Shown: piece by piece, positions 1 through 64,000 of the stretch | How the letters are laid out: each line of letters opens with the position of its first letter | How positions within the stretch are numbered: the stretch's first letter is position 1 | Assembly: GCF_022627955.1 (NCBI RefSeq) | Contig: NZ_JABXGD010000002.1 | Coordinates: 310,001 to 374,000, forward strand | DNA length: 64,000 bases | From: Microbacterium sp. C5A9 | Lineage (GTDB): Bacteria; Actinomycetota; Actinomycetes; Actinomycetales; Microbacteriaceae | Reading direction: 5' to 3' | Position numbers and translations under genes: made by a program | The notes under the pieces: model-generated | Database searches by the model: none | What the model saw: the letters and a program-made list of their open reading frames with translations, nothing else | Told to the model about the DNA's origin: nothing

Positions 1-1014
1 GCGGGAGGGGTGCTGGGCGCGATTGATCGCGACCGCTACTCCGTGATCCCGGTCGGGATCACCCGGGAGGGGGCCTTCGTCCTCGAGGACGACGACCCGG
101 CGAAGTTCCCGCTCGATGCGGCCCACCTGCCCGAGGTCGCGGACAACGGCACACGCATCCTGTGGCCCGAGCCCGGGGGAGACCGCACGCTTCGCGTGGT
201 CCGATCCGACGGCACCACTGAGGGCCTCGGCGAGATCGACATCGTGCTGCCGATTCTCCACGGTCCGCACGGCGAGGATGGCACGATTCAGGGGTACTTC
301 GACACCCTCGAGGTGCCGTACGCCGGCGGTGGTGTGCTCGACTCCGCGCTCTGCATGGACAAGCACTTCATGAAGATCGCGCTGCAGGCCGCCGGATTGG
401 CCGTGGCCCCCTGGGTCACCGTTCGCGCACGGCAGTGGGCTCAGGACCCCGAGTCGGTCCGCCGTGCGGCCGCCGACCTCGGTCTGCCGCTGTTCGTGAA
501 GCCTGCGCGTGCCGGGTCGAGCGTGGGCGTCTCCAAGGTGGAGTCACCGGAGGAGCTCGACGACGCCCTCGCCGTCGCCTTCGCCGAAGATGACAAGGTG
601 CTCATCGAGACGGGCGTCTCGGGGCGCGAGATCGAGGTGGCCGTGCTCGAGGGGAGCGAGGGAATCCGCGCCTCGCTGCCGGGGGAGATCGTGCTCACCT
701 CGCGCGGATTCTACGACTTCGAGGGCAAGTACCTCGGCGGTGACGGCGTCGACGTCGTCTGCCCCGCGGAGCTCTCCGACGGCGAGATCGCTGCGATCCA
801 GGAGGCGGCGGTCCACGCGTTCGAAGCGGTCGACGGACGCGGGCTGGCCAGGGTCGACATGTTCCTCACCACGGCAGGCGAACTCGTCGTGAACGAGCTG
901 AACACCATGCCGGGCTTCACGCCGATCTCGATGTTCCCCAAGTGCTGGGTGGCCTCGGGGCTCAGCTACGGCGACCTGATCTCCGAGCTGATCGAGGCGG
1001 GGCTGCGGCGCTGA
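1..1014 (+). CDS. ddl: D-alanine--D-alanine ligase, 5' end outside window
   Basis: This is an ATP-grasp enzyme that joins two D-alanines for peptidoglycan precursor synthesis in the cytoplasm. The reading frame is open from base 1, so the N-terminus lies upstream; the first visible residues (GVLGAIDRDRY) match the early part of the family. Visible family motifs are DKHFMK (about base 355), the ATP-grasp loop KPARAGSSVGV (about 499-531) and the metal and substrate motif NELNTMPGF near the C-terminus (about 892-918). Only a few dozen N-terminal residues seem to be missing. In actinobacteria ddl often follows gpsA and precedes a DUF3515 gene and thiL, as here. Family assignment is secure; no regulatory information is visible. 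Confidence 0.95.
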   Translation, partial: AGGVLGAIDRDRYSVIPVGITREGAFVLEDDDPAKFPLDAAHLPEVADNGTRILWPEPGGDRTLRVVRSDGTTEGLGEIDIVLPILHGPHGEDGTIQGYFDTLEVPYAGGGVLDSALCMDKHFMKIALQAAGLAVAPWVTVRARQWAQDPESVRRAAADLGLPLFVKPARAGSSVGVSKVESPEELDDALAVAFAEDDKVLIETGVSGREIEVAVLEGSEGIRASLPGEIVLTSRGFYDFEGKYLGGDGVDVVCPAELSDGEIAAIQEAAVHAFEAVDGRGLARVDMFLTTAGELVVNELNTMPGFTPISMFPKCWVASGLSYGDLISELIEAGLRR

Positions 1015-1033
1015 CCGCGATCGCGGCGGGCGC

Positions 1034-1528
1034 TCAGCCCGCCGCGGAGTCGTCGGTGGTGGGAACGCGGTCCGTGCATCGGGCGGTGGCGGGCGCGAGC
1101 CCCGACTGGATGCTCGTCGAGAGGCTCTCGATCACGGTACGGAAGTCGAGCGACTCACCGCGGCGGATGATGACCTCGATGGCGGGATCGCGGCCGTAGG
1201 TCACGAGTCGCTGCCGCTCCTCCTCCTGGTCGAGCACGAGCCAGTCGACGCTGCCGATCGTCGTGCAGACCTCGGTGGAGGGCGCAGGAGGCTCGACTCC
1301 GCATCGGAGGACGACGGTCGGGTCGCCCCATGCTCCCGTCGCCTGGGCGTCGGTCCAGACGCGATCCAGTTCGCCGACCGCATCGGGGAGCAGGACGGAG
1401 ACCTCGGCGCACGCGGGATCGTTGGCGTGGGAGGCGGGCTCGAGGTGGACAGTGGTCGAGCACCCGGAGAGCGCCGCGACGAGTGCCAGTCCGCCGGCGA
1501 CGACGGTGAGACGGCGGAAACGGGGCAT
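1034..1528 (-). CDS. DUF3515 family lipoprotein
   Basis: This 164-residue secreted protein belongs to the actinobacterial DUF3515 family, whose function is unknown. The N-terminus is a lipoprotein signal: basic MPRFRR, a hydrophobic stretch, then a lipobox ending LSGC with Cys23 as the predicted acylated residue. The rest is a small domain with three further cysteines in conserved-looking places (ACAEV, LRCGV, EVCTT) plus one near the end (RCTDR), which suggests disulfides outside the membrane. It is divergent from thiL. Its ATG is exactly 6 nt downstream of a TAGCCT -10 element, so the transcript is probably leaderless. The family's regular position next to ddl and thiL is known, but no mechanism follows from it. 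Confidence 0.85.
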   Translation of the reverse strand: MPRFRRLTVVAGGLALVAALSGCSTTVHLEPASHANDPACAEVSVLLPDAVGELDRVWTDAQATGAWGDPTVVLRCGVEPPAPSTEVCTTIGSVDWLVLDQEEERQRLVTYGRDPAIEVIIRRGESLDFRTVIESLSTSIQSGLAPATARCTDRVPTTDDSAAG

Positions 1529-1534
1529 GCATCC

Positions 1535-1544
1535 AGGCTACCTT
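1535..1544. promoter_or_regulatory. overlapping divergent -10 elements, DUF3515 gene and thiL
   Basis: On the minus strand TAGCCT (1540-1535) is 6 nt before the DUF3515 ATG. On the plus strand TACCTT (1539-1544) is 7 nt before the thiL ATG. The two hexamers share the TA step at 1539-1540, so one duplex segment could open in both directions and start two near-leaderless mRNAs. No clear -35 was identified for either. Confidence 0.55.
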
Positions 1545-1551
1545 TGACTGC

Positions 1552-2547
1552 ATGCCCTCCCGACCCGACGACGATGATCCGCGCCTGGGAGACCTCTCCG
1601 AAGGAGAGATCCTCCGGGCGATCCTCGCCCGGACCGCACCTGCCTCGCACACCCTCCTCGGCCCCGGTGACGATGCTGCCGTGATCGCCGCGCCGTCCGG
1701 CAGCGTCATCGCGACGACGGACACGCTCGTGCACGGTCCGGACTTCCGCCTCGCATGGTCGAGCGGCTATGACCTGGGCTGGAAGTCCGCGGCGGTGAAT
1801 CTCGCCGACATCGCCGCGATGGGGGGCCGTCCCACGGCTCTCCTCGTCGCTCTGGCGGTGCCGCGAGACCTGCGGCTGTCGTTCGTCGAGCGGCTCGCCG
1901 ACGGCCTCCGCGAAGCCTGCCAGTCGCTCGCTCCCGGGTGCGCCGTCGTCGGCGGGGATCTGACCGTGTCCGACGTCCTGACCGTCGCCGTGACCGCGCT
2001 GGGTGACCTCGAGGGACGGCCGCCGGTCACCCGGACGGGCGCCCGGGTGGGCGATGTCGTCGCCGTGGCGGGGGAGCTGGGCCACGCAGCGCTCGGACTC
2101 GCCGTGCTGTTCGGACGATTCCGCGACGGCGAGGTTCCGGTGCCGGTCGACGTCGCTCGGCTCGGTGAGGGGGAGAGGGCGGCTCTCGCGGCTCAGCTCC
2201 GCCCTTCGCCCCCCATCGGTCTCGGTCCCGTCGCCGCGATGGCCGGCGCGACCGCGATGATGGACGTCTCCGATGGTCTCGCTCTCGATGCACGGCGTCT
2301 CGCCGCAGCGTCCGAGGTGACGATCTCGCTCGACGGTTCGGCCCTCGGACGCGATGCGCGGCGTGCTCTGGCCGGAGGCGAGGACCACGCTCTCCTCGCG
2401 ACCTTCCCTCACGGCGTCCTCCCGCCGGGATTCCGGATCATCGGATCAGTGCTCGCTCGCGGTGAGGAGGGGCTGCTGGTCGACGGCGCTCCCGCCGACG
2501 TCACAGGCTGGGACCCCTATCGAGACTGGGACTCCGCCTCGGGCTGA
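1552..2547 (+). CDS. thiL: thiamine-monophosphate kinase
   Basis: ThiL phosphorylates thiamine monophosphate to thiamine pyrophosphate with ATP, the last step of cofactor synthesis. The 331-residue length is typical. Visible family motifs are PGDDAAV (residues 38-44), the DTLVHGPDF segment, the repeated aspartate-rich loops (GGRPTALLV, VGGDLTVSD) and DVSDGLALDARR (about 237-248), which coordinate Mg2+ and ATP in the PurM/ThiL fold. The start sits 7 nt after a TACCTT hexamer, so it is nearly leaderless. The last 31 bases overlap the 3' end of convergent rsmD. No thiamine riboswitch is visible upstream; only about 23 bases separate it from the divergent gene. Confidence 0.95.
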   Translation: MPSRPDDDDPRLGDLSEGEILRAILARTAPASHTLLGPGDDAAVIAAPSGSVIATTDTLVHGPDFRLAWSSGYDLGWKSAAVNLADIAAMGGRPTALLVALAVPRDLRLSFVERLADGLREACQSLAPGCAVVGGDLTVSDVLTVAVTALGDLEGRPPVTRTGARVGDVVAVAGELGHAALGLAVLFGRFRDGEVPVPVDVARLGEGERAALAAQLRPSPPIGLGPVAAMAGATAMMDVSDGLALDARRLAAASEVTISLDGSALGRDARRALAGGEDHALLATFPHGVLPPGFRIIGSVLARGEEGLLVDGAPADVTGWDPYRDWDSASG

Positions 2548-3110
2548 GGTGTCGAGGGCTCCGCCCACCACAGCGTGGTGTCGCCGTACGTCTTCTCCCG
2601 GACGAGTTCGAGACCGGCGGCGGCGAGCTCGGGCGGCGTCGACCGGCGCGCGCGTTCGATGACCACGAGGGCGTCGGGCGACAGCAGAGGAGCGAGCGCG
2701 GTGAGGTCGGCCGTCATCGCCTCGTCGGCGAGGTCGTACGGCGGGTCGGAGAACACCAGATCGAACGGGCCGGAGGCCCGCTGCAGGAACGAGCGGACGG
2801 AGGTCTCGTGCACGCGGGCGGTCGGCAGATCGCCGGCTGCGGCGACGAGCGCCGCGTTCCGGCGCACGACGGCTGCCGCGGGGCGTCCCTGCTCCACGAG
2901 ATCCGCCGACGAGGCACCGCGACTGAGTGACTCGAGTCCCAGCGCACCGGAACCGGCATACAGGTCGAGCACACGAGCTCCGGCGAAGGCGTCGATCGAA
3001 TCGAGAGCGCCGAAGAGCGACTCCCTGACCCTGTCGCTCGTCGGTCTGGTTCCCGCGGGGGGCACACCCAATCGGGCGCCCCGTGCCTTTCCGGCGATGA
3101 TCCTCGTCAC
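2517..3110 (-). CDS. rsmD: 16S rRNA (guanine966-N2)-methyltransferase
   Basis: RsmD methylates G966 of 16S rRNA during 30S assembly using S-adenosylmethionine. The 197-residue protein begins MTRIIAGKARG, typical of the family. It has the SAM-binding loop VLDLYAGSGALGLE (residues 47-60) and the catalytic DPPY (122-125) of N6/N2-type amino methyltransferases. The GTG start at 3110 lies exactly 6 nt below a TATCGT -10 on the minus strand. It is divergent from recG and convergent with thiL, overlapping thiL by 31 bp at the 3' end. In many bacteria rsmD is followed by coaD; here recG and coaD follow on the opposite strand, a familiar actinobacterial arrangement. Confidence 0.95.
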   Translation of the reverse strand: MTRIIAGKARGARLGVPPAGTRPTSDRVRESLFGALDSIDAFAGARVLDLYAGSGALGLESLSRGASSADLVEQGRPAAAVVRRNAALVAAAGDLPTARVHETSVRSFLQRASGPFDLVFSDPPYDLADEAMTADLTALAPLLSPDALVVIERARRSTPPELAAAGLELVREKTYGDTTLWWAEPSTPQPEAESQSR

Positions 3111-3116
3111 CCGTTC

Positions 3117-3122
3117 ACGATA
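3117..3122 (-). promoter_or_regulatory. -10 element of rsmD (leaderless geometry)
   Basis: TATCGT on the minus strand is followed by exactly 6 nt and the rsmD GTG. No convincing -35 was seen. Confidence 0.5.
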
Positions 3123-3159
3123 CGACAGCCCCGGGACATCGGTTGTCGGTGCCGCCTCC

Positions 3160-3165
3160 TAGACT
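3160..3165 (+). promoter_or_regulatory. -10 element of recG (leaderless geometry)
   Basis: TAGACT is followed by exactly 6 nt and the recG ATG at 3172. The predicted transcription start coincides with the start codon. Confidence 0.55.
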
Positions 3166-3171
3166 CGGAGC

Positions 3172-5346
3172 ATGTCGCTCACGCTCGATTCCTCGCTGGA
3201 GGAGGCTCTCGGTGCCACCCCGGCGAAGACCCTCGACCGTGCGTTCGGGATGACATCGGTCGGCGATCTGCTGTCGCATTATCCACGGCGCTACGCGGAC
3301 CCCGGTGAGCTGACCCCGATCCGCGAGCTCCCTCTCGGCGAGACCGTCACGATCGTCGCCGAGGTCCTCTCGTCGAGTGCCCGCGCGATGCGCAACAGGC
3401 GTGGCGCGATGGCGGACGTCGTCATCGGCGACGGCATCGGCAAGATGTCGCTCACGTTCTTCGCCAAGAACCTGGGCGCGGCGAAATGGCGGTCCGAAGA
3501 GCTCGCTGTCGGTCGGCGAGGAGTCTTCTCGGGCAAGGTCGGCGAGTTCAACGGCGTCACGCAGTTCGCGCACCCCGAGTACGAGCTCTTCGACGACGAG
3601 GATGCGGCGCGCCGCCGGGCCGACGCGCGCGCTGCCGTCCTGATCCCGATCTATCCCGCGACCGCGAGCCTGCAGACGTGGCAGATCGCGAAGTTCGTGG
3701 GGCGGGTTCTGGACGCGGTCGACGAGGTACCCGAGCCGCTCTCCGCCGACGTGCGCGCCCGCGAGGAGCTCCTCACGGCGAGGGAGGCGCTCGAGCAGAT
3801 CCACCGTCCGAAGACCCGCAACGACATCGATCCTGCGGTGCGCACGCTGCGCATGCACGAGGCGCTGACTCTGCAGACCGCGCTGCTGCAGCAGCGCGAT
3901 GCGGTGCGGTCGCTCGCGGCGACGGCCCGCCCCGCGAAGCCGGGTGGCCTCCTCGAGCGCTTCGACGCCTCGCTGCCCTACTCGTTGACCCCCGACCAGC
4001 AGACGGTGGGAGATCAGGTCGCCGCCGATCTGGTCGGTTCCTGGCCGATGAACCGCCTGGTGCAGGGCGAGGTCGGCTCCGGCAAGACCCTCGTCGCGCT
4101 CAGGGCGATGCTCCAGGTCGCCGAGTCGGGTGGGCAGGCGGCTCTCATCGCCCCGACCGAGGTCCTCGCCGGTCAGCACCTGCGCTCGATCACGAAGATG
4201 CTCGGTCCTCAGCTCGCACCTCTCGTGATGCCGACGCTGCTGACGGGCCAGATGCCGGCAGCCGAGCGCCGGAAGGCCGCACTCCGCGTCGCATCCGGGC
4301 AGGCGCTCATCGTGGTCGGCACCCACGCGCTGCTGGGCGAGAAGACGACGTTCGCAGATCTCGGGCTCGTCGTCGTCGACGAACAGCACCGGTTCGGTGT
4401 CGAGCAGCGTGAGGCCCTTCGTGCTAAGGGATCGAGCCCGCATGCGCTGGTGCTCACGGCCACCCCGATCCCGCGGACCGTGGCCATGACGGTCTTCGGC
4501 GACCTCGACACCTCGGTGATCCGCACCATGCCGAAGGGACGTGCGGGAATCGAATCGTTCGTGGCGCCCCTCGCCGAGCATCCGCGCTGGTTCAACAGGG
4601 TGTGGGAGCGCGCCGCAGAGGAGATCGCTCAGGGCCGACAGGTCTTCGCCGTGTGCGCGGCGATCGACACGACGAAGAAGACCGCCGAAGCGGGGGAGCA
4701 GCTGGCGCCTCAGCCCGAGGGAGCCTCGGGCCCGCGCTGGGGGGTCGTGCAGCTCGACGAGGCGCTGGCGACGCATCCGAGACTCGGAACCCTGCGTCGC
4801 GCGGTGTTGCACGGACGTATGCCGTCTGATGAGAAGGACGCGGTCATGCAGGCCTTCGCGCGTGGCGAGATCGATCTCCTGCTCGCGACGACCGTGATCG
4901 AGGTCGGCGTCGACGTGCCCAACGCGTCGACCATGATCGTCCTCGATGCCGACCGCTTCGGAGTGTCGCAGCTTCATCAGCTGCGTGGTCGTGTCGGGCG
5001 AGGAGGAGTCCCCGGCCTCTGTCTTCTCGTGACCGAGGCCGAAGAGGGCTCCGTCGCTCGCGAACGCGTCGACGCCGTCGCCGCGACACTCGACGGGTTC
5101 GCGCTGGCGGAGGTCGATCTCGAACTCCGCGGCGAGGGAGACGTGCTCGGGGCCGCGCAGGCCGGGGTGCGCTCGTCACTCAAGCTGCTCCGCGTGGTCA
5201 AGGACTCGCGGCTCATCGTCAAAGCCCGTGAACTCGCGGAGGTCATTCTCGCCGACGACCCGGACCTCGAGGCGAACCCTGGGCTGAAGTCCGCGATCGT
5301 GCGGCGCGTCAGCGACGAGGATCGCGCTGCGCTCGCCAAGAACTGA
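3172..5346 (+). CDS. recG: ATP-dependent DNA helicase RecG
   Basis: RecG is a superfamily 2 helicase that remodels stalled forks and Holliday junctions. The 724-residue protein has an N-terminal wedge/OB region (about 1-240, including the characteristic YPRRYADPGEL), then the helicase core. Walker A is GEVGSGKT (about 299-306). The DEQH box reads VVVDEQHRFGVEQRE (about 401-415). Motif III is LTATPIPRT, and the C-terminal motifs QLRGRVGRGG and the TRG-like segment GEGDVLGAAQAG are present. Length is somewhat short but complete for the actinobacterial form. The gene stands alone on its strand, 30 bp before coaD, which has its own promoter-like element. Confidence 0.96.
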   Translation: MSLTLDSSLEEALGATPAKTLDRAFGMTSVGDLLSHYPRRYADPGELTPIRELPLGETVTIVAEVLSSSARAMRNRRGAMADVVIGDGIGKMSLTFFAKNLGAAKWRSEELAVGRRGVFSGKVGEFNGVTQFAHPEYELFDDEDAARRRADARAAVLIPIYPATASLQTWQIAKFVGRVLDAVDEVPEPLSADVRAREELLTAREALEQIHRPKTRNDIDPAVRTLRMHEALTLQTALLQQRDAVRSLAATARPAKPGGLLERFDASLPYSLTPDQQTVGDQVAADLVGSWPMNRLVQGEVGSGKTLVALRAMLQVAESGGQAALIAPTEVLAGQHLRSITKMLGPQLAPLVMPTLLTGQMPAAERRKAALRVASGQALIVVGTHALLGEKTTFADLGLVVVDEQHRFGVEQREALRAKGSSPHALVLTATPIPRTVAMTVFGDLDTSVIRTMPKGRAGIESFVAPLAEHPRWFNRVWERAAEEIAQGRQVFAVCAAIDTTKKTAEAGEQLAPQPEGASGPRWGVVQLDEALATHPRLGTLRRAVLHGRMPSDEKDAVMQAFARGEIDLLLATTVIEVGVDVPNASTMIVLDADRFGVSQLHQLRGRVGRGGVPGLCLLVTEAEEGSVARERVDAVAATLDGFALAEVDLELRGEGDVLGAAQAGVRSSLKLLRVVKDSRLIVKARELAEVILADDPDLEANPGLKSAIVRRVSDEDRAALAKN

Positions 5347-5364
5347 CGCGGCCGGGGTGTGCTT

Positions 5365-5370
5365 TAGGCT
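5365..5370 (+). promoter_or_regulatory. -10 element of coaD (leaderless geometry)
   Basis: TAGGCT is followed by exactly 6 nt and the coaD ATG at 5377. Confidence 0.55.
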
Positions 5371-5376
5371 GGTCCC

Positions 5377-5874
5377 ATGAGCAGTCGGATCGCCGTCGTC
5401 CCGGGATCGTTCGATCCGCCGACCCTGGGTCACCTCGACGTGATCCGTCGCGCGGCCACACTGTACGACGAGCTTCACGTGCTCGTCGTGCACAACCCCG
5501 GCAAGGAGGCGATGCTTCCCATCGCGCAGCGGATGTCCCTGCTCGAGCAGTCGATCGCCGACGAGGGCATGGACGGCAACGTCATCATCGGGTCGTGGAG
5601 CATGGGCCTTCTCGTGGACTACGCACGCGATGTGGGCGCCGGAGTGCTGGTCAAGGGCATCCGATCGCAGATCGATGTCGCGTATGAATCGCCCATGGCC
5701 ATCGTGAACCGTCACCTCGCCGACATCGAGACCGTGTTCCTGCTGCCCGACCCGGCTCACGCGCTGGTGTCGAGCTCCCTGGTGCGGCAGGTGGCCGGAC
5801 TCGGCGGAGACGTGTCGCCGTTCGTGCCCCCGGCGGTCGCGGCATTCCTCGACACGGGATCCCGCGGCATCTGA
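5377..5874 (+). CDS. coaD: phosphopantetheine adenylyltransferase
   Basis: CoaD transfers AMP from ATP to 4'-phosphopantetheine to give dephospho-CoA, the penultimate step of coenzyme A synthesis. The 165-residue protein has the nucleotidyltransferase signature [11 protein letters not shown] (residues 9-19, HxGH-type site in the form TLGH). It also has [12 protein letters not shown] and the C-terminal ISSS-like segment [16 protein letters not shown] that closes the active site. The start is fixed by good N-terminal alignment to the family and by the 6-nt spacing from TAGGCT. Confidence 0.96.
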
Positions 5875-5931
5875 GCGGCGCACGACCGGGTCCGCTCAGC
5901 TCGGAACCAGCCGCGGAGGCCACGAAGCCGA

Positions 5932-5937
5932 TACCAT
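5932..5937 (+). promoter_or_regulatory. -10 element of the DUF177-rpmF-rnc-mutM operon
   Basis: TACCAT precedes two consecutive GTG codons at 5941 and 5944. The second is exactly 6 nt away, the spacing used by other genes here. Confidence 0.5.
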
Positions 5938-5943
5938 TGCGTG

Positions 5944-6504
5944 GTGCGTTCCCGACTCAATGGCCCTTTCGTCCTCCCCGTCCGCGACATCGTCCGCAAG
6001 CCGGGGGAGATGCGCGAGCATGACTTCACGGTGACGCTGCCCGAGGCCTGGGGCGAGGGCATCGTGTCCTACGAAGCAGGTTCCGAGCTCGATTTCGACG
6101 TGCGTCTGGAGTCGGTCCACGAAGGCATCCTGGTGTCCGGAACAGTCGATGCCGAGTACTCGGGTGTGTGCGGCAGATGCCTCATCGACATCGCTCGGCC
6201 CGTCGAAGTCGAGTTCCAGGAGCTTTTCGCGTATCCTGGTGAGGAAGAAACTGACTTCGAGGTTCAAGACGACCACGTGGATCTTGAAACTCTTGTCAGG
6301 GATGCGGCCGTATTGTCGCTTCCATTTCAGCCGGTGTGTCAGCCGGATTGCCTCGGGCTCGACCCGATTACGGGCGAGCGACTGACCGAGAGCACCGGAA
6401 CGGAGCAGGCCGCTCCCATCGATCCTCGGTGGAGCGCGCTCCAGAAGATCACAGACCAAGACGGCGAGGCAGAGAGCCGCGCCGCCGAGAAAGAAGAGAG
6501 CTAG
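5944..6504 (+). CDS. DUF177 (YceD) family protein
   Basis: YceD-like proteins sit immediately upstream of rpmF in most bacteria and have been linked to 23S rRNA or ribosome accumulation; their biochemical role is not settled. This copy is about 186 residues and carries a CGRC pair near residue 77 and a second pair (CQPDC) near residue 138, resembling a zinc site. The C-terminal tail is charged. Two GTG codons (5941, 5944) could start it. I chose 5944 because it keeps the TANNNT-N6 spacing seen elsewhere; 5941 would add one residue. The stop is 2 bp before the rpmF ATG, so the two genes are cotranscribed. Confidence 0.85.
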   Translation: MRSRLNGPFVLPVRDIVRKPGEMREHDFTVTLPEAWGEGIVSYEAGSELDFDVRLESVHEGILVSGTVDAEYSGVCGRCLIDIARPVEVEFQELFAYPGEEETDFEVQDDHVDLETLVRDAAVLSLPFQPVCQPDCLGLDPITGERLTESTGTEQAAPIDPRWSALQKITDQDGEAESRAAEKEES

Positions 6505-6506
6505 TC

Positions 6507-6716
6507 ATGGCTGGTAACCCCCCGAAGCGCAAGGTCTCCCGTTCGAACACCCGCTCGCGCCGCGCGCAGTGGAAGGCCGAAGCCCCCGCGCTCGTCAAGA
6601 CCATCGAGAACGGCAAGGTCGTCTACAGCCGCCCGCACCAGGCGAAGGTCGTCACCGACTCGCAGGGCACCGAGCTGTTCCTCGAGTACAAGGGCCGCAA
6701 GGTCGCCGACGTCTGA
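6507..6716 (+). CDS. rpmF: 50S ribosomal protein L32
   Basis: L32 is a small structural protein of the large subunit. The 69-residue sequence starts [16 protein letters not shown] and is rich in Arg and Lys. It lacks the four zinc-binding cysteines of the C+ form, so this is the zinc-independent C- type. The AGAAAGAAGAGAG stretch ahead of the ATG serves as a weak purine-rich ribosome-binding region, and translation is likely coupled to the DUF177 gene 2 bp upstream. It is followed by rnc. Confidence 0.95.
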
Positions 6717-6733
6717 GTCGCGACATCAAGGTT

Positions 6734-7426
6734 GTGACAGAGGTCGACGGAACGACGAGACCTCTCCCTGAGAAGCTCCGCGTCGATATCGACGCGGAGC
6801 TTCTGGAGTTGGCGCTCACGCATCGCTCGTACGCGTACGAGCACGGTGCGATCCCGCACAACGAGCGACTCGAGTTCCTCGGGGACTCGGTCCTCGGGCA
6901 GGCGGTCACCGTGATGCTGTTCACGACCCACCCCGAACTCGACGAGGGATCGCTGGCGAAGCGGCGTGCGAGCGTCGTGTCGACCGTGGCTCTCGCAGAG
7001 GTCGCCCGAGGCATCGACCTCGGGAGCCATCTGCGTCTCGGTCGTGGCGAAGAGCAGACCGGGGGCCGCGACAAGGACTCGATCCTCGCAGACACGATGG
7101 AAGCCGTGATCGGCGCCACCTACCTGTCCGCGGGGCCCGAGGCTGCGACCGAACTGGTCCTCCGACTGACGGCGCCGCTGCTCGCCGATCCCGAGCGCTA
7201 CGGCGCCGCGATGGATCCGAAGACGAGTCTGCAGGAGCTGGCCGCCCGTCAGGGGTCCACGCCGCCCCAGTACTCGGTCGAGGCCAGCGGCCCCGATCAT
7301 GATCGGCGTTTCACCGCCACGGTGGTGGTCGGGGATCTTGCGATGACCGGCAAGGGCAGCAGCAAGAAGACGGCCGAGATGGCAGCCGCGCTCAGCGCGT
7401 GGCGCTTCCTCGACGAACGTGCCTGA
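6734..7426 (+). CDS. rnc: ribonuclease III
   Basis: RNase III cuts double-stranded RNA, including rRNA precursors, using two Mg2+ ions. The chosen GTG at 6734 gives 230 residues, a normal length. The signature ERLEFLGDS (about 44-52) and the second acidic cluster DTMEAVIGA form the catalytic site. A double-stranded RNA-binding domain occupies the C-terminal third (from [14 protein letters not shown], ending with [14 protein letters not shown]). It follows rpmF by 17 bp and its last 8 bases overlap mutM. The start is not certain: ATCAAGG just upstream is a poor Shine-Dalgarno at very short spacing. Confidence 0.93.
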
Positions 7427-8282
7427 GCTCCCCGAAGTCGAGGTCGTGCGGGCCGGGCTCGCTCCGGCGACGACCGGCTCGCTGATCACCGGCGTCAGCG
7501 TGTTCGACGAGCGCGCCCTCACCCGGCACGCGGCGGGCGCAGCGGATTTCGTCGGCAGGCTCGAGGGCCGCAGATTCACGGATGCCGCGCGTCGTGGCAA
7601 GTTCCTGTGGCTGCCGCTGGATGCCGACGACTCCGCGCTCATCGCACACCTCGGCATGAGCGGGCAGATGCTGCTCCGTCGTCCGGATGCCGCAGCGGAA
7701 CGACATGAGCGCATCCGCATCCACCTCGAGCATCCGCAGCACGGCGAGCTCGCTGTCGTCTTCGCCGACCAGCGCACCTTCGGGTCGCTCGCCGTGGACC
7801 GCCTCGTGAGCGACGGCCCCTCATCCGTCCCGACCCAGGTCGTGCACATCGCCAGGGATCCGCTCGACCCGCTCTTCGATGACGCTCGGTTCCGCCAGAC
7901 GCTGCGCAGCCGGAGAAGCGCGATCAAGAGGGTGCTGCTCGACCAGCAGGTGATCAGCGGGGTGGGCAACATCTACGCGGACGAGTCTCTCTGGGCGGCC
8001 CGCATTCACCCCGAGACCTCGGCGAGCTCCCTCTCGACACCCGCGGTGTCGAGACTCCTCGCCGAGGTTCGATCGGTCCTCGCCAAAGCCCTGGCCGAGG
8101 GCGGCACCAGCTTCGATGCGCAGTACGTGAACGTCAACGGCCAGGCCGGCTACTTCGCGCTTTCCCTCAATGCCTACGGGCGCGGGGGCCAGCCCTGCCC
8201 CCGCTGCGGCGGACTGATCCGCCGTGAGGCGTTCATGAATCGCTCGAGCCACTACTGCCCGCGGTGCCAGCGGCGTCGCTGA
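7419..8282 (+). CDS. mutM: formamidopyrimidine-DNA glycosylase
   Basis: MutM (Fpg) removes oxidised purines such as 8-oxoguanine and nicks the abasic site. After Met removal the protein begins PELPEVE, with the catalytic proline and glutamate. The 287-residue length is normal. The zinc finger is at the C-terminus, with Cys260, Cys263, Cys280 and Cys283. The helix-two-turn-helix motif is visible at [15 protein letters not shown]. The GTG start overlaps the rnc stop by 8 bp, so the genes are translationally coupled. It converges on the FtsX-like gene 6 bp away with no visible terminator. Confidence 0.96.
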
Positions 8283-8288
8283 TTCGCC

Positions 8289-9611
8289 TCAGGCCTCCTG
8301 GAAGGCTCGAGCCAGCAGCGGCCTGGTCGTCTGGGTGCTCACCCAGACGATGCCGATTCCGAGGACCAGCACGATCCCGATCGTGAGCAGCGACGCCGGT
8401 GCCGTGATCAGCGCCATTCCGAGAAGCGGGAACACGAGGATTCCCGCGCAGAGGGCGGAGCCGATCGACACGGCGAGCAGAGGCGACATGACGGCTCGCT
8501 GGCGTGCGCTGTGCACCGTCTCCATCGGCATCCCCAGCCGGTGCAGGCTCGTGTGCAGCTCTCGCTGATCGAGGACGGAGGCCGCCTGGTTCACACCGAC
8601 GGACGCCGCGACCATGAGGAAGGACGCCACCAGCGTGATGATGAGACCGGTGCGGATGTCGGCCGCGAGTGCGGCGTCGGCCGCGTTCAGGTCCGCGCTG
8701 GACATGACGTTCAGAAGGGACACTCCCGTGCCCGCGAACACCGCGATGAAGCTGGTCATCGCGACACCGCTGACCTGACGCCATGCCGCCTGGGGCGAGT
8801 CGAGGACGATCCGCGCCGCGAGCAGGCCGGACGGCGTCTCGGCGCGGCGGAGGTGCAGTGATGCTCCGACTCTGAGCACCCAGGGGCCGATGACGTTCAC
8901 GACGGCGAGGGCGACGGCGAAGAGGACGGCGAGGACCACGATCGTCACGGTGAGGTCGGCCACCGCAGGGAAGATCTTGATCATCACGAAGATGCCCGCG
9001 AGGACCGCCACCCCGACCACGACGCGGAGCCAGTGCGCGGGCGAGGCGGTGGCGCGAAGACGGACGCCGAGGGGCGAGATGACCACTCGTCTGAGGCCGA
9101 GTGCGGCGCTGGCCGCGGCGAGAAGGAGCACCGCGACCACCACGCCCGTACCGACGAGGGGCGGCATCAGCACCGCGCCGAGTCCGAGCGGACTGCCGCG
9201 GAAGGGGATCATGCCGATCAGCGGGGAGATCGCCAGATGTGCGAGCACGCCGATGAGTGCCCCCGCGGCCGCGACCAACACGGATTCGACGACGGTCGCG
9301 ACGCCCACACCGAGGGGAGTGACCCCCAGAAGCCGCAGAGTGGAGAGTCTCTCATCGCGACGTCGTGCGGAAAGCCGGGCGGCGGCACCGCCGAGGTTCA
9401 TGAGCGGCACGACGAGGAGCACGAGCGCGATGGCTGCCAGAGCCTGGTAGAGGGGAGCCTCGGGATCCGTCCAGGTCCAGAACGACTGTGCGCCCCCGAC
9501 CACCGTCAGCACGAGCGCGGTGACGATCGCGAAGGCCACGACGGGCAGCACCAGGACGGAGCTCTGCCCCTTTGCCGGTCGGAAGAGCAGCAGGAGGGTG
9601 CGAGCGTTCAC
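8289..9611 (-). CDS. FtsX-like ABC transporter permease
   Basis: This is a polytopic membrane protein of 440 residues with the FtsX/MacB-type permease organisation. A first transmembrane helix (LVLPVVAFAIVTALVLTVV, near residues 18-36) is followed by clusters of helices at about 65-170, 210-265 and 300-430. The GTG start at 9611 shares the GTGA overlap with the ATP-binding gene stop, which decides the start over a longer reading frame upstream. With the preceding gene it forms a two-component exporter of unknown substrate. Such pairs often export antimicrobial peptides or lipids, but nothing here shows which. Confidence 0.85.
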   Translation of the reverse strand: MNARTLLLLFRPAKGQSSVLVLPVVAFAIVTALVLTVVGGAQSFWTWTDPEAPLYQALAAIALVLLVVPLMNLGGAAARLSARRRDERLSTLRLLGVTPLGVGVATVVESVLVAAAGALIGVLAHLAISPLIGMIPFRGSPLGLGAVLMPPLVGTGVVVAVLLLAAASAALGLRRVVISPLGVRLRATASPAHWLRVVVGVAVLAGIFVMIKIFPAVADLTVTIVVLAVLFAVALAVVNVIGPWVLRVGASLHLRRAETPSGLLAARIVLDSPQAAWRQVSGVAMTSFIAVFAGTGVSLLNVMSSADLNAADAALAADIRTGLIITLVASFLMVAASVGVNQAASVLDQRELHTSLHRLGMPMETVHSARQRAVMSPLLAVSIGSALCAGILVFPLLGMALITAPASLLTIGIVLVLGIGIVWVSTQTTRPLLARAFQEA

Positions 9612-10303
9612 GCGGCGACCTCCGTCCCGGCGATGCGACCGTCGCGGACGGCCACGGTGCGTGAGCATCGAGCGGCGACCTCGGAGTCGTGGGTGACGAC
9701 GAGCAGCGTGCGGCCCTGCCCCGTCGTCGACCACAGCAGTGCGTCCATGACCTCGTGCGAGGTCTGCGAATCGAGCGCGCCGGTCGGCTCGTCGGCGAAC
9801 ACCAGGTCGGCGCCGGTCGCCTGCGCGCGGGCGATCGCGACGCGCTGAGCCTGACCGCCGGACAGCTCTCCGATCCGGCGGTCCTCCATTCCGGAGAGTC
9901 CGAGCGCAGCGAGCCACGACGCGGCATGGGCGACCGCATCCGCTCTCTTCACTCCGGTGATCATGGAGGCGAGAGCGACGTTCTCGACCGCGGTGAGCTC
10001 GGGGATCAGGAGACCCTGCTGGAAGACGAACCCGAACCTCTCGCGACGGAGCCGTGACCGCGCGGACTCCCCGAGCCCGGCGACGTCGACCGGGCTCCCC
10101 CCGGATGGCTGGAAGCTGACGGTTCCGGAATCGGGCGTGATGATCCCGGCGAGCACGTGCAGCAGTGTGGTCTTGCCGGATCCTGACGCGCCCATGATCG
10201 CCACGGACTCGCCGCGGAGGATCGTCAGATCGACCCCGGCGAGTGCATGGGTGGTTCCGTAGGACTTGGTGAGGTGTCGGGCTTCGAGCACGGATGCGTT
10301 CAT
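9608..10303 (-). CDS. ABC transporter ATP-binding protein (LolD/MacB type)
   Basis: This 231-residue ATPase pairs with the downstream permease. Walker A is GASGSGKTT (residues 38-46), the signature is LSGGQ (147-151), and Walker B is LVFADE (167-172) followed by a typical PTGALDS. The start at 10303 follows a GGAGAC purine stretch; the same six bases separate it from a GAGGCT hexamer. The 87-bp stretch upstream, between this gene and the acetyltransferase operon on the same strand, carries inverted repeats that may be regulatory. Substrate unknown. Confidence 0.9.
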   Translation of the reverse strand: MNASVLEARHLTKSYGTTHALAGVDLTILRGESVAIMGASGSGKTTLLHVLAGIITPDSGTVSFQPSGGSPVDVAGLGESARSRLRRERFGFVFQQGLLIPELTAVENVALASMITGVKRADAVAHAASWLAALGLSGMEDRRIGELSGGQAQRVAIARAQATGADLVFADEPTGALDSQTSHEVMDALLWSTTGQGRTLLVVTHDSEVAARCSRTVAVRDGRIAGTEVAA

Positions 10304-10326
10304 GTCTCCAGCCTCGCGGCGGGGCC

Positions 10327-10382
10327 CCGATCGGTGCATCGGCCTGGCGGTGTATCCGTCATCGGCCCGGTACACCGATCGG
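10327..10382. repeat. nested inverted repeats upstream of the ABC exporter
   Basis: CCGATCGGTG at 10327-10336 is the exact inverse of CACCGATCGG at 10373-10382. Inside them CGGTGTA (10348-10354) is inverse to TACACCG (10371-10377). They lie between the GNAT operon stop and the exporter start, and could be an operator for the exporter or a hairpin at the operon end. No T-run supports a terminator. Confidence 0.5.
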
Positions 10383-10390
10383 ATGATCTC

Positions 10391-11470
10391 TCAGAGACGC
10401 TTCTGCCAGGCCCCCGCGTACGAGACCGCGACGAAGCCGAGCGCTTCGTTGATGCCCAGCATCGGACGGTTCTCCTCAGCGTTGAACGTCGAGACCGCGG
10501 GGGACAGGGACATCAGGTCCCGCCACAGCAGGAGGTTCGCGCACTTGACGACGGTTCCCAGGCGGTGCCCGCGGTGATCACTCGACACGAGCGTTCCGAG
10601 CTGGTGGGTGACGCTCGCGCGGTCGGCCCCGACGAGCAGCTCGTTGTACGCGACGAGAGCACCGGTCGGCACATGCTCGACCGCGACGATCGAGAGAGCC
10701 TGTCCGGCACCCGTGAGCCGATTCTCCCGGCGTACGACCCTGTCGGCGTCCCAGACCTCTGCGACGAAGTCCATGTCTCCGCTCGGCGCGTCCGTCGACA
10801 GCCGCGCGAGGATCGCCGCATAGCCGTCCCGGCGATCCGCCGGAGTCGGTGCCATCCACTGCAGGGTGCGATAGTCGGGGCCGGCCGCCGTCTCTGCGGC
10901 CTCGAGAGCAGCACGGACCGGCGCGGGATCGGACCTCAGGTCGAACTCGCTGTTGCGCTCCACCTGCTCGAACTCGTAGCCGCGCGCCGTCAGGACATCG
11001 GAGAGAGGCGTCGCAGGGATGCGTCCCCAGCCCGTCCTCGGCGTGATCATGCGGTCGGCGTCGATCGGTCGGTGCAGCGTCCAGGTCTGCGCGAGGGAGC
11101 GTCCGTGCGCGCGTGCTTCGGATTCGGCGAGCGAGAGCAGCGCATCCTCGACGCCATGGCCCCAGTGCCGGGCAGGGACCATCAGATCGATCTCCGCCGC
11201 CTGAGCGTCCTCCTCCTGCGGGTAGTCGATCGTGACCATGCCCACGATCTCATCTCCGTGTCGCGCGACGAAGCCGGTGCAGAGCGTGTCGGTGGGATCC
11301 CGCCAGGATGCCAGCAGCTGTGCCGCATCCGGTGCGATGTCCGGCAGACCGACCGCTTCGTCGCATATCAGGCGGTTCAGCTCACCGTACGCGCGGAAAT
11401 CCGCACCTTCGTCGTCCTCGAGCGACGTCGGGACGATGAGGGGAGTGATCGTCAGGGCGATCGTCGTCAT
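10391..11470 (-). CDS. tandem-GNAT family N-acetyltransferase, second paralog
   Basis: This 359-residue protein looks like two GNAT folds in a row. The N-terminal half contains a GNAT-like core (DEIVGMVTIDYP, then a long helix after HWGHGVEDALL). The C-terminal half has VPTGALVAYNELLV and the acetyl-CoA loop DHRGHRLGTVVK, ending EENRPMLGINEALGFVAV, the usual GNAT C-terminal segment. Mycothiol synthase (MshD) has a similar duplicated layout, but the match is only architectural. The ATG overlaps the stop of the upstream paralog by 4 bp (ATGA). The two share the ending motif and overall plan and must derive from a tandem duplication. Substrate unknown. Confidence 0.8.
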   Translation of the reverse strand: MTTIALTITPLIVPTSLEDDEGADFRAYGELNRLICDEAVGLPDIAPDAAQLLASWRDPTDTLCTGFVARHGDEIVGMVTIDYPQEEDAQAAEIDLMVPARHWGHGVEDALLSLAESEARAHGRSLAQTWTLHRPIDADRMITPRTGWGRIPATPLSDVLTARGYEFEQVERNSEFDLRSDPAPVRAALEAAETAAGPDYRTLQWMAPTPADRRDGYAAILARLSTDAPSGDMDFVAEVWDADRVVRRENRLTGAGQALSIVAVEHVPTGALVAYNELLVGADRASVTHQLGTLVSSDHRGHRLGTVVKCANLLLWRDLMSLSPAVSTFNAEENRPMLGINEALGFVAVSYAGAWQKRL

Positions 11471-12555
11471 GACAGTTCCTTCTTCCAGGCGCCTTCGTAG
11501 GCGATGGCGGTGAAGCCCAGGGCCTCGTTGATGGAGAGCATCGGCCGGTTCTCCTCGGCGTTGTAGGTGATGACGTCGCGCGACGACGGAGCGACCTCCG
11601 CCCAGGCGAGGAGGGCCGCGCATTTCACGAGCTGTCCGAGCCGGTTGCCCCGGTGCTCCTTCAGAACCAGCGTGTCGTGCTGATGGGTCGTGGCTGTCAG
11701 GTCGGGACCGATCCCGAGCTCGGTGAACGCCGCGAGCTCTCCCGTCGCGATGTGCTGCGCGAAGGTCACCTGCATCGTCTGCGCCATCTCGGCGATGCGC
11801 TCCTCAGCGGCGGTGACTCGGGCGGCGTCCCAGGACTCCTCGTCCGTCTCGAGATCCGCGGACGGCGCGTCCGTCGACATCCGCGACTTCAGCCACGCGT
11901 ATCCGTCGAGGTGCTCCGCCGGGGTCGGGACGGTCCACTGCAGCACGCGGTACTCGGTGGAGAACCGTCGAGCGTCGTCGAGGAGGTCGCGAGCGCGGTC
12001 CCACGCATCGACGTCCAGATCGAGCCGACTCACCCGGTAGACCTGCTCGAGGGTGAATCCGTGCCGCGTGAGGAACCGTGCGACGTGGTCATCCGGCACG
12101 CTGCCGAATCCGGTGCGTGCGTCGAGGCGGGAGCCGGAGCTCGCCTGCTGCTCGGTCCAGTTCTGGATCACGGAGCGCCCGTGTTCGCGGGCGACCGCCT
12201 CGATGTGCGGCATGATCGCCGTGCCGATCCCTCGACCCCAGACCCGCGGATGGATCTCGATCGCGGCGATGGCGACGCGGGATCCCTCCTCGTGCGGGAT
12301 GTCGACGACGGTACGACCGACCATCTCGCCGTCGACGCGAACCGCCCACACGACCGTCGTCCGCTCCGCGCGGGAGCGCAGGAGCGGCAGCAGGGCCTCG
12401 GGCGCGAGGTCCTGCTCGGTCCGTCCGGTGAGTTCGCGGTAGACCTCGTTGCGGACGCGGGAGAGTTCGCGGAACTCTCCCGCGTCCGCGGCATCCGCTC
12501 GCGCAGGCAGCACGAGCGGATGCAGCGTTGCACCATCGATGAGGGTGATGCTCAT
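11467..12555 (-). CDS. tandem-GNAT family N-acetyltransferase, first paralog
   Basis: This is a 362-residue paralog of the next gene. The N-terminal GNAT half reads GEMVGRTVVDIPHEEG, then VWGRGIGTAIMPHIEA, a good acetyl-CoA loop (RGIGTA). The C-terminal half reads ATGELAAFTELGIG, then EHRGNRLGQLVK and EENRPMLSINEALGFTAI. Both halves therefore keep plausible acetyl-CoA-binding motifs, while the downstream paralog has a degenerate first loop (HWGHGVEDA). It starts 13 bp after the 92-aa gene, in one operon. Related double-GNAT proteins occur widely in Microbacteriaceae; I know of no assigned substrate. Confidence 0.8.
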   Translation of the reverse strand: MSITLIDGATLHPLVLPARADAADAGEFRELSRVRNEVYRELTGRTEQDLAPEALLPLLRSRAERTTVVWAVRVDGEMVGRTVVDIPHEEGSRVAIAAIEIHPRVWGRGIGTAIMPHIEAVAREHGRSVIQNWTEQQASSGSRLDARTGFGSVPDDHVARFLTRHGFTLEQVYRVSRLDLDVDAWDRARDLLDDARRFSTEYRVLQWTVPTPAEHLDGYAWLKSRMSTDAPSADLETDEESWDAARVTAAEERIAEMAQTMQVTFAQHIATGELAAFTELGIGPDLTATTHQHDTLVLKEHRGNRLGQLVKCAALLAWAEVAPSSRDVITYNAEENRPMLSINEALGFTAIAYEGAWKKELS

Positions 12556-12568
12556 GGTCGTCTCCAGG

Positions 12569-12847
12569 TCAGCGCAGCTGTCGCTGCAGATCGAACGTCA
12601 TCAGGGCGAGCGCCTCAGCGGCGGGACGCTCTCGTTTCTCCAGGTGGAGCGGGTCGACCGAGAAGGTCGACGCGCGCCGTGCCGGCCGAGGCCGCTGAGC
12701 GCGCTGGAGCAGCCAGAGGCCGACTCGGAGCGAGAGACGATCGGCGAGCGCGAGGCGCCGCAGGTCGTCGGGTACGGGGATGTGGAGGACCTGCTGGTCC
12801 TCGGTATCCGGTGGATGGGTGGTGCTGCGGTACAGCGTGGTGTTCAC
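12569..12847 (-). CDS. 92-residue protein of unknown function
   Basis: I do not recognise this protein. The GTG start at 12847 is preceded by AAGGA at 5-nt spacing, which selects it over a longer frame. The sequence begins VNTTLYRSTTHP, has a central helix-rich segment (LALADRLSLRVGLWLLQRAQ) that could be amphipathic, then a basic stretch (RPRPARRAS), and ends with ALMTFDLQRQLR. No signal peptide or cysteine is seen. It is the first structural gene after a hairpin-rich leader and precedes the two double-GNAT genes, so it may work with or regulate them. Codon use is like its neighbours. Confidence 0.65.
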   Translation of the reverse strand: MNTTLYRSTTHPPDTEDQQVLHIPVPDDLRRLALADRLSLRVGLWLLQRAQRPRPARRASTFSVDPLHLEKRERPAAEALALMTFDLQRQLR

Positions 12848-13100
12848 GATGATCCTTCGAGATGTGTGGTGTGGAGGGGGTCGAGAGGTCCCTGTCATCC
12901 GTCGGAGCAGACTCCATGACGGATGACGGGACGCGAAGCCCGACGAGACCCCGACGGCGCGAGGACGCAGATGCCGGGTCGGCGGGATCCGTGATCTGAC
13001 TGCAGATCAGAGGGTGGCGCGCGAAGGTGCGCGGCGGAGGACGGTAATCGCAGGTCTCAGACCTGGTGCCGGCGTGCGGCGGAGTCCCCGGACAGCAGTG
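12848..13100 (-). promoter_or_regulatory. hairpin-rich untranslated leader upstream of the GNAT operon
   Basis: These 253 bases separate a short ORF from the operon. Three stems stand out: 13051-13065 (6 bp, 3-nt loop), 12992-13009 (7 bp, 4-nt loop), and 12891-12930, where 13-nt arms (one mismatch) enclose a further 4-bp stem with a CAGA loop. No run of T follows the big hairpin on either strand, so it is not a standard intrinsic terminator. A regulatory leader is an inference from its position after a small ORF. Confidence 0.5.
12891..12930. repeat. long near-perfect inverted repeat
   Basis: The arms are 12891-12903 and 12918-12930, with 12 of 13 positions complementary. Inside, GGAG (12904-12907) pairs with CTCC (12912-12915). 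The combined stem is about 16 bp and is the strongest structure in this intergenic region. Confidence 0.75.
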
Positions 13101-13205
13101 CTACGAGAGCGTGCTGATCTGGACGCCGGCGGTTACCGAGTGCGCAGTGCGCGGCGCGAATGGCGCGGCGAGGCCTGTGGCCTGTGCGGTGAGTGTGATC
13201 ATCAT
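13101..13205 (-). CDS. putative 34-residue leader peptide
   Basis: A near-consensus Shine-Dalgarno sequence (AAAGGAGGT, 13219-13211) is 5-6 nt from ATGATG, opening a 34-codon ORF that begins MMITLTAQATG and ends ISTLS before TAG. It has no recognisable domain. Its position between a strong-looking promoter and a hairpin-rich 253-nt leader suggests a regulatory upstream ORF rather than a functional protein. Translation is inferred from the ribosome-binding site only. The second ATG (13202) is an alternative start. Confidence 0.5.
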   Translation of the reverse strand: MMITLTAQATGLAAPFAPRTAHSVTAGVQISTLS

Positions 13206-13207
13206 CG

Positions 13208-13241
13208 GTAACCTCCTTTCGTGTGGCGATCCGGAGGTTAC
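13208..13241. repeat. 9-bp inverted repeat flanking the leader transcription start
   Basis: GTAACCTCC (13208-13216, plus strand) is the exact inverse of GGAGGTTAC (13233-13241). One arm contains the Shine-Dalgarno of the small ORF; the other overlaps the end of the -10 element. With the predicted start site near 13232 the second arm is not transcribed, so this is more likely a DNA-level operator than an RNA hairpin. Confidence 0.55.
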
Positions 13242-13269
13242 GGTAGCGACACCCGGGCGTGTCCGTCAA
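13240..13269 (-). promoter_or_regulatory. sigma70-type promoter with palindrome in spacer, GNAT operon
   Basis: On the minus strand the -35 is TTGACG (13269-13264) and the -10 is TACCGT (13245-13240), separated by 18 bp. The spacer contains GACAC-N6-GTGTC (13248-13263). This is the best-matched -35/-10 pair I found in the window. A palindrome there would suit a repressor, or an activator acting on the spacer. Confidence 0.65.
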
Positions 13270-13356
13270 GCAGGCACGGCGTGGATCGGCGTGTCGCGAC
13301 CTGCCGCGGTTCGGCGTGATCCCGCGCGGGATGCCGGGAAAACCGCGTGATTCCGG

Positions 13357-13362
13357 TAGCGT
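13357..13362 (+). promoter_or_regulatory. -10 element upstream of smc
   Basis: TAGCGT is followed by 6 nt and a GTG at 13369 that opens a 12-codon ORF overlapping the smc start. The smc ATG is 35 nt from the hexamer. Confidence 0.4.
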
Positions 13363-13397
13363 ATGGGCGTGATTCACCCCGGAAGCGCGGCACGCGC

Positions 13398-16300
13398 ATG
13401 CATCTGAAGAGCCTGACCCTCAAGGGGTTCAAGTCCTTCGCGCAGCCGACCAGCTTCGTCTTCGAACCGGGAGTGACCTGCATCGTCGGTCCGAACGGAT
13501 CGGGCAAGTCGAACGTCGTCGACGCTCTCGCCTGGGTGATGGGCGAGCAGGGGGCGAAGACGCTCCGCGGCGGCAAGATGGAGGACGTGATCTTCGCGGG
13601 CACCTCGACCCGCGGTCCGCTCGGCCGCGCCGAGGTCCAGCTCACGATCGACAACAGCGACGGTGCCCTGCCGATCGACTACGCCGAGGTCACGATCAGC
13701 AGGACGCTGTTCCGAAACGGCTCCAGCGAGTACGCGATCAACGGCGAGAACTGCCGTCTGCTCGATGTGCAGGAGCTGCTGAGCGACTCGGGACTCGGTC
13801 GAGAGATGCACGTGATCGTCGGGCAGGGACGTCTCGACACGGTGCTTCAGGCGTCGCCCGAGGATCGTCGTGGCTTCATCGAGGAGGCCGCCGGCATCCT
13901 GAAGCATCGTCGTCGCAAGGAGAAGACCCTTCGCAAGCTCGACGCGATGGAGACGAACCTCACGCGCCTGAGCGACCTCGCCGGCGAGATCCGCAGGCAG
14001 CTGAAGCCGCTGGGACGCCAGGCGGAGATCGCTCGGGAGGCGCAGACCATCGCCGCGGTCGTGCGCGATGCCAAGGCGCGCATCTTCGCCGACGATGTCG
14101 TCGCACTCCGCACCGCTCTCGCCGATCACACGCGCACCGAACAGGAACGCCACACCGAACGGCTGGTCCTGAGCGACCAGGCCGAGGCCGTGCGTGCGAG
14201 CATCGCCCGCCTCGAGCAGGACCAGAACTCGGTGGCCGTCGACCAGGCGCGTGGGGTGGCTTTCGGTCTCGAGCAGGTGCAGGAGCGCATGCGCGGTCTG
14301 TACACGCTCGCGAACCAGCGCCTCGCTCTCCTGGGGTCGGAGGAGGACGATGCAGCGGTCACGGCGGTGACGGTCACGCAGAGCACGATCGACGACGCGC
14401 AGGACGAGATCACCGAGATCTCGGCCGGTCTCGGCGACGCCCAGGATGCTGCGACCGTGGCGAGCCGCGAGGTCGTGCACGCGCGCGCGGAGCTGGACAC
14501 GCTCGACGTCGACATCGCGGAGCAGAGCGCCCTGGTGTCTGCGTACGACATGCGTCTGAGCGCGCTTCGCGGGACGGCGGACGCCGCCGCGTCTGCTCTC
14601 GCCGCGGTGCGGGGCGCCGTCCTGCGGCAGGAGAACGCACTGGAGGCGGCGAACAACCGGCGCCGCGAGGCGGCCGAGGCACTCGACGGTATCGACCAGG
14701 CGGAGGCGCCGGAGGGGACGGCAGCGGAGCACTCCGCCGCGTACGACAGTGCGCAGCGCGCGGCCTCTGCCGCGGAAGCCGAGCGGGAGACGCTCCGGGA
14801 GCGTCTGCACGCTGCCGAGCGAGAGGTCGACGCGCTCACGGCCAAGTCGGCTGCTCTCGGCAGCGCACTCGCGATCTCGGGGGGTGCGGCCGAGATCGTC
14901 AAGGGCGGCGGCACAGGCATCCGTGGACTCGTGGGTGATTCCGTGCAGGTCAGAGCCGGTTTTGAGGCCGCGATCGCCGCGGTGCTGGGCCCGCTCGCCG
15001 AGGGTGTGCTCGTCGAGCGCTCCTCGGATGCGTTCGCTCTCGCGGCGGACGTCGCCGAGCATCACCGCGGAGTGGTCGACTTCGTCGTTGCCGAGGGCAT
15101 CCGTCCGTCGGTCGAGCTGCCGACGCTCGATGGCGTCACCCCGGCCGTCGACACCGTGACCGCCCCCGAGGGTGTGCTCGGAATCCTGTCCCACGTGCTC
15201 ATCGCGGACGGTCTCGACACGGCACGAGCGGCGCGCGCGACCCTCGACGCGGTCGGTGACGTTCTGACGACGATCGTCACGACCGCGGGCGATGTCGTCA
15301 CGGCGCAGACGGTGCGCACCGGATCGGGCGGTGAGCGCTCACGTCTCGAGCTCGCGGCCGAGCGCGACGCGGCCGACGAACGGCTCGCCGAAGTGCAGGT
15401 GATCGTCGACTCGCTGCGCGAAGCCCGCGCGGAGGCGGACGAGACGGTCGAGACATCACGTCGGCAAGCGAAGGATGCGCTCCGTGCTCTTCGTGAGCAC
15501 GATGCCGCGCTGGCCAGTCACGCCGAGCAGGTGAACCGCGTCACCGTGACGCATGAGTCGGCGGTCGCAGAGTGCGAGAGGCTCGAGACAGGGCTGGCGC
15601 AGGCACAGGCCGCGGTGGCGGATGCGGAGGCGAAGGCCGAGGCGGCCAAAGCCGAGGTCGACGCTGCCGTGTCCGCACCCCGACCGGTTCTCGACGCCTC
15701 GGCACGCGACGGTCTGCTCGAAGCACTGGAGTCGGCGCGTGAGAACGAGATCCGCGCGCGGCTCGAGATCGAGACGCTGCGCGAACGTGTGCGCGCAGCA
15801 CAGGCGCGGGTCGTGAGCCTCGAGCGCCAGCGGGAGCAGGAACGCGACGCCGCCGCGGAGGCGGCCCGTCGTGCGGTGATCCGGCGCGGTCAGCGCGAGG
15901 CGGCTGCCGGGGTCGCGGAAGAGCTCCCGCGCATCCTCGACTCGATCGATCGCTCGGTCACCGAGGCGCGGGTCGCGCTGGCGGAGGCCGAAGCGGCACG
16001 GTCCGCTCAGAATCACGAGCTGACCGCGCTTCGTGCTCAGGAGACCTCGTTGCGCGAGCGACTCGCAGGGCTCACGGAGAGTGTGCACGGACTCGAACTG
16101 CAGATCCACGAGAAGAAGCTGCACCTGCACAGTCTCCTGGAGCGCGTGGCATCGGAGCTCGCTCTCGATGAAGATATTCTCATTGCGGAATATGGACCCG
16201 ACCAGCTGATTCCGCGCGATCCGGGTGCACCGCCGACAGAAGACGGGCATTCCGACGACACCGCGATCCCCTTCGACCGGCGAATCCAACAACGGCGACT

Positions 16301-16943
16301 CGCGGATGCCGAGCGCAAACTCGCGCAACTGGGCCGGGTCAACCCGCTCGCGCTCGAGGAGTTCGCCGCGCTCGAGCAGCGGCACGCCTTCCTGACCGAA
16401 CAGCTGACCGATCTCACCCAGACCCGGCAGGACCTCCTGACGATCATCGCCGACCTCGACGAGCGCATGCAGACGATCTTCGCCAGTGCGTTCGAGGACA
16501 CGCGGGTGGCATTCGGCGAGGTCTTCCCGCTGTTGTTCCCCGGCGGGTCAGGGAGCATCTCGCTCACGGATCCCGAGAACATGCTCACCACCGGCATCGA
16601 AGTCTCGGTGCGTCCGGTGGGGAAGAAGATCGAGAGGCTCTCTCTGCTCTCGGGCGGAGAGCGCTCCCTCGCGGCCGTCGCCCTTCTCGTCGCGATCTTC
16701 AAAGCTCGACCCAGCCCGTTCTACATCCTCGACGAGGTGGAGGCGGCGCTCGACGACGCCAACCTGGGGCGACTGCTGACCGTCTTCGAACAGCTCCGCG
16801 AGAGCTCTCAGCTCCTGGTCATCACGCACCAGAAGCGCACTATGGAGATCGCGGATGCTCTGTACGGTGTCTCGATGCGTCAGGACGGCGTCTCAGCCGT
16901 GGTGGGGCAGCGCGTGGGCGACAGAGCAGCCGCAGCGCGCTGA
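13398..16943 (+). CDS. smc: chromosome segregation ATPase SMC
   Basis: SMC dimers with ScpA and ScpB compact and segregate chromosomes. The 1181-residue protein has the N-terminal Walker A GPNGSGKSN (residues 31-39) and QGRLDTVLQ-type Q-loop. Long Ala/Glu/Arg-rich coiled coils (about 165-500 and 670-1000) flank a hinge (about 515-665). The C-terminal signature is LSGGERSL (about 1083) with Walker B FYILDEVEAALDD (about 1108). MHLKSLTLKGFKSFA is the canonical beginning, which fixes the ATG at 13398. There is no good Shine-Dalgarno; a 12-codon upstream ORF that overlaps the ATG may couple translation. The scpA and scpB genes are not in the window. Confidence 0.97.
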   Translation: MHLKSLTLKGFKSFAQPTSFVFEPGVTCIVGPNGSGKSNVVDALAWVMGEQGAKTLRGGKMEDVIFAGTSTRGPLGRAEVQLTIDNSDGALPIDYAEVTISRTLFRNGSSEYAINGENCRLLDVQELLSDSGLGREMHVIVGQGRLDTVLQASPEDRRGFIEEAAGILKHRRRKEKTLRKLDAMETNLTRLSDLAGEIRRQLKPLGRQAEIAREAQTIAAVVRDAKARIFADDVVALRTALADHTRTEQERHTERLVLSDQAEAVRASIARLEQDQNSVAVDQARGVAFGLEQVQERMRGLYTLANQRLALLGSEEDDAAVTAVTVTQSTIDDAQDEITEISAGLGDAQDAATVASREVVHARAELDTLDVDIAEQSALVSAYDMRLSALRGTADAAASALAAVRGAVLRQENALEAANNRRREAAEALDGIDQAEAPEGTAAEHSAAYDSAQRAASAAEAERETLRERLHAAEREVDALTAKSAALGSALAISGGAAEIVKGGGTGIRGLVGDSVQVRAGFEAAIAAVLGPLAEGVLVERSSDAFALAADVAEHHRGVVDFVVAEGIRPSVELPTLDGVTPAVDTVTAPEGVLGILSHVLIADGLDTARAARATLDAVGDVLTTIVTTAGDVVTAQTVRTGSGGERSRLELAAERDAADERLAEVQVIVDSLREARAEADETVETSRRQAKDALRALREHDAALASHAEQVNRVTVTHESAVAECERLETGLAQAQAAVADAEAKAEAAKAEVDAAVSAPRPVLDASARDGLLEALESARENEIRARLEIETLRERVRAAQARVVSLERQREQERDAAAEAARRAVIRRGQREAAAGVAEELPRILDSIDRSVTEARVALAEAEAARSAQNHELTALRAQETSLRERLAGLTESVHGLELQIHEKKLHLHSLLERVASELALDEDILIAEYGPDQLIPRDPGAPPTEDGHSDDTAIPFDRRIQQRRLADAERKLAQLGRVNPLALEEFAALEQRHAFLTEQLTDLTQTRQDLLTIIADLDERMQTIFASAFEDTRVAFGEVFPLLFPGGSGSISLTDPENMLTTGIEVSVRPVGKKIERLSLLSGGERSLAAVALLVAIFKARPSPFYILDEVEAALDDANLGRLLTVFEQLRESSQLLVITHQKRTMEIADALYGVSMRQDGVSAVVGQRVGDRAAAAR

Positions 16944-16972
16944 CCGAGGATCCGAGGCCCGCAGGCCGCGGC

Positions 16973-17629
16973 TCACGAGAGCGGGAGGGTCGCGACGAAT
17001 GCGCCGACGACATCGTCGAAGCGAGACGAATCCTGCGGCCGATGACCGTACCCGCGCAGGACCTCGTGCGTCGCACCGCGGCCGCGCAGGACACGTGCGA
17101 TCTCCTCGTACTCGTCGTTCCAGCCGCCGGTGACGATCAGGGTCGCGACGTCGTCGACCATGGCGGCGCGCACGCCGTGGCCCCACGGGAGATTCGCGCG
17201 GGCCCATCGCTGCGCCACTGCTCGCTCGTCGTCCGGCAGATCGCCGTCGAGAGGTCCGCCGAACATCAGCGGGCGAAGCATGGCCCAGAAACCCCGCAGA
17301 TCGCCGGATTCGGCCAGAGACCTTGCTTCGGTGACGATCCCGATGTGCCGCTCGACCGCCGCGTCGCCGCGCGCGATGTCGTAGAGCGCCGGCTCGACGA
17401 GGACGAGGCCTGCGAGATCGAGCCGGCCGGCGGCGAGCACGGCGGGGACCGCGCCGATCGAATGAGCGAAGAGCATCGCTCGTCGTCCCTCGCATCGCTC
17501 GCGGATCATACGGACCTGATCGGTGATCGAGCACCCGTCCGCGAAGCGGAGGAACTCGCCGTCCGCCCCCGGCCATGCCTCGGCGCCACCTCGTCCGGAG
17601 CCGTGGATGAAGACCCGTTCGTGAGGCAT
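16973..17629 (-). CDS. alpha/beta hydrolase
   Basis: This 218-residue cytoplasmic protein has the alpha/beta hydrolase plan. An oxyanion segment near the N-terminus reads FIHGSGRGG. The nucleophile elbow AHSIGA (Ala in place of the usual first Gly) is near residue 55. An acidic candidate lies in TGGWNDEYEE, and a C-terminal histidine in GYGHRPQ. It probably hydrolyses a small ester or amide; the substrate is unknown. It is divergent from ftsY, with the two start codons 28 bp apart, and its ATG is exactly 6 nt from TAGCAT. It sits between smc and ftsY, which are adjacent in many bacteria. Confidence 0.8.
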   Translation of the reverse strand: MPHERVFIHGSGRGGAEAWPGADGEFLRFADGCSITDQVRMIRERCEGRRAMLFAHSIGAVPAVLAAGRLDLAGLVLVEPALYDIARGDAAVERHIGIVTEARSLAESGDLRGFWAMLRPLMFGGPLDGDLPDDERAVAQRWARANLPWGHGVRAAMVDDVATLIVTGGWNDEYEEIARVLRGRGATHEVLRGYGHRPQDSSRFDDVVGAFVATLPLS

Positions 17630-17635
17630 CTCAGG

Positions 17636-17641
17636 ATGCTA
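17636..17641 (-). promoter_or_regulatory. -10 element of the alpha/beta hydrolase gene
   Basis: TAGCAT on the minus strand is followed by exactly 6 nt and the ATG at 17629. Confidence 0.55.
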
Positions 17642-17645
17642 CCCG

Positions 17646-17651
17646 TAGGCT
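17646..17651 (+). promoter_or_regulatory. -10 element of ftsY (leaderless geometry)
   Basis: TAGGCT is followed by exactly 6 nt and the ftsY ATG at 17658. It lies 4 bp from the opposing -10 of the hydrolase gene. Confidence 0.55.
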
Positions 17652-17657
17652 GGACTC

Positions 17658-18530
17658 ATGGCGGAGAAGTCCTGGTCCCTCACCCGTGCTCTGCGCGGGA
17701 TGTTCGTCAAGCCCACGATCGATGAGACGACCTGGGAGGACCTCGAGACAGCGCTGATCACGGCCGACTTCGGTCCCGACATCAGCGAGCGCGTGGTCGA
17801 GGAGCTCAAGGAGAAGGTCGAGCGCTACCGCACGACCGATCCGCAGGATCTCCAGCGCATGCTTCGCGAGACCCTCGAGGAGCACTTCGCGAAGTTCGAC
17901 ACCACGCTCACGCTCACGGAGCGTCCGGCGGTCGTGCTCGTCGTCGGCGTGAACGGCGTGGGCAAGACGACGACGATCGGCAAGTTCACGAAGTTCCTCC
18001 GCGGGTACCAGCGCAGCGTGGTCGTCGGGGCGGCGGACACCTTCCGCGCCGCGGCGGTCGACCAGCTCGCGACCTGGGCCCAGCGCGGGGGAGCGGCGAT
18101 CGTCCGCCCCCAGCAGGAAGGGCAGGACCCCGCATCCGTCGCGTATCAGACTGTCGAGTACGCGCAGCGGGAGGGGATCGAGATCGCGATCATCGACACC
18201 GCGGGCCGCCTGCACACGAAGGGCGGGCTGATGGACGAGCTGTCGAAGATCCGCCGCGTCATCGAGAAGCAGGCGCCGATCAGCGAGGTTCTCCTCGTGC
18301 TCGACGCCACCACCGGGCAGAACGGTGTCATGCAGGCCGAGGCGTTTCTCCAGCACGCCGGGGTCACCGGCCTCGTGCTCACCAAGCTCGACGGGTCGGC
18401 CAAGGGCGGATTCGTGCTGGCGGTGCAGGAACGCACCGGGATCCCCGTCAAGCTGCTGGGTCAGGGCGAGGGCATCGACGATCTCACCGGATTCACCCCC
18501 CATGTCTTCGTGCAGTCGATGGTCGGCTGA
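17658..18530 (+). CDS. ftsY: signal recognition particle receptor FtsY
   Basis: FtsY is the membrane-associated GTPase that receives Ffh-ribosome complexes and hands them to SecYEG. The 290-residue protein consists of the NG domains with almost no acidic A domain; the N-terminal helix (SLTRALRGMF) is short and basic-hydrophobic. GTPase motifs are GVNGVGKTTTIGK (about 95-107), the DTFRAAAVDQL motif, DTAGR and TKLDGSAKGG. The partner ffh lies 3 kb downstream on the same strand. Confidence 0.96.
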   Translation: MAEKSWSLTRALRGMFVKPTIDETTWEDLETALITADFGPDISERVVEELKEKVERYRTTDPQDLQRMLRETLEEHFAKFDTTLTLTERPAVVLVVGVNGVGKTTTIGKFTKFLRGYQRSVVVGAADTFRAAAVDQLATWAQRGGAAIVRPQQEGQDPASVAYQTVEYAQREGIEIAIIDTAGRLHTKGGLMDELSKIRRVIEKQAPISEVLLVLDATTGQNGVMQAEAFLQHAGVTGLVLTKLDGSAKGGFVLAVQERTGIPVKLLGQGEGIDDLTGFTPHVFVQSMVG

Positions 18531-18573
18531 CACAGGGCTACCGTCACGAGCACGAGGCTGGTTTCATAGCGTT

Positions 18574-19074
18574 ATGGCGATCGAACACGACTACTTCGGA
18601 CTCCTGTCCTCAGGGCCCGACGGCTCGATCTTCTGGTCGGAGACCGTCGAGCTCGGCGACCAGAGCGTCACCGTCGATCTCACCGCTCCGGACCAGGACG
18701 ACGTGTCCGCGGATGCGCTCGACATCGCCGCGTCGCTGATCGCCGGACTGGAGAACGTCGATGCCACGGCCCGTCGGGGAATGCTGTCGGAGGTCGACGA
18801 CCGCACCAGCGAGGTGACCGAGTACATCCTCCAGCAGCAGGAGGCGTACGGCGAGGATCTCGAAGAGGTGCTGGTCGATGTCAGCGGCGATGCGGCTGTG
18901 GACATCATCCGCTCGCTCAAGCTGATGAGCATGACGATCCTCGCCGACGAGCACGGCGGTTCCGAGCCCTTCGCGGTGCTCGAGTACGCGCTCGACGCCG
19001 ACACCACCGACGACGTCCTGCTCGTCAACCTCGGGTCCGACGGCAGCGTCCAGTCGGTGATGAGCGCCGACTGA
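18574..19074 (+). CDS. DUF2004 family protein
   Basis: This 166-residue acidic cytoplasmic protein resembles the DUF2004 family, of unknown function. It begins MAIEHDYFGLL and contains SIFWSETVELGDQSV, typical of the family, then helix-rich sequence and a C-terminal LLVNLGSDGSV. There is no signal peptide. It lies 43 bp after ftsY on the same strand and converges on lipA, with the stops 9 bp apart. A TAGCGT sequence is only 1 nt before the ATG, so its own promoter is unclear and it may be read through from ftsY. Confidence 0.7.
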   Translation: MAIEHDYFGLLSSGPDGSIFWSETVELGDQSVTVDLTAPDQDDVSADALDIAASLIAGLENVDATARRGMLSEVDDRTSEVTEYILQQQEAYGEDLEEVLVDVSGDAAVDIIRSLKLMSMTILADEHGGSEPFAVLEYALDADTTDDVLLVNLGSDGSVQSVMSAD

Positions 19075-19083
19075 GCGACCGCC

Positions 19084-20073
19084 TCAGACCGCCTGCGCGA
19101 AGCCCAGGTCGGCGCTCTCGGCGATGTGCGCCAGGTGCGGCGGGATCTCGCGGCCCTTCGAGATCATGGACTGCGCCCACAGGCGACCGGCACGGTAGGA
19201 CGAACGCACGAGCGGGCCTGCGAGCACGCCGAGGAAGCCGATCCGCTCCGCCTCCTCCTTGAACTCCACGAACTCGGCGGGCTTCACCCAACGCGAGACC
19301 GGCAGATGGCGTGGCGAAGGACGCAGGTACTGCGTGATGGTGATGATGTCGCAGCCGGCGTCGTGCAGATCGTTCAGCGCCTGGACGACCTCCTCCGGCT
19401 CCTCGCCCATCCCGAGGATCAGATTCGACTTCGTGATGAGGCCGGCATTCCGCGCCTGGCTGATCACGTCGAGCGACCGCTCGTAGCGGAACGCGGGGCG
19501 GATGCGCTTGAAGATGCGGGGAACGGTCTCGACGTTGTGGGCGAAGACCTCGGGCCGCGCATCGAAGATCTGACCGAGGAACGCGGGATCGGCGTTGTGC
19601 TCGTTGGCGAGCAGTTCGACTCCGGTGTTCGGGTTGAGCTCGTGGATCTTGCGGACCGTCTCGGCGTTGAGCCAGGCGCCCGTGTCGGGCAGGTCGTCGC
19701 GAGCGACGCTCGTGACGGTCGCGTAGCGCAGGTTCATCTTCACCACGCTCTCGGCGACGCGGCGCGGCTCGTCGGTGTCGTAGGCGTCGGGCTTGCCTGT
19801 GTCGATCTGGCAGAAGTCGCACCGCCTCGTGCACTGCGAGCCGCCGATCAGGAAGGTGGCCTCGCGATCCTCCCAGCACTCGAAGATGTTGGGGCATCCG
19901 GCCTCCTGGCAGACCGTGTGCAGGTCCTCGCTCTTCACCAGGGAGTGGAGCGCGGTGTACTCCGGTCCCATCTTCGCTTTCGTCTTGATCCACTCGGGCT
20001 TGCGCTCGATGGGCGTCTCGGCGTTGCGGATCTCGAGGCGGAGGAGCTTGCGTCCCTCGGGTGCGGCGGTCAT
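19084..20073 (-). CDS. lipA: lipoyl synthase
   Basis: LipA inserts two sulfurs into protein-bound octanoyl groups to make lipoate, using radical SAM chemistry and a sacrificial iron-sulfur cluster. The 329-residue protein has both clusters: the family-specific CX4CX5C (Cys55, Cys60, Cys66) and the radical SAM CX3CX2C (Cys81, Cys85, Cys88). The C-terminal RSSYRAG contains the conserved serine that ligates the auxiliary cluster. The ATG overlaps the lipB stop by 4 bp (ATGA), so the pair is one operon reading lipB then lipA. Confidence 0.96.
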
Positions 20074-20723
20074 GCGAGGACTCCTGCGTGGTCGGCGGTC
20101 GAGTAGTCGGCGAGGAAGGCGGCGGACACGGAATCGATGATGTCGGCGGGGGAGATGTCGGCTCCGACGACCTCGCTCACGGTCGTCACACCCGCGTCCG
20201 TGATCCCGCAGGGGATGATGCCGCGGAAGCCCGAGAGGCTGTTGTCGCAGTTGATCGCGAACCCGTGCATCGTCACGCCCTGCTGGACGCGTACGCCGAT
20301 CGCCGCGACCTTGTCCTCGGAGAGGGGGCGGCGAACCCACACGCCGCTGCGTCCTTCGACCTGATAGCCCTCGACCCCGAACGGGCGGAGGACGTCGATG
20401 AGGATTCTCTCGAGTCGGCGGACGTGTGCGACGACGTCCATGGGCTCGGGGAGTCGCACGATCGGGTAGCCGACGAGCTGTCCCGGGCCGTGCCAGGTGA
20501 TCTTGCCGCCGCGGTCGACGTCGATCACGGGTGTCCCGTCTTGCGGCCGCTCCTGAGGCTCGGTGCGCTTGCCGGCGGTGTAGACCGCCTCGTGCTCGAG
20601 CAGGATCAGCGTGTCCGGGCGAGTGCCGTCGACGACGTCGGCATGGGTGCGTCGCTGCAGGTCCCACCCCTCGCTGTAGGGCACATAGTCCGGCGCGAGG
20701 CCGGGAGTCAGGATGTCGAGCAT
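20070..20723 (-). CDS. lipB: octanoyl-(acyl carrier protein):protein N-octanoyltransferase
   Basis: LipB moves octanoate from acyl carrier protein to the lipoyl domains of 2-oxoacid dehydrogenases, supplying LipA. The 217-residue protein has the conserved [17 protein letters not shown] (about 71-87). The catalytic cysteine is in [10 protein letters not shown] (about 170) and the lysine is in the RGGK/VRVQQG regions, as in the family. It is first in a two-gene operon with lipA and divergent from the TetR-type regulator 97 bp away. Confidence 0.95.
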
Positions 20724-20808
20724 TCTCGTGGTCGCTCTCAGTCATTTGATGGATTGCGTCCAACAATACTCCTCCGCTCCGCCCCATCGGTCGAGGAAGG
20801 ACGCGCGG

Positions 20809-20814
20809 TACCGT
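20809..20814 (+). promoter_or_regulatory. -10 element of the TetR-family gene
   Basis: TACCGT is followed by exactly 6 nt (GTGAGG) and the ATG at 20821. Confidence 0.5.
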
Positions 20815-20820
20815 GTGAGG

Positions 20821-21417
20821 ATGAGCATTCACGGCCGGGCGGGCCGCCCCAGGGCCTCTTCTCGCGAGACGCTCGCGGAAGCCGCATGCGAACTGTTCCT
20901 CGAGCGCGGCTACGACGCGACGTCCGTCGCCGACATCACGCAGCGCGCCGGTGTGAGCCGATCCAGCTTCTTCAACTACTTCGCGTCGAAGAGCGACGTG
21001 CTCTGGTCCGGCCTGGACGAGCGCATCGACCGCGCGGTCTCCGATCTCGTCACGATTCGCGAGGACCGTGACGGGGCCGAGGTCAGACGCATACTCGGCC
21101 ACTTGGTCGCAGATTTCGCCCCTGACAGCCTGGCGCTGGCGATGACGAACTCGTCGGCGATGGGTCTCGACGACGAGCTCGAGCAGGACGCCGCACGTCG
21201 TCAGGCCCGTCTCGCAGCCGCCCTCGCCGATCTCGCACGGAGGTCGGGAGTCACGTCCCTCGTGGCGGACATCGTCGCGGCGACGTGGGCGGCGGCCGTG
21301 CTCGCTGCGGTGCGCGCGTGGGCGGAGAGCGGAGCCGGGCGTGGATCGGTGGGAGACAGATTCGTCGACGCCGTGGAAGCGATCCACCGGCTCCCCTGGG
21401 CCGCCGCGAGGGAGTGA
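20821..21417 (+). CDS. TetR family transcriptional regulator
   Basis: This 198-residue regulator has an N-terminal DNA-binding domain (about residues 12-58) with the typical pattern [29 protein letters not shown] split over helices 1-3, ending [12 protein letters not shown]. The C-terminal ligand domain is helical and Ala-rich. The ligand and target are unknown. It is divergent from lipB across 97 bp, so lipBA could be one target, but the next gene downstream, ffh, is not an obvious one. The start was chosen at 20821 because it follows the -10 by 6 nt and begins [10 protein letters not shown] just before the first helix. Confidence 0.85.
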
Positions 21418-21474
21418 AGACCGCCGGGTCGGCGGGAAGTTCGTGCCGCGCTGAGCGTGTAGTCGTCGCTCGCG

Positions 21475-21480
21475 TAGAAT
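21475..21480 (+). promoter_or_regulatory. -10 element of ffh
   Basis: TAGAAT lies 10 nt before the ffh ATG, giving a predicted leader of only a few bases. Confidence 0.5.
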
Positions 21481-21490
21481 CGAGAGCACC

Positions 21491-23044
21491 ATGGCAACCT
21501 TTGGCACGCTCTCCGATCGGCTCACCGAGACCTTCCGCAACCTGCGCACGAAGGGAAAGCTCACTGCGGCCGACGTCGACGGCACCGTCCGTGAGATCCG
21601 TCGCGCCCTGCTCGACGCAGACGTCGCGCTCTCTGTCGTCAAGGACTTCACCGCGAAGGTGCGCGAGCGCGCACTCGGCGATGAGGTCAACAAGGCGCTG
21701 AACCCGGCGCAGCAGGTCGTGCAGATCGTCAACGAGGAGCTCGTCCAGATCCTCGGCGGCGAGCAGCGGCGACTGCAGTTCGCCAAGACGGCACCGACCG
21801 TGATCATGCTCGCCGGTCTGCAGGGGTCGGGAAAGACCACGTTCGCCGGAAAGCTCGCGAAGCAGCTCGAGGGCGAGGGGCACACGCCCCTCCTCGTCGC
21901 CGCCGACCTCCAGCGTCCCAACGCGGTCAATCAGCTCCAGGTCGTCGCCGAGCAGGCGGGCGCGACCGTCTACGCGCCCGAGCCCGGCAACGGCGTCGGC
22001 GACCCGGTCAAGGTCTCGCGTGACGGCGTCGAGTACGCTCGCCGCCAGCAGCACGACGTCGTGATCATCGACACGGCCGGACGCCTCGGCGTCGACGCCG
22101 AGCTCATGAAGCAGGCGGCGAACATCCGCAAGGCGGTCGATCCCGACGAGGTCCTCTTCGTGATCGACGCCATGATCGGTCAGGACGCCGTCAACACCGC
22201 CAAGGCCTTCCAGGAGGGCGTCGACTTCACCGGCGTGGTGCTGTCGAAGCTCGACGGCGACGCCCGAGGCGGTGCCGCGCTGTCCGTGGCATCGGTCACC
22301 GGCCGCCCCATCATCTTCGCGTCGACGGGCGAGCGCCTCGAAGACCTCGAACCGTTCCACCCCGACCGCATGGCGAGCCGCATCCTCGACCTCGGTGACA
22401 TCCTGACCCTCATCGAGCAGGCCCAGCAGGCCTTCGATGAGGAAGAGGCCATGAAGATGGCCGAGAAGCTCGCCACCGAGCAGTTCACCCTCGAGGACTT
22501 CCTCGACCAGCTTCAGCAGATGAAGAAGATGGGCTCGATGAAGAAGATGCTGGGGATGCTCCCCGGCATGGGCCAGATGAAGCAGCAGCTCGAGGACTTC
22601 GACGAGCGCGAGATCGATCGCACAGAGGCGATCATCAGGTCGATGACTCCCGGGGAGCGGCGCAACCCGAAGGTCCTCAACGGATCGCGTCGCCTTCGTA
22701 TCGCCCGCGGTTCCGGTATGACCGTCACCGACGTCAACCAGCTCGTGCAGCGCTTCGACCAGGCCGCGAAGATGATGAAGACGGTCGCTCGGGGCGGCAC
22801 GCCGAACATTCCCGGAATGGGCGCGATGCCGGGTCTCGGCAAGCCAGGCGCCTCCTCGAAGCGCGGCAAGAAGGGCAAGTCGTCCGGCGGCTCGCGATCG
22901 GGCAACCCTGCGAAGAGGGCGGCGGAGAACGCCGGAATCGCTGCCACGTCGGCCCCGACCGGGTCGGGTTTCGGGCTGGGCGGTGCGAAGGCTCCGAGCG
23001 AGGCGGATCTCGCCGAGATCCAGAAGCTGTTCGGCAAGAACTGA
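21491..23044 (+). CDS. ffh: signal recognition particle protein Ffh
   Basis: Ffh binds 4.5S RNA and signal peptides and targets nascent membrane proteins to FtsY. The 517-residue protein has N and G domains with P-loop [10 protein letters not shown] (about 107-116), DTAGR and [10 protein letters not shown]. The methionine-rich M domain (about 300-430) has many Met around [20 protein letters not shown] and the RNA-binding SRR-like [13 protein letters not shown] Gly/Ser/Lys tail (about 440-517) is a common actinobacterial extension. The ffs RNA gene was not found in the window. In many genomes rpsP follows ffh directly; here about 8.5 kb of metabolic genes intervene. Confidence 0.97.
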
Positions 23045-23050
23045 GGTTCT

Positions 23051-23956
23051 TCAGGACTTCGACGGTCGCAGCACCGACTCCGGCGCCTGCGACCGGCGCG
23101 GCCTCCTGAGCGCTGTCACCTGGCCGGCGACGAGGGCAACGAGTACGAGGGCGAGTCCGAGCGCCTGAATCGGGCTGAACGTCTCACCCGCGACGAGCGC
23201 ACCCAGAAGGGTCGCCACGACGGGGGAGAGCAGCGCGAGCAGCCCCGGCGCGATGACCGGCAGCTGTTGGATCCCGCGGAACCAGAGCGTGTAGGCGAGC
23301 AACCCGCCGACGATGCCCAGCCAGGCGTATCCGAGAACGGCGCCGCCGTCGATCGCGGGTGGAGCGCCTTCGAACACCAGCGTGAGAGGCAGCAGGACCA
23401 GTCCGCCCGCGGTGAGCTGCCAGCCCGCATACGCGATCGGGCCGACGCCCGCAGGCCGTCCCCAGCGCTTGGTGAGGATCATGCCGAGAGCCGTCGCCGT
23501 CACGCCGCCCAGCGCCGCGAGGACACCCAGTGCGTCGAGCTGGGCGGTCGGACCCAGCACGACGAGCGCGACTCCACCCGCTCCCACCACAGCGGCGGCC
23601 GCGGTGCCGGGGCGGACGGGGTCGCGGAGCACGAGCGCTCCCAGGCTGAGGATGATCAGCGGCTGCACACCCGCGACGGCCGCGGCCACCCCGCCGGGCA
23701 GCCGCTCGGCCGCCAGGAACAGCAGCGGGAAGAACGCGCCGATGTTGAGGGTTCCGAGCAGCAGCGATCGCAGCCACCACCCTCCGGTGGGCAGAGTGCG
23801 TGCGAGGGCCAGGGCGATGACACCGGCGGGGAGCGAGCGGAGCAGACCGGCCAGCAGCGGATGCCCCGCAGGCAGCAGCTCGGTCGTCACCAGGTAGGTC
23901 GTCCCCCACGAGATGGGGGCCACTGCCGTGAGAAGCACAAGCGTCGCTCGATTCAT
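23051..23956 (-). CDS. EamA/DMT family transporter
   Basis: This 301-residue membrane protein has two five-helix EamA repeats (about 5-135 and 145-280). A hydrophobic N-terminus reads LVLLTAVAPISWGTTYLVT, including the family-typical WGTTY, and ILSLGALVLRDP ends the first repeat. Such proteins export amino acids or metabolites; substrate unknown. It is divergent from a LysR regulator across 78 bp that contains an ATGAG/CTCAT inverted repeat, so control by that regulator is likely. It converges on ffh with 6 bp between the stops. A CAGGCT sequence lies 6 nt from its ATG. Confidence 0.88.
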   Translation of the reverse strand: MNRATLVLLTAVAPISWGTTYLVTTELLPAGHPLLAGLLRSLPAGVIALALARTLPTGGWWLRSLLLGTLNIGAFFPLLFLAAERLPGGVAAAVAGVQPLIILSLGALVLRDPVRPGTAAAAVVGAGGVALVVLGPTAQLDALGVLAALGGVTATALGMILTKRWGRPAGVGPIAYAGWQLTAGGLVLLPLTLVFEGAPPAIDGGAVLGYAWLGIVGGLLAYTLWFRGIQQLPVIAPGLLALLSPVVATLLGALVAGETFSPIQALGLALVLVALVAGQVTALRRPRRSQAPESVLRPSKS

Positions 23957-23982
23957 GTCCTCAGCCTGATCGCGAACCGATT

Positions 23983-24006
23983 ATGAGTCCAACACATGGT
24001 TCTCAT
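23983..24006. promoter_or_regulatory. possible LysR-type operator between eamA-like and lysR-like genes
   Basis: ATGAG (23983-23987) and CTCAT (24002-24006) form an inverted repeat with a 14-bp spacer in the divergent intergenic region. LysR regulators usually bind such interrupted dyads between their own gene and a divergent target. Confidence 0.35.
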
Positions 24007-24034
24007 CTCGATGATGAAGAGCGATCATGGACGA

Positions 24035-24919
24035 ATGGATCTGCAGCAGCTGAGGTACGTCGTCGAAGTCGCCTCCCAGTCGAGTTTCACCCGCGCCGCC
24101 GAGCGATGCTTCGTCACCCAGTCGGCGCTCAGTCATCAGATCGCGGCTCTCGAGCGTGAACTCGGACAGCGTCTCTTCGTCCGCTCGAGTCGAAGTGTGC
24201 GGACGACGGATGCGGGGGAGGCGTTCCTGATCCATGCGAGAGCGGCTGTGCTCGCCGTCGACGAGGCGCGCGAGGCTGCGGCCGCGGCGGTCGGGCGCGT
24301 CGTCGGCACGCTTCGCCTCGGCGTCATCCCCACCGCCCGCGCGGTCTCGGTGCCTGAGGTGATCTCGCGGTTCCGGGCGGCGCATCCCGACGCGCGGGTC
24401 GAGCTCACGGTCGGCAACAGCGACACCCTGGCTGACGCAGTGCGGCGGGGCGCGCTCGATGTCGCGCTGCTCGGCCTGCGGGAGGGAGCATCTCCGCGAG
24501 GCGTCGCGGCGCGCGAGCTCGGGCGCGAGCGGCTGGCCGTCGCCGTGCCGCCGACACATCGACTCGCCGCGCGGCGCGGCGGGGTCCGGCTCGCCGACCT
24601 CGACGGCGAGGTGTTCGCTGACTTCCCTGCAGGAACCTCGGGGCGCGCGCAGGGCGATGCGGCCTTCGCGGCCTCCGGAATAGCGCGTGACGTGGCCTTC
24701 GAGGCCGACTCCTCCGAGCTGATCCTCGGGCTCGTCTCCGTCGGGCTCGCTGTCGCGCTGCTGTCTCCGATCGTGATCGCCGAGTCATCGACGGATGCGG
24801 TGGCTGTCGACCTCGGAGACGGTCCTCTGCGCATCCAGTACGTCGCGTGGGACGACCGTGCGCCGCGGGCGGTCGCCGTCGCCTTCCTGCGGGTTGTCGA
24901 AGAGATGACGCCCCGCTGA
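24035..24919 (+). CDS. LysR family transcriptional regulator
   Basis: This 294-residue regulator starts MDLQQLRYVVEVA, the classic LysR beginning, so the ATG at 24035 is preferred over upstream ATGs. The winged helix-turn-helix covers residues 1-60 (SFTRAAERCFVTQSALSHQIAALERELG). The periplasmic-binding-like effector domain follows (about 90-290). It is divergent from the EamA-type transporter, the usual layout for a regulator and its exporter target. A strong hairpin follows its stop and probably terminates both it and the convergent glpK. Confidence 0.9.
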   Translation: MDLQQLRYVVEVASQSSFTRAAERCFVTQSALSHQIAALERELGQRLFVRSSRSVRTTDAGEAFLIHARAAVLAVDEAREAAAAAVGRVVGTLRLGVIPTARAVSVPEVISRFRAAHPDARVELTVGNSDTLADAVRRGALDVALLGLREGASPRGVAARELGRERLAVAVPPTHRLAARRGGVRLADLDGEVFADFPAGTSGRAQGDAAFAASGIARDVAFEADSSELILGLVSVGLAVALLSPIVIAESSTDAVAVDLGDGPLRIQYVAWDDRAPRAVAVAFLRVVEEMTPR

Positions 24920-24928
24920 CGAGACGAA

Positions 24929-24957
24929 ACGGGCCCGGAGGAATCCTCCGAGCCCGT
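24929..24957. terminator. bidirectional terminator between lysR-like gene and glpK
   Basis: A 13-bp GC-rich stem with one mismatch and a tiny A-centred loop lies between convergent stops (24919 and 24976). On the minus strand the stem is followed by TTTCGT, so it suits glpK best; on the plus strand the T-run is weaker. Confidence 0.75.
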
Positions 24958-24975
24958 CTCCTCAGAGATCTGAGG

Positions 24976-26490
24976 TCACTTCACGTCTTCGTCGACCCAG
25001 TCCATCGACTTGCTGACGGCCTTGCGCCACAGACGCAGCTGACGGTCGCGCTCCGCGTCCTCCATCGACGGCTCCCAGCGACGGTCCTCCTGCCAGTTGG
25101 CGGAGAGGTCGTCCAGACCGTTCCAGAAGCCGACAGCGAGGCCGGCGGCGTACGCGGCGCCGAGTGCGGTCGTCTCCGCGACGACCGGACGAACGACCGG
25201 GACACCGAGGACGTCGGCCTGGAACTGCATGAGCGCGTCGTTCGCGACCATGCCGCCGTCGACCTTGAGCTCGGTGAGGTCGACACCGGCGTCGGCGTTG
25301 ACCGCGTCGAGGACGTCCCGGGTCTGGAAGGCGACAGCCTCCAGCGCGGCGCGAGCGATGTGGTTCTTGTTCGCGTAGCGGGTGAGGCCCACGATCGCGC
25401 CGCGTGCGTCCGGACGCCAGTACGGCGCGAACAGACCCGAGAATGCGGGGACGATGTACACGCCGCCGTTGTCGTCGACCTTCTTGGCGAGCTCTTCGAC
25501 CTCGGGAGCGGAGCCGATGATGCCGAGCTGGTCGCGCAGCCACTGGATCAGCGATCCCGTGACGGCGATCGAGCCCTCGAGCGCGTAGTGCGTGGGCCCG
25601 TCGCCGAGCTTGTAGCCGACGGTGGTGAGCAGCCCGTTCTTCGAGTGGACGATCTCCTCGCCCGTGTTGAAGATCAGGAAGCATCCCGTGCCGTAGGTGT
25701 TCTTGCTCTCGCCCGTGTTGAAGGCGGCCTGGCCGAACGTCGCGGCCTGCTGGTCGCCCAGGATGCCGGCGATCGGCGTCTCGCGAAGCAGCGACGAGTC
25801 CTCGGCGGCGCCGTACACCTCGGAGGACGAGCGGATCTCCGGCATCATCGAGCGCGGAACTCCGAAGGCGTCGAGGATGTCGTCGCGCCATTCGAGCGTC
25901 TCGAGATCCATGAACATCGTGCGCGAGGCGTTGGTGACATCGGTCACGTGAACGCCGCCGTCGACGCCGCCGGTGAGGTTCCACAGCACCCAGCTGTCCG
26001 TCGTGCCGAAGACGAGGTCGCCTGCCTCGGCCTTCTCGCGTGCGCCCTCGACGTTCTCGAGGATCCAGGCGATCTTGGTGCCGGAGAAGTAGGTGGCGAG
26101 GGGGAGGCCGACGATGGGCTTGAACCGCTCGACGCCGCCCTCGGCCGCGAGGCGGTCGACGATCTCCTGCGTGCGGGTGTCCTGCCAGACGATGGCGTTG
26201 TAGACGGCCTTGCCGGTCGTCTTGTCCCAGACCACGGCGGTCTCACGCTGGTTGGTGATTCCGACGGCGGCGATGTCATGACGCGTCAGGTCTGCACGGC
26301 TCAGGGCAAGTCCGATGACCTCCTGGACGTTGCGCCAGATCTCGGCGGGGTCGTGCTCGACCCAGCCCGCCTTCGGGAGGATCTGCTCGTGCTCCTTCTG
26401 GCCGGTCGCGACGATGCTGCCCTTCTTGTCGAAGATGATCGCGCGGCTGGAGGTGGTGCCCTGATCGATGGCGATGATGTAGTCGGCCAT
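24976..26490 (-). CDS. glpK: glycerol kinase
   Basis: GlpK phosphorylates glycerol to sn-glycerol 3-phosphate, trapping it in the cell. The 504-residue protein has the FGGY kinase plan: phosphate loop [10 protein letters not shown] near the N-terminus, the glycerol-binding WVEHDP segment, and [15 protein letters not shown] and [10 protein letters not shown] motifs in the second domain. The ATG at 26490 has a good AAAGGAG site about 8 nt upstream. It is the last gene of glpD-glpF-glpK, 35 bp after glpF, and is followed by a strong terminator. Confidence 0.97.
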
Positions 26491-26525
26491 GGTGTTCTCC
26501 TTTGAAGTCAGGTTCGGGTTCGGGT

Positions 26526-27278
26526 TCAGGCGAGGCTGAGCAGGACGGGTGCGGCGAGGGCGGCGAGGACGCCACCGATGAGGGGGCCGACGACCGGGAC
26601 CCACGAGTACGACCAGTCGCTCGAGCCCTTGCCCTTGATCGGCAGGATCGCGTGAGCGATACGAGGTCCGAGGTCACGTGCAGGGTTGATCGCGTAGCCG
26701 GTCGGACCACCGAGCGAGGCGCCGATGGCGACAACCACGAGTGCGACCGGGAGCGCGCTGAGCGGTCCGAGGCCTCCCGGGGTTCCGATGTCGGCGACGC
26801 CGTAGTCCGCGAACGCGAAGACCGCGAACACGAGGACGAAGGTGCCGATGACCTCGGTGACGAGGTTCCAGCCGTAGGAGCGGATCGCGGGGCCGGTCGA
26901 GAACACGCCGAGCTTGTTGGCGGCCTCCGGCTCCTCATCGAAATGCTGCTTGTAGGCGAGCCAGGTGAGGATCGCACCGACGATCGCACCGAGAAGCTCC
27001 GCGCCGGTCGCGACTGCGAACTGCGAGAAGTCGATCTTGCCGGCGACCAGGAGGCCGATGCCGACAGCGGGGTTCAGGATAGCGCCGGAGTAGGCGGACG
27101 CGAGGACACCCACGAAGACCGCGAGACCCCACCCCCAGTTGACCATCAGGAAGCCGCCGCCGAAGCCCTTGTTCTTGGCGAGGGCGACGTTGGCGACGAC
27201 ACCACAACCCAGGAGGATCAGCATCGCTGTGCCGACGAACTCCGACAGGAAGTAGAGACCGAGATTCACGTCAGTCAT
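26526..27278 (-). CDS. glpF: glycerol uptake facilitator (aquaglyceroporin)
   Basis: GlpF is a MIP-family channel for glycerol. The 250-residue protein has six hydrophobic helices and both NPA motifs: [10 protein letters not shown] in the first half and [12 protein letters not shown] in the second. The Asp after the second NPA-R is typical of glycerol facilitators rather than water-only channels. It begins [14 protein letters not shown]. It lies between glpD and glpK; a hairpin sits in the 91-bp glpD-glpF gap. Confidence 0.96.
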
Positions 27279-27298
27279 GTCTTCTTTGACCTTTCTTG

Positions 27299-27326
27299 AG
27301 TGCCAGGGCCCCATAGCCCTGGCACT
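27299..27326. repeat. perfect 10-bp hairpin in the glpD-glpF intergenic gap
   Basis: AGTGCCAGGG (27299-27308) and its exact inverse (27317-27326) flank an 8-nt loop, 21 bp upstream of the glpF ATG. No T-run follows in the direction of the operon, so full termination is unlikely. A processing, stabilising or partial-termination role that tunes glpD relative to glpFK is an inference. Confidence 0.6.
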
Positions 27327-27369
27327 TGTTGGAATTACACCGCGTGGAGGGCGGCGTTCGGATCACTCG

Positions 27370-29079
27370 TCAGCCGCGTGCGCGGGACGAGATCTGGAGT
27401 CCATGTCGTTCGTTCAGCAGCAGACGGGTCTGCTCGAGCTCGGCGTCGTGCCGTGCACGGTCCCAGTCGAGCAGAGGAGCCAGTGCATCGGCAAGCTCTT
27501 CGAGGACATCCGCATCGGCGTGTCCGACGAACGCGATGCTCGTGCGCCGCAGGACGACATCCTGCAGGCGAGCGACCATCTCGTTCTCGACCATCCATGC
27601 GAGCTCCCGTGTCGAGAGGTCGCCGCCCGCGAGCGGCGCGTCGTCGCCCTGCTCGATGAACGCCCAGACCTGAGCGGCGCGCGTGCCGTAACGCGCGAGC
27701 AGGCGCTCCGCGCGGTCGCCGGCACCAGGCAGGTTCTCCTGGATCCAGATGCGACGGGCCTTCTCGGTGCGGGGGAAGTCGCGACCCCCGCCGATCGCCC
27801 GACCCACGGTCGACACGGTGCGCGTGCGTCCGATGATGCCGAGGACCACGTCGGACAGCGACTCGCCGAGAGCGCGGAAGGTCGTCCACTTTCCGCCGAC
27901 CAGGCTCACGAGCGGGGCGGCGCCCTTTTCGTCGACCTCGATGCGGTAGTCCCGCGAGACGAAGCCGGGTGCCGTGTCCTCGTGACGCGGGAGGGGACGG
28001 ATGCCGGAGAAGTTGTACACGATCTGCTCGCGGGTCACGTCGATCTGCGGGAACACGTGGTGGATCAGATCGAAGAAGTAGTCGATCTCCTCGTCGGTGC
28101 ACACCGGGACCTCGCGCGGGTCGGCATCGATGTCGGTGGTTCCGACGAGCACGCGTCCCTTGAGCGGGTAGATGAGCACGATGCGCCCGTCGGAGTGCTC
28201 GAAGAAGATCTCACGACCCCGGGTGGCTTCGAGGAGCTCGGGGTGATCGAGCACGATGTGCGAGCCCTTGGTGCCGCCCATGAAGTGGGTGTCCGTGCCG
28301 AGGGAGTCGTTCGTGAGGTCGGTCCACGGCCCGGAGGCATTGACCACGACGTCGGCGGTCACCGAGAACTCGGTGCCGCTCTCGCGATCGCGCAGCAGGA
28401 CCTTCGCACCGTCGCGACCGATCGCCTCGACGTAGTTCAGTGCCACCGCACCGGGGTGCGCGGTGCGACCGTCCTGGAGGACGTCGAGCGCGAGGCGCTC
28501 CGGGTCGTGCATGGATGCGTCGTAGTAGGTCGCCGTGTACTTGATGTTCGGGTCGAGCGAAGGCAGCTCGGCGAGCGAGCGCTTGCGTCCCAGGAAGCGG
28601 TGGCGGGGAACCGTGCCACCGTCGCGCGAGAAGGTGTCGTAGATCGTGAGGCCGACCTTGATCAGGAAGGCTCCGCGCTCCTGCGGCTTGCCGCTCTTGT
28701 GCGTGAGGAAGCGCAGGGGAGCGGAGAGGATTCCCGAGAAGGTCGAGTAGATCGGGATCGTCGTCTGCAGCGGCTTGACGTAGTGGGGCGCGATCTTGAG
28801 CAGACCGTTACGCTCCTCGACCGACTCGCGGACGAGGCGGAACTCGCCGTTCTCGAGATAGCGGATGCCACCGTGGATCATGTGGCTCGACGCCGCAGAC
28901 GCGCCGGACGCGAAGTCTCCGCGTTCGACGAGCAGGACGTCGACGCCCTGAAGCGCGAGGTCGCGGAACGTGGAGATCCCGTTGATGCCCGCTCCGATGA
29001 TGACGACGCTGGTGCGTCCGGACTCACGGACGGCGCGGACGTCCGCGCGTTCCGGTGATGAGTGTGTCGACTCGATCAT
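27370..29079 (-). CDS. glpD: glycerol-3-phosphate dehydrogenase, FAD-dependent
   Basis: GlpD oxidises glycerol 3-phosphate to dihydroxyacetone phosphate at the membrane and passes electrons to quinone. The 569-residue protein has the FAD dinucleotide fold VVIIGAGINGIST near residues 24-36. The substrate region ASGASAASSHMIHGGIRYLE includes the family's GGIRYL signature, and GGKWTTFR appears in the C-terminal half. A C-terminal helical domain completes the fold. The ATG at 29079 has AGAAGGG upstream. It is first in the glpDFK operon and divergent from the SorC-type regulator, with a 14-bp palindrome between them. Confidence 0.96.
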   Translation of the reverse strand: MIESTHSSPERADVRAVRESGRTSVVIIGAGINGISTFRDLALQGVDVLLVERGDFASGASAASSHMIHGGIRYLENGEFRLVRESVEERNGLLKIAPHYVKPLQTTIPIYSTFSGILSAPLRFLTHKSGKPQERGAFLIKVGLTIYDTFSRDGGTVPRHRFLGRKRSLAELPSLDPNIKYTATYYDASMHDPERLALDVLQDGRTAHPGAVALNYVEAIGRDGAKVLLRDRESGTEFSVTADVVVNASGPWTDLTNDSLGTDTHFMGGTKGSHIVLDHPELLEATRGREIFFEHSDGRIVLIYPLKGRVLVGTTDIDADPREVPVCTDEEIDYFFDLIHHVFPQIDVTREQIVYNFSGIRPLPRHEDTAPGFVSRDYRIEVDEKGAAPLVSLVGGKWTTFRALGESLSDVVLGIIGRTRTVSTVGRAIGGGRDFPRTEKARRIWIQENLPGAGDRAERLLARYGTRAAQVWAFIEQGDDAPLAGGDLSTRELAWMVENEMVARLQDVVLRRTSIAFVGHADADVLEELADALAPLLDWDRARHDAELEQTRLLLNERHGLQISSRARG

Positions 29080-29127
29080 CTTCGACCCTTCTCTCTGCTT
29101 GCTCCCAGCTTCGACCCGCACGGCCAC

Positions 29128-29156
29128 TGTGCGCAAGCCAGCTGCACATATGTGCA
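29128..29156. promoter_or_regulatory. probable glp operator
   Basis: TGCACATATGTGCA (29143-29156) is a perfect 14-bp palindrome. A related half-site, TGTGCGCAAG (29128-29137), lies 15 bp away. Both fall in the 101-bp gap between glpD and the divergent SorC-type regulator, where a regulator of both genes would bind. Confidence 0.65.
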
Positions 29157-29180
29157 AGGATCGATGTCCAGGAGGACGAT

Positions 29181-30152
29181 ATGAGCCAGGCAGGCGCAGA
29201 ATCCCGGGATGCGAAACTGATCGCCGCGCTCACCGCGGCGCAGCTGTACTACATGCAGGACAAGACCATGGAGGTCATCGCCCAGGAGCTGGGCACGTCA
29301 CGGTCGTCGGTCTCCCGGCTCCTGAGCTACGCACGCGAGAGCGGGCTCGTGGACATCCGCATCAACTCGCCGCTCGAACGACTGGGGATGCTCGAACAGC
29401 GCATCCGGGACCGGCATCACGTCGTCGCTCACGTCGTCCCCATCCCTGAGATCGTCAGCGAGGTCGAGCGCCTCGAGCGGGTGGCTCTGACGGCAGGGCG
29501 GCTGCTGTCGCAGTTCGTCGACTCGAACATGATCGTCGGAGTCGCCTGGGGGTCCACGATCAGCGCCGTGAGTCGCGGCCTCACGCAGAAGGAGACGCAC
29601 AACACGACGTTCGTGCAGCTCAATGGCGCCGGCAACACCCAGACGAGCGGCGTCGAGTACTCGAGTGACATCCTGCAGCGTTTCGGAAGTGCGTTCGGCG
29701 CCCAGGTGCAGCAGTTCCCGGTCCCCGCGTTCTTCGACGACCCGTCGACTCGCGAGGCGATGTGGCGGGAGCGCAGCACACGTCGCGTGCTCGATCTCCA
29801 GTCGAAGATGGACATCGCGGTGTTCAGTCTCGGTTCGCCCGCGGCCGAGGTTCCGAGCCGGGTCTACGTCGGCGGCTACCTCAGCAGGGACGACTACCGG
29901 AGCCTGCGCGAAGACCACGCGATCGGCGACGTCGCGACCGTGTTCTTCCGCGCGGACGGCTCGTGGCGGGACATCCGGGTGAATGCACGGGCGACCGGTC
30001 CCGGTCTCGACAGGCTGCGCCGAGTGCCGCGGCGCGTGTGCGTCGTCTCGGGGGTGCCCAAGCTCGTGAGCCTGCGGGCCGCGATCGCCGCCGAGCTCAT
30101 CACCGACGTCGTGCTCGACGAGGGGCTGGCGCGGATGCTGGTCGAGGACTGA
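29181..30152 (+). CDS. SorC/DeoR-type sugar-binding transcriptional regulator
   Basis: This 323-residue regulator has an N-terminal helix-turn-helix (about 15-60: LYYMQDKTMEVIAQELGTSRSSVSRLL split over three helices). A SorC-type sugar-phosphate-binding domain follows (VGVAWGSTISAVSRGL, then FQ-like segments and GLARMLVED at the end). The start has AGGAGG 6 nt upstream. Its divergent position at the glp operon and the palindrome between them make it the likely local glycerol regulator, with glycerol 3-phosphate or a related phosphate as effector; that last point is inference. Confidence 0.87.
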   Translation: MSQAGAESRDAKLIAALTAAQLYYMQDKTMEVIAQELGTSRSSVSRLLSYARESGLVDIRINSPLERLGMLEQRIRDRHHVVAHVVPIPEIVSEVERLERVALTAGRLLSQFVDSNMIVGVAWGSTISAVSRGLTQKETHNTTFVQLNGAGNTQTSGVEYSSDILQRFGSAFGAQVQQFPVPAFFDDPSTREAMWRERSTRRVLDLQSKMDIAVFSLGSPAAEVPSRVYVGGYLSRDDYRSLREDHAIGDVATVFFRADGSWRDIRVNARATGPGLDRLRRVPRRVCVVSGVPKLVSLRAAIAAELITDVVLDEGLARMLVED

Positions 30153-30154
30153 TC

Positions 30155-31306
30155 TCAGGGGCCGTCGGTCGACGCTTCGGGGCCGGACCGGAATTCGCGG
30201 ATCAGATGCTGCACGACAGCACCGAGATCCCCTCCGGTGGCGTTCGCGATGGTCAGCTGCCGCTCGTAGCTGGCGCCGTCCTTCAGGATCGACCCGATGC
30301 TCCCGAACTCCCGCACGCAGCCGAGCTCCACTGCGACAGGCGCGAGTTCCTCGACGATCTCCGCCAGGTGTTCGCGTACGGGACGCTGGGCTCCCGCCGC
30401 GTCGACGATCACGCGCGCGTCGAGGCCGTAGCGCGCCGCGCGCCATTTGTTCTCCCGATGGAACCAGGCGGGCATCTCCGCGAGGTCCCGCCCCTCGTCG
30501 AGCTGACGCGACAGATGCTCCACGAGCACCTGCACGAGGGCCGCCATGGCCGCGAGTTCGGGCAGCGTCGAGAGGCCGTCGCAGGCGCGTACCTCGATCG
30601 TCCCCCACCGGGGTGCGGGGCGGATGTCCCAGCGGACCTCCGTGGCATCCGCCATGACCCCGGTCCGCACCATGTCGTCGAGATACGACTCGTACTGAGA
30701 CCAGTCCCGCAGCGGCCAGGGCAGGCCCGCTGTCGGCAGCTGCTGGAAGACGAGAGCGCGGTTCGAGGCATATCCGGTGCGCTCGCCCGCCCAGAAAGGG
30801 CTCGATGCGGCCAGCGACTGCAGATGGGGGAGATACGCGGCCAGCGCGTTGATGATGGGGATCACCTTGCGCTGATCCTCGACGCCGATGTGGACGTGGA
30901 TTCCCCAGATCATCATGTTGCGTCCCCACCACTGCGTGCGCTCGATGAGGGTGTGGTACCGGGTCTTGTCGGTCACTTCCTGGTCGTACCACTGCGCGAA
31001 CGGATGGCTCCCCGCCGAGAGAAGCTCGATGCCGGCCGGGTCGGTCGCCGAGCGAACTGCCGTGATGGCGTTGGCGATGTCGTCGACGGCGTGGGCCACC
31101 GAATCGCCGATGCCGCTGGTGACCTCGATGGTGTTGGTGAGCAGCTCTCCGGTCACCGTGTGGCGTTCGTCGGCGCTCTCCGCTTCGAGTGCTGCCAGCA
31201 GCTCGGGCGCGCGACCGACGAGATCGCCACTCGCCGGATCGGCGAGCATGATCTCCCATTCCAGGCCGACGGTGGACCGCGCGGATGGCGCGAAATCGAG
31301 CTTCAC
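30155..31306 (-). CDS. YbdK-type carboxylate-amine ligase (glutamate-cysteine ligase 2 family)
   Basis: This 383-residue protein belongs to the GCS2/YbdK family, whose members show weak glutamate-cysteine ligase activity in vitro and have unclear roles. Visible motifs are STVGLEWEIML at the N-terminus (substrate and metal glutamates), THTIEV-like LTNTIEVTSG, GSHPFAQW, IHVHIGV, and the C-terminal ENKWRAARYG. GTG codons at 31312 and 31306 could start it; I chose 31306 because KLDFAPSARSTVGLEWE matches the family start. Actinobacteria use mycothiol rather than glutathione, so the product is uncertain. It converges on the SorC-type gene with 2 bp between stops. Confidence 0.85.
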   Translation of the reverse strand: MKLDFAPSARSTVGLEWEIMLADPASGDLVGRAPELLAALEAESADERHTVTGELLTNTIEVTSGIGDSVAHAVDDIANAITAVRSATDPAGIELLSAGSHPFAQWYDQEVTDKTRYHTLIERTQWWGRNMMIWGIHVHIGVEDQRKVIPIINALAAYLPHLQSLAASSPFWAGERTGYASNRALVFQQLPTAGLPWPLRDWSQYESYLDDMVRTGVMADATEVRWDIRPAPRWGTIEVRACDGLSTLPELAAMAALVQVLVEHLSRQLDEGRDLAEMPAWFHRENKWRAARYGLDARVIVDAAGAQRPVREHLAEIVEELAPVAVELGCVREFGSIGSILKDGASYERQLTIANATGGDLGAVVQHLIREFRSGPEASTDGP

Positions 31307-31331
31307 GAGCACAGTCTGACACGCGTCTGCG

Positions 31332-31355
31332 GCGACACGGCAACCGTCGTGTCGC
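31332..31355. repeat. 8-bp inverted repeat between ybdK-like gene and rpsP
   Basis: GCGACACG (31332-31339) is inverse to CGTGTCGC (31348-31355) with an 8-nt loop. It lies just upstream of the likely rpsP promoter and 26 bp from the divergent ybdK-like start. It may be an operator; no partner is known. Confidence 0.35.
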
Positions 31356-31360
31356 AGCGT

Positions 31361-31390
31361 TTCGCTCCTGGCGCGCGCATCTGGCAGAAT
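31361..31390 (+). promoter_or_regulatory. candidate rpsP promoter
   Basis: TTCGCT (31361-31366) and CAGAAT (31385-31390) are 18 bp apart. The -10 lies in GGCAGAAT, the same octamer found at the rplS promoter. The implied leader before rpsP is about 120 nt. Confidence 0.4.
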
Positions 31391-31515
31391 AGAAGGTCGG
31401 ACGACGTGCTCGACCCTCTATCCAGCACTCGTCCTCCCTATTTGAGCTTCCGCCGGGTGTGCACCCCACTCTCCAGGCGACCGGTTCGTTTCCTTCCACA
31501 CAATTCAGGAGAATC

Positions 31516-31950
31516 GTGGCTGTCAAGATTCGTCTCAAGCGCCTGGGCAAGATCCGCGCGCCGTACTACCGCATCGTCGTCGCCGACTCGCGCACCAAGC
31601 GCGATGGTCGTGTGATCGAGGAGATCGGCAAGTACCACCCCACCGAGGAGCCCTCGTTCATCGAGGTCGACTCCGAGCGTGCTCAGTACTGGCTCTCCGT
31701 CGGCGCGCAGCCGACCGAGCAGGTCACCGCCCTTCTCAAGATCACGGGCGACTGGGGCAAGTTCAAGGGCGACAAGGACGCGAAGTCCACCCTCAAGGTG
31801 GCAGAGCCCAAGGCTCCGTTCGAGGTCGACGCCGCGAAGAAGTCGGTCGTCAAGCCGAAGGCGGAGAAGAAGGTGGAGGCTCCCGCTGAGGAGGCTCCCG
31901 CCGCTGCCGACGCGGAGGCCGCTGAGGCCCCCGCCGCCGACGCCGAGTAA
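31516..31950 (+). CDS. rpsP: 30S ribosomal protein S16
   Basis: S16 helps fold the 5' domain of 16S rRNA. The 144-residue protein starts at GTG with AGGAGA 5 nt upstream and begins [16 protein letters not shown], the family start. Residues 1-80 are the conserved domain ([26 protein letters not shown]). From about residue 115 an Ala/Pro/Glu-rich tail follows, much longer than in most bacteria and similar in kind to the S2 tail in this window. It starts the rpsP-khpA-rimM-trmD operon. Confidence 0.97.
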
Positions 31951-31956
31951 TTCGTC

Positions 31957-32187
31957 GTGCTCGCCGCCGCGCTCGAACACATCGTCAAGGGGATCGTCGA
32001 TCACCCGGAGGATGTGCGTATCAACTCGTCCACCTCGCCGCGAGGCGATCTCCTCGAGGTGCGCGTTCACCCCGATGATCGTGGACGCGTGATCGGGCGC
32101 GGCGGCCGCACCGCGAAGGCACTGCGTACGCTCATCTCTGCTCTGGCGGATGGGCGACGCGTCCGCGTCGACGTCGCGGACGACTGA
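31957..32187 (+). CDS. khpA: KH-domain RNA-binding protein KhpA
   Basis: This small RNA-binding protein usually sits between rpsP and rimM, pairs with KhpB/Jag and affects cell length and mRNA stability in firmicutes. The 76-residue sequence is one KH domain, with the GxxG loop in DRGRVIGRGGRTAKALRTL. It begins at GTG 6 bp after rpsP and its stop is 1 bp before the rimM GTG. Confidence 0.92.
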   Translation: MLAAALEHIVKGIVDHPEDVRINSSTSPRGDLLEVRVHPDDRGRVIGRGGRTAKALRTLISALADGRRVRVDVADD

Positions 32188-32188
32188 C

Positions 32189-32791
32189 GTGGTGTCGAAA
32201 GAACGCAACCAGGGCAAGAACCAGCTCCGTGTGGGGCGTCTCGTCAAGGCTCATGGCCTGAAGGGCGCGCTGAAGCTGGAGCTGTACACCGACAATCCCG
32301 AGCGTCGTTTCACCCCGGGAGCCGAATTCACGTTGCAGGTGCCCGAGGCATCTCCGTGGCACGGCAAGACGGTCGTCGTCCGCGAGTACCGCGTGATGAA
32401 CGGCAATCCGGTCGTGTTCCTCAACGACGTCGACGATCGCGAAGGCGCGGAGAGCCTCGTCCGGGCCATCCTCTGGATCGACCAGGACGCCGATGAGGCC
32501 GAGGAAGACGCCTGGTTCGACCACCAGCTCGTCGGTCTCGACGTCGTTCGCGACGATGTCGTGGTCGGCAAGGTCGCGCGGGTGGAGCACTTCCCCGCGC
32601 AGGATCTTCTCATCGTCAAGACGGGCGACCAGGAGGTCATGGTGCCGTTCGTGCAGGCGATCGTGCCCACTGTCGACGTCACCGCCGGACGTGTGATCGT
32701 CACCCCGCCCGCCGGTCTCTTCGAAGAGCTCCCCGACGCCTCCGAGACGCCGGACTCGGGGGAATCCTCGGACGCCGACGCCTCCGAGTGA
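32189..32791 (+). CDS. rimM: 16S rRNA maturation factor RimM
   Basis: RimM assists 30S head assembly by binding S19. The 200-residue protein has the N-terminal RimM barrel ([19 protein letters not shown], then the NPERRF region). The PRC-barrel domain follows from about residue 105 ([39 protein letters not shown]). A Ser/Asp/Glu tail ends it. Two consecutive GTG codons (32189, 32192) may start it; the difference is one residue. It is coupled to khpA and followed 19 bp later by trmD. Confidence 0.94.
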
Positions 32792-32810
32792 TCGCAGGAA
32801 CGCTACTGCC

Positions 32811-33524
32811 GTGCGCATCGACGTCCTCTCCATCTTCCCGACGTACTTCGACGGTCTGGCGCTGTCCCTCCTCGGCAAGGCGCAGAGTTCGGGCATCCTC
32901 GACCTGACGGTCCGGGATCTCCGCGACTGGACCTCCGATCGTCATCGCACCGTCGACGACACTCCCTACGGCGGTGGCGCGGGCATGGTGATGAAGCCCG
33001 AGCCGTGGGCGCTGGCGCTCGACGATCTCGCGTCTGCCGCTCCGTCTCCCTCGGAGCAGGGGCCGACGATCATCTTCCCCTCCCCGGCGGGTGAGGTGTT
33101 CACTCAGGCCACCGCGCGTGACTTGAGCACACGAGAGCACCTGATCTTCGGCTGCGGGCGCTACGAGGGAATCGACGAGCGTGTGTTCGAGTACGCATCA
33201 TCGCTCGGCGAGGTGCGGCTCATCAGCCTCGGCGATTACGTCCTCAACGGGGGTGAGGTCGCCACCATGGCGATGATCGAGGCCATCGGCCGGTTGATCC
33301 CCGGAGTCGTGGGGAATCCCGAGAGCCTCGTCGAGGAATCGCATGAGGACGGGCTCCTCGAGTATCCGTCGTACACGAAGCCGTCGTCATGGAGAGACCG
33401 TCCCGTTCCCGACGTCCTGCTGAGCGGCAACCACAAGGCGATCGCCGCGTGGCGTCGCGATCAGCAGATCGAGCGGACGCGCGCGCGTCGCCCGGATCTC
33501 CTCGCGGACGAGTCGGAGGACTAA
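32811..33524 (+). CDS. trmD: tRNA (guanine37-N1)-methyltransferase
   Basis: TrmD methylates G37 next to the anticodon and prevents +1 frameshifting; it is essential in many bacteria. The 237-residue SPOUT protein starts [14 protein letters not shown]. It has [13 protein letters not shown], the [11 protein letters not shown] segment, and the trefoil-knot SAM site [11 protein letters not shown], followed by [12 protein letters not shown]. It is the last gene of the rpsP operon. Confidence 0.97.
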
Positions 33525-33586
33525 CGTCTCGACGCCGCGATCGTCCGCGCTCGCTTCGACGGCCGGGTGATGTCTCGGCCTGCTGC

Positions 33587-33592
33587 TAGCGT
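33587..33592 (+). promoter_or_regulatory. -10 element of the methyltransferase gene
   Basis: TAGCGT is followed by exactly 6 nt and the ATG at 33599. Confidence 0.5.
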
Positions 33593-33598
33593 CGAATC

Positions 33599-34336
33599 AT
33601 GGTCGACGAGGCACTGGCGAGATCGTTCGAGGGTATCGGGGCGGACTACGACCGCTATCGTCCCGGGTTTCCAGCTGCGGCAGTCGACCTCCTGATCCCC
33701 GAACCCGTGGGAGCCGTACTGGATCTCGGTGCGGGCACGGGCAAGTTCACGGAGCTCCTCGCCGGGCGAGCGGCGCGCGTGATCGCGGTCGAGCCGTCCG
33801 AGCCGATGCTGGCCGTCCTGCGGGCGAAGCTGCCGGATGTCGATGCGCACCGTGCGAGCGCCGAGCAGATCCCCCTCGACGATGAGTCGGTGGACGTGGT
33901 CACGGTGGCTCAGGCCTTCCACTGGTTCGACCGGATCCGAGCCTGCGCGGAGATCGCTCGCGTTCTGGCGCCGGGCGGAACTCTCGAATTGATCTGGAAT
34001 CGTTCCGATCCTGCGAGCGCCTGGGATCGCGAGGCTCACCGAATCGCTCACCCCGCGGTCGCCGCCGACGACGGCACCACGAGCAGCGCGGCAGAGGAAC
34101 TGCCCGGATTCCGCTTCGTCGCGCACGAGCAGATCCAGTGGACGGAACGGATCGAGCGGACGGCGTACCTGAAGCGCTGGTCCACGGTCAGCACCTTCAT
34201 CGTCGCGGATGATGCGACCCGCGCGGCGATGTTCGCAGCGATCGAGGAGATCCTCGACACGGACCCCGAGACCCGCGGGCAGGCGCACTACGACCTGCCG
34301 ATCGTCACCGACGTCTTCGTCTATCGGCGCGCGTGA
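33599..34336 (+). CDS. class I SAM-dependent methyltransferase
   Basis: This 245-residue protein has the Rossmann-fold motif I VLDLGAGTGKFT (about 39-50), motif II IAVEPSEPML, a VVTVAQAFHWF segment typical of the UbiE/SmtA-like group, and LAPGGTLELIWN. The N-terminal FEGIGADYDRYRPGFP is shared by many small-molecule methyltransferases. The substrate is unknown. It is a single gene between trmD and convergent map, with a leaderless-type start. Confidence 0.85.
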   Translation: MVDEALARSFEGIGADYDRYRPGFPAAAVDLLIPEPVGAVLDLGAGTGKFTELLAGRAARVIAVEPSEPMLAVLRAKLPDVDAHRASAEQIPLDDESVDVVTVAQAFHWFDRIRACAEIARVLAPGGTLELIWNRSDPASAWDREAHRIAHPAVAADDGTTSSAAEELPGFRFVAHEQIQWTERIERTAYLKRWSTVSTFIVADDATRAAMFAAIEEILDTDPETRGQAHYDLPIVTDVFVYRRA

Positions 34337-34361
34337 TCGGGGGCGCCGCAGCGTTCCGGAC

Positions 34362-35144
34362 TCAGTCGACGCCGAGGAAAGACCTGTCGGTCAGGATGAT
34401 CGGCCCTTCAGCCGTCACGGCGACGGTGTGCTCGGAATGAGCTCCTCTCGACCCGTCGACGCTGCGGAGCGTCCACCCGTCGGGGTCTGTCACGAGCTCA
34501 TCGGTGGTCTCGAGCAGCCAGGGCTCGAGCGCGAACACGAGGCCCTCACGCAGAGGGAACCCGCGTCCTGCCCGTCCGTCGTTGGGCACGTGCGGATCGC
34601 CGTGCATGATGCGTCCGACGCCGTGCCCGCCGAAGTCGGTGTTGATCGAGTACCCCTCGCCGTGGGACACGCCCGCGATGGCGGCTGAGATGTCGCCGAT
34701 CCGGTTTCCGACGACAGCCGCGGCGATGGCGGCATCCAGAGCTCGCTCGGTCGTCTCGATGATCCGGAGGTCTTCGTCGCGTGGCGTTCCCACGACGAAC
34801 GAGACGGCCGAGTCGGCGACCCAGCCGTCGACGGAGACCGCGAAGTCGAGGGAGACGAGGTCCCCGTCGCGCAGCGCGTAGTCGTGGGGGAGTCCGTGCA
34901 GGACCGCGTCGTTGATGGAGGTGCAGATGACCTTGCCGAACGGGCTCGCGCCGAACGACGGGTGGTAGTCGATGTAGCAGGACTCGGCACCCGCCTTGCG
35001 GATCATGTCGTGTGCTCGGCGGTCGATGGACAGCAGGTTCGTTCCGACCTTCGTCTCATCCCGCAGAGTGGCCAGGGTCTCGGCCACGAATCGTCCTGCG
35101 GCGCGCATCTCGTCGATCTCGGCAGGGGTGCGCAGTTCGATCAT
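34362..35144 (-). CDS. map: type I methionine aminopeptidase
   Basis: MAP removes the initiator methionine from new proteins using a dinuclear metal site. The 260-residue protein has the five ligands: Asp in SLDFAVSVDG, Asp in VADSAV, His in GHGVGRIMHG, Glu in VFALEPWLL, and the C-terminal Glu near GAHSEHTVAV. HGLPHDYALRDGD carries the catalytic His. ATG 35144 matches the short type Ia start and has GAGAGGA upstream. It is convergent with the methyltransferase gene. Confidence 0.95.
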   Translation of the reverse strand: MIELRTPAEIDEMRAAGRFVAETLATLRDETKVGTNLLSIDRRAHDMIRKAGAESCYIDYHPSFGASPFGKVICTSINDAVLHGLPHDYALRDGDLVSLDFAVSVDGWVADSAVSFVVGTPRDEDLRIIETTERALDAAIAAAVVGNRIGDISAAIAGVSHGEGYSINTDFGGHGVGRIMHGDPHVPNDGRAGRGFPLREGLVFALEPWLLETTDELVTDPDGWTLRSVDGSRGAHSEHTVAVTAEGPIILTDRSFLGVD

Positions 35145-35241
35145 CGGGTGTCCTCTCGTCCGTTCCATTCTCCCCGATATACCGATGATGGGCGTCCACG
35201 CGCTCACAGCGAACACCGGGACAGACGTCGGTGCATCGTCG

Positions 35242-35247
35242 TACGAT
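35242..35247 (+). promoter_or_regulatory. -10 element of the membrane protein gene
   Basis: TACGAT is followed by exactly 6 nt and the ATG at 35254. Confidence 0.5.
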
Positions 35248-35253
35248 TCAGAC

Positions 35254-35751
35254 ATGTGGTTGCGTCAGGCGTTCTTCCGCTGGCTGATTCCGGCGGCCTT
35301 CCTGCTGCCTCTGTGGCTGTTGATCGGCTGGGGCGTCTTCCAGGGCGGGTGGTCGATCCTCTGGGTGCTCTTCATCGCGGTTCCGTCCGTCTTCGTCGGT
35401 CAGCTCGTGCTCACGCTCCTCACGCGCTCGCGCCCCTCGGTGCGGGCCGAGCGGGCGGTGTCCTGGTGGGATGTCGGTGGCTTCACCCTGTGGCACGGCC
35501 TGACCATCGCGGTCGGCTGCTTCATCGACGGTGCGTTCGGCTGGCTCCTCGCCGCGGCTGTCGTCGTGGGGATCGGCATGTTCTGGCTGCAGTTCTGGCA
35601 GCTGTGGACCGAGGCCAAGGCGAACGGCGCCGGCTTCCGTCAGACCGTGTCGTGGTCCATGACCGAGGGTGTCGACGAAGCGAGTTCGTCTCCGCGCTCC
35701 GCACGTCCGCACGAGGTCATCGTCGTCAGGGAGACCGACTCGCGCGACTGA
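35254..35751 (+). CDS. four-helix integral membrane protein, function unknown
   Basis: I do not recognise a family. The 165-residue protein has about four transmembrane helices: LIPAAFLLPLWLLIGWGVF (about 11-29), ILWVLFIAVPSVFVGQLVL (about 36-54), a helix around LWHGLTIAVGCFIDG, and LLAAAVVVGIGMFWLQFW (about 98-115). A cytoplasmic-looking tail follows (WTEAKANGAGFRQ to the end) with Ser, Arg and Asp. A start at ATG 35254 gives the 6-nt spacing from TACGAT. It lies upstream of rplS on the same strand, but rplS has its own promoter, so the link is weak. Similar proteins in relatives are often labelled permease-like. Confidence 0.65.
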   Translation: MWLRQAFFRWLIPAAFLLPLWLLIGWGVFQGGWSILWVLFIAVPSVFVGQLVLTLLTRSRPSVRAERAVSWWDVGGFTLWHGLTIAVGCFIDGAFGWLLAAAVVVGIGMFWLQFWQLWTEAKANGAGFRQTVSWSMTEGVDEASSSPRSARPHEVIVVRETDSRD

Positions 35752-35766
35752 CCTCAGCACCGCATT

Positions 35767-35795
35767 TTGGCTGCGAAGTGCTTACGTGGCAGAAT
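35767..35795 (+). promoter_or_regulatory. rplS promoter
   Basis: TTGGCT (35767-35772) and CAGAAT (35790-35795) are separated by 17 bp. The leader to the rplS ATG is about 125 nt and includes a GGCTC/GAGCC-type stem near 35815-35835, which could be an autoregulatory site. No known leader family was matched. Confidence 0.5.
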
Positions 35796-35926
35796 GGTTC
35801 TTTGTGCCGTGACCGGCTCTGCCTCAGGGGAGCCCGCGGACGCTTCGGCGCCGTTCAGCACGAACCCGTTCTTATTCCTTCCTACATCATGCATCCGACC
35901 TGAGGCGAGTGCAGAGAGAGACGATC

Positions 35927-36274
35927 ATGCAGATCCTCGACGCCGTCGACGCAGCATCCCTGCGCTCCGACATTCCCGTCTTCCACCCCGGTGACACGGT
36001 CAACGTGCACGTGAACATCACCGAGGGAACCCGCTCGCGTATCCAGGTCTTCAAGGGCGTCGTCATCGGCCGCCAGGGCGATGGTGTGCGCGAGACCTTC
36101 ACCGTGCGCAAGATCAGCTTCCAGGTCGGCGTCGAGCGTACCTTCCCGGTGCACTCCCCGGTGATCGACCACATCGAGGTCGTCACCCGCGGTGACGTGC
36201 GTCGCGCGAAGCTGTACTACCTCCGCCAGCTGCGCGGCAAGAAGGCGAAGATCAAGGAGAAGCGCGACAACTGA
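35927..36274 (+). CDS. rplS: 50S ribosomal protein L19
   Basis: L19 sits at the 30S-50S interface. The 115-residue protein begins [17 protein letters not shown] and carries the family pattern [48 protein letters not shown] and [18 protein letters not shown] at 35909 would add six residues, but the ATG at 35927 fits the family better. It is followed by a textbook terminator. Confidence 0.96.
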
Positions 36275-36287
36275 CGCTCGCGTTCTC

Positions 36288-36328
36288 CACAGCACCCCGG
36301 GACACGATGTCCCGGGGCGCTGTGTTTT
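36288..36328 (+). terminator. intrinsic terminator after rplS
   Basis: A 15-bp stem with one mismatch (arms 36288-36303 and 36309-36324, loop ACGAT) is followed by TTTT. It lies 14 bp after the rplS stop. Confidence 0.9.
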
Positions 36329-36392
36329 CAGCGAGGTGTGCGAACCTTGGATGTGCCGTCTCCGAGCGGTTCGAGACTGTGAAGGATTCCAG

Positions 36393-37127
36393 ATGACGAC
36401 TGACTCAGCGGCTGCGTCCCCGTCCCCGACCAGGCGTCGGCGCGGTCTTCTGATCTTCCTTCGCGACGTGCTCGTGATCATCGTGATCGCCGCTCTCGTA
36501 TCGTTCGTGGTGAAGACCTTCGTCGTCCGCTCGTTCTACATCCCGTCTGCGTCGATGGAGCGGACGCTGATGGTGAAGGACCGGATCCTCGTGGACGAAC
36601 TCACGCCCCGCTGGACCTCCTACGATCGAGGAGACGTCGTCGTCTTCAAGGATCCGGGCGGGTGGCTCGACGGCGTGCCGCAGACGCCCGCGCAGCCGCC
36701 TCTGATCGAGGCGGTCGACTGGGTGCTCAACGTGGTCGGCATCTCGGCGACGGATTCGCAGGACCACCTCGTCAAGCGGGTCATCGGCCTGCCTGGCGAC
36801 CACGTGGTGTGCTGCAACGCCCTCGGTCAGATCACCATCAACGGTGCTCCGATCGACGAGCTCGACTACCTCAACCTCCCGGATGGTGACACAGCCGCAT
36901 CGAACGAGGCATTCGACGTCACCGTTCCCGCCGATTCTCTGTGGCTGCTCGGCGACAACCGGGATCGATCGCGAGATTCGCGCGCGCATCAGGATCTGCC
37001 CAGCGGCGGATTCGTGCCCCTCGCGAACGTGGTCGGCAGGGCGTTCCTCACCACCTGGCCGCTCGACCGACTCGGCACGATCGACGGCCACCATGACAGC
37101 TTCAACGGCGTTCCGGACCCGGAATGA
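36393..37127 (+). CDS. lepB: type I signal peptidase
   Basis: LepB cleaves signal peptides of exported proteins at the outer face of the membrane. The 244-residue protein has one N-terminal transmembrane helix (VLVIIVIAALVSFVVKTFVV, about 24-43). Box B is YIPSASMERTL with the catalytic serine. Box D is HLVKRVIGLPGD with the general-base lysine, and box E is LLGDNRDRSRDSR. AAGGA lies 6 nt before the ATG at 36393. The stop overlaps the rnhB ATG (ATGA), so the two are coupled. Confidence 0.95.
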   Translation: MTTDSAAASPSPTRRRRGLLIFLRDVLVIIVIAALVSFVVKTFVVRSFYIPSASMERTLMVKDRILVDELTPRWTSYDRGDVVVFKDPGGWLDGVPQTPAQPPLIEAVDWVLNVVGISATDSQDHLVKRVIGLPGDHVVCCNALGQITINGAPIDELDYLNLPDGDTAASNEAFDVTVPADSLWLLGDNRDRSRDSRAHQDLPSGGFVPLANVVGRAFLTTWPLDRLGTIDGHHDSFNGVPDPE

Positions 37128-37783
37128 CAGTGGCGGTTCCGACGCTCGCTCTGGAGCGGAGGCTTCTCAACGAGTTCGACCTCGTCATCGCGCTCGATGA
37201 GGTCGGCCGAGGAGCCTTGGCCGGACCTGTCGCGGTCGGCGCCGCGATGATGGACGCCAGCGGTGCTCGGCGACGCGTGCCGGAAGGGCTTCGAGACTCC
37301 AAGCTGGTCACAGAGAAGCGCAGACCTGACGTCGCGGTTCGCGCATCGGCGTGGGTTCAGGCCTCGGGCGTCGGCTGGGCGACCTCGACGGAGATCGACG
37401 AGGTGGGGATCATGCGCGCCCTGGGACTCGCCGCGTCACGCGCTGTGCAGAGCATCGCCGACCAGGGGGCCGTGCTCACGAATGCTCTGGTGCTGCTCGA
37501 CGGCAACTACGACTATCTCTCGTCCGTTCACCCGGCCGCTCTCCAGGTGCGGCCGGTGATCAAGGCCGATCGGGACTGCGCGTCGGTCTCGGCGGCATCG
37601 GTGATCGCGAAGGTCGCCCGCGACACCTACATGGCGGAGATCCACGAGGGGCACCCGACCTATCAATGGGACAGGAACAAGGGGTACGCGAGTGCCGAGC
37701 ACCGTCAGGCCATCCGCGCGCTGGGCCTGTCTCCGCACCACCGCTCATCCTGGGCGATCGCCGATGCGCCGACGTTGTTCTGA
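37124..37783 (+). CDS. rnhB: ribonuclease HII
   Basis: RNase HII removes ribonucleotides embedded in DNA. The 219-residue protein has the catalytic ALDEVGRGALAGPV (Asp-Glu pair, about 23-36). The third acid is in VLLDGNYDYL, and the C-terminal motif ADRDCASVSAASVIAKVARD carries the last acid. It is coupled to lepB by a 4-bp overlap. Confidence 0.95.
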   Translation: MTVAVPTLALERRLLNEFDLVIALDEVGRGALAGPVAVGAAMMDASGARRRVPEGLRDSKLVTEKRRPDVAVRASAWVQASGVGWATSTEIDEVGIMRALGLAASRAVQSIADQGAVLTNALVLLDGNYDYLSSVHPAALQVRPVIKADRDCASVSAASVIAKVARDTYMAEIHEGHPTYQWDRNKGYASAEHRQAIRALGLSPHHRSSWAIADAPTLF

Positions 37784-37815
37784 TGCCCCGTGCGGCTCAG
37801 CCGCGCCGTCGACTC

Positions 37816-37821
37816 TAGGAT
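37816..37821 (+). promoter_or_regulatory. -10 element of the DUF2469 gene
   Basis: TAGGAT lies 9 nt before the ATG at 37831. The implied leader is only about 3 nt. Confidence 0.45.
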
Positions 37822-37830
37822 GGAGTCATC

Positions 37831-38157
37831 ATGGATGAGGAAGCCTTCGACGACTACGACCGCGAGCTCGAACTCGCACTGTTCCGCGAGTACCGCGACG
37901 TCGTCGCGCAGTTCCAGTACGTCGTCGAGACCGAGCGACGGTTCTACCTCGCCAACGAGGTCAATGTCGTCCGGCGCGACACGGAGCACGACTTCTACTT
38001 CGAGATCTCGATGAGCGATGTCTGGGTCTGGGACATCTATCGCGCCGACCGCTTCGTCAAGGCGGTTCGCGTGCTCACGTTCAAAGATGTGAACGTCGAA
38101 GAGCTGCAGCGTCGTGAGTTCGAGATTCCTCAGGAGCTCTCGCTCGACGGGGAGTGA
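37831..38157 (+). CDS. DUF2469 family protein
   Basis: This 108-residue acidic protein belongs to the actinobacterial DUF2469 family, always found near rnhB and yraN; its function is unknown. It begins MDEEAFDDYDRELELALFREYRD with a charged helix. The middle has VVETERRFYLANEVNVVRR and the conserved aromatic YFEISMSDVWVWDIYR. No motif suggests catalysis or metal binding. The promoter is separate from lepB-rnhB, and a 102-bp gap precedes yraN. Confidence 0.88.
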   Translation: MDEEAFDDYDRELELALFREYRDVVAQFQYVVETERRFYLANEVNVVRRDTEHDFYFEISMSDVWVWDIYRADRFVKAVRVLTFKDVNVEELQRREFEIPQELSLDGE

Positions 38158-38259
38158 CCTGCTCTGCACAGCGCGCAGGTTCTCGAGGTTTCCCCGGTAA
38201 GCCGGTGATCTCACGAGCCTGTCCCGACCCGAGGTGATGATCATCGGCAGGCTGTCTCC

Positions 38260-38622
38260 ATGGCAGCGAAAGACGAACTCGGCAGAGCCGGTGAACAGCG
38301 TGCGGTCCTTCATCTGAATGCGATCGGCTATCGCATCCTCGACAGGAACTGGCGCTCCGCCCAGGGCGAATTGGACATCGTCGCCCGGATCGACCGTCGC
38401 CTCGCCGTCGTCGAGGTGAAGACGCGGCGAACGACAGCCTTCGGTCATCCCTTCGAGGCGCTCGACAACCGCAAGCTCCGACGTCTCTGGCAGCTCGCGC
38501 ATGCGTGGGCCGCGGCGCATCCCGAACAAGCCAGGGGACTCGACATCGCGATCGAAGCGATCGGGATCGTCGGAGACGATCCCTCCACCGGCGAGCTCGA
38601 GCACCTCACGGACCTGCCATGA
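38260..38622 (+). CDS. YraN family (UPF0102) putative endonuclease
   Basis: This 120-residue protein has the YraN fold, a small restriction-endonuclease-like domain. Visible are GRAGEQRAVLHL at the N-terminus, the catalytic pattern QGELDIVARIDRRLAVVEVKTRR (Glu-Asp then Glu-Val-Lys) and a C-terminal helix. Its biological role is not established. It overlaps yifB by ATGA, and this yraN-yifB-dprA cluster is widely conserved. CAGGCT lies 6 nt before the ATG, a weak match to the local -10 pattern. Confidence 0.9.
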   Translation: MAAKDELGRAGEQRAVLHLNAIGYRILDRNWRSAQGELDIVARIDRRLAVVEVKTRRTTAFGHPFEALDNRKLRRLWQLAHAWAAAHPEQARGLDIAIEAIGIVGDDPSTGELEHLTDLP

Positions 38623-40148
38623 CGACGGCGCGGACCTGGGCGGTGGCTCTCACGGGCGTGGTCGGGCACATGGTCGAAGTCGAGGCGGATCTCTCGAATC
38701 AGACCCCGGAGTTCAAGATCATCGGCCTGCCGGACAAGTCTCTCGGGGAAGCCGTTCAACGGGTGCACAACGCCTGCAAGAACGTAGGGCTGCCGCTTCC
38801 CCGACGTCGGCTGACGGTGAACCTCTCGCCGGCGAGCCTGCCGAAGCAGGGGTCGGCCTTCGATCTGGGCATCGCCGTGGCCGCGCTGGCCGCGGGAGGG
38901 ACGGTGCGGGGGAGGTCGATCGCTCAGACCGTCCATCTGGGCGAGCTGGGACTCGACGGCCGTCTGCGGCCGGTCACCGGAGTGCTCCCTGCCGTCTTCG
39001 CAGCCATGCGCGCGGGCTTCGAGACGGTGATCGTCCCCCATGCGAACGAGGCGGAGGCGATGCTCGTCCCGGGGATCGACGTGCGCGCGGCGACGACGCT
39101 CGCTCAGGTGGCGCTGTGGCATGGAGCGGACGTCGAGGTGGGTGACGTCGAGCCTGTCGGCTCGCCCGGGGGCATCGACGAGCCGGCGGAATCGGTCGAT
39201 CTCGCCGACGTGGTGGGGCAGGACACTGCGGTCGAGGCGCTGGTCGTCGCTGCGGCGGGCGGTCATCACATGCTCCTCAGCGGACCGCCCGGTGCGGGCA
39301 AGACCATGCTGGCGCGACGCCTCCCGGGCATCCTGCCGCCGCTCAGCGACGACGAGGCGCTCGAGGTCGCGTCGATCCGTTCTCTCACGGGGGAGTCGGT
39401 GCGCAGTCTCGATCTCGTTCCGCCTCTCGAGGCGCCGCACCACAGCGCATCGGTCGCGGCGCTGGTCGGCGGAGGTTCGCGGGCGGCGCGTCCCGGTGCG
39501 ATCGTCCGCGCGCACCGGGGCGTCCTCTTCCTCGATGAAGCCGCCGAGTTCTCGCGCGTCGCGCTCGACTCGCTCCGCCAGCCGCTCGAGGCCGGAACGA
39601 TCGAGGTGAGTCGAGCCGGCTTCACCGCGAGCTACCCCGCGCGATTCCAGCTCGTGCTGGCGATGAACCCGTGTCCGTGTGGGAATCACGGGGTTCGGGG
39701 AGCGGAGTGCGTCTGCCCGTCGCTTGCCATCCGCCGCTACGCGACGCGGCTGTCCGGTCCACTCCGCGACCGTCTCGACATCGAACTGCAGGTGGCGCGG
39801 GTGTCGGTGGCCAGGGCGGTGAGCGGCGACCGTTCGACGGTCACCACCGCGGCGGCCCGTGAACGTGTCCGCGCGGCGAGGGACCGCGCAGCTGTGCGGT
39901 GGCGGGGGACGCCGTGGCGGTGCAACGGCGAGATCCCCGGTGCACGGCTGCGCCAACTCGACGTGCGGATCGATCCGCAGGCCCGCGCTCCGCTCGAGAG
40001 AGCTCTGGAGCGCGGCGCACTCACCCTGCGCGGCTATGACCGCGTCCTTCGGGTCGCCTGGACGATGGCCGACCTCGCCGGAGTGGAGAGGCCCGGTCGC
40101 GATGAGATCGGTGGAGCCCTCTTCCTCAAGCGGGGGTTCAGCTCATGA
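38619..40148 (+). CDS. YifB family Mg-chelatase-like AAA ATPase
   Basis: This 509-residue protein has the ComM/YifB plan, a MoxR-related helicase that aids branch migration in natural transformation. An N-terminal Lon-like domain (about 20-170: LTVNLSPASLPKQGSAFDLGIAVA) precedes the AAA module with Walker A GPPGAGKTML (about 224-233) and Walker B GVLFLDEAAEFS. A cysteine-rich loop (NPCPCGNHG, ECVCP) follows and a helical C-terminus ends it. It overlaps yraN by 4 bp and dprA by 4 bp, forming one tight operon with a possible recombination theme. Confidence 0.94.
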   Translation: MTTARTWAVALTGVVGHMVEVEADLSNQTPEFKIIGLPDKSLGEAVQRVHNACKNVGLPLPRRRLTVNLSPASLPKQGSAFDLGIAVAALAAGGTVRGRSIAQTVHLGELGLDGRLRPVTGVLPAVFAAMRAGFETVIVPHANEAEAMLVPGIDVRAATTLAQVALWHGADVEVGDVEPVGSPGGIDEPAESVDLADVVGQDTAVEALVVAAAGGHHMLLSGPPGAGKTMLARRLPGILPPLSDDEALEVASIRSLTGESVRSLDLVPPLEAPHHSASVAALVGGGSRAARPGAIVRAHRGVLFLDEAAEFSRVALDSLRQPLEAGTIEVSRAGFTASYPARFQLVLAMNPCPCGNHGVRGAECVCPSLAIRRYATRLSGPLRDRLDIELQVARVSVARAVSGDRSTVTTAAARERVRAARDRAAVRWRGTPWRCNGEIPGARLRQLDVRIDPQARAPLERALERGALTLRGYDRVLRVAWTMADLAGVERPGRDEIGGALFLKRGFSS

Positions 40149-41332
40149 TCGATGCGCTGCTCTCGGACGCAGAGCTTCGCGCCGCCGTCGACGACGTGCA
40201 TCCGAGCGGAGATGATCCCGAGACGATCGCGCGCATCGCCTGGTCGGTGCTCGCCGAACCGGGGGATGGCGTGGCGGGCACGTTGATCGGCGAGTTGGGC
40301 GCGGCGGAAGCCCTGCGGTTCGTCTTCGGCGAGCCGCGCACGCTCGTACCGCCGGGGCGCGAGAGCAGGACGCTCGCGGAGGGGATCTCCCGCTGGTCGG
40401 CCCGCGCCGACCCCCGCAGTGTGCGACGCGCTGTCACAGACGCCAGAGACGTGTCCGCCCGGCTGATCGTTCCGGGCGACCCCGAGTGGCCGATGGCCCT
40501 CGATGATCTCGGAGCCCACACCCCGGTCCTTCTGTGGGTGCGTGGGCGCCCGTCGTTGCTCCGACGCGGGCCCCGCGTCGCCATCGTCGGGGCGCGGGCT
40601 GCGAGTGCCTACGGCGAGATGGTCGCCGCAGAACTCGCGGGTGACCTCGCGGCGTCGGGAGCGGTCATCGTCTCCGGGGGCGCCTACGGAATCGACGGCG
40701 CTGCTCATCGCGCGGCGCTCGCGGTCGACGGCGCGACCGTCGCCTTCCTCGCCGGCGGCGTGGACAGGGCGTATCCGCAAGGCCATCAGCAGCTGCTGCG
40801 CCGGATCGCCGACACCGGTGCGGTCGTCAGCGAGGTGCCCTGCGGCGTCGCGCCGACGAAGTGGCGATTCCTCTCGCGCAACCGTCTGATCGCGGCCCTC
40901 GGGCAGGCCACGGTCGTGGTCGAAGCGGGCTGGCGAAGCGGATCCCTCAACACCGCGGGGCACGCGGCGTCCCTCGGCAGGCCGCTCGGAGCTGTGCCGG
41001 GACCGGTGACCTCCGCCGCGTCGGCGGGGTGTCACCGGCTGCTCCGCGAGTACGACGCCCGATGCGTGACGAACACGGCGGAGGTCCGGGAGCTCTGGGA
41101 GAGCCTGTCACCGGACGGCGAGACTGCGGAGAACGTGATCGATGCCGAGCAGGTGCGGCTGCTGGACGCGATCGGAACGCGATCCGGGGTGCCTCTCGTC
41201 GAGATCGCGAGGCGGGCGGGCTTGGCTCCCGACCGTGTGAGGGCACTCCTCGGGGTGCTCGAGCTCGAGGGGATCGTCGAGCAGACGGCTGCGGGGTGGA
41301 AGAAGAAGCCGACTCGTGGACGGCGAGGCTGA
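40145..41332 (+). CDS. dprA: DNA-processing protein DprA
   Basis: DprA binds single-stranded DNA and loads RecA during transformation. The 395-residue protein has the Rossmann-like DprA core: [17 protein letters not shown], then [17 protein letters not shown] and [16 protein letters not shown]. The SRNRLIAAL segment and a C-terminal winged-helix domain (about 335-390, [20 protein letters not shown]) follow. The N-terminal 100 residues are a helical extension common in actinobacteria. It is coupled to yifB. Confidence 0.94.
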
Positions 41333-41367
41333 TCCCCGCTCTCGGCCGGCTCGGGCAAGCTGTCAGC

Positions 41368-42270
41368 ATGGAGTTCCCGGTGGCCGCGGAGGCGTTCGCC
41401 GATCATCTCGAGAAGGTGCGTCGGCTGTCGAGCGCGACCGTGCGCGCCTATCGCTCGGATCTGCGGGACCTCGGCGCAGTCGTCGGAACAGCCGCACTCG
41501 ACGATGTCGATCTCGAGACGCTCCGAGAGTGGCTGTGGCGTTCGACGCAGCGGGGGGATGCACGTTCGACGCTCGCCCGTCGAGCGGCTGCGGCGCGGTC
41601 CTTCTTCAGCTGGGCACAGGAGCAGGGACTGATCGAGCTCGATCCCAGCCTTCGACTCGTCGCGCCGAAGCGAGGTCGCACTCTGCCCACCGTCGCCTCG
41701 CAGGAGGCGATGAAGCGACTTCTCGACGCGCAGCGCGACGCGGCCGAGTCGGGGGACCCGATCGCCCTTCGAGACCACGGTGTCCTCGAGCTCCTCTACG
41801 GTGCGGGCATCCGCGTCTCAGAGCTGTGCGGGCTCGACGTCGATGACGTCGATCTCGATCGTGGGACCGCTCGGGTGCTCGGCAAGGGAGCGAAGGAGCG
41901 GGTCGTGCCGTTCGGGGCACCCGCGCGTGCGGCCATCGGGGCGTACCTGACGCGATCACGCCCGGCTCTGCTCGTGCGTTCGTCCACGACCACCAGCGCG
42001 CTGTTCCTGAGCACGCGCGGCGCGCGTATCGGATCCCGCGCGGTGTACACGGTGGTCGCGGAGGCGCTGTCCCCGTTCGTCGGCGCCGACACTGTGGGTC
42101 CGCACGCGCTCCGCCACACCGCGGCGACACACCTCCTCGACGGCGGCGCGGATCTCCGTGCGGTGCAGGAGATCCTCGGGCATGCGAGTCTCGGTACGAC
42201 CCAGATCTACACCCATGTGTCCGCGGAGCGGCTGACGGCCACATATCGGCTCGCGCATCCACGCGCCTGA
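41368..42270 (+). CDS. xerC: tyrosine recombinase XerC
   Basis: XerC with XerD resolves chromosome dimers at dif. The 300-residue protein has the N-terminal core-binding domain ([23 protein letters not shown] split). The catalytic domain follows: Arg in [12 protein letters not shown], Lys in [12 protein letters not shown], the His-Arg pair in [12 protein letters not shown], His in [11 protein letters not shown], and the nucleophile Tyr in IYTHV. The ATG at 41368 starts [14 protein letters not shown]. The gene follows dprA by 35 bp. No phage or integron features surround it, so it is the housekeeping recombinase. Confidence 0.92.
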
Positions 42271-42327
42271 ATCGCATCGCCACCCCTGTCGGCTGAATCG
42301 CGGCACGCCGGGAGGGCTCGTTCGCCG

Positions 42328-42864
42328 TCACAGCGTCTCGCAGCAGGGCAGCAGTACGGCACGGGGCACAGCGCCGAACAGCAGAAGCGGATTGAGATAG
42401 GCGCCGTCGAGACGGACGCCGAGATGCAGTGTTCCCGCGGCAGCGTGTCCACCGCGATCGACCGTGCCGATCGGATCTCCCGCCGAGACGGAGTCGCCGG
42501 GGGAGAGATCCGACAGGAGCGGTTCGAAGGTCGAGACATACCCTCCCGGATGCTCGATGGTGAGGAGCGGGCGGTCGACTACGGTGCCGCGGAAGGCCAC
42601 GACCCCGGGAGCCGGTGCGCGGACAACTGCGGCTGTCCCTGCCGCGAGATCGACACCGCGATGGCCGGCCGCGTAGTCGTGTGCGGGGGCTCGATAGGGC
42701 GCCACGATGTCTCGGGGGCCTCCGACGGGCCACTCCCAGGTCGGAGAGGACGGGTCAGCGCCGGGCGGGGTCACGGCGTATGCGACCGAAGACGGGCTGA
42801 TCGACAGGCTGAGGGCGGCGACCGCCAGGAGGCGGAGAGCGCGCATGCCGAGGGTGCTGTGCAT
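42328..42864 (-). CDS. M23-like secreted protein, probably catalytically inactive
   Basis: This 178-residue protein has a signal peptide (MHSTLGMRALRLLAVAALSLS, cleaved near AYA) and a LytM/M23 fold. The zinc ligands H and D are kept in HRGVDLAAG and the third zinc histidine in TLHLGVRL. However, the first His of the HxH pair is Thr (GTLHLG), and the usual Tyr-x-His-Leu before it reads STFEPL, so both catalytic histidines seem absent. It may therefore be a regulator or a binding protein, as with EnvC. The start at 42864 has AGGA 7 nt upstream; ATG 42882 is an alternative. It is divergent from rpsB. Confidence 0.8.
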   Translation of the reverse strand: MHSTLGMRALRLLAVAALSLSISPSSVAYAVTPPGADPSSPTWEWPVGGPRDIVAPYRAPAHDYAAGHRGVDLAAGTAAVVRAPAPGVVAFRGTVVDRPLLTIEHPGGYVSTFEPLLSDLSPGDSVSAGDPIGTVDRGGHAAAGTLHLGVRLDGAYLNPLLLFGAVPRAVLLPCCETL

Positions 42865-43170
42865 CGAACGATCCTGCGTCATCCCCGCGACCCGATACCG
42901 GCACGTCGCTCGGTCGGGTCCATGGCGGGGGAGAGGTCGATCGACCGAGGCCCGGTGCAGAGCGAGTCCGGTTCCCGGATCCTGTATGCTGGACGAGCAC
43001 CTCGATATCGGGGTGACTACGCGTGCCCAGAGCGACTTCAGTCGTGGCATCCACTCCCATAGGTCCTGTTCCCGAACAGGTGGGTGTGCGCCGGGCACCA
43101 GGGAGTCCGATCGTCCGATCGACTCGACAACCTCAACGACGCAGAATCGCGTCAGAACAAGGAGACGACC
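42865..43170 (+). promoter_or_regulatory. rpsB promoter and leader
   Basis: This 306-bp divergent gap has a TATGCT -10 (42985-42990) with no clear -35. It then has a stem CACC-N10-GGTG at 42999-43016 near the predicted transcript start and a stem at 43065-43080 (CCTGTTC / GAACAGG). AAGGAG lies 7 nt before the rpsB ATG. The transcript leader would be about 175 nt, long enough for S2 autoregulation, but no known leader family was recognised. Confidence 0.45.
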
Positions 43171-44079
43171 ATGGCTGTGGTCACCATCCGCCAGCTGCTC
43201 GACAGCGGCGTGCACTTCGGACACCAGACCCGTCGGTGGAACCCGAAGGTCAAGCGCTTCATCCTCACGGAGCGCAGCGGCATCCACATCATCGACCTCC
43301 AGCAGTCGCTCGGCTACATCGACAAGGCCTACGACTTCGTCAAGGAGACCGTCGCGCACGGCGGCACGATCCTCTTCGTGGGCACCAAGAAGCAGGCGCA
43401 GGAGATCCTCGTCGAGCAGGCGACCCGCGTCGGTCAGCCCTACGTCAACCAGCGCTGGCTCGGTGGACTCCTCACCAACTTCTCCACCATCGCGAAGCGT
43501 CTCGCTCGCATGAAGGAGCTCGAGGAGCTCGACTACGAGAACCCCGCTGCGTCGGGCTTCACCAAGAAGGAGCTGCTCCTCAAGAAGCGCGAGCTCGACA
43601 AGCTGCACAAGTCGCTCGGCGGTATCCGCAACCTCACCAAGACGCCGTCCGCCCTCTGGGTCGTCGACGCCAAGCGTGAGCACCTCGCGATCGACGAGGC
43701 CAAGAAGCTCGGCATCCCCGTGATCGGAATCCTCGACACGAACGCCGACCCGGACGACTTCCAGTACCCGATCCCCGGCAACGACGACGCGATCCGCTCC
43801 GTCTCGCTGCTGACGCGCATCATCGCCGACGCTGCGGCCGAGGGCCTCCAGCAGAAGCACAACCCTGAGACGGGCGACGCAGAGCCGCTGGCCGACTGGG
43901 AGCGCGAGCTTCTCGAGGCTCCGGCTGAGGACGCTGCCGCTGAGGCACCTGCTGAGGACGCTGCTGCTGAGGCTCCGGCCGAGGACGCTGCCGCTGAGGC
44001 ACCTGCCGCAGACGCCGAGGCCGCTGAGGCCCCCGCAGCAGAGGCCGCCGAGGCCCCCGCTGAGGCAGACGCCAAGTAA
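43171..44079 (+). CDS. rpsB: 30S ribosomal protein S2
   Basis: S2 binds late to the 30S head-body junction. The 302-residue protein starts [25 protein letters not shown] and has the usual [23 protein letters not shown], and [14 protein letters not shown] motifs. Residues 1-245 are the conserved protein. The last 55 residues are an Ala/Pro/Glu/Asp repeat tail built partly from 9-residue units. It is followed by tsf 42 bp later; the pair is a standard operon. Confidence 0.97.
43915..44022 (+). repeat. 27-bp tandem repeats in the rpsB 3' end
   Basis: Four consecutive 27-bp units encode [13 protein letters not shown] peptides; the first and third are nearly identical, the second slightly diverged, and the fourth is degenerate. 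They lie wholly inside rpsB and keep the frame, so slippage would change tail length by nine residues. Confidence 0.8.
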
Positions 44080-44121
44080 TTCCGCGACCACCACACATCA
44101 CGAAGCAAGGAGCCACCACAC

Positions 44122-44949
44122 ATGGCCAACTTCACCATCGCCGACCTCAAGGCGCTGCGTGAGCAGCTCGGCACGGGAATGGTCGACACCAAGAAGGCGC
44201 TCGAGGAGGCTGACGGAGACGTCGAGAAGGCCACCGAGATCCTGCGTCTCAAGGGTGCCAAGGGCAACGCGAAGCGCGCCGACCGTTCCACCAGCGAAGG
44301 ACTCATCGTCGCTCGCGAGCAGGATGGCGCTGTGACGCTCATCGAGCTCGCCTGCGAGACGGACTTCGTCGCCAAGAACGAGCGCTTCATCGCGCTGGCC
44401 GACAAGGTCGCCGACGCCGTCGCCGCCGTGAAGGCCGACTCGGTCGAGGCCGGTCTCGCCGCTCAGGCAGGCGACAAGAGCGTCGAGCAGGTCATCTCGG
44501 AAGAGGCAGCGATCATCGGCGAGAAGGTCGAACTGCGCCGCGTGCGTACGATCTCCGGCGACAAGGTCGAGGTCTACCTGCACCGCACGAGCAAGGACCT
44601 GCCGCCGCAGATCGGTGTCGTCGTCGCCTACTCGGGTGACGACGCCGAGACCGCTCGCAGCATCGCGCAGCACATCTCGTTCGCGAACCCGTCGTACCTG
44701 TCCCGCGAGGACGTCCCGGCCGACGCCGTGGAGAAGGAACGCGAGATCGTCACCGAGATCTCCCGCAACGAGGGCAAGCCGGAGGCTGCTCTGCCCAAGA
44801 TCGTCGAGGGTCGTGTCTCCGCGTTCATCAAGCAGGTCGCACTGCTCGAGCAGGACTACGCGAAGGACAACAAGCTGTCCGTCGCCCAGGTGGCGCAGAA
44901 CGCCGGTCTCACCGTGACCGACTTCGCGCGCTTCAAGGTCGGCGCGTAA
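44122..44949 (+). CDS. tsf: translation elongation factor Ts
   Basis: EF-Ts exchanges GDP for GTP on EF-Tu. The 275-residue protein has the N-terminal UBA-like domain (MANFTIADLKALREQLGTGMVDTKKALEE) and the TDFVAKNE motif (about 80-87). The core domains follow (HISFANPSYLSREDVP). GGAGCCACC lies ahead of the ATG. It ends in a strong terminator. Confidence 0.97.
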   Translation: MANFTIADLKALREQLGTGMVDTKKALEEADGDVEKATEILRLKGAKGNAKRADRSTSEGLIVAREQDGAVTLIELACETDFVAKNERFIALADKVADAVAAVKADSVEAGLAAQAGDKSVEQVISEEAAIIGEKVELRRVRTISGDKVEVYLHRTSKDLPPQIGVVVAYSGDDAETARSIAQHISFANPSYLSREDVPADAVEKEREIVTEISRNEGKPEAALPKIVEGRVSAFIKQVALLEQDYAKDNKLSVAQVAQNAGLTVTDFARFKVGA

Positions 44950-44957
44950 CATCGTCG

Positions 44958-44990
44958 AAGGGGTTCGGATCCGCAGGATCCGAACCCCTT
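44958..44990 (+). terminator. intrinsic terminator after tsf
   Basis: A perfect 15-bp stem (44958-44972 with 44976-44990) has a GCA loop and is followed by CTTC. The stem itself starts with AA and ends with TT, so it probably works in both directions. Confidence 0.85.
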
Positions 44991-45039
44991 CTTCATGCCC
45001 AGAAGGCACTATCTTGAATGGGACGAGAGGACAATATCC

Positions 45040-45756
45040 ATGACCGAACGCACCGGACGCCGCCGCGTCCTTCTGAAGCTCTCCGGCGAGGCGTTCGGCG
45101 CCGGCCAGCTCGGCGTCAACCCCGACGTGGTCAGCCAGATCGCCCGTGACATCGCAGCGGCGGTGGATCGCGTGGAGATCGCGATCGTCGTCGGCGGAGG
45201 CAACTTCTTCCGCGGCGCGGAGCTCAGCCAGCGAGGCATGGATCGTGGTCGGGCCGACTACATGGGGATGCTCGGGACCGTGATGAACGCCCTCGCCCTG
45301 CAGGACTTCCTCGAGCAGGCCGGTGCGCCCACCCGCGTGCAGTCGGCGATCTCCATGACCCAGGTCGCGGAGCCCTACATCCCGCTGCGCGCGGAGCGCC
45401 ACATGGAGAAGGGCCGTGTCGTCATCTTCGGCGCCGGCGCGGGCCTGCCGTACTTCTCCACCGACACCGTCGCCGCCCAGCGTGCTCTCGAGATCGGCGC
45501 GCAGGAGGTGCTCGTCGCCAAGAACGGTGTCGACGCGATCTACACCGCCGACCCGAACAAGCACGCGGATGCCGAGCGGATCGAACGAGTCACGTATCGC
45601 GACGCCCTTCAGCAGGGTCTCAAGGTCGTGGATTCGACGGCGTTCAGCCTGTGCATGGACAACAACATGGACATGCGCGTCTTCGGCATGGAGCCCGTGG
45701 GCAATGTGACCCGCGCCCTCCTCGGCGAGCCCATCGGAACTCTCGTCACCGCCTGA
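45040..45756 (+). CDS. pyrH: UMP kinase
   Basis: PyrH phosphorylates UMP to UDP in pyrimidine nucleotide synthesis. The 238-residue hexameric amino-acid-kinase fold protein has [45 protein letters not shown] and [14 protein letters not shown], plus [18 protein letters not shown] lies about 9 nt before the ATG. It heads pyrH-frr-cdsA, the usual order. Confidence 0.96.
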
Positions 45757-45787
45757 GAGCCTCACCGGGCTCACGGGTCCGGCCCGA

Positions 45788-45793
45788 TAGAAT
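45788..45793 (+). promoter_or_regulatory. candidate -10 element of frr
   Basis: TAGAAT lies 29 nt before the frr GTG, with an AGGAG ribosome-binding site between. No clear -35 was seen. Confidence 0.4.
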
Positions 45794-45822
45794 TTCCTCA
45801 CACCCCGACGATAGGAGTCACC

Positions 45823-46377
45823 GTGATCGCGGATGTCCTCGCAGAAACCACTTCACGTATGGCCCGAGCGGTCGACGCCGCCAAGGAGGACTTCTCCACG
45901 GTGCGCACGGGGCGGGCGAACCCGCAGCTCTTCCAGAAGCTCCTCGTGGACTACTACGGAACGCCGACGCCGCTCGCTCAGCTCGCATCGCTCGCGAACC
46001 CCGAGGCCCGATCGCTGCTCATCACGCCGTACGACAAGTCGGCGCTCAAGGCTATCGAGCAGGCCGTGCGCGACATGCCGAACCTCGGTGCCAACCCGAC
46101 GAACGACGGCAACATCGTCCGGGTGACGATGCCCGAGCTCACGGCTGATCGTCGCAAGGAGTACGTCAAGCTCGTCAAGGCGAAGGGTGAGGACGCGAAG
46201 GTCCACGTCCGCGGCATCCGTCGTAAGGCGAAGGACGAGCTCGATGCGCTCAAGAGCGATGTCGGCGAAGACGAGATCGCACGTGGCGAGAAGGAACTCG
46301 ACGCACTCACGCGCCAGCACGTCGACCTCATCGACGACGCACTCAAGCGCAAAGAGGCTGAACTGCTCGAGGTGTAG
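45823..46377 (+). CDS. frr: ribosome recycling factor
   Basis: RRF with EF-G splits post-termination ribosomes. The 184-residue protein has the helical tRNA-mimic pattern: [51 protein letters not shown] and [17 protein letters not shown], ending [15 protein letters not shown] start with AGGAG upstream. Confidence 0.96.
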
Positions 46378-46382
46378 GCGGG

Positions 46383-47522
46383 ATGTCCGACGATTCCACC
46401 GGTGCTGGCGTCGACCAGCCCCCCACGCGCCGTGACGTGCGCGATTCGTCGGCGTCAACCGGCGGTGTTCCGCTTGCAGACGGCGCGGTTCCGGCGTTCG
46501 ACACTGCGAACGTGCCGCCGCGTCCGCCGCTGCCGTCGCGCGATGTCCGGGCGGGGCTGTCGTCTCTCGACATCGCCGACCACAACGCGATCCGCGACCA
46601 GTGGCGCCTGGCGCGCGACGAGCTGGGCAGCCATGTGTCGAACGCGCGCGACCAGTTCGATCAGGCGAACGAGCGCATCAAGGAGCGGACCGGGCGCGAT
46701 CTCGTGCTCGCGATCCTGATCGGCCTCGCCTTCGGCGGCGCTCTGCTCGCATCGCTGCTGTTCATCAAGGTCCTCTTCGTGCCGTTCGCTCTCGCGGCCG
46801 CGCTTCTCGGGGTGTACGAGCTCGCTCTCGCACTGCGCACGTCAGGCCGTCGTGTGGACGTGTGGCCGCAGCTCGGAGCAGCGGCTCTGCTGGTCCTCAC
46901 GGCGTTCTTCGTCGACGTGTGGCTCGTCTGGGTGGTGCTGTTCATCGCCGTGGCGTTCGTGATCGTCTGGCGACTCGTCGCGCAGATGATCACGAAAGAC
47001 GGTCGCACCTACGGTGACGTGCTCACCGATGCGGTGGTCGCGGGCTTCGTCCAGATCTACGTGCCTTTCCTCGCCGCCGTCGCGCTCATCCTGCTCAAGC
47101 AGGAGGGCGGACAGTGGTGGGTGCTCAGCTTCATCGCGATCGCCGTGGTCGCCGACACGGGGGCATACGCTGCGGGACTCGCATTCGGACGCCATCCGAT
47201 GGCCCCACGGATCAGCCCCAAGAAGACCTGGGAGGGTTTCGGGGGTGCGGTGGTGGGGTCGATCACCGCCGGTGTGCTGCTGGCGATCTTCCTGCTCGGT
47301 CTGCCCTGGTGGATCGGCGTCATCTTCGGAATCGCTATCCTCCTGTCCGCGACTCTGGGCGACCTCGGCGAGTCCATGCTCAAGCGCGATCTCGGAATCA
47401 AGGACATGAGTTCCTGGCTTCCCGGTCACGGCGGTCTTCTCGATCGGCTCGACAGCATCCTGCCGTCGACCGTTCCGGCGCTGTGTCTCTACTTCCTCTT
47501 CTCCTCCTGGACGGTGCTGTGA
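46383..47522 (+). CDS. cdsA: phosphatidate cytidylyltransferase
   Basis: CdsA makes CDP-diacylglycerol from phosphatidate and CTP, the entry to phospholipid synthesis. The 379-residue protein has a hydrophilic, Pro- and Arg-rich N-terminal part (about 1-100) that is longer than in other bacteria, then about eight transmembrane helices. The family signature is SPKKTWEGFGG and, near the C-terminus, LKRDLGIKDMSSWLPGHGG followed by LDRLDS. It follows frr by 5 bp. Confidence 0.95.
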   Translation: MSDDSTGAGVDQPPTRRDVRDSSASTGGVPLADGAVPAFDTANVPPRPPLPSRDVRAGLSSLDIADHNAIRDQWRLARDELGSHVSNARDQFDQANERIKERTGRDLVLAILIGLAFGGALLASLLFIKVLFVPFALAAALLGVYELALALRTSGRRVDVWPQLGAAALLVLTAFFVDVWLVWVVLFIAVAFVIVWRLVAQMITKDGRTYGDVLTDAVVAGFVQIYVPFLAAVALILLKQEGGQWWVLSFIAIAVVADTGAYAAGLAFGRHPMAPRISPKKTWEGFGGAVVGSITAGVLLAIFLLGLPWWIGVIFGIAILLSATLGDLGESMLKRDLGIKDMSSWLPGHGGLLDRLDSILPSTVPALCLYFLFSSWTVL

Positions 47523-48121
47523 TGACTCCCGATGACGTAGCGACCGCAGACGGAGCAGCGGAGGACGGAGCCGTGCGCACGGCTCCTGCCTTCTCGCTCA
47601 CGACCGGACGTGACCGGGGGTATCACCGCGCGGCCGTCGACACCTTCCTCGCAGCGGCGCGCGCCGCGTTCGAGAACTCGGACGGCGAGCTGACCGCGGC
47701 AGACGTCAGAATCGCCTCGTTCCCGCTCGTGAAGGACGGGTACGTCGTCGCCGAGGTGGATGCAGCGCTCGGCAGGGTCGAAGACGCGCTGGCCGCCCGC
47801 GAGCGTGACCAGGCCGTGCGCACTCGGGGCGCCGGGGTATGGGTCGATCAGGCACGTGGTGATGCGCAGGTCATCCTCGATCACCTCGCCCGCCCGCAGC
47901 GTCACCGCTTCGCCCGTACGAACGTGCTCACCTTCGGCTACCGTGTCGACGAGGTCGATCATGTCGCGGGACGCATCGTGAGGTACCTTCGCGACGGCGA
48001 GCCGCTCTCCGCGGAACAGCTCCGTTCCGCGGCGTTCCGCATGCAGCGCGGTGGATACCGCGAAGAGCAGGTCGACGCGCTTCTCGACGCCACCGTCGAC
48101 GTGATCCTGGCTGTTCGCTGA
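47522..48121 (+). CDS. DivIVA-domain repeat protein
   Basis: This 199-residue cytoplasmic protein has two or three copies of the DivIVA N-terminal-like (DivI1A) repeat, with aromatic-rich lead-ins such as FSLTTGRDRGYHRAAVDTFL, LTFGYRVDEVDHVAGRIV and MQRGGYREEQVDALLDA. These repeats bind curved membranes or partners. The ATG overlaps the cdsA stop by one base, so it is coupled. The role in polar growth is inferred from the domain only. Confidence 0.8.
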   Translation: MTPDDVATADGAAEDGAVRTAPAFSLTTGRDRGYHRAAVDTFLAAARAAFENSDGELTAADVRIASFPLVKDGYVVAEVDAALGRVEDALAARERDQAVRTRGAGVWVDQARGDAQVILDHLARPQRHRFARTNVLTFGYRVDEVDHVAGRIVRYLRDGEPLSAEQLRSAAFRMQRGGYREEQVDALLDATVDVILAVR

Positions 48122-48153
48122 ACGTTCCCGTGGTCGAGCTGACGCTCACCCGG

Positions 48154-48159
48154 TAGACT
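48154..48159 (+). promoter_or_regulatory. -10 element of the lytic-transglycosylase-like gene
   Basis: TAGACT lies 9 nt before the GTG at 48169. Confidence 0.45.
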
Positions 48160-48168
48160 TTCTCTATC

Positions 48169-48852
48169 GTGAACCCCCGAGACGACATGACCCTGAAGCG
48201 ACAAGACGTGACGCCGGTCCGCACCGCGGCGGCTGTTTCCGCGCGCAAGGGATCGCGGAAGCGAGCGGCCGCCGGTGTCGTGAGCTCTCTGGCCGTCATC
48301 GGATTCGCCGCCGCCATGGTGGCTCCCACGGGTGTCGCTCTGGCGCAGCAGCCCGAGGAGGCGGCACCGGAGTCCGCCTACTCGCTGGCTCTCGCCGACA
48401 CGCAGAACCTCACCGTCACGTCGGACGGCGCGGCGATCGCACCGGTCCAGCGCGGGACATTCACCGTCTATGTGACGCCGACACCCACGCCGACGCCGAC
48501 TCCGACCGAGAAGTCGCCCTCGTCCTCGTCGCCGGGGAGCGGCGGAGGGGGCGGACCGCTGTTCTACACCGGCGGAGGTGCGCCGGCGGAATGGATGTCC
48601 GCGGCGGGCATCGCCGAGGGCGACTGGGGCTACGTCGACTACATCGTCTCTCGCGAGAGCGGCTGGAACCCGAACGCGACGAACAAGTCCTCGGGGGCGT
48701 GCGGACTCGTCCAGGCGCTGCCCTGCAGCAAGGTGCCCGGCAACGGGTACGACCCGGTCGACAACCTCCGCTGGGCGACGGGCTACGCCACCGGACGCTA
48801 TGGCAGCTGGGCCGGCGCGCACGCGTTCTGGACGAAGAACCACTGGTGGTGA
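48169..48852 (+). CDS. secreted lytic-transglycosylase-like protein
   Basis: This 227-residue exported protein starts at GTG, with a long basic N-terminal region, a hydrophobic signal segment (VVSSLAVIGFAAAMVAP) and a likely cleavage site near ALAQQ. A PTPTPTPTPT linker and a Ser/Gly-rich stretch follow. The C-terminal 85 residues resemble the compact SLT/lysozyme-like domain, with the catalytic glutamate probably in VSRESGWNPNATN and the following SGACGLVQALP pattern. It probably cleaves peptidoglycan glycan strands outside the membrane. It is similar to resuscitation- or transglycosylase-like proteins of actinobacteria. Confidence 0.82.
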   Translation: MNPRDDMTLKRQDVTPVRTAAAVSARKGSRKRAAAGVVSSLAVIGFAAAMVAPTGVALAQQPEEAAPESAYSLALADTQNLTVTSDGAAIAPVQRGTFTVYVTPTPTPTPTPTEKSPSSSSPGSGGGGGPLFYTGGGAPAEWMSAAGIAEGDWGYVDYIVSRESGWNPNATNKSSGACGLVQALPCSKVPGNGYDPVDNLRWATGYATGRYGSWAGAHAFWTKNHWW

Positions 48853-48861
48853 GCGGCGGTC

Positions 48862-49149
48862 ATGCCCCGCTCACATCGCCGCCGTCAGACGCGCCCTGAC
48901 TCCGAGGACTCCCTCGAACGCCTGCTCGCCTCCTGGAAGCGCACCGAGGTGCGCCGCGGTGTCGAGTGGACCGTGCAGCCGGTTTCCGCCGCGCAGGCTC
49001 AGAAGGAGTACAGCTGCCCCGGCTGCAGCCACATGATCGATCCCGGAACCGCTCACCTCGTCGCGTGGCGCGCGGACGGGGTGCTCGGAGACGCGGCGGA
49101 TCTGGCGGCGCGCAGGCATTGGCACACACACTGTTGGAGGATGGCGTGA
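48862..49149 (+). CDS. small zinc-site protein of unknown function
   Basis: This 95-residue basic protein has a CPGC pair (about 52-55), later His residues, and an HxHxxC-like ending (HWHTHCWRMA), which together look like a zinc-binding site. The N-terminus MPRSHRRRQTRP is very basic. It is often labelled ATP/GTP-binding in relatives, but I see no P-loop. It lies 9 bp after the transglycosylase-like gene and its stop overlaps the next gene's GTG start (GTGA). Confidence 0.65.
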   Translation: MPRSHRRRQTRPDSEDSLERLLASWKRTEVRRGVEWTVQPVSAAQAQKEYSCPGCSHMIDPGTAHLVAWRADGVLGDAADLAARRHWHTHCWRMA

Positions 49150-49865
49150 GCATCGAGATCCGAGGACCCCTCGAGCTGCCGGCGAGGCGCGAGAACATCG
49201 AACTGATGACCGCCGACGAGCTCACTCTCGTCGGAGAGCTCGCCGTGCCCGAGTCGACGGCTCCGGTCGCGACGCTGGTCACGCTCCACCCGCTGCCCAC
49301 GGCCGGGGGGTTCATGGACTCGCACATCCTCCGCAAGGCCGCTGCTCGGCTCCCTGCCACCGCGGATCTCGCGGTGCTCCGGTTCAACACCCGAGGGACG
49401 AGTTCGCCGCGGGGCACGAGCGAGGGCGAATTCGACGGGGGAGCGGCCGAGCAGTTCGACGTCGCCGCGGCGATGGACTTCGTGCGCGAGCGTGGTCTGC
49501 CGCGCCCGTGGCTCGTCGGATGGTCGTTCGGAACGGAGCTCGCGCTCAAGTACGGTCGCGAGCACGAGATCGAGGGCATCATCCTCCTCTCGCCCCCTCT
49601 GCACCGCGCGACAGACGCCGACGTCGCCGCATGGGCCGACGCCGGAACGAAGGTCGTCATCCTCGTGCCGGAACTCGACGACTACCTGCGCCCGGACGAA
49701 GCCCGCACCCGGTTCGCGTCGATTCCGCACGCGACACTCATCGGGGTCGATGGCGGCAAGCACCTGTGGGTGGGGGAGACGCAGACGCGTCGCGTCCTGA
49801 CGGAGATCGTCGCAGCGGTCAATCCTGCCGCTCTTCCGCTTCCCACCACCTGGCCGGCGGACTAG
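49146..49865 (+). CDS. alpha/beta hydrolase
   Basis: This 239-residue protein resembles the YitV/dienelactone-type hydrolases. An oxyanion hole region reads TLHPLPTAGGFMDS and the nucleophile elbow GWSFGTE (about 120). Asp is likely in VPELDDYLRPDEA, and the C-terminal His in GGKHLWVG. The substrate is unknown. It is coupled to the upstream zinc-site gene. Its 3' end overlaps convergent AI-2E-family gene by 4 bp. Confidence 0.82.
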   Translation: MSIEIRGPLELPARRENIELMTADELTLVGELAVPESTAPVATLVTLHPLPTAGGFMDSHILRKAAARLPATADLAVLRFNTRGTSSPRGTSEGEFDGGAAEQFDVAAAMDFVRERGLPRPWLVGWSFGTELALKYGREHEIEGIILLSPPLHRATDADVAAWADAGTKVVILVPELDDYLRPDEARTRFASIPHATLIGVDGGKHLWVGETQTRRVLTEIVAAVNPAALPLPTTWPAD

Positions 49866-50923
49866 AGCTCGTTCATCCGCGGGATCAGCACCTGACGGTA
49901 GATGATCAGGATGCTGGCGGCCACGGGGATCGCGATGAGCGCGCCGAGGAGACCGAGCAGGCTCCCGCCCGCGAGAGCTGCCACGACGACGACTGCGCCG
50001 GGCACCGAGACCGCGCGGCTCATGATCCTCGGCGAGATGATGTACGCCTCGATCTGCATGTAGATCAAGTAGTAGATGCCCGCGGTGATGGCGATCGCCG
50101 GCGATCCGAGCCCGGGGATCAGGCAGACGAGCACGATGATCGTCGAACCGGTGAGCGTGCCGACCAGGGGGATCAGCGAGAAGAAGAATGCGATCACGGC
50201 GAGGACCGCCGGGAACGGGGCGTCGATGATCGTGAGGAAGATCATGCTCAGCACACCGTTGATCACACCCTGTGACACCTGGCCCATGACGTAGTAGCCG
50301 ACGGAATCGGTGATCTGCTCGGCCAGGTCGATGAAGCGGTCGCGCTTGGATGCCGGTGCCAGCTGATAGACAGCGCGCTTGAGCGACGGCGTCGAGGCGG
50401 TGAGGTAGATCGTCAGGATCAGGACGATGAAGGCACCGAAGAGCCCGCTGACCACCGCGCCGCTGACGGCGAGCACGCCCTGCCCGATCGATCCGCCGAT
50501 CTGAGCGACATTGGTCTCGAGCCAGTTGGCGACGTAGGCGAAGACCTCGTCGACCTTGAGATTCGGGAAGGTGTCGATCATCCACTCGCGCAGGTCGGGG
50601 AGGATCGTCCCGCGCTGGACGATGGCGGTGATCTGCACGATCAGCTGGGAGATCTGGTCGACGAGCACCGGAAGCACGATGAGCACGACCCCGGCGAACA
50701 CACCCAGCACGGCCACGATCGTGATCAGGACGGCGAGCCAGCGCGGGAGCTTCCTGCGTTCGAGAAACGTGACGAGCGGATCCAGCCCGAGACTGAGGAA
50801 CAGTGCCGTGCCGACGTACAGCAGCACGGTGGACAGGCTCTCGACGCTCCCGATCAGCAGGATCCCGAGGCCCACGCCGAGGGTCGCCACCAGCGCGGTG
50901 CGGAACGGGTTGTGGATCTTCAT
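49862..50923 (-). CDS. AI-2E family transporter (PerM-like)
   Basis: This 353-residue integral membrane protein has about seven helices. It has an N-terminal pair (TALVATLGVGLGILLIGSV, LLYVGTALFLSLGL), the charged LDPLVTFLERRKLPRWLAV typical of the family, a large soluble loop, and a C-terminal cluster including FFFSLIPLVGTLTG and ALAGGSLLGLLGALIAIPVAA. The family was named for AI-2 export, but many members transport other things; substrate unknown. The start at 50923 is favoured by GAGGAG about 9 nt upstream. Confidence 0.9.
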   Translation of the reverse strand: MKIHNPFRTALVATLGVGLGILLIGSVESLSTVLLYVGTALFLSLGLDPLVTFLERRKLPRWLAVLITIVAVLGVFAGVVLIVLPVLVDQISQLIVQITAIVQRGTILPDLREWMIDTFPNLKVDEVFAYVANWLETNVAQIGGSIGQGVLAVSGAVVSGLFGAFIVLILTIYLTASTPSLKRAVYQLAPASKRDRFIDLAEQITDSVGYYVMGQVSQGVINGVLSMIFLTIIDAPFPAVLAVIAFFFSLIPLVGTLTGSTIIVLVCLIPGLGSPAIAITAGIYYLIYMQIEAYIISPRIMSRAVSVPGAVVVVAALAGGSLLGLLGALIAIPVAASILIIYRQVLIPRMNEL

Positions 50924-51105
50924 CACGGCTCCTCGGAAAAGCGGATGCTGCAAGGCTATCGACAGGCTCCTTCGTGGGCCGCCACGACGTGCCGCGCATG
51001 CGCTCCGGAACCACCTCGTGGGCAACACACAGGTGATTTTCGATAGTCTGAAATGTCGAGTGTTGCGCCTCGGGCGAGCGTCCAGGGCGCGTGAGGAGAC
51101 TATTC

Positions 51106-53070
51106 GTGCGTTTCGTATGGGCCGTGGTGGCCTTCGTGCTGGCCGCGGGACTGATCGGTGCAGGCATCGCCCAGCGAACCATTTTCCAAGGGCCGGCGAC
51201 CCAGAAGGTCGCGGTGGACGTCGCTGAACCCGCGCCTTTCGTGCTGATGGACGGCGACGTGCTGCGGGAGAACCCCGGAGCCCAGACCCTTCTGATCCGC
51301 GGGGACGGCGACATCTTCGCGGCATACGGTCGAACGGCCGACATGGAGGCCTGGCTCTCGGACACGGACTACAACCACGTCACGGCCGGATCCGACGGCG
51401 AGCTGGACGTGGAGTTCGTGGAGCCGACGGCCGACGCCGCTGCACCGGCGCCTGAGGAGACCCCGACCGACGGCGCTGCCGCCGAGACCCCGCCGGAGGG
51501 TGGCGAGGCCGCGGAGCCCGCAGGTCGCAACCCCGCAGGGTCTGACCTGTGGCTCGACTCCTTCTCCGACACGGACTCTCTGATCACCGACCTTCAGCTC
51601 CCCGAGGGTGTCAGCGTGCTGATCGCCTATGACGGCACCCAGGCTGCGCCCGACGACATCGTGGTGTCGTGGCCCCTCGACAACTCCACTCCTCTCGCGG
51701 GCCCCCTCATGGCGGCAGGCGCAGTGGTGCTGCTCGTCGGACTCGTCCTCTACGTGCTCGGCATCCGTCACCAGCGTCGTGGTCGCGGACCGCGACGCAA
51801 GGGTCCCGGACCCCTTCCCGTGACCGAGCCGATCGACCTCGCTCAGCTTCCGCCTGCGGAGCGCGCGGCGATCGAAGGCCCTGATTCGTCGGCGTCGCCC
51901 GATGCCGGCGAGGCAGACGAGCCGCAGTCGGAATCGGAGAACACGGAAGAGGCACGCCCTCGGTCCGACGGAGGGTCGAACGAGATGCGCACTCACGCGC
52001 CTGCGCGGCGACGTCGTCTGTTCGCGGTCCCGGCGATCGCACTCACGGCGTTGCTCGCGACCGGATGCTCCGCCGACTCCTGGCCGCAGTTCGGGGAGGG
52101 CACTCCGACTCCGACGCCCACCGCCACGGTGATCGCTCCGGACAACCAGAAGCCGCCGGCGGTGACCGAAGCTCAGGCGAAGCGGATCCTGCAGGATGCG
52201 ACGGCCACGATCAGTGAAGCCGATGCTGCGATGGACATCGACCTCGCAGGGACTCGACTCGACGGTCCGGCGTTGACCGCGCGGACCACGGAGTATGCGC
52301 TTCGCACAGCCCTGCCCGAGACGACTCCGCCGGCTGCCATCCCGACGGACGACGTCGAGGTCGTGCTTCCCGAAGCGACGGATCGCTGGCCGCGCACGGT
52401 GCTCATGCTGTCGAAGAGCGAGGGCGACGACACCGTTCCCCCTGTCATCCTGACGATGACGCAGCAGGATCCGTGGTCGGCGTACAAGATCACGAACATG
52501 GCCGAGATGTCCGCTGATGCCGTGTTCCCCGATGTGGCAGCCGCGTGGCTCGGCACGTCGCTCGTGCCCGATGACTCGGCCTTCCTCAGCGTTCCGCCGG
52601 GAGAGCTCGCGGCGACGTTCGCCGACGTGGTCGATGCCGGCGAGCAGAGCGCCGCCTACGGTCTCTTCGACGACCTGGCGCTGAACCTCGCGAAGTCGAT
52701 CCGCGACAGCCGACAGGCCGTGGTGCAGAACCTCGCGGACAACGGCGCCGCCGAGACGTCGCAGACGGCCTTCGACATCGCGCCGGCCGACTCTGCTCCG
52801 GTGTCTCTGACCACACTCGGCAGCGGTGCCATCGTGGCGGTGTCGCTCATCGACAACGAGACCGTGACTCCCACCTCGGCCGATGCGGTCATCCGCTTCG
52901 GTGAGAATGCCCAGGTCAAGGCCCTGACCGGTGTCACGGAGTCCGCCAAGGGCGTCACGACCCGTTACGAGTTCCAGCTGTTCTTCTCGGTCCCCGCTCA
53001 GGGATCGACCGAACAGATCCGACTCCTGGCCGTCCGTCAGGACCTTCTCTCCGCTGAGGTGCTCAAGTGA
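51106..53070 (+). CDS. large envelope protein with internal lipoprotein-like start
   Basis: This 654-residue protein has no domain I recognise. The first part has a membrane helix (about 3-24) and an extracytoplasmic region with an Ala/Glu/Pro-rich stretch, then a second helix (about 195-220). A charged cytoplasmic-looking linker follows (RHQRRGRG..., and Glu/Ser-rich). At residue 294 a Met starts [13 protein letters not shown], a hydrophobic stretch and a lipobox ending ATGC (Cys321), preceded by GGAGGG at 9-nt spacing. The remaining 330 residues look like a secreted domain with TPTPTPT linker. GAGGAG 7 nt before GTG 51106 fixes the main start. It is coupled to the thioredoxin-like gene by GTGA. 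Confidence 0.7.
   Translation: MRFVWAVVAFVLAAGLIGAGIAQRTIFQGPATQKVAVDVAEPAPFVLMDGDVLRENPGAQTLLIRGDGDIFAAYGRTADMEAWLSDTDYNHVTAGSDGELDVEFVEPTADAAAPAPEETPTDGAAAETPPEGGEAAEPAGRNPAGSDLWLDSFSDTDSLITDLQLPEGVSVLIAYDGTQAAPDDIVVSWPLDNSTPLAGPLMAAGAVVLLVGLVLYVLGIRHQRRGRGPRRKGPGPLPVTEPIDLAQLPPAERAAIEGPDSSASPDAGEADEPQSESENTEEARPRSDGGSNEMRTHAPARRRRLFAVPAIALTALLATGCSADSWPQFGEGTPTPTPTATVIAPDNQKPPAVTEAQAKRILQDATATISEADAAMDIDLAGTRLDGPALTARTTEYALRTALPETTPPAAIPTDDVEVVLPEATDRWPRTVLMLSKSEGDDTVPPVILTMTQQDPWSAYKITNMAEMSADAVFPDVAAAWLGTSLVPDDSAFLSVPPGELAATFADVVDAGEQSAAYGLFDDLALNLAKSIRDSRQAVVQNLADNGAAETSQTAFDIAPADSAPVSLTTLGSGAIVAVSLIDNETVTPTSADAVIRFGENAQVKALTGVTESAKGVTTRYEFQLFFSVPAQGSTEQIRLLAVRQDLLSAEVLK
51985..53070 (+). 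CDS. possible internal start giving a 361-residue lipoprotein
   Basis: An in-frame ATG at 51985 has GGAGGG at 51970-51975 and encodes a classic lipoprotein signal (Arg-rich start, hydrophobic core, LLATGC). Initiation here would give a separate secreted lipoprotein from the same mRNA. Whether the longer form, this one or both are made cannot be told from sequence. Confidence 0.4.
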   Translation: MRTHAPARRRRLFAVPAIALTALLATGCSADSWPQFGEGTPTPTPTATVIAPDNQKPPAVTEAQAKRILQDATATISEADAAMDIDLAGTRLDGPALTARTTEYALRTALPETTPPAAIPTDDVEVVLPEATDRWPRTVLMLSKSEGDDTVPPVILTMTQQDPWSAYKITNMAEMSADAVFPDVAAAWLGTSLVPDDSAFLSVPPGELAATFADVVDAGEQSAAYGLFDDLALNLAKSIRDSRQAVVQNLADNGAAETSQTAFDIAPADSAPVSLTTLGSGAIVAVSLIDNETVTPTSADAVIRFGENAQVKALTGVTESAKGVTTRYEFQLFFSVPAQGSTEQIRLLAVRQDLLSAEVLK

Positions 53071-54002
53071 CCGATATCTCTCCTGCGGCCCTTCGTGGCG
53101 CCGTCGACCTCTCCACCCTGCGCAACCGGCCGACGCCGCCTGCCGCCGGCGCGCCCGCGGCAGGCGGCGCCGTTCCCGACCTCGTGGTCGACGCCACGGA
53201 CGAGACCTTCGGGCAGATCCTCGAGATCTCTCGTTCGGTGCCCGTGGTCGTCGATCTGTGGGCGGAGTGGTGTGGCCCGTGCAAGCAGCTCAGCCCGATC
53301 ATCGAGAAGGTGACGCGTGAGCTCGGCGGCAAGGTCCTGCTCGCGAAGGTCGACGTGGACGCGAATCCGCAGCTCGCGCAGGGCTTCCGTGCCCAGTCGA
53401 TCCCGATGGTGGTCGCGCTGATCGCCGGGCAGCCGGTTCCCATGTTCACCGGTGCCGTTCCCGAGCAGCAGGTGCGCGAAGTGTTCGCACAGCTCCTGCA
53501 GCTGGCCGCGCAGAACGGTGTCACCGGCACGATTCCCGTCGCTGGCGACGACGGCTCCGCAGGCGAGGATGCGCCGACCGAGCCTCCCATGCCGCCGCTG
53601 CATGCCGAGGCCTTCGCTGCCATCGAGGTCGGTGACTACACGGCCGCGATCGCCGCGTACGAGAAGGCGTTGGCAGAGAATCCCCGCGACGAGGATGCGA
53701 TCGCTGGCCTGGGGCAGGTGCGTCTGCTCGATCGGGTTCAGAAGCTCGACCTGCACGAGGCGCGGGCGGCTGCCGCGGCCGCTCCGCTCGACCCCGAAGC
53801 CCAGTTCGCCGTCGCGGACCTCGATCTCGCCGGCGGTCACGTCGACGATGCGTTCGGCCGTCTTCTCGACCTGTTCGCACAGCTTCCCTCTGAGCAGCGC
53901 ACGCCGGTGCGCGAGAGGCTCATCGAGCTGTTCGGCGTGATCGGAGCCGCCGACCCGCGTGTGGTGTCCGCACGCAATCGACTCTCGTCGCTCCTGTTCT
54001 GA
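53067..54002 (+). CDS. thioredoxin-domain co-chaperone, YbbN (CnoX)-like
   Basis: This 311-residue protein joins a thioredoxin domain (about 36-145) with active site WCGPC (68-72) to a TPR-like helical region (about 180-300: AEAFAAIEVGDYTAAIAAYEKAL). In E. coli the analogous YbbN holds unfolding clients, transfers them to DnaK or GroEL and protects from oxidation; that copy lacks a redox-active CXXC, while here both cysteines are kept, so reductase activity is possible. It is coupled to the large envelope gene. Confidence 0.88.
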   Translation: MTDISPAALRGAVDLSTLRNRPTPPAAGAPAAGGAVPDLVVDATDETFGQILEISRSVPVVVDLWAEWCGPCKQLSPIIEKVTRELGGKVLLAKVDVDANPQLAQGFRAQSIPMVVALIAGQPVPMFTGAVPEQQVREVFAQLLQLAAQNGVTGTIPVAGDDGSAGEDAPTEPPMPPLHAEAFAAIEVGDYTAAIAAYEKALAENPRDEDAIAGLGQVRLLDRVQKLDLHEARAAAAAAPLDPEAQFAVADLDLAGGHVDDAFGRLLDLFAQLPSEQRTPVRERLIELFGVIGAADPRVVSARNRLSSLLF

Positions 54003-54006
54003 GCAG

Positions 54007-54042
54007 CGTGCCGACGGTCAGCCGTGGCTGACCGTCGGCACG
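54007..54042. terminator. bidirectional hairpin overlapping the glgB 3' end
   Basis: A perfect 15-bp inverted repeat with a 6-nt loop (CCGTGG) covers 54007-54042, 4 bp after the thioredoxin-like stop. The stop and last codons of convergent glgB lie inside it. No long T-run follows, so termination efficiency is uncertain. Confidence 0.65.
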
Positions 54043-56222
54043 TGCGGGTCGCTCTCGTGACGCAGCCAGATCGTCGAGAGAGCGGGCAGTGTGATGGTCG
54101 ACACCGCCGAGCCGTCGTCGCCACTGCGCGCGACGACCATGCCGAGGTTGCCTGACCCGCGGCCCCCGTACTCTGCGGCGTCCGTGTTGAGGATCTCGTG
54201 CCAGACCCCTTCACGGGGAAGGCTCAGCCGGTAGCCGGTGCGCTCGACCCCGGCGAAGTTGCTGATGACGACGACCCGGCCTCCGTGGGCGTCACGACGC
54301 TCGAACGCGATGATGTTCGGGTCCCAGGTGGGAGCACCGAGACGTGAGAAGCACGAGCCGTCGTTGTCGCGTTCCCACAGGGGCGACTGCGCGCGATAGG
54401 TGTGGTTGAGCTGTCCGACGAAGTCCTGCAGTTGCGCGTGCGAGGGCTGCTCGAGGAGCCACCAGTCGAGCTCGCGAGACTCTGACCACTCCGCGAGCTG
54501 ACCGAACTCCTGCCCCATGAAGAGGAGCTTCTTGCCGGGGTGACCCCACATGTAGGCGAGATACGCTCGGACGTTCGCGAGCTTGTGCCAATGATCTCCC
54601 GGCATCTTCGCCAGCAGGCTGCCCTTGCCGTGCACGACCTCGTCGTGACTGATGGGGAGCAGGTAGTTCTCTCCGAACGCGTACACGAACGAGAACGTCA
54701 TCTCGCCTTCGTGATGGGCGCGGTACACCGGATCCCGTTCGATGTACTGCAGCGAGTCGTTCATCCAGCCCATGTTCCACTTGAACCCGAAACCGAGTCC
54801 GGCGTGGTCCGTCGGCGCGGTGACGCCGGGGAAGCTCGTGGACTCCTCGGCGATCATGAGAACGCCGGGGTGCAGACGGTAGGCGGTGGCGTTGACCTCC
54901 TGGAGGAAGCGGATGGCTTCGAGATTCTCGCGCCCGCCATGGATGTTCGGTTCCCACTCGCCGTCGTTGCGGGAGTAGTCGAGATACAGCATCGATGCGA
55001 CCGCATCGACGCGGAGTCCGTCGATATGGAACTCCTGCAGCCAGTACAGCGCGTTCGCGACGAGGAAGCCGCGCACTTCGGGGCGGCCGTAATCGAAGAT
55101 CAGCGTGCCCCAGTCCTGGTGCTCGCCGCGTCGAGGGTCGGGGTGCTCGTAGAGCGGCTGCCCGTCGAACCTCGCGAGGGCGAACGCATCCTTCGGGAAA
55201 TGCCCCGGTACCCAGTCCAAAAGCACACCGATGCCGGCCTGATGCAGGCGGTCGATCAGGTACCTCAGGTCGTCAGGACTTCCGAAGCGACTGGTCGGGG
55301 CGTAGTAGCCGCTGACCTGATAGCCCCAGGACCCCCCGAACGGATGCTCGGCGAGAGGCATGAACTCCACGTGCGTGAACCCGGCGTCCGTGACATGGGC
55401 GATGAGCTGATCGGCCGCGTCGCGATAGCCGAGACCGGCGCGCCAGGATCCGAGGTGCACCTCATAGACGGACAGCGGCTGCGCCACCGCATGCGTGGCT
55501 GCGCGCCGGGTCATCCAGGCGCCGTCCGACCAGGCGTAGGTGGACTGCGCGACCACCGATGCGGTCTCCGGCGGCACCTGCGCCGCCTGCGCCATGGGGT
55601 CGGCCTTGAAGATCCACGCGCCGTCGCGGGTCCTGATCTCGAACTTGTATGTGGTTCCCACCGTGACACCGGGGATGAACAGCTCCCAGATCCCGCTCAC
55701 ACCCATCGACCGCATGGCGTGCGCGTCGCCGTTCCAGCCGTTGTGGTCGCCTACGACGCGTACCGCGGTGGCGTTCGGTGCCCAGACCGCGAACGCCACG
55801 CCGTTCTCACCGTCGTGGACACGCGGGTGTGCTCCGAGAACCTCCCAGAGACGCTCATGGCGCCCCTCGGCGATCAGATGCAGGTCGATGTCGCCGAGGG
55901 TCGGGACGTGGCGGTACGGGTCTTCGCTGATCGTCTCCTCGTCTTCTCCGTACGCGGTCGCGAGGCGATACGGGACGGGCCCGCCCTCGTGCTGCGCCTC
56001 CCAGATGCCGTGCGCCGTGTGGTGGAGCTCGAGTCGTGTGCCGTCGCGGAAGACCGCGGCCACCGTGGTGGCGAGCGGCCGTCGAGCGCGGATGACGGTG
56101 ACCGTGCGGTCGGTCGCATCGGTGTGCGGATGGGCGCCGAGCACCGAATGCGGATCGTGGTGCTCTCCTGCGGCGACCGCCGCCCAGTCCGACGACGCGG
56201 TCACATCTTCGACGTAGCTCAT
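54018..56222 (-). CDS. glgB: 1,4-alpha-glucan branching enzyme
   Basis: GlgB adds alpha-1,6 branches to glycogen. The 734-residue protein has an N-terminal carbohydrate-binding region, then the GH13 barrel: the nucleophile Asp is in GLRVDAVASMLYLDYSR, the acid Glu in MIAEESTSFPGV, and the third Asp in SHDEVVHGKGSL. FVGQEFGQLAEW is typical of bacterial branching enzymes. The ATG overlaps the glgE stop by 4 bp (ATGA), so it is translated from the glgE mRNA. Confidence 0.96.
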   Translation of the reverse strand: MSYVEDVTASSDWAAVAAGEHHDPHSVLGAHPHTDATDRTVTVIRARRPLATTVAAVFRDGTRLELHHTAHGIWEAQHEGGPVPYRLATAYGEDEETISEDPYRHVPTLGDIDLHLIAEGRHERLWEVLGAHPRVHDGENGVAFAVWAPNATAVRVVGDHNGWNGDAHAMRSMGVSGIWELFIPGVTVGTTYKFEIRTRDGAWIFKADPMAQAAQVPPETASVVAQSTYAWSDGAWMTRRAATHAVAQPLSVYEVHLGSWRAGLGYRDAADQLIAHVTDAGFTHVEFMPLAEHPFGGSWGYQVSGYYAPTSRFGSPDDLRYLIDRLHQAGIGVLLDWVPGHFPKDAFALARFDGQPLYEHPDPRRGEHQDWGTLIFDYGRPEVRGFLVANALYWLQEFHIDGLRVDAVASMLYLDYSRNDGEWEPNIHGGRENLEAIRFLQEVNATAYRLHPGVLMIAEESTSFPGVTAPTDHAGLGFGFKWNMGWMNDSLQYIERDPVYRAHHEGEMTFSFVYAFGENYLLPISHDEVVHGKGSLLAKMPGDHWHKLANVRAYLAYMWGHPGKKLLFMGQEFGQLAEWSESRELDWWLLEQPSHAQLQDFVGQLNHTYRAQSPLWERDNDGSCFSRLGAPTWDPNIIAFERRDAHGGRVVVISNFAGVERTGYRLSLPREGVWHEILNTDAAEYGGRGSGNLGMVVARSGDDGSAVSTITLPALSTIWLRHESDPHVPTVSHG

Positions 56223-58294
56223 GCTCGTTCCCTCACCTTCAGGATGTGCACCGGCTCGGCGAACGCGTCGAGTCGCACATAGTTGTGGTCGGCCCAGGTC
56301 CAGACGTCTCCGGTGAGAAGGTCCTCGACCTCGAACGTCTCGCCGGGTGCCACACCCCACAGGGTGGTGTCGAGATGGACCGTCGTCTCGCGCACCGAAT
56401 GCGGATCGACGTTGGCCACGACGATGATGGTGTCGGACGTGCCGGTGCCCGTGAAGGCGGCATCGAGATGCTTGCTGTAGACCAGCACCGCGTCGTCATC
56501 GCTCCAGTGCACCGACAGGTTGCGGAGCTGCCGGAGGGCAGGATGCGCTCGTCGGATCTCGTTCAGGCGGCGCAGGAGGGGGGCCAACGAGTCGCCCGCC
56601 GCTTCGGCGCCCTCCCAATCGCGGAACTTGAACTCGTACTTCTCGTTGTCGATGTTCTCTTCGGAGCCGGGACGGGCCACGTTCTCATAGAGCTCGTACC
56701 CCGCGTACACGCCGTACACCGGTGCAGCCGTGGCGCCGATGCACGCACGGATCCGGTACGCCGCGCGCCCGCCGAACTGCAGGTACTCGGTGAGGATGTC
56801 GTGGGTGTTCACGAACAGGTTCGGGCGCATGTAGTCGCTCGTCTCGTGCGACACGCTGGTGAGGAACTCCTCGAGCTCGGCCTTCGTGTTGCGCCACGTG
56901 AAGTAGCTGTAGCTCTGCTGGAATCCGACCGCGGCGAGCGCGCGCATGACGGCGGGGCGGGTGAAGGCCTCCGCGAGGAAGATCACGTCGGGATCGGCCG
57001 CGTTCACAGTGGCGATCAGCCACTCCCAGAACTGCAGGGGCTTGGTGTGAGGATTGTCGACGCGGAAGATCTTGACGCCTTCGCGTACCCAGTGCTGCAC
57101 CACGCGCAGCATCTCCTGGTAGATCCCCTCCGGATCGTTGTCGAAGTTCAGCGGGTAGATGTCCTGGTACTTCTTCGGCGGGTTCTCGGCGTATGCGATG
57201 GTGCCGTCGGGAAGCGTCGTGAACCACTCCGGGTGCTCGGCGACCCAGGGGTGATCGGGCGACGCCTGGAGGGCGAGGTCGAGCGCCACCTCGAGGCCCT
57301 CGGCACGTGCCGCGCGTACGAAGGCCCGGAAGTCGGCCGGCTTGCCGAGTTCGGGGTGGATCGCATCGTGACCGCCCTCGGCCACTCCGATCGCATACGG
57401 CGAACCGGGATCACCGGGCTCGGTGACCAGGGTGTTGTTGCGCCCCTTGCGGTTCGTCGAGCCGATGGGATGGATCGGAACCAGGTAGATGACGTCGAAG
57501 CCCATCGCGGCGACGGCGGGCAGCCGTCTGGCGGCGGTGCGGAACGTGCCGCTCTTGATCGTGCCGTCCTTGAGGCGCTTCGCCCCTTCGGACCGGGGGA
57601 AGAACTCGTACCAGGCGCCGACACCGGCCGCAGTCCGCTCGACGTGCAGCGTGTGCGCGTCCGACGCGGAACGCAGGGTCGTCAGCGGTCGGTCGGCGAA
57701 GAAGCGGGCGAGCTCGGGATCGGTGGAGACAGCTGTCGTGATGGCGGCATCGCCGGTCGACAGCGAGGCGGCATCGGCGCTGAGACGCTTGCGCTGCGAC
57801 AGCGGCCGGTCCTTCTCGGTCGCGGCACGAGTGAGGATCTCAGCCCCGAGCGCGGCCATCACCGGGACGTCGACCCCGGCGGCCACCTTCACCTCGGCGG
57901 CGTGCGCCCAGGTCGCGAAGTCGTCGGAGAACGCCTCGAATCGGAAAGTCCACTCGCCCTGGAGATCGATGGCGATCTCGGCGCTCCATCTGTCTGTGCC
58001 GTCGAGCCGCGGTGCGAGGCGGTGCAGAGACTCCTCACCCTCGGGAGAGGTCAACCGAAGCTGCACGCCGATCAGGTCATGCCCTTCCCGGAAGGCGACC
58101 ACGCTGAAGGGGACGACCTCACCCACGAAGGCCTTCGGCGCGAATCCCCCCGGGACCGCGGGCGTCGCGTGGAGCAGCGGTATCCGTGTGGCCCGCAGGG
58201 GTCTTCCCTCGGACACTGCGCCGAGGGGGCGCAGGGGGATCTGAGCGGGACTCCGGAGAGCCTTCGGGCTGGTGTTGCTCGTGCGTGCGACCAC
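56219..58294 (-). CDS. glgE: alpha-1,4-glucan:maltose-1-phosphate maltosyltransferase
   Basis: GlgE extends alpha-glucan with maltose 1-phosphate, part of the actinobacterial trehalose-to-glycogen route. The 691-residue GH13 protein has FRVDNPHTKPLQFWEWLI (nucleophile Asp, family-specific), the acid FLAEAFTRP, and VNTHDILTEYL. An N-terminal beta domain precedes the barrel. The GTG at 58294 lies exactly 6 nt after TACATT, which decides the start; longer frames would extend it without reason. It precedes glgB. Confidence 0.95.
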   Translation of the reverse strand: MVARTSNTSPKALRSPAQIPLRPLGAVSEGRPLRATRIPLLHATPAVPGGFAPKAFVGEVVPFSVVAFREGHDLIGVQLRLTSPEGEESLHRLAPRLDGTDRWSAEIAIDLQGEWTFRFEAFSDDFATWAHAAEVKVAAGVDVPVMAALGAEILTRAATEKDRPLSQRKRLSADAASLSTGDAAITTAVSTDPELARFFADRPLTTLRSASDAHTLHVERTAAGVGAWYEFFPRSEGAKRLKDGTIKSGTFRTAARRLPAVAAMGFDVIYLVPIHPIGSTNRKGRNNTLVTEPGDPGSPYAIGVAEGGHDAIHPELGKPADFRAFVRAARAEGLEVALDLALQASPDHPWVAEHPEWFTTLPDGTIAYAENPPKKYQDIYPLNFDNDPEGIYQEMLRVVQHWVREGVKIFRVDNPHTKPLQFWEWLIATVNAADPDVIFLAEAFTRPAVMRALAAVGFQQSYSYFTWRNTKAELEEFLTSVSHETSDYMRPNLFVNTHDILTEYLQFGGRAAYRIRACIGATAAPVYGVYAGYELYENVARPGSEENIDNEKYEFKFRDWEGAEAAGDSLAPLLRRLNEIRRAHPALRQLRNLSVHWSDDDAVLVYSKHLDAAFTGTGTSDTIIVVANVDPHSVRETTVHLDTTLWGVAPGETFEVEDLLTGDVWTWADHNYVRLDAFAEPVHILKVRERA

Positions 58295-58300
58295 CCCCCG

Positions 58301-58306
58301 AATGTA
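58301..58306 (-). promoter_or_regulatory. -10 element of glgE-glgB (leaderless geometry)
   Basis: TACATT on the minus strand is followed by exactly 6 nt and the GTG at 58294. It lies about 55 bp after the glgX stop. Confidence 0.55.
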
Positions 58307-58359
58307 CCGCGACCGCACCTCACCGGGTAGCGCGGCGGGCGGCTGCGGCGCGCCGCGCA

Positions 58360-60432
58360 TCATTCCACGCGGAACAGTCGCATGGATGTGCCCGGGATGG
58401 GGAGGATGTCGCCGGGGGCGTAGGTCTCGCCCTCGGTCGTCGGCCTCTCATCGGCGCTGGACCACAGCGACACGAAGCGGGTCGCGTCCTCGAGTTCGTC
58501 GGGCAGGCGCACGTCGATCGGCGATTCCGTGCCGTGCACGATGAGGAGGATGCGGTTGGCCGCCTCACGGTCGGGCGTAGATGCGGCGACGTACTGCAGC
58601 GTGCGGTTCCCGGGATCCGTCCACTGCTCGCTCTCCATCGTCTCGCCGTTCTGATCGAACCAGTCCATGACGGAGGCGTTGGGGATGTGCTCGCCGAGTC
58701 GCGCATAGCGGCTCGGGCGCAGCGCCGGGTTCTCCGCGCGCAGGTGGATCAGCCGCGTCACGTGCGCACGCAGATCCTCCTGCCAGGGTTCCGGATCCCA
58801 GCCGAGCCAGGTCATCGCCGAGTCCTGCGCGTAGGCGTTGTTGTTCCCGCGCTGCGTGCGCCCGACCTCGTCGCCCGCGGTGAGCATCGGGATCCCTGCG
58901 GACAGCAGGAGGGTGCCCAGCAGGTTGCGCATCGCCTTTCGTCGAGCGGCGAGGATCGCGGGGTCGTCCGTGGGTCCCTCGATCCCGTGGTTGAAGGCGC
59001 GATTCATGTCGGCCCCGTCGCGGTTCTGCTCGCCGTTCGCCTCGTTGTGCTTGACGTCGTACGACACGAGGTCGTGCAGGGTGAAGCCGTCGTGGGCCGT
59101 CACGAAGTTGATGCTCGCGAGAGGGCCGCGCTCGTCAGCGAACGTGTTCGACGAGCCCGCGAGTCGTGTGGCGAAGCCGCCGATGCCGACCGGTGCGGAG
59201 GCTCGGCGTGCGTAGTCGATGTCGCTCAGCCAGAAGTTGCGGACGCGATCACGGTATCGGTCGTTCCACTCCAACCACCCCTTCGGGAAGTTGCCCGTCT
59301 GCCACCCGCCCAGACCCACATCCCAGGGCTCGGCGATGAGCTTCGTATCCCGGAGGACGGGATCGTTCGCGATCGCCGTGAGCAGGGGGTGCTCGGGGGT
59401 GTACGTGTGGGAGGCATCGCGCGCGATCGCGGTCGCGAGATCGAACCGGAACCCGTCGATCTGCATATCCTCGGCCCAGTAGCGCAGCGAATCGAGCACG
59501 AGACGCGCCCCGGCATCCGTGGAGGTGTCGAGCGTGTTGCCGCATCCGGTCGTGTCGATGTAGGCGCCAGAGGGGTCCTGCCGGTAGTAGCTCGCGTTGT
59601 CGATGCCGCGAAGGCTCGATCGCGGCCCCCCGAGTCCTTCCTCCGAGGTGTGGTTGTACACGACGTCGAGGATCACCTCGAGTCCTGCCTCGTGCAAAAG
59701 CCGCACCATGCCCTTGAACTCGGCGAGCACCGCTTCGGGGCCGCCCTTGCGCGCGTCCTCGGTCGCGTAGGCGTTGTGGGGTGTGAAGAAGTTGAGGGTG
59801 TTGTACCCCCAGTAGTTGGTGAGGCCGCGCTCGAGAAGACGGGGTTCCGGAACGAAGGCATGCACGGGGAGAAGCTCGATCGAGGTGATGCCCAGCTCGT
59901 GGAAGTACTCGATCATCGCCGGATGGGCGAGTCCGGCGTAGGTGCCGTGCAGAGCGGGCGGGACATCGGGCTGCCGCTTGGTCAGTCCCTTCAGATGCCC
60001 TTCGTAGATGACCGTCCGATCGAGGGGGATGCGTGGTTTGACCGAATCGCCCCAATCGAAGCCGTCGACGATGACGACGGACCGCCACTCCTCGTAGCCG
60101 TCGCCCTGGGCGAGACCCCGTGCGTAGGGATCGAGCAGGAGCGTCTCGGGGTTGAACGTGTTGCCGGGTCCGTGCGGGCCACCCACCCGGATGGCGTACC
60201 TCGTACCCGGTTGCAGCAAGTCGGTGGTGACCTCCCAGACGCCCCCGGGGAGGCGTTCGAGGTCGACCTGATCGGTCACCCAGTCCAGGTCCGTGGAGTC
60301 GAAGACGACGAGCTCGATGGACGACGCGTTCTGCGACCAGACGCGGAGGGTTCCGACGCCGTCGTGAAGGCGAACGCCGAGGTTGTCGAGTGCAGTACCG
60401 CCGGGCACGGTGATGTCTCGGATCGCGGGCAT
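58360..60432 (-). CDS. glgX: glycogen debranching enzyme
   Basis: GlgX cleaves alpha-1,6 branches of glycogen. The 690-residue GH13 protein has the isoamylase-type N-terminal domain, then the catalytic motifs DGFRFDLATAIARD (nucleophile), LIAEPWDVGLGG (acid/base) and NFVTAHDGFTLHDLVSYD. The ATG at 60432 is exactly 6 nt after TATGGT, which supports it over a GTG 39 bases upstream. It lies 65 bp before glgE on the same strand but each has its own promoter-like element. Confidence 0.95.
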   Translation of the reverse strand: MPAIRDITVPGGTALDNLGVRLHDGVGTLRVWSQNASSIELVVFDSTDLDWVTDQVDLERLPGGVWEVTTDLLQPGTRYAIRVGGPHGPGNTFNPETLLLDPYARGLAQGDGYEEWRSVVIVDGFDWGDSVKPRIPLDRTVIYEGHLKGLTKRQPDVPPALHGTYAGLAHPAMIEYFHELGITSIELLPVHAFVPEPRLLERGLTNYWGYNTLNFFTPHNAYATEDARKGGPEAVLAEFKGMVRLLHEAGLEVILDVVYNHTSEEGLGGPRSSLRGIDNASYYRQDPSGAYIDTTGCGNTLDTSTDAGARLVLDSLRYWAEDMQIDGFRFDLATAIARDASHTYTPEHPLLTAIANDPVLRDTKLIAEPWDVGLGGWQTGNFPKGWLEWNDRYRDRVRNFWLSDIDYARRASAPVGIGGFATRLAGSSNTFADERGPLASINFVTAHDGFTLHDLVSYDVKHNEANGEQNRDGADMNRAFNHGIEGPTDDPAILAARRKAMRNLLGTLLLSAGIPMLTAGDEVGRTQRGNNNAYAQDSAMTWLGWDPEPWQEDLRAHVTRLIHLRAENPALRPSRYARLGEHIPNASVMDWFDQNGETMESEQWTDPGNRTLQYVAASTPDREAANRILLIVHGTESPIDVRLPDELEDATRFVSLWSSADERPTTEGETYAPGDILPIPGTSMRLFRVE

Positions 60433-60438
60433 GAATAC

Positions 60439-60444
60439 ACCATA
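60439..60444 (-). promoter_or_regulatory. -10 element of glgX (leaderless geometry)
   Basis: TATGGT on the minus strand is followed by exactly 6 nt and the ATG at 60432. The 94-bp gap upstream is shared with the divergent cysteine desulfurase gene. Confidence 0.55.
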
Positions 60445-60526
60445 GGGGTCTGCGCTCTGGTCCCAGACCACGTCGCACTCAGTTCCACGCGCACCTCGGA
60501 GCCGGGAAATGGGGGAGAGTGGAAGG

Positions 60527-61702
60527 ATGCAGCACTATCTCGATCACGCCGCCACGACGCCGATGCGTCCTGAGGCCCGCGAGGCGTGGCTGGAGGCGAG
60601 TGCGATCGTCGGAAACGCGTCGTCGACGCACGGCGCAGGACAGGACGCCCGGCGACTGCTCGAGGAGTCTCGTGAGCGCTCTGCCGCTGTGCTCGGGTGC
60701 GATCCCATCGAGGTCGTCTTCACCTCCGGCGGGACCGAATCCATCAACCTCGCGCTGCAGGGCCTCTGGCAGGCGCGGCCTGCGGGGACGGATGCGATCG
60801 TGATGCCGGACGCCGAGCACCACGCGACGATGGACACGGTCGAGGCGCTCGTCGCGGCCGGAGCGGTGCTGCGTGCTGTTCCGGTATTTCGCACGGCGGC
60901 GATCGACGAGCGACAGTTCGCCGCACAACTTCCCGGTGCGGCGCTGGCCACCGCGCTGGTCGCCAACAACGAGGCGGGCACGGTCAACGATGCGGCGGCG
61001 CTGGCGGCCGCCTCGGCATCGGCGGCCGTCCCGCTGCACCTCGACGCGGTGTCCGCGCTCGGTCACCTGCCGCTGTCGTTCCGCACGCTGAGAGCCGATG
61101 CCCCGGACGCGGTCGGGCTGGTCGCGATGAGCGTCGCGGGGCACAAGGTCGGCGCCCCCGTCGGTGTCGGCGCTCTGGTCACCGCTCGCACCGCTCGCCT
61201 TGCTGCGATTCTTCGCGGAGGCGCGCAGCAGCGGGGCCTGAGGGCGGGAACCCAGGACGTCTCCGGTGCGGCCGCGTTCGCGACGGCGCTGGAACTCGCC
61301 GACGCGGAACGGGAGGCGGAGGGCACCCGACTGAGTGCGATGCGCGATCGGCTCATCGACGGCATCCTGGCCCGTGTTCCGACCGCCGAGGTCCTGGGCG
61401 ACCGCATCGAGAGGCTCCCCGGCAACGCGCACATCCTGTTCCCCGGTGCGGTGGGGGAGAGTCTGCTCTTCCTGCTCGACATGGCGGGAATCGCCGCGTC
61501 GACCGGATCCGCGTGCCAGGCGGGGGTCGCGGAGCCGTCGCATGTGGTCATGGCGATGGGACGCAGCGAGCAGGATGCGCGCAGCGTGCTGCGGTTCTCG
61601 CTCGGACGCACATCCACCGAGGGAGACGTGGACGCCGTGCTCGCCACCATCGCGGACGCCTGCGCACGCGCATCCGGCTCCGGTCCAGCCGGTCGCTCGT
61701 AG
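60527..61702 (+). CDS. cysteine desulfurase (NifS/IscS type)
   Basis: This PLP enzyme takes sulfur from cysteine for thiolation or iron-sulfur clusters. The 391-residue protein begins MQHYLDHAATTPMRPE. It has FTSGGTESINLALQG, the histidine in DAEHHATMDTV, the PLP lysine in SVAGHKVGAP (about 206), and the sulfur-carrying Cys in STGSACQAG (about 329). A loop of group I type is present. It lies 9 bp before mnmA, with no iscU or suf genes in sight, so its job is probably to supply sulfur for tRNA 2-thiouridine. Confidence 0.93.
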   Translation: MQHYLDHAATTPMRPEAREAWLEASAIVGNASSTHGAGQDARRLLEESRERSAAVLGCDPIEVVFTSGGTESINLALQGLWQARPAGTDAIVMPDAEHHATMDTVEALVAAGAVLRAVPVFRTAAIDERQFAAQLPGAALATALVANNEAGTVNDAAALAAASASAAVPLHLDAVSALGHLPLSFRTLRADAPDAVGLVAMSVAGHKVGAPVGVGALVTARTARLAAILRGGAQQRGLRAGTQDVSGAAAFATALELADAEREAEGTRLSAMRDRLIDGILARVPTAEVLGDRIERLPGNAHILFPGAVGESLLFLLDMAGIAASTGSACQAGVAEPSHVVMAMGRSEQDARSVLRFSLGRTSTEGDVDAVLATIADACARASGSGPAGRS

Positions 61703-61705
61703 ACT
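61700..61705 (+). promoter_or_regulatory. -10 element of mnmA (leaderless geometry)
   Basis: TAGACT overlaps the last codons of the cysteine desulfurase gene and is followed by exactly 6 nt and the mnmA ATG at 61712, so mnmA may have its own leaderless transcript as well as reading from upstream. Confidence 0.5.
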
Positions 61706-61711
61706 GGATGC

Positions 61712-62809
61712 ATGAGGATTCTTGCGGCCATGAGCGGTGGAGTGGACTCCGCCGTGGCGGCGGCGCGGGCGGTCGATGCCGGACACGACGTCGTCGGAGT
61801 GCATCTCGCGCTCTCCCGGGCGGGCGGGACCCTGCGCACCGGGAGCCGCGGGTGCTGCACGATCGAGGACGCCCTCGACGCGCGTCGGGCCGCCGACCTG
61901 CTGGGCATCCCGTTCTACGTCTGGGACTTCTCCGAGCGCTTCCGTGAAGACGTGATCGCCGACTTCGTCTCGGAGTACCAGGCGGGGCGCACCCCGAACC
62001 CCTGCATGCGGTGCAACGAGAAGATCAAGTTCGCGGCGCTGCTCGAGCGTGCCATCGAACTCGGCTTCGACGCCGTGTGCACAGGGCACTACGCGACGCT
62101 GATCCCCACGGATGCGGGACTCGAGCTGCACCGGGCCGCTGACAACGCGAAGGATCAGTCCTACGTCCTCGGCGTGCTGACGGCCGAGCAGCTGGCGCAC
62201 ACGTACTTCCCGCTCGGCACGACCCCGTCGAAGGCGGTCGTCAGGGCCGAGGCGGCAGAGCGAGGGCTGACCGTCGCCCAGAAGCCCGACAGCCACGACA
62301 TCTGCTTCATCCCCGACGGCGACACCCGCGGCTGGCTGGCGGAGAAGGTCGGCACGGCCACCGGCGAGATCCTCGATCGCACGGGGGAGGTCGTCGGCTC
62401 GCACGAGGGTGCGCACGCGTTCACGGTGGGTCAGCGTCGCGGACTCAAGCTGGGCGTCCCTGCGGCGGACGGCAAGCCCCGCTTCGTGCTGGAGGTGCGC
62501 CCGGTCTCCAACACGGTCATCGTCGGTCCGAAGGAGGCGCTCGCGATCCGCGAGATCTCCGGCGAGCGGTTCAGCTGGGCCGGGGCCGCCCCCGTGGAGT
62601 CCGAGTTCGACTGCGAGGTGCAGATCCGCGCGCATGCCGAGCCTGAGGCCGCCCGGGCGTTCGTCTCGTCTGACGGTGTGCGAGTCGTGCCGGAACAGCC
62701 TCTGAACGGCGTCGCCCCCGGGCAGACCGCCGTGCTCTATGTGGGTACCCGCGTGCTCGGTCAGTTCACGATCGATCGCACGGTCTCGGCCGTTCCCGTC
62801 GACGCGTAG
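61712..62809 (+). CDS. mnmA: tRNA-specific 2-thiouridylase
   Basis: MnmA makes the 2-thio group on wobble uridine 34 of Lys, Glu and Gln tRNAs. The 365-residue protein has the PP-loop SGGVDS (8-13), the first catalytic Cys in [14 protein letters not shown] and the second in [13 protein letters not shown]. It also has the [11 protein letters not shown] segment and a C-terminal beta-barrel ([12 protein letters not shown]). It takes sulfur from the neighbouring cysteine desulfurase by analogy with IscS. Confidence 0.95.
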
Positions 62810-62839
62810 CGCCTGCGTCGCGATGTCGGTGCCCGCTCG

Positions 62840-64000
<1,161 letters not shown>

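Follow-up and report, generated by a model that had tools for sequence, protein, structure and literature searches.

What does a 34-codon open reading frame (ORF) do behind a strong Shine-Dalgarno sequence (SD) and ahead of an operon for a 92-AA protein (p92) and two GNAT proteins in Microbacterium sp. C5A9? The locus lies on the minus strand of the window (the whole 64,000-nt stretch of DNA that was analysed), divergent from smc, in the order promoter, SD, 34-codon ORF (uORF), 253-nt gap, p92 gene and two GNAT genes (Table 1). At the level of sequence, comparison with relatives showed that the promoter, the SD, the short ORF and the complementarity of the ribosome-binding site (RBS) with the distal part of the same ORF are kept while the peptide drifts. 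We regard it as about an even call that the leader is a translation-sensing switch, with an RBS complementary to its own distal ORF, that sets transcription into the p92-GNAT operon. Its output would likely run through Rho; the Rho step itself, the direction of control and what is sensed are predictions.

Table 1. Features of the leader and of the operon behind it (positions in the window).
Feature	Position	Strand	Remark
-35 element TTGACG	13264..13269	-	seen in sequence; kept in relatives
-10 element TACCGT	13240..13245	-	18 nt from -35; kept in relatives
Shine-Dalgarno GAAAGGAGGT of leader ORF	13211..13220	-	longest SD match in window
S1, RBS/start half of conserved stem, GGTTACCGA	13205..13213	-	complementary to S2; covariation
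Leader ORF (uORF), 34 codons	13101..13205	-	short ORF in same place in 116/118 distinct regions
Hairpin AGGCC-ACA-GGCCT inside uORF, clade-level	13171..13183	-	consensus fold of 47 loci, mostly invariant pairs
S2, distal half of conserved stem, TCGGTAACC, codons Ser-Val-Thr	13131..13139	-	covariation with S1
Gap rich in C and poor in G, predicted site of Rho loading	12848..13100	-	C minus G 0.15
Gap hairpin TGATCTGCAGTCAGATCA	12992..13009	-	covaries within the window's clade; consensus fold of 47 loci
Large hairpin, perfect 10-bp part	12894..12927	-	in predicted fold; not a conserved element
p92, 92-AA protein, GTG start	12569..12847	-	131 homologues
Tandem-GNAT protein 1	11467..12555	-	Pfam GNAT; best solved match ORF14, 2wpw, E 1e-17
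Tandem-GNAT protein 2	10391..11470	-	Pfam GNAT; best solved match ORF14, 2wpw, E 3.6e-14

The TTGACG-18-TACCGT promoter that an initial annotation had placed on the minus strand was confirmed in the sequence. A strict sigma-70 scan returned no site for it, but it is conserved in relatives: TTGAC is found 49–83 nt upstream of the uORF start in 113/116 loci (vs. 2.2% of shuffled segments), and in 112/116 a TAnnnT follows the -35 hexamer at a spacing of 17 or 18 nt (TTGAC-17/18-TAnnnT). The transcription start is predicted near 13231–13234. The same annotation had credited the 34-codon ORF with the strongest RBS of the window, and of the 93 candidate starts with a match of at least 6 on both strands of the 64 kb, it is indeed this ORF whose SD matches the anti-SD complement over the greatest length. 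The 253 nt behind the uORF are likewise free of genes, as had been stated, up to the GTG of the 92-AA ORF. A GACACGC element on the minus strand (13287–13297 and 13257–13263) lies upstream of the leader promoter and here also inside it. At least one copy is present between smc and the uORF in 94/116 loci (mean 1.08 vs. 0.03 in shuffled regions), in some of them as two copies 9–13 nt apart, and CGACACGCC occurs in 87/116; the GACACGC element is possibly an operator for some regulator, or belongs to smc control.

For the comparison we used 118 distinct Microbacterium regions upstream of smc, with identical regions merged. Of these, 117 have a start codon behind a strong SD and 116 a short ORF (23–43 codons), which bears out the earlier proposal of a leader ORF ahead of the operon. 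The first set comprised 60 loci with smc and p92, which gave 51 distinct intergenic regions, all with a strong-SD short ORF. Among 35 further stretches the leader ORF was found in 34 by filter and in one (L085, SD core GGGGG) by eye; the SD filter was widened by hand so that L085 counts. The third set of 40 genus genomes (L158–L197) was hand-picked for weak or missing p92, and the whole is thus no random sample of the genus; here SD and start were found in 39 and the short ORF in 38, and L164 is without them. Some of the loci carry diverged p92-like ORFs, and in L197, where no p92-like ORF was found by the filter, the uORF ends ~180 nt before the GNAT gene. Locus L193, open for 179 codons, was left out of the promoter, cluster, phase, recoding and GACACGC tests, which cover 116 of 117 loci, and near-identical strains were kept separate except in the tests on 16 clusters.

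Among 28 smc loci from other genera, 10 have a related GNAT gene 92–229 nt from smc but no such uORF, and the same holds for three Salinibacterium loci. Since these smc-GNAT loci lack it, the leader seems, on the sequences compared, to have arisen in the Microbacterium lineage. A search with the leader DNA gave matches in 59/198 genus genomes; the 36 matches with E <1e-20 all lie at most 600 nt from the p92 match of the same genome, and some weak matches lie elsewhere. Rfam covariance models gave no match at E up to 5 in 12500–13500, and full-text searches of open-access papers listed no account of such a leader.

The main comparison concerns the complementarity of S1 and S2. For each locus the 17 nt from the SD to the start codon were scored for complementarity against the remainder of the same uORF. 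The best complementarity averaged 21.9 in 117 loci, compared with 16.6 for the RBS of another locus and 15.5 after codon shuffling; scores of at least 20 were reached by 79% of loci vs. 17% with swapped RBS and 8% with shuffled codons. When loci were grouped into 16 clusters (70% identity), the score was 21.6 vs. 16.3±0.79 for permuted partners, with 19.0 as the largest of 500 permutations, and without the SD core it was still 19.5 vs. 14.5±0.76. Synonymous recoding with each peptide kept gave 15.3±0.78 (largest of 200: 17.9) vs. the observed 21.6, and therefore the peptide does not explain the complementarity of S1 and S2. The stem sequences themselves differ among loci, e.g. GGTTACCGA/TCGGTAACC, GGTCACCGA/TCGGTGACC, GGTCCCCG/CGGGGACC, GGTCGCC/GGCGACC, GGTCACAGC/GCTGTGACC and GGAGAACG/CGTTCTCC. 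When the six clusters with at least 4 members were aligned without regard to structure, 935/1141 stem cells were paired, and in 38 both sides had changed. Comparison of these sequences thus shows that compensatory change maintains the complementarity between the RBS and start of the uORF and its distal part. Stems that control the operon had been proposed before, and a pairing in which the uORF takes part does covary; it joins the RBS to the distal segment of the same ORF.

Several observations count against a switch. The remaining 206/1141 stem cells are unpaired, many of them in the L020, L021 and L097 clusters, and weak stems (score <19) were found in 4/16 clusters. Predicted pairing of the SD is moderate, with a mean probability of 0.71 over 116 loci and values >0.8 in 27, and mononucleotide shuffles are almost as stable as the 5′UTR with the uORF (mean z -0.6 in 34 of 101 loci). 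The 421-nt leader as a whole folds better than dinucleotide shuffles (z -4.0). As self-complementarity in one sequence is not rare (6/73 starts of the window score at least 23), the case for the stem rests on the comparison.

The gap behind the uORF has a marked composition. Its C minus G value in the window corresponds to the 99.7th percentile of 250-nt windows (mean 0, sd 0.05), and in the relatives it exceeds 0.12 in all 101 measured loci, with a mean of 0.18; the smc-side part of the same regions has 0.03, and 13 smc-GNAT gaps of other genera range from -0.05 to 0.09. Gap composition and partners of S2 were evaluated in 101/117 loci (stem score at least 19, ORF of at most 60 codons). This composition is that of Rho loading regions, which we take as a lead and not as proof of Rho, and the Rho route named as an option in the initial annotation is compatible with it. 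Yet the gap is more structured than its shuffles (z -2.3 in 34 of 101 loci), though it should be open for Rho. The stretches centred 20–39 nt before p92 are the least structured of the gap and the p92 RBS is open there, so that control before p92 translation is plausible.

On these grounds, the proposed switch would be a race on the nascent RNA between ribosome initiation and synthesis of the distal segment S2. In the window S2 lies 82 nt downstream of the SD, which would leave the first ribosome a short time; at usual polymerase speeds 82 nt take about 2 s. With early initiation the translating ribosome would keep the stem open and the C-rich RNA free, and Rho could then load and end transcription in the gap. 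With slow initiation, under ribosome-targeting drugs or when free ribosomes are few, the stem would close. This would block the uORF and conceal some of the region where Rho enters, and transcription would continue into p92 and the acetyltransferase genes. The predicted sign is therefore induction of the operon when initiation is slow. What counts against the switch here is that the gap is untranslated whether the uORF is open or closed; for a closed stem to keep Rho off the gap, the uORF itself would have to contribute an essential portion of the Rho site.

Leaders of related design are known. In ermC-type translational attenuators the leader ORF lies in a stem that ribosomes can open. The Microbacterium leader ORF is predicted to lie in a ribosome-openable stem as well but, unlike these attenuators, it shows no additional conserved stretches that cover the downstream RBS. 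In aapA1 type I toxin mRNAs the RBS of a short ORF is reportedly masked by long-range pairing, with folding during transcription; there, however, the short ORF is the toxin, whereas the Microbacterium peptide is not conserved. In our best reading of the sequences, the leader would be a variant of the known uORF type whose RBS is masked by its own codons, here with a distal partner.

The closest tested system that we found is the uORF of duf1127_1 in Sinorhizobium meliloti, and the best reading is that the Microbacterium leader would, by analogy, work alike. The RBS of this uORF is predicted to pair with the C-rich codons 3–10, translation exposes these codons to a factor presumed to be Rho, and they are protected when initiation is slow or a ribosome stalls at the start, so that tetracycline raises the gene (PMC12218461). 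In that system the RNA and not the peptide matters, as synonymous changes alter control, and the authors propose that the uORF supplies a needed part of the Rho site (PMC12218461). Both leaders have a uORF RBS complementary to its own codons and a C-rich region behind, a proposed sensing of ribosome availability and an output attributed to Rho (PMC12218461). They differ in that the Microbacterium partner is distal, 82 nt from the SD, vs. codons 3–10 by the RBS in S. meliloti, and in phylum, genes and kind of support, which is comparative here and experimental there (PMC12218461). In E. coli toiL-topAI a uORF likewise pairs within the leader and reports translation stress, with Rho downstream; toiL, however, pairs with the topAI RBS (PMC12121999), whereas in Microbacterium the search for a partner of the downstream RBS gave none. 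CruR (PMC9426467) and tnaC (PMC12218461) share the scheme in which Rho decides behind a short or leading ORF, but they need nascent-peptide stalling, whereas no conserved stall motif is seen in the Microbacterium leader.

The same anatomy could also act the other way round: the operon would be expressed only while the uORF is translated, and the closed stem would be the off state when ribosomes are scarce. No computed result fixes the sign. We nevertheless consider this unlikely, as the sole tested system with such logic has the other sign (PMC12218461), and as the distant resemblance of the GNAT proteins to drug acetyltransferases would fit induction by translation stress.

The two tandem-GNAT genes overlap by 4 nt and neither product has a PADLOC match. 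Their best solved match is ORF14, a tandem GNAT encoded in the clavulanic acid cluster. For p92 no Pfam, NCBIfam or PADLOC match was found, and most of the named homologues come from Microbacterium. In the aligned family (42 members) an HPPDT motif stands at the N terminus and a helix lies around DRLSLRxGLWLL; compared with Pfam the family gave no family and two weak single-member matches. The structure model of p92 was too poor for use (mean pLDDT 64.6). A gene for an ABC transporter ATPase (9608–10300) follows on the same strand, 90 nt after the second GNAT gene.

The position of the SD partner within the ORF takes many values, mostly 50–83 nt into the ORF, i.e. in its distal part. The phase, counted for 102 of the 116 loci, is the same in 97/102 loci and in 10/12 clusters, and the S1–S2 distance changes mostly in steps of three. 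Partner positions in one phase indicate that the reading frame is kept. Openness of the ORF alone is weak evidence of this, because frame +2 likewise stays open across this stretch in 92/116 loci (frame +1 in 3/116). The peptide, by comparison, is weakly constrained: in 47 close relatives of the window's clade its pN/pS is 0.74 and the diversities at the three codon positions are 0.18, 0.19 and 0.24. The peptides differ from clade to clade with no common sequence across the genus, and no conserved stall residues were seen across clades; what recurs is a Ser-Val or Ser-Phe patch, in or adjoining the segment that faces the RBS.

The initial annotation had favoured an arrest-peptide attenuator, in which a drug or metabolite stalls the ribosome at particular uORF codons and thereby frees the downstream RBS or blocks Rho. 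A leader ORF, a strong SD and a drug-type acetyltransferase fold downstream would suit it, but we rate it as quite improbable. A drug-specific arrest peptide is unlikely because the peptide is clade-variable and weakly constrained, its one shared patch is the one in or next to the RBS-facing segment, and a general sensor of translation fits better. Alternative partners for S2 or for the p92 RBS were not found either. A third segment in the gap that pairs with S2 was rejected (17.0 vs. 16.6 shuffled and 16.7 swapped in 101 loci), and one gap hairpin, at 12992–13009, covaries in the window's own clade, so the downstream stems do not appear as the alternative hairpins that had been proposed. Masking of the p92 RBS by the gap (14.7 vs. 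14.8 shuffled) or by the uORF (14.2 vs. 13.8) was likewise rejected in 72 loci. The largest stem of the initial annotation is present in the predicted fold but is no conserved element, as perfect hairpins of at least 8 bp occur in 31/72 relatives' gaps vs. 31.3 in shuffled gaps. In the close relative L002 a perfect 10-bp hairpin lies ~48 nt before p92, where the window has its large stem; its sequence is unrelated to that stem and chance is possible. Alignment across relatives, the check suggested with the annotation, thus gave a mixed outcome: the ORF is kept and the RBS stem covaries, whereas peptide and large hairpin are not conserved.

That the product of the uORF is a small protein with a role of its own, whose amount the stem only limits, would account for the kept reading frame and start signals; we judge it very improbable, as there is no common peptide across clades and the window's peptide has no family match in Pfam or NCBIfam. 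An extension of the stem into the 5′UTR appears in the clade consensus fold (47 loci) and scores 13.0 vs. 12.65±0.15 permuted (largest of 20: 12.94) in 116 loci; it was unsupported in the 16 clusters (13.2 vs. 12.4±0.54, largest of 200: 14.1). The upstream TAACCTCC as an anti-SD scored 14.4 vs. 12.6 shuffled and overlaps the promoter. The least probable account makes the stem a stabiliser of the 5′ end of the mRNA with a secondary RBS overlap, and although S1 lies ~20–30 nt from the predicted transcript start, the SD, start codon and frame are conserved along with the stem, and the stem's extension to the extreme 5′ end is unsupported across clusters.

Returning to the translation-sensing switch, we tentatively go one step further and suggest, as something short of an even call, that the leader may be a translation-initiation clock: the peptide would be irrelevant, the near-perfect SD would have to catch a ribosome in the time until the distal end of the same ORF is transcribed and locks it, and ribosome supply would be turned into a Rho decision. 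Together with this, and just as tentatively, it may represent a genus-wide regulatory RNA of Microbacterium with compensatory evolution inside a kept frame. Recognition of leader ORFs usually relies on regulatory codons or on the conservation of a stall peptide. In Microbacterium the ORF, the RBS and their mutual pairing are kept while the peptide drifts, and peptide-based searches would miss such leaders. If it works as predicted, the leader would report in a natural and simple way on the capacity for translation initiation, and it would offer a clean high-GC Gram-positive test system for the path from ribosome supply to Rho.
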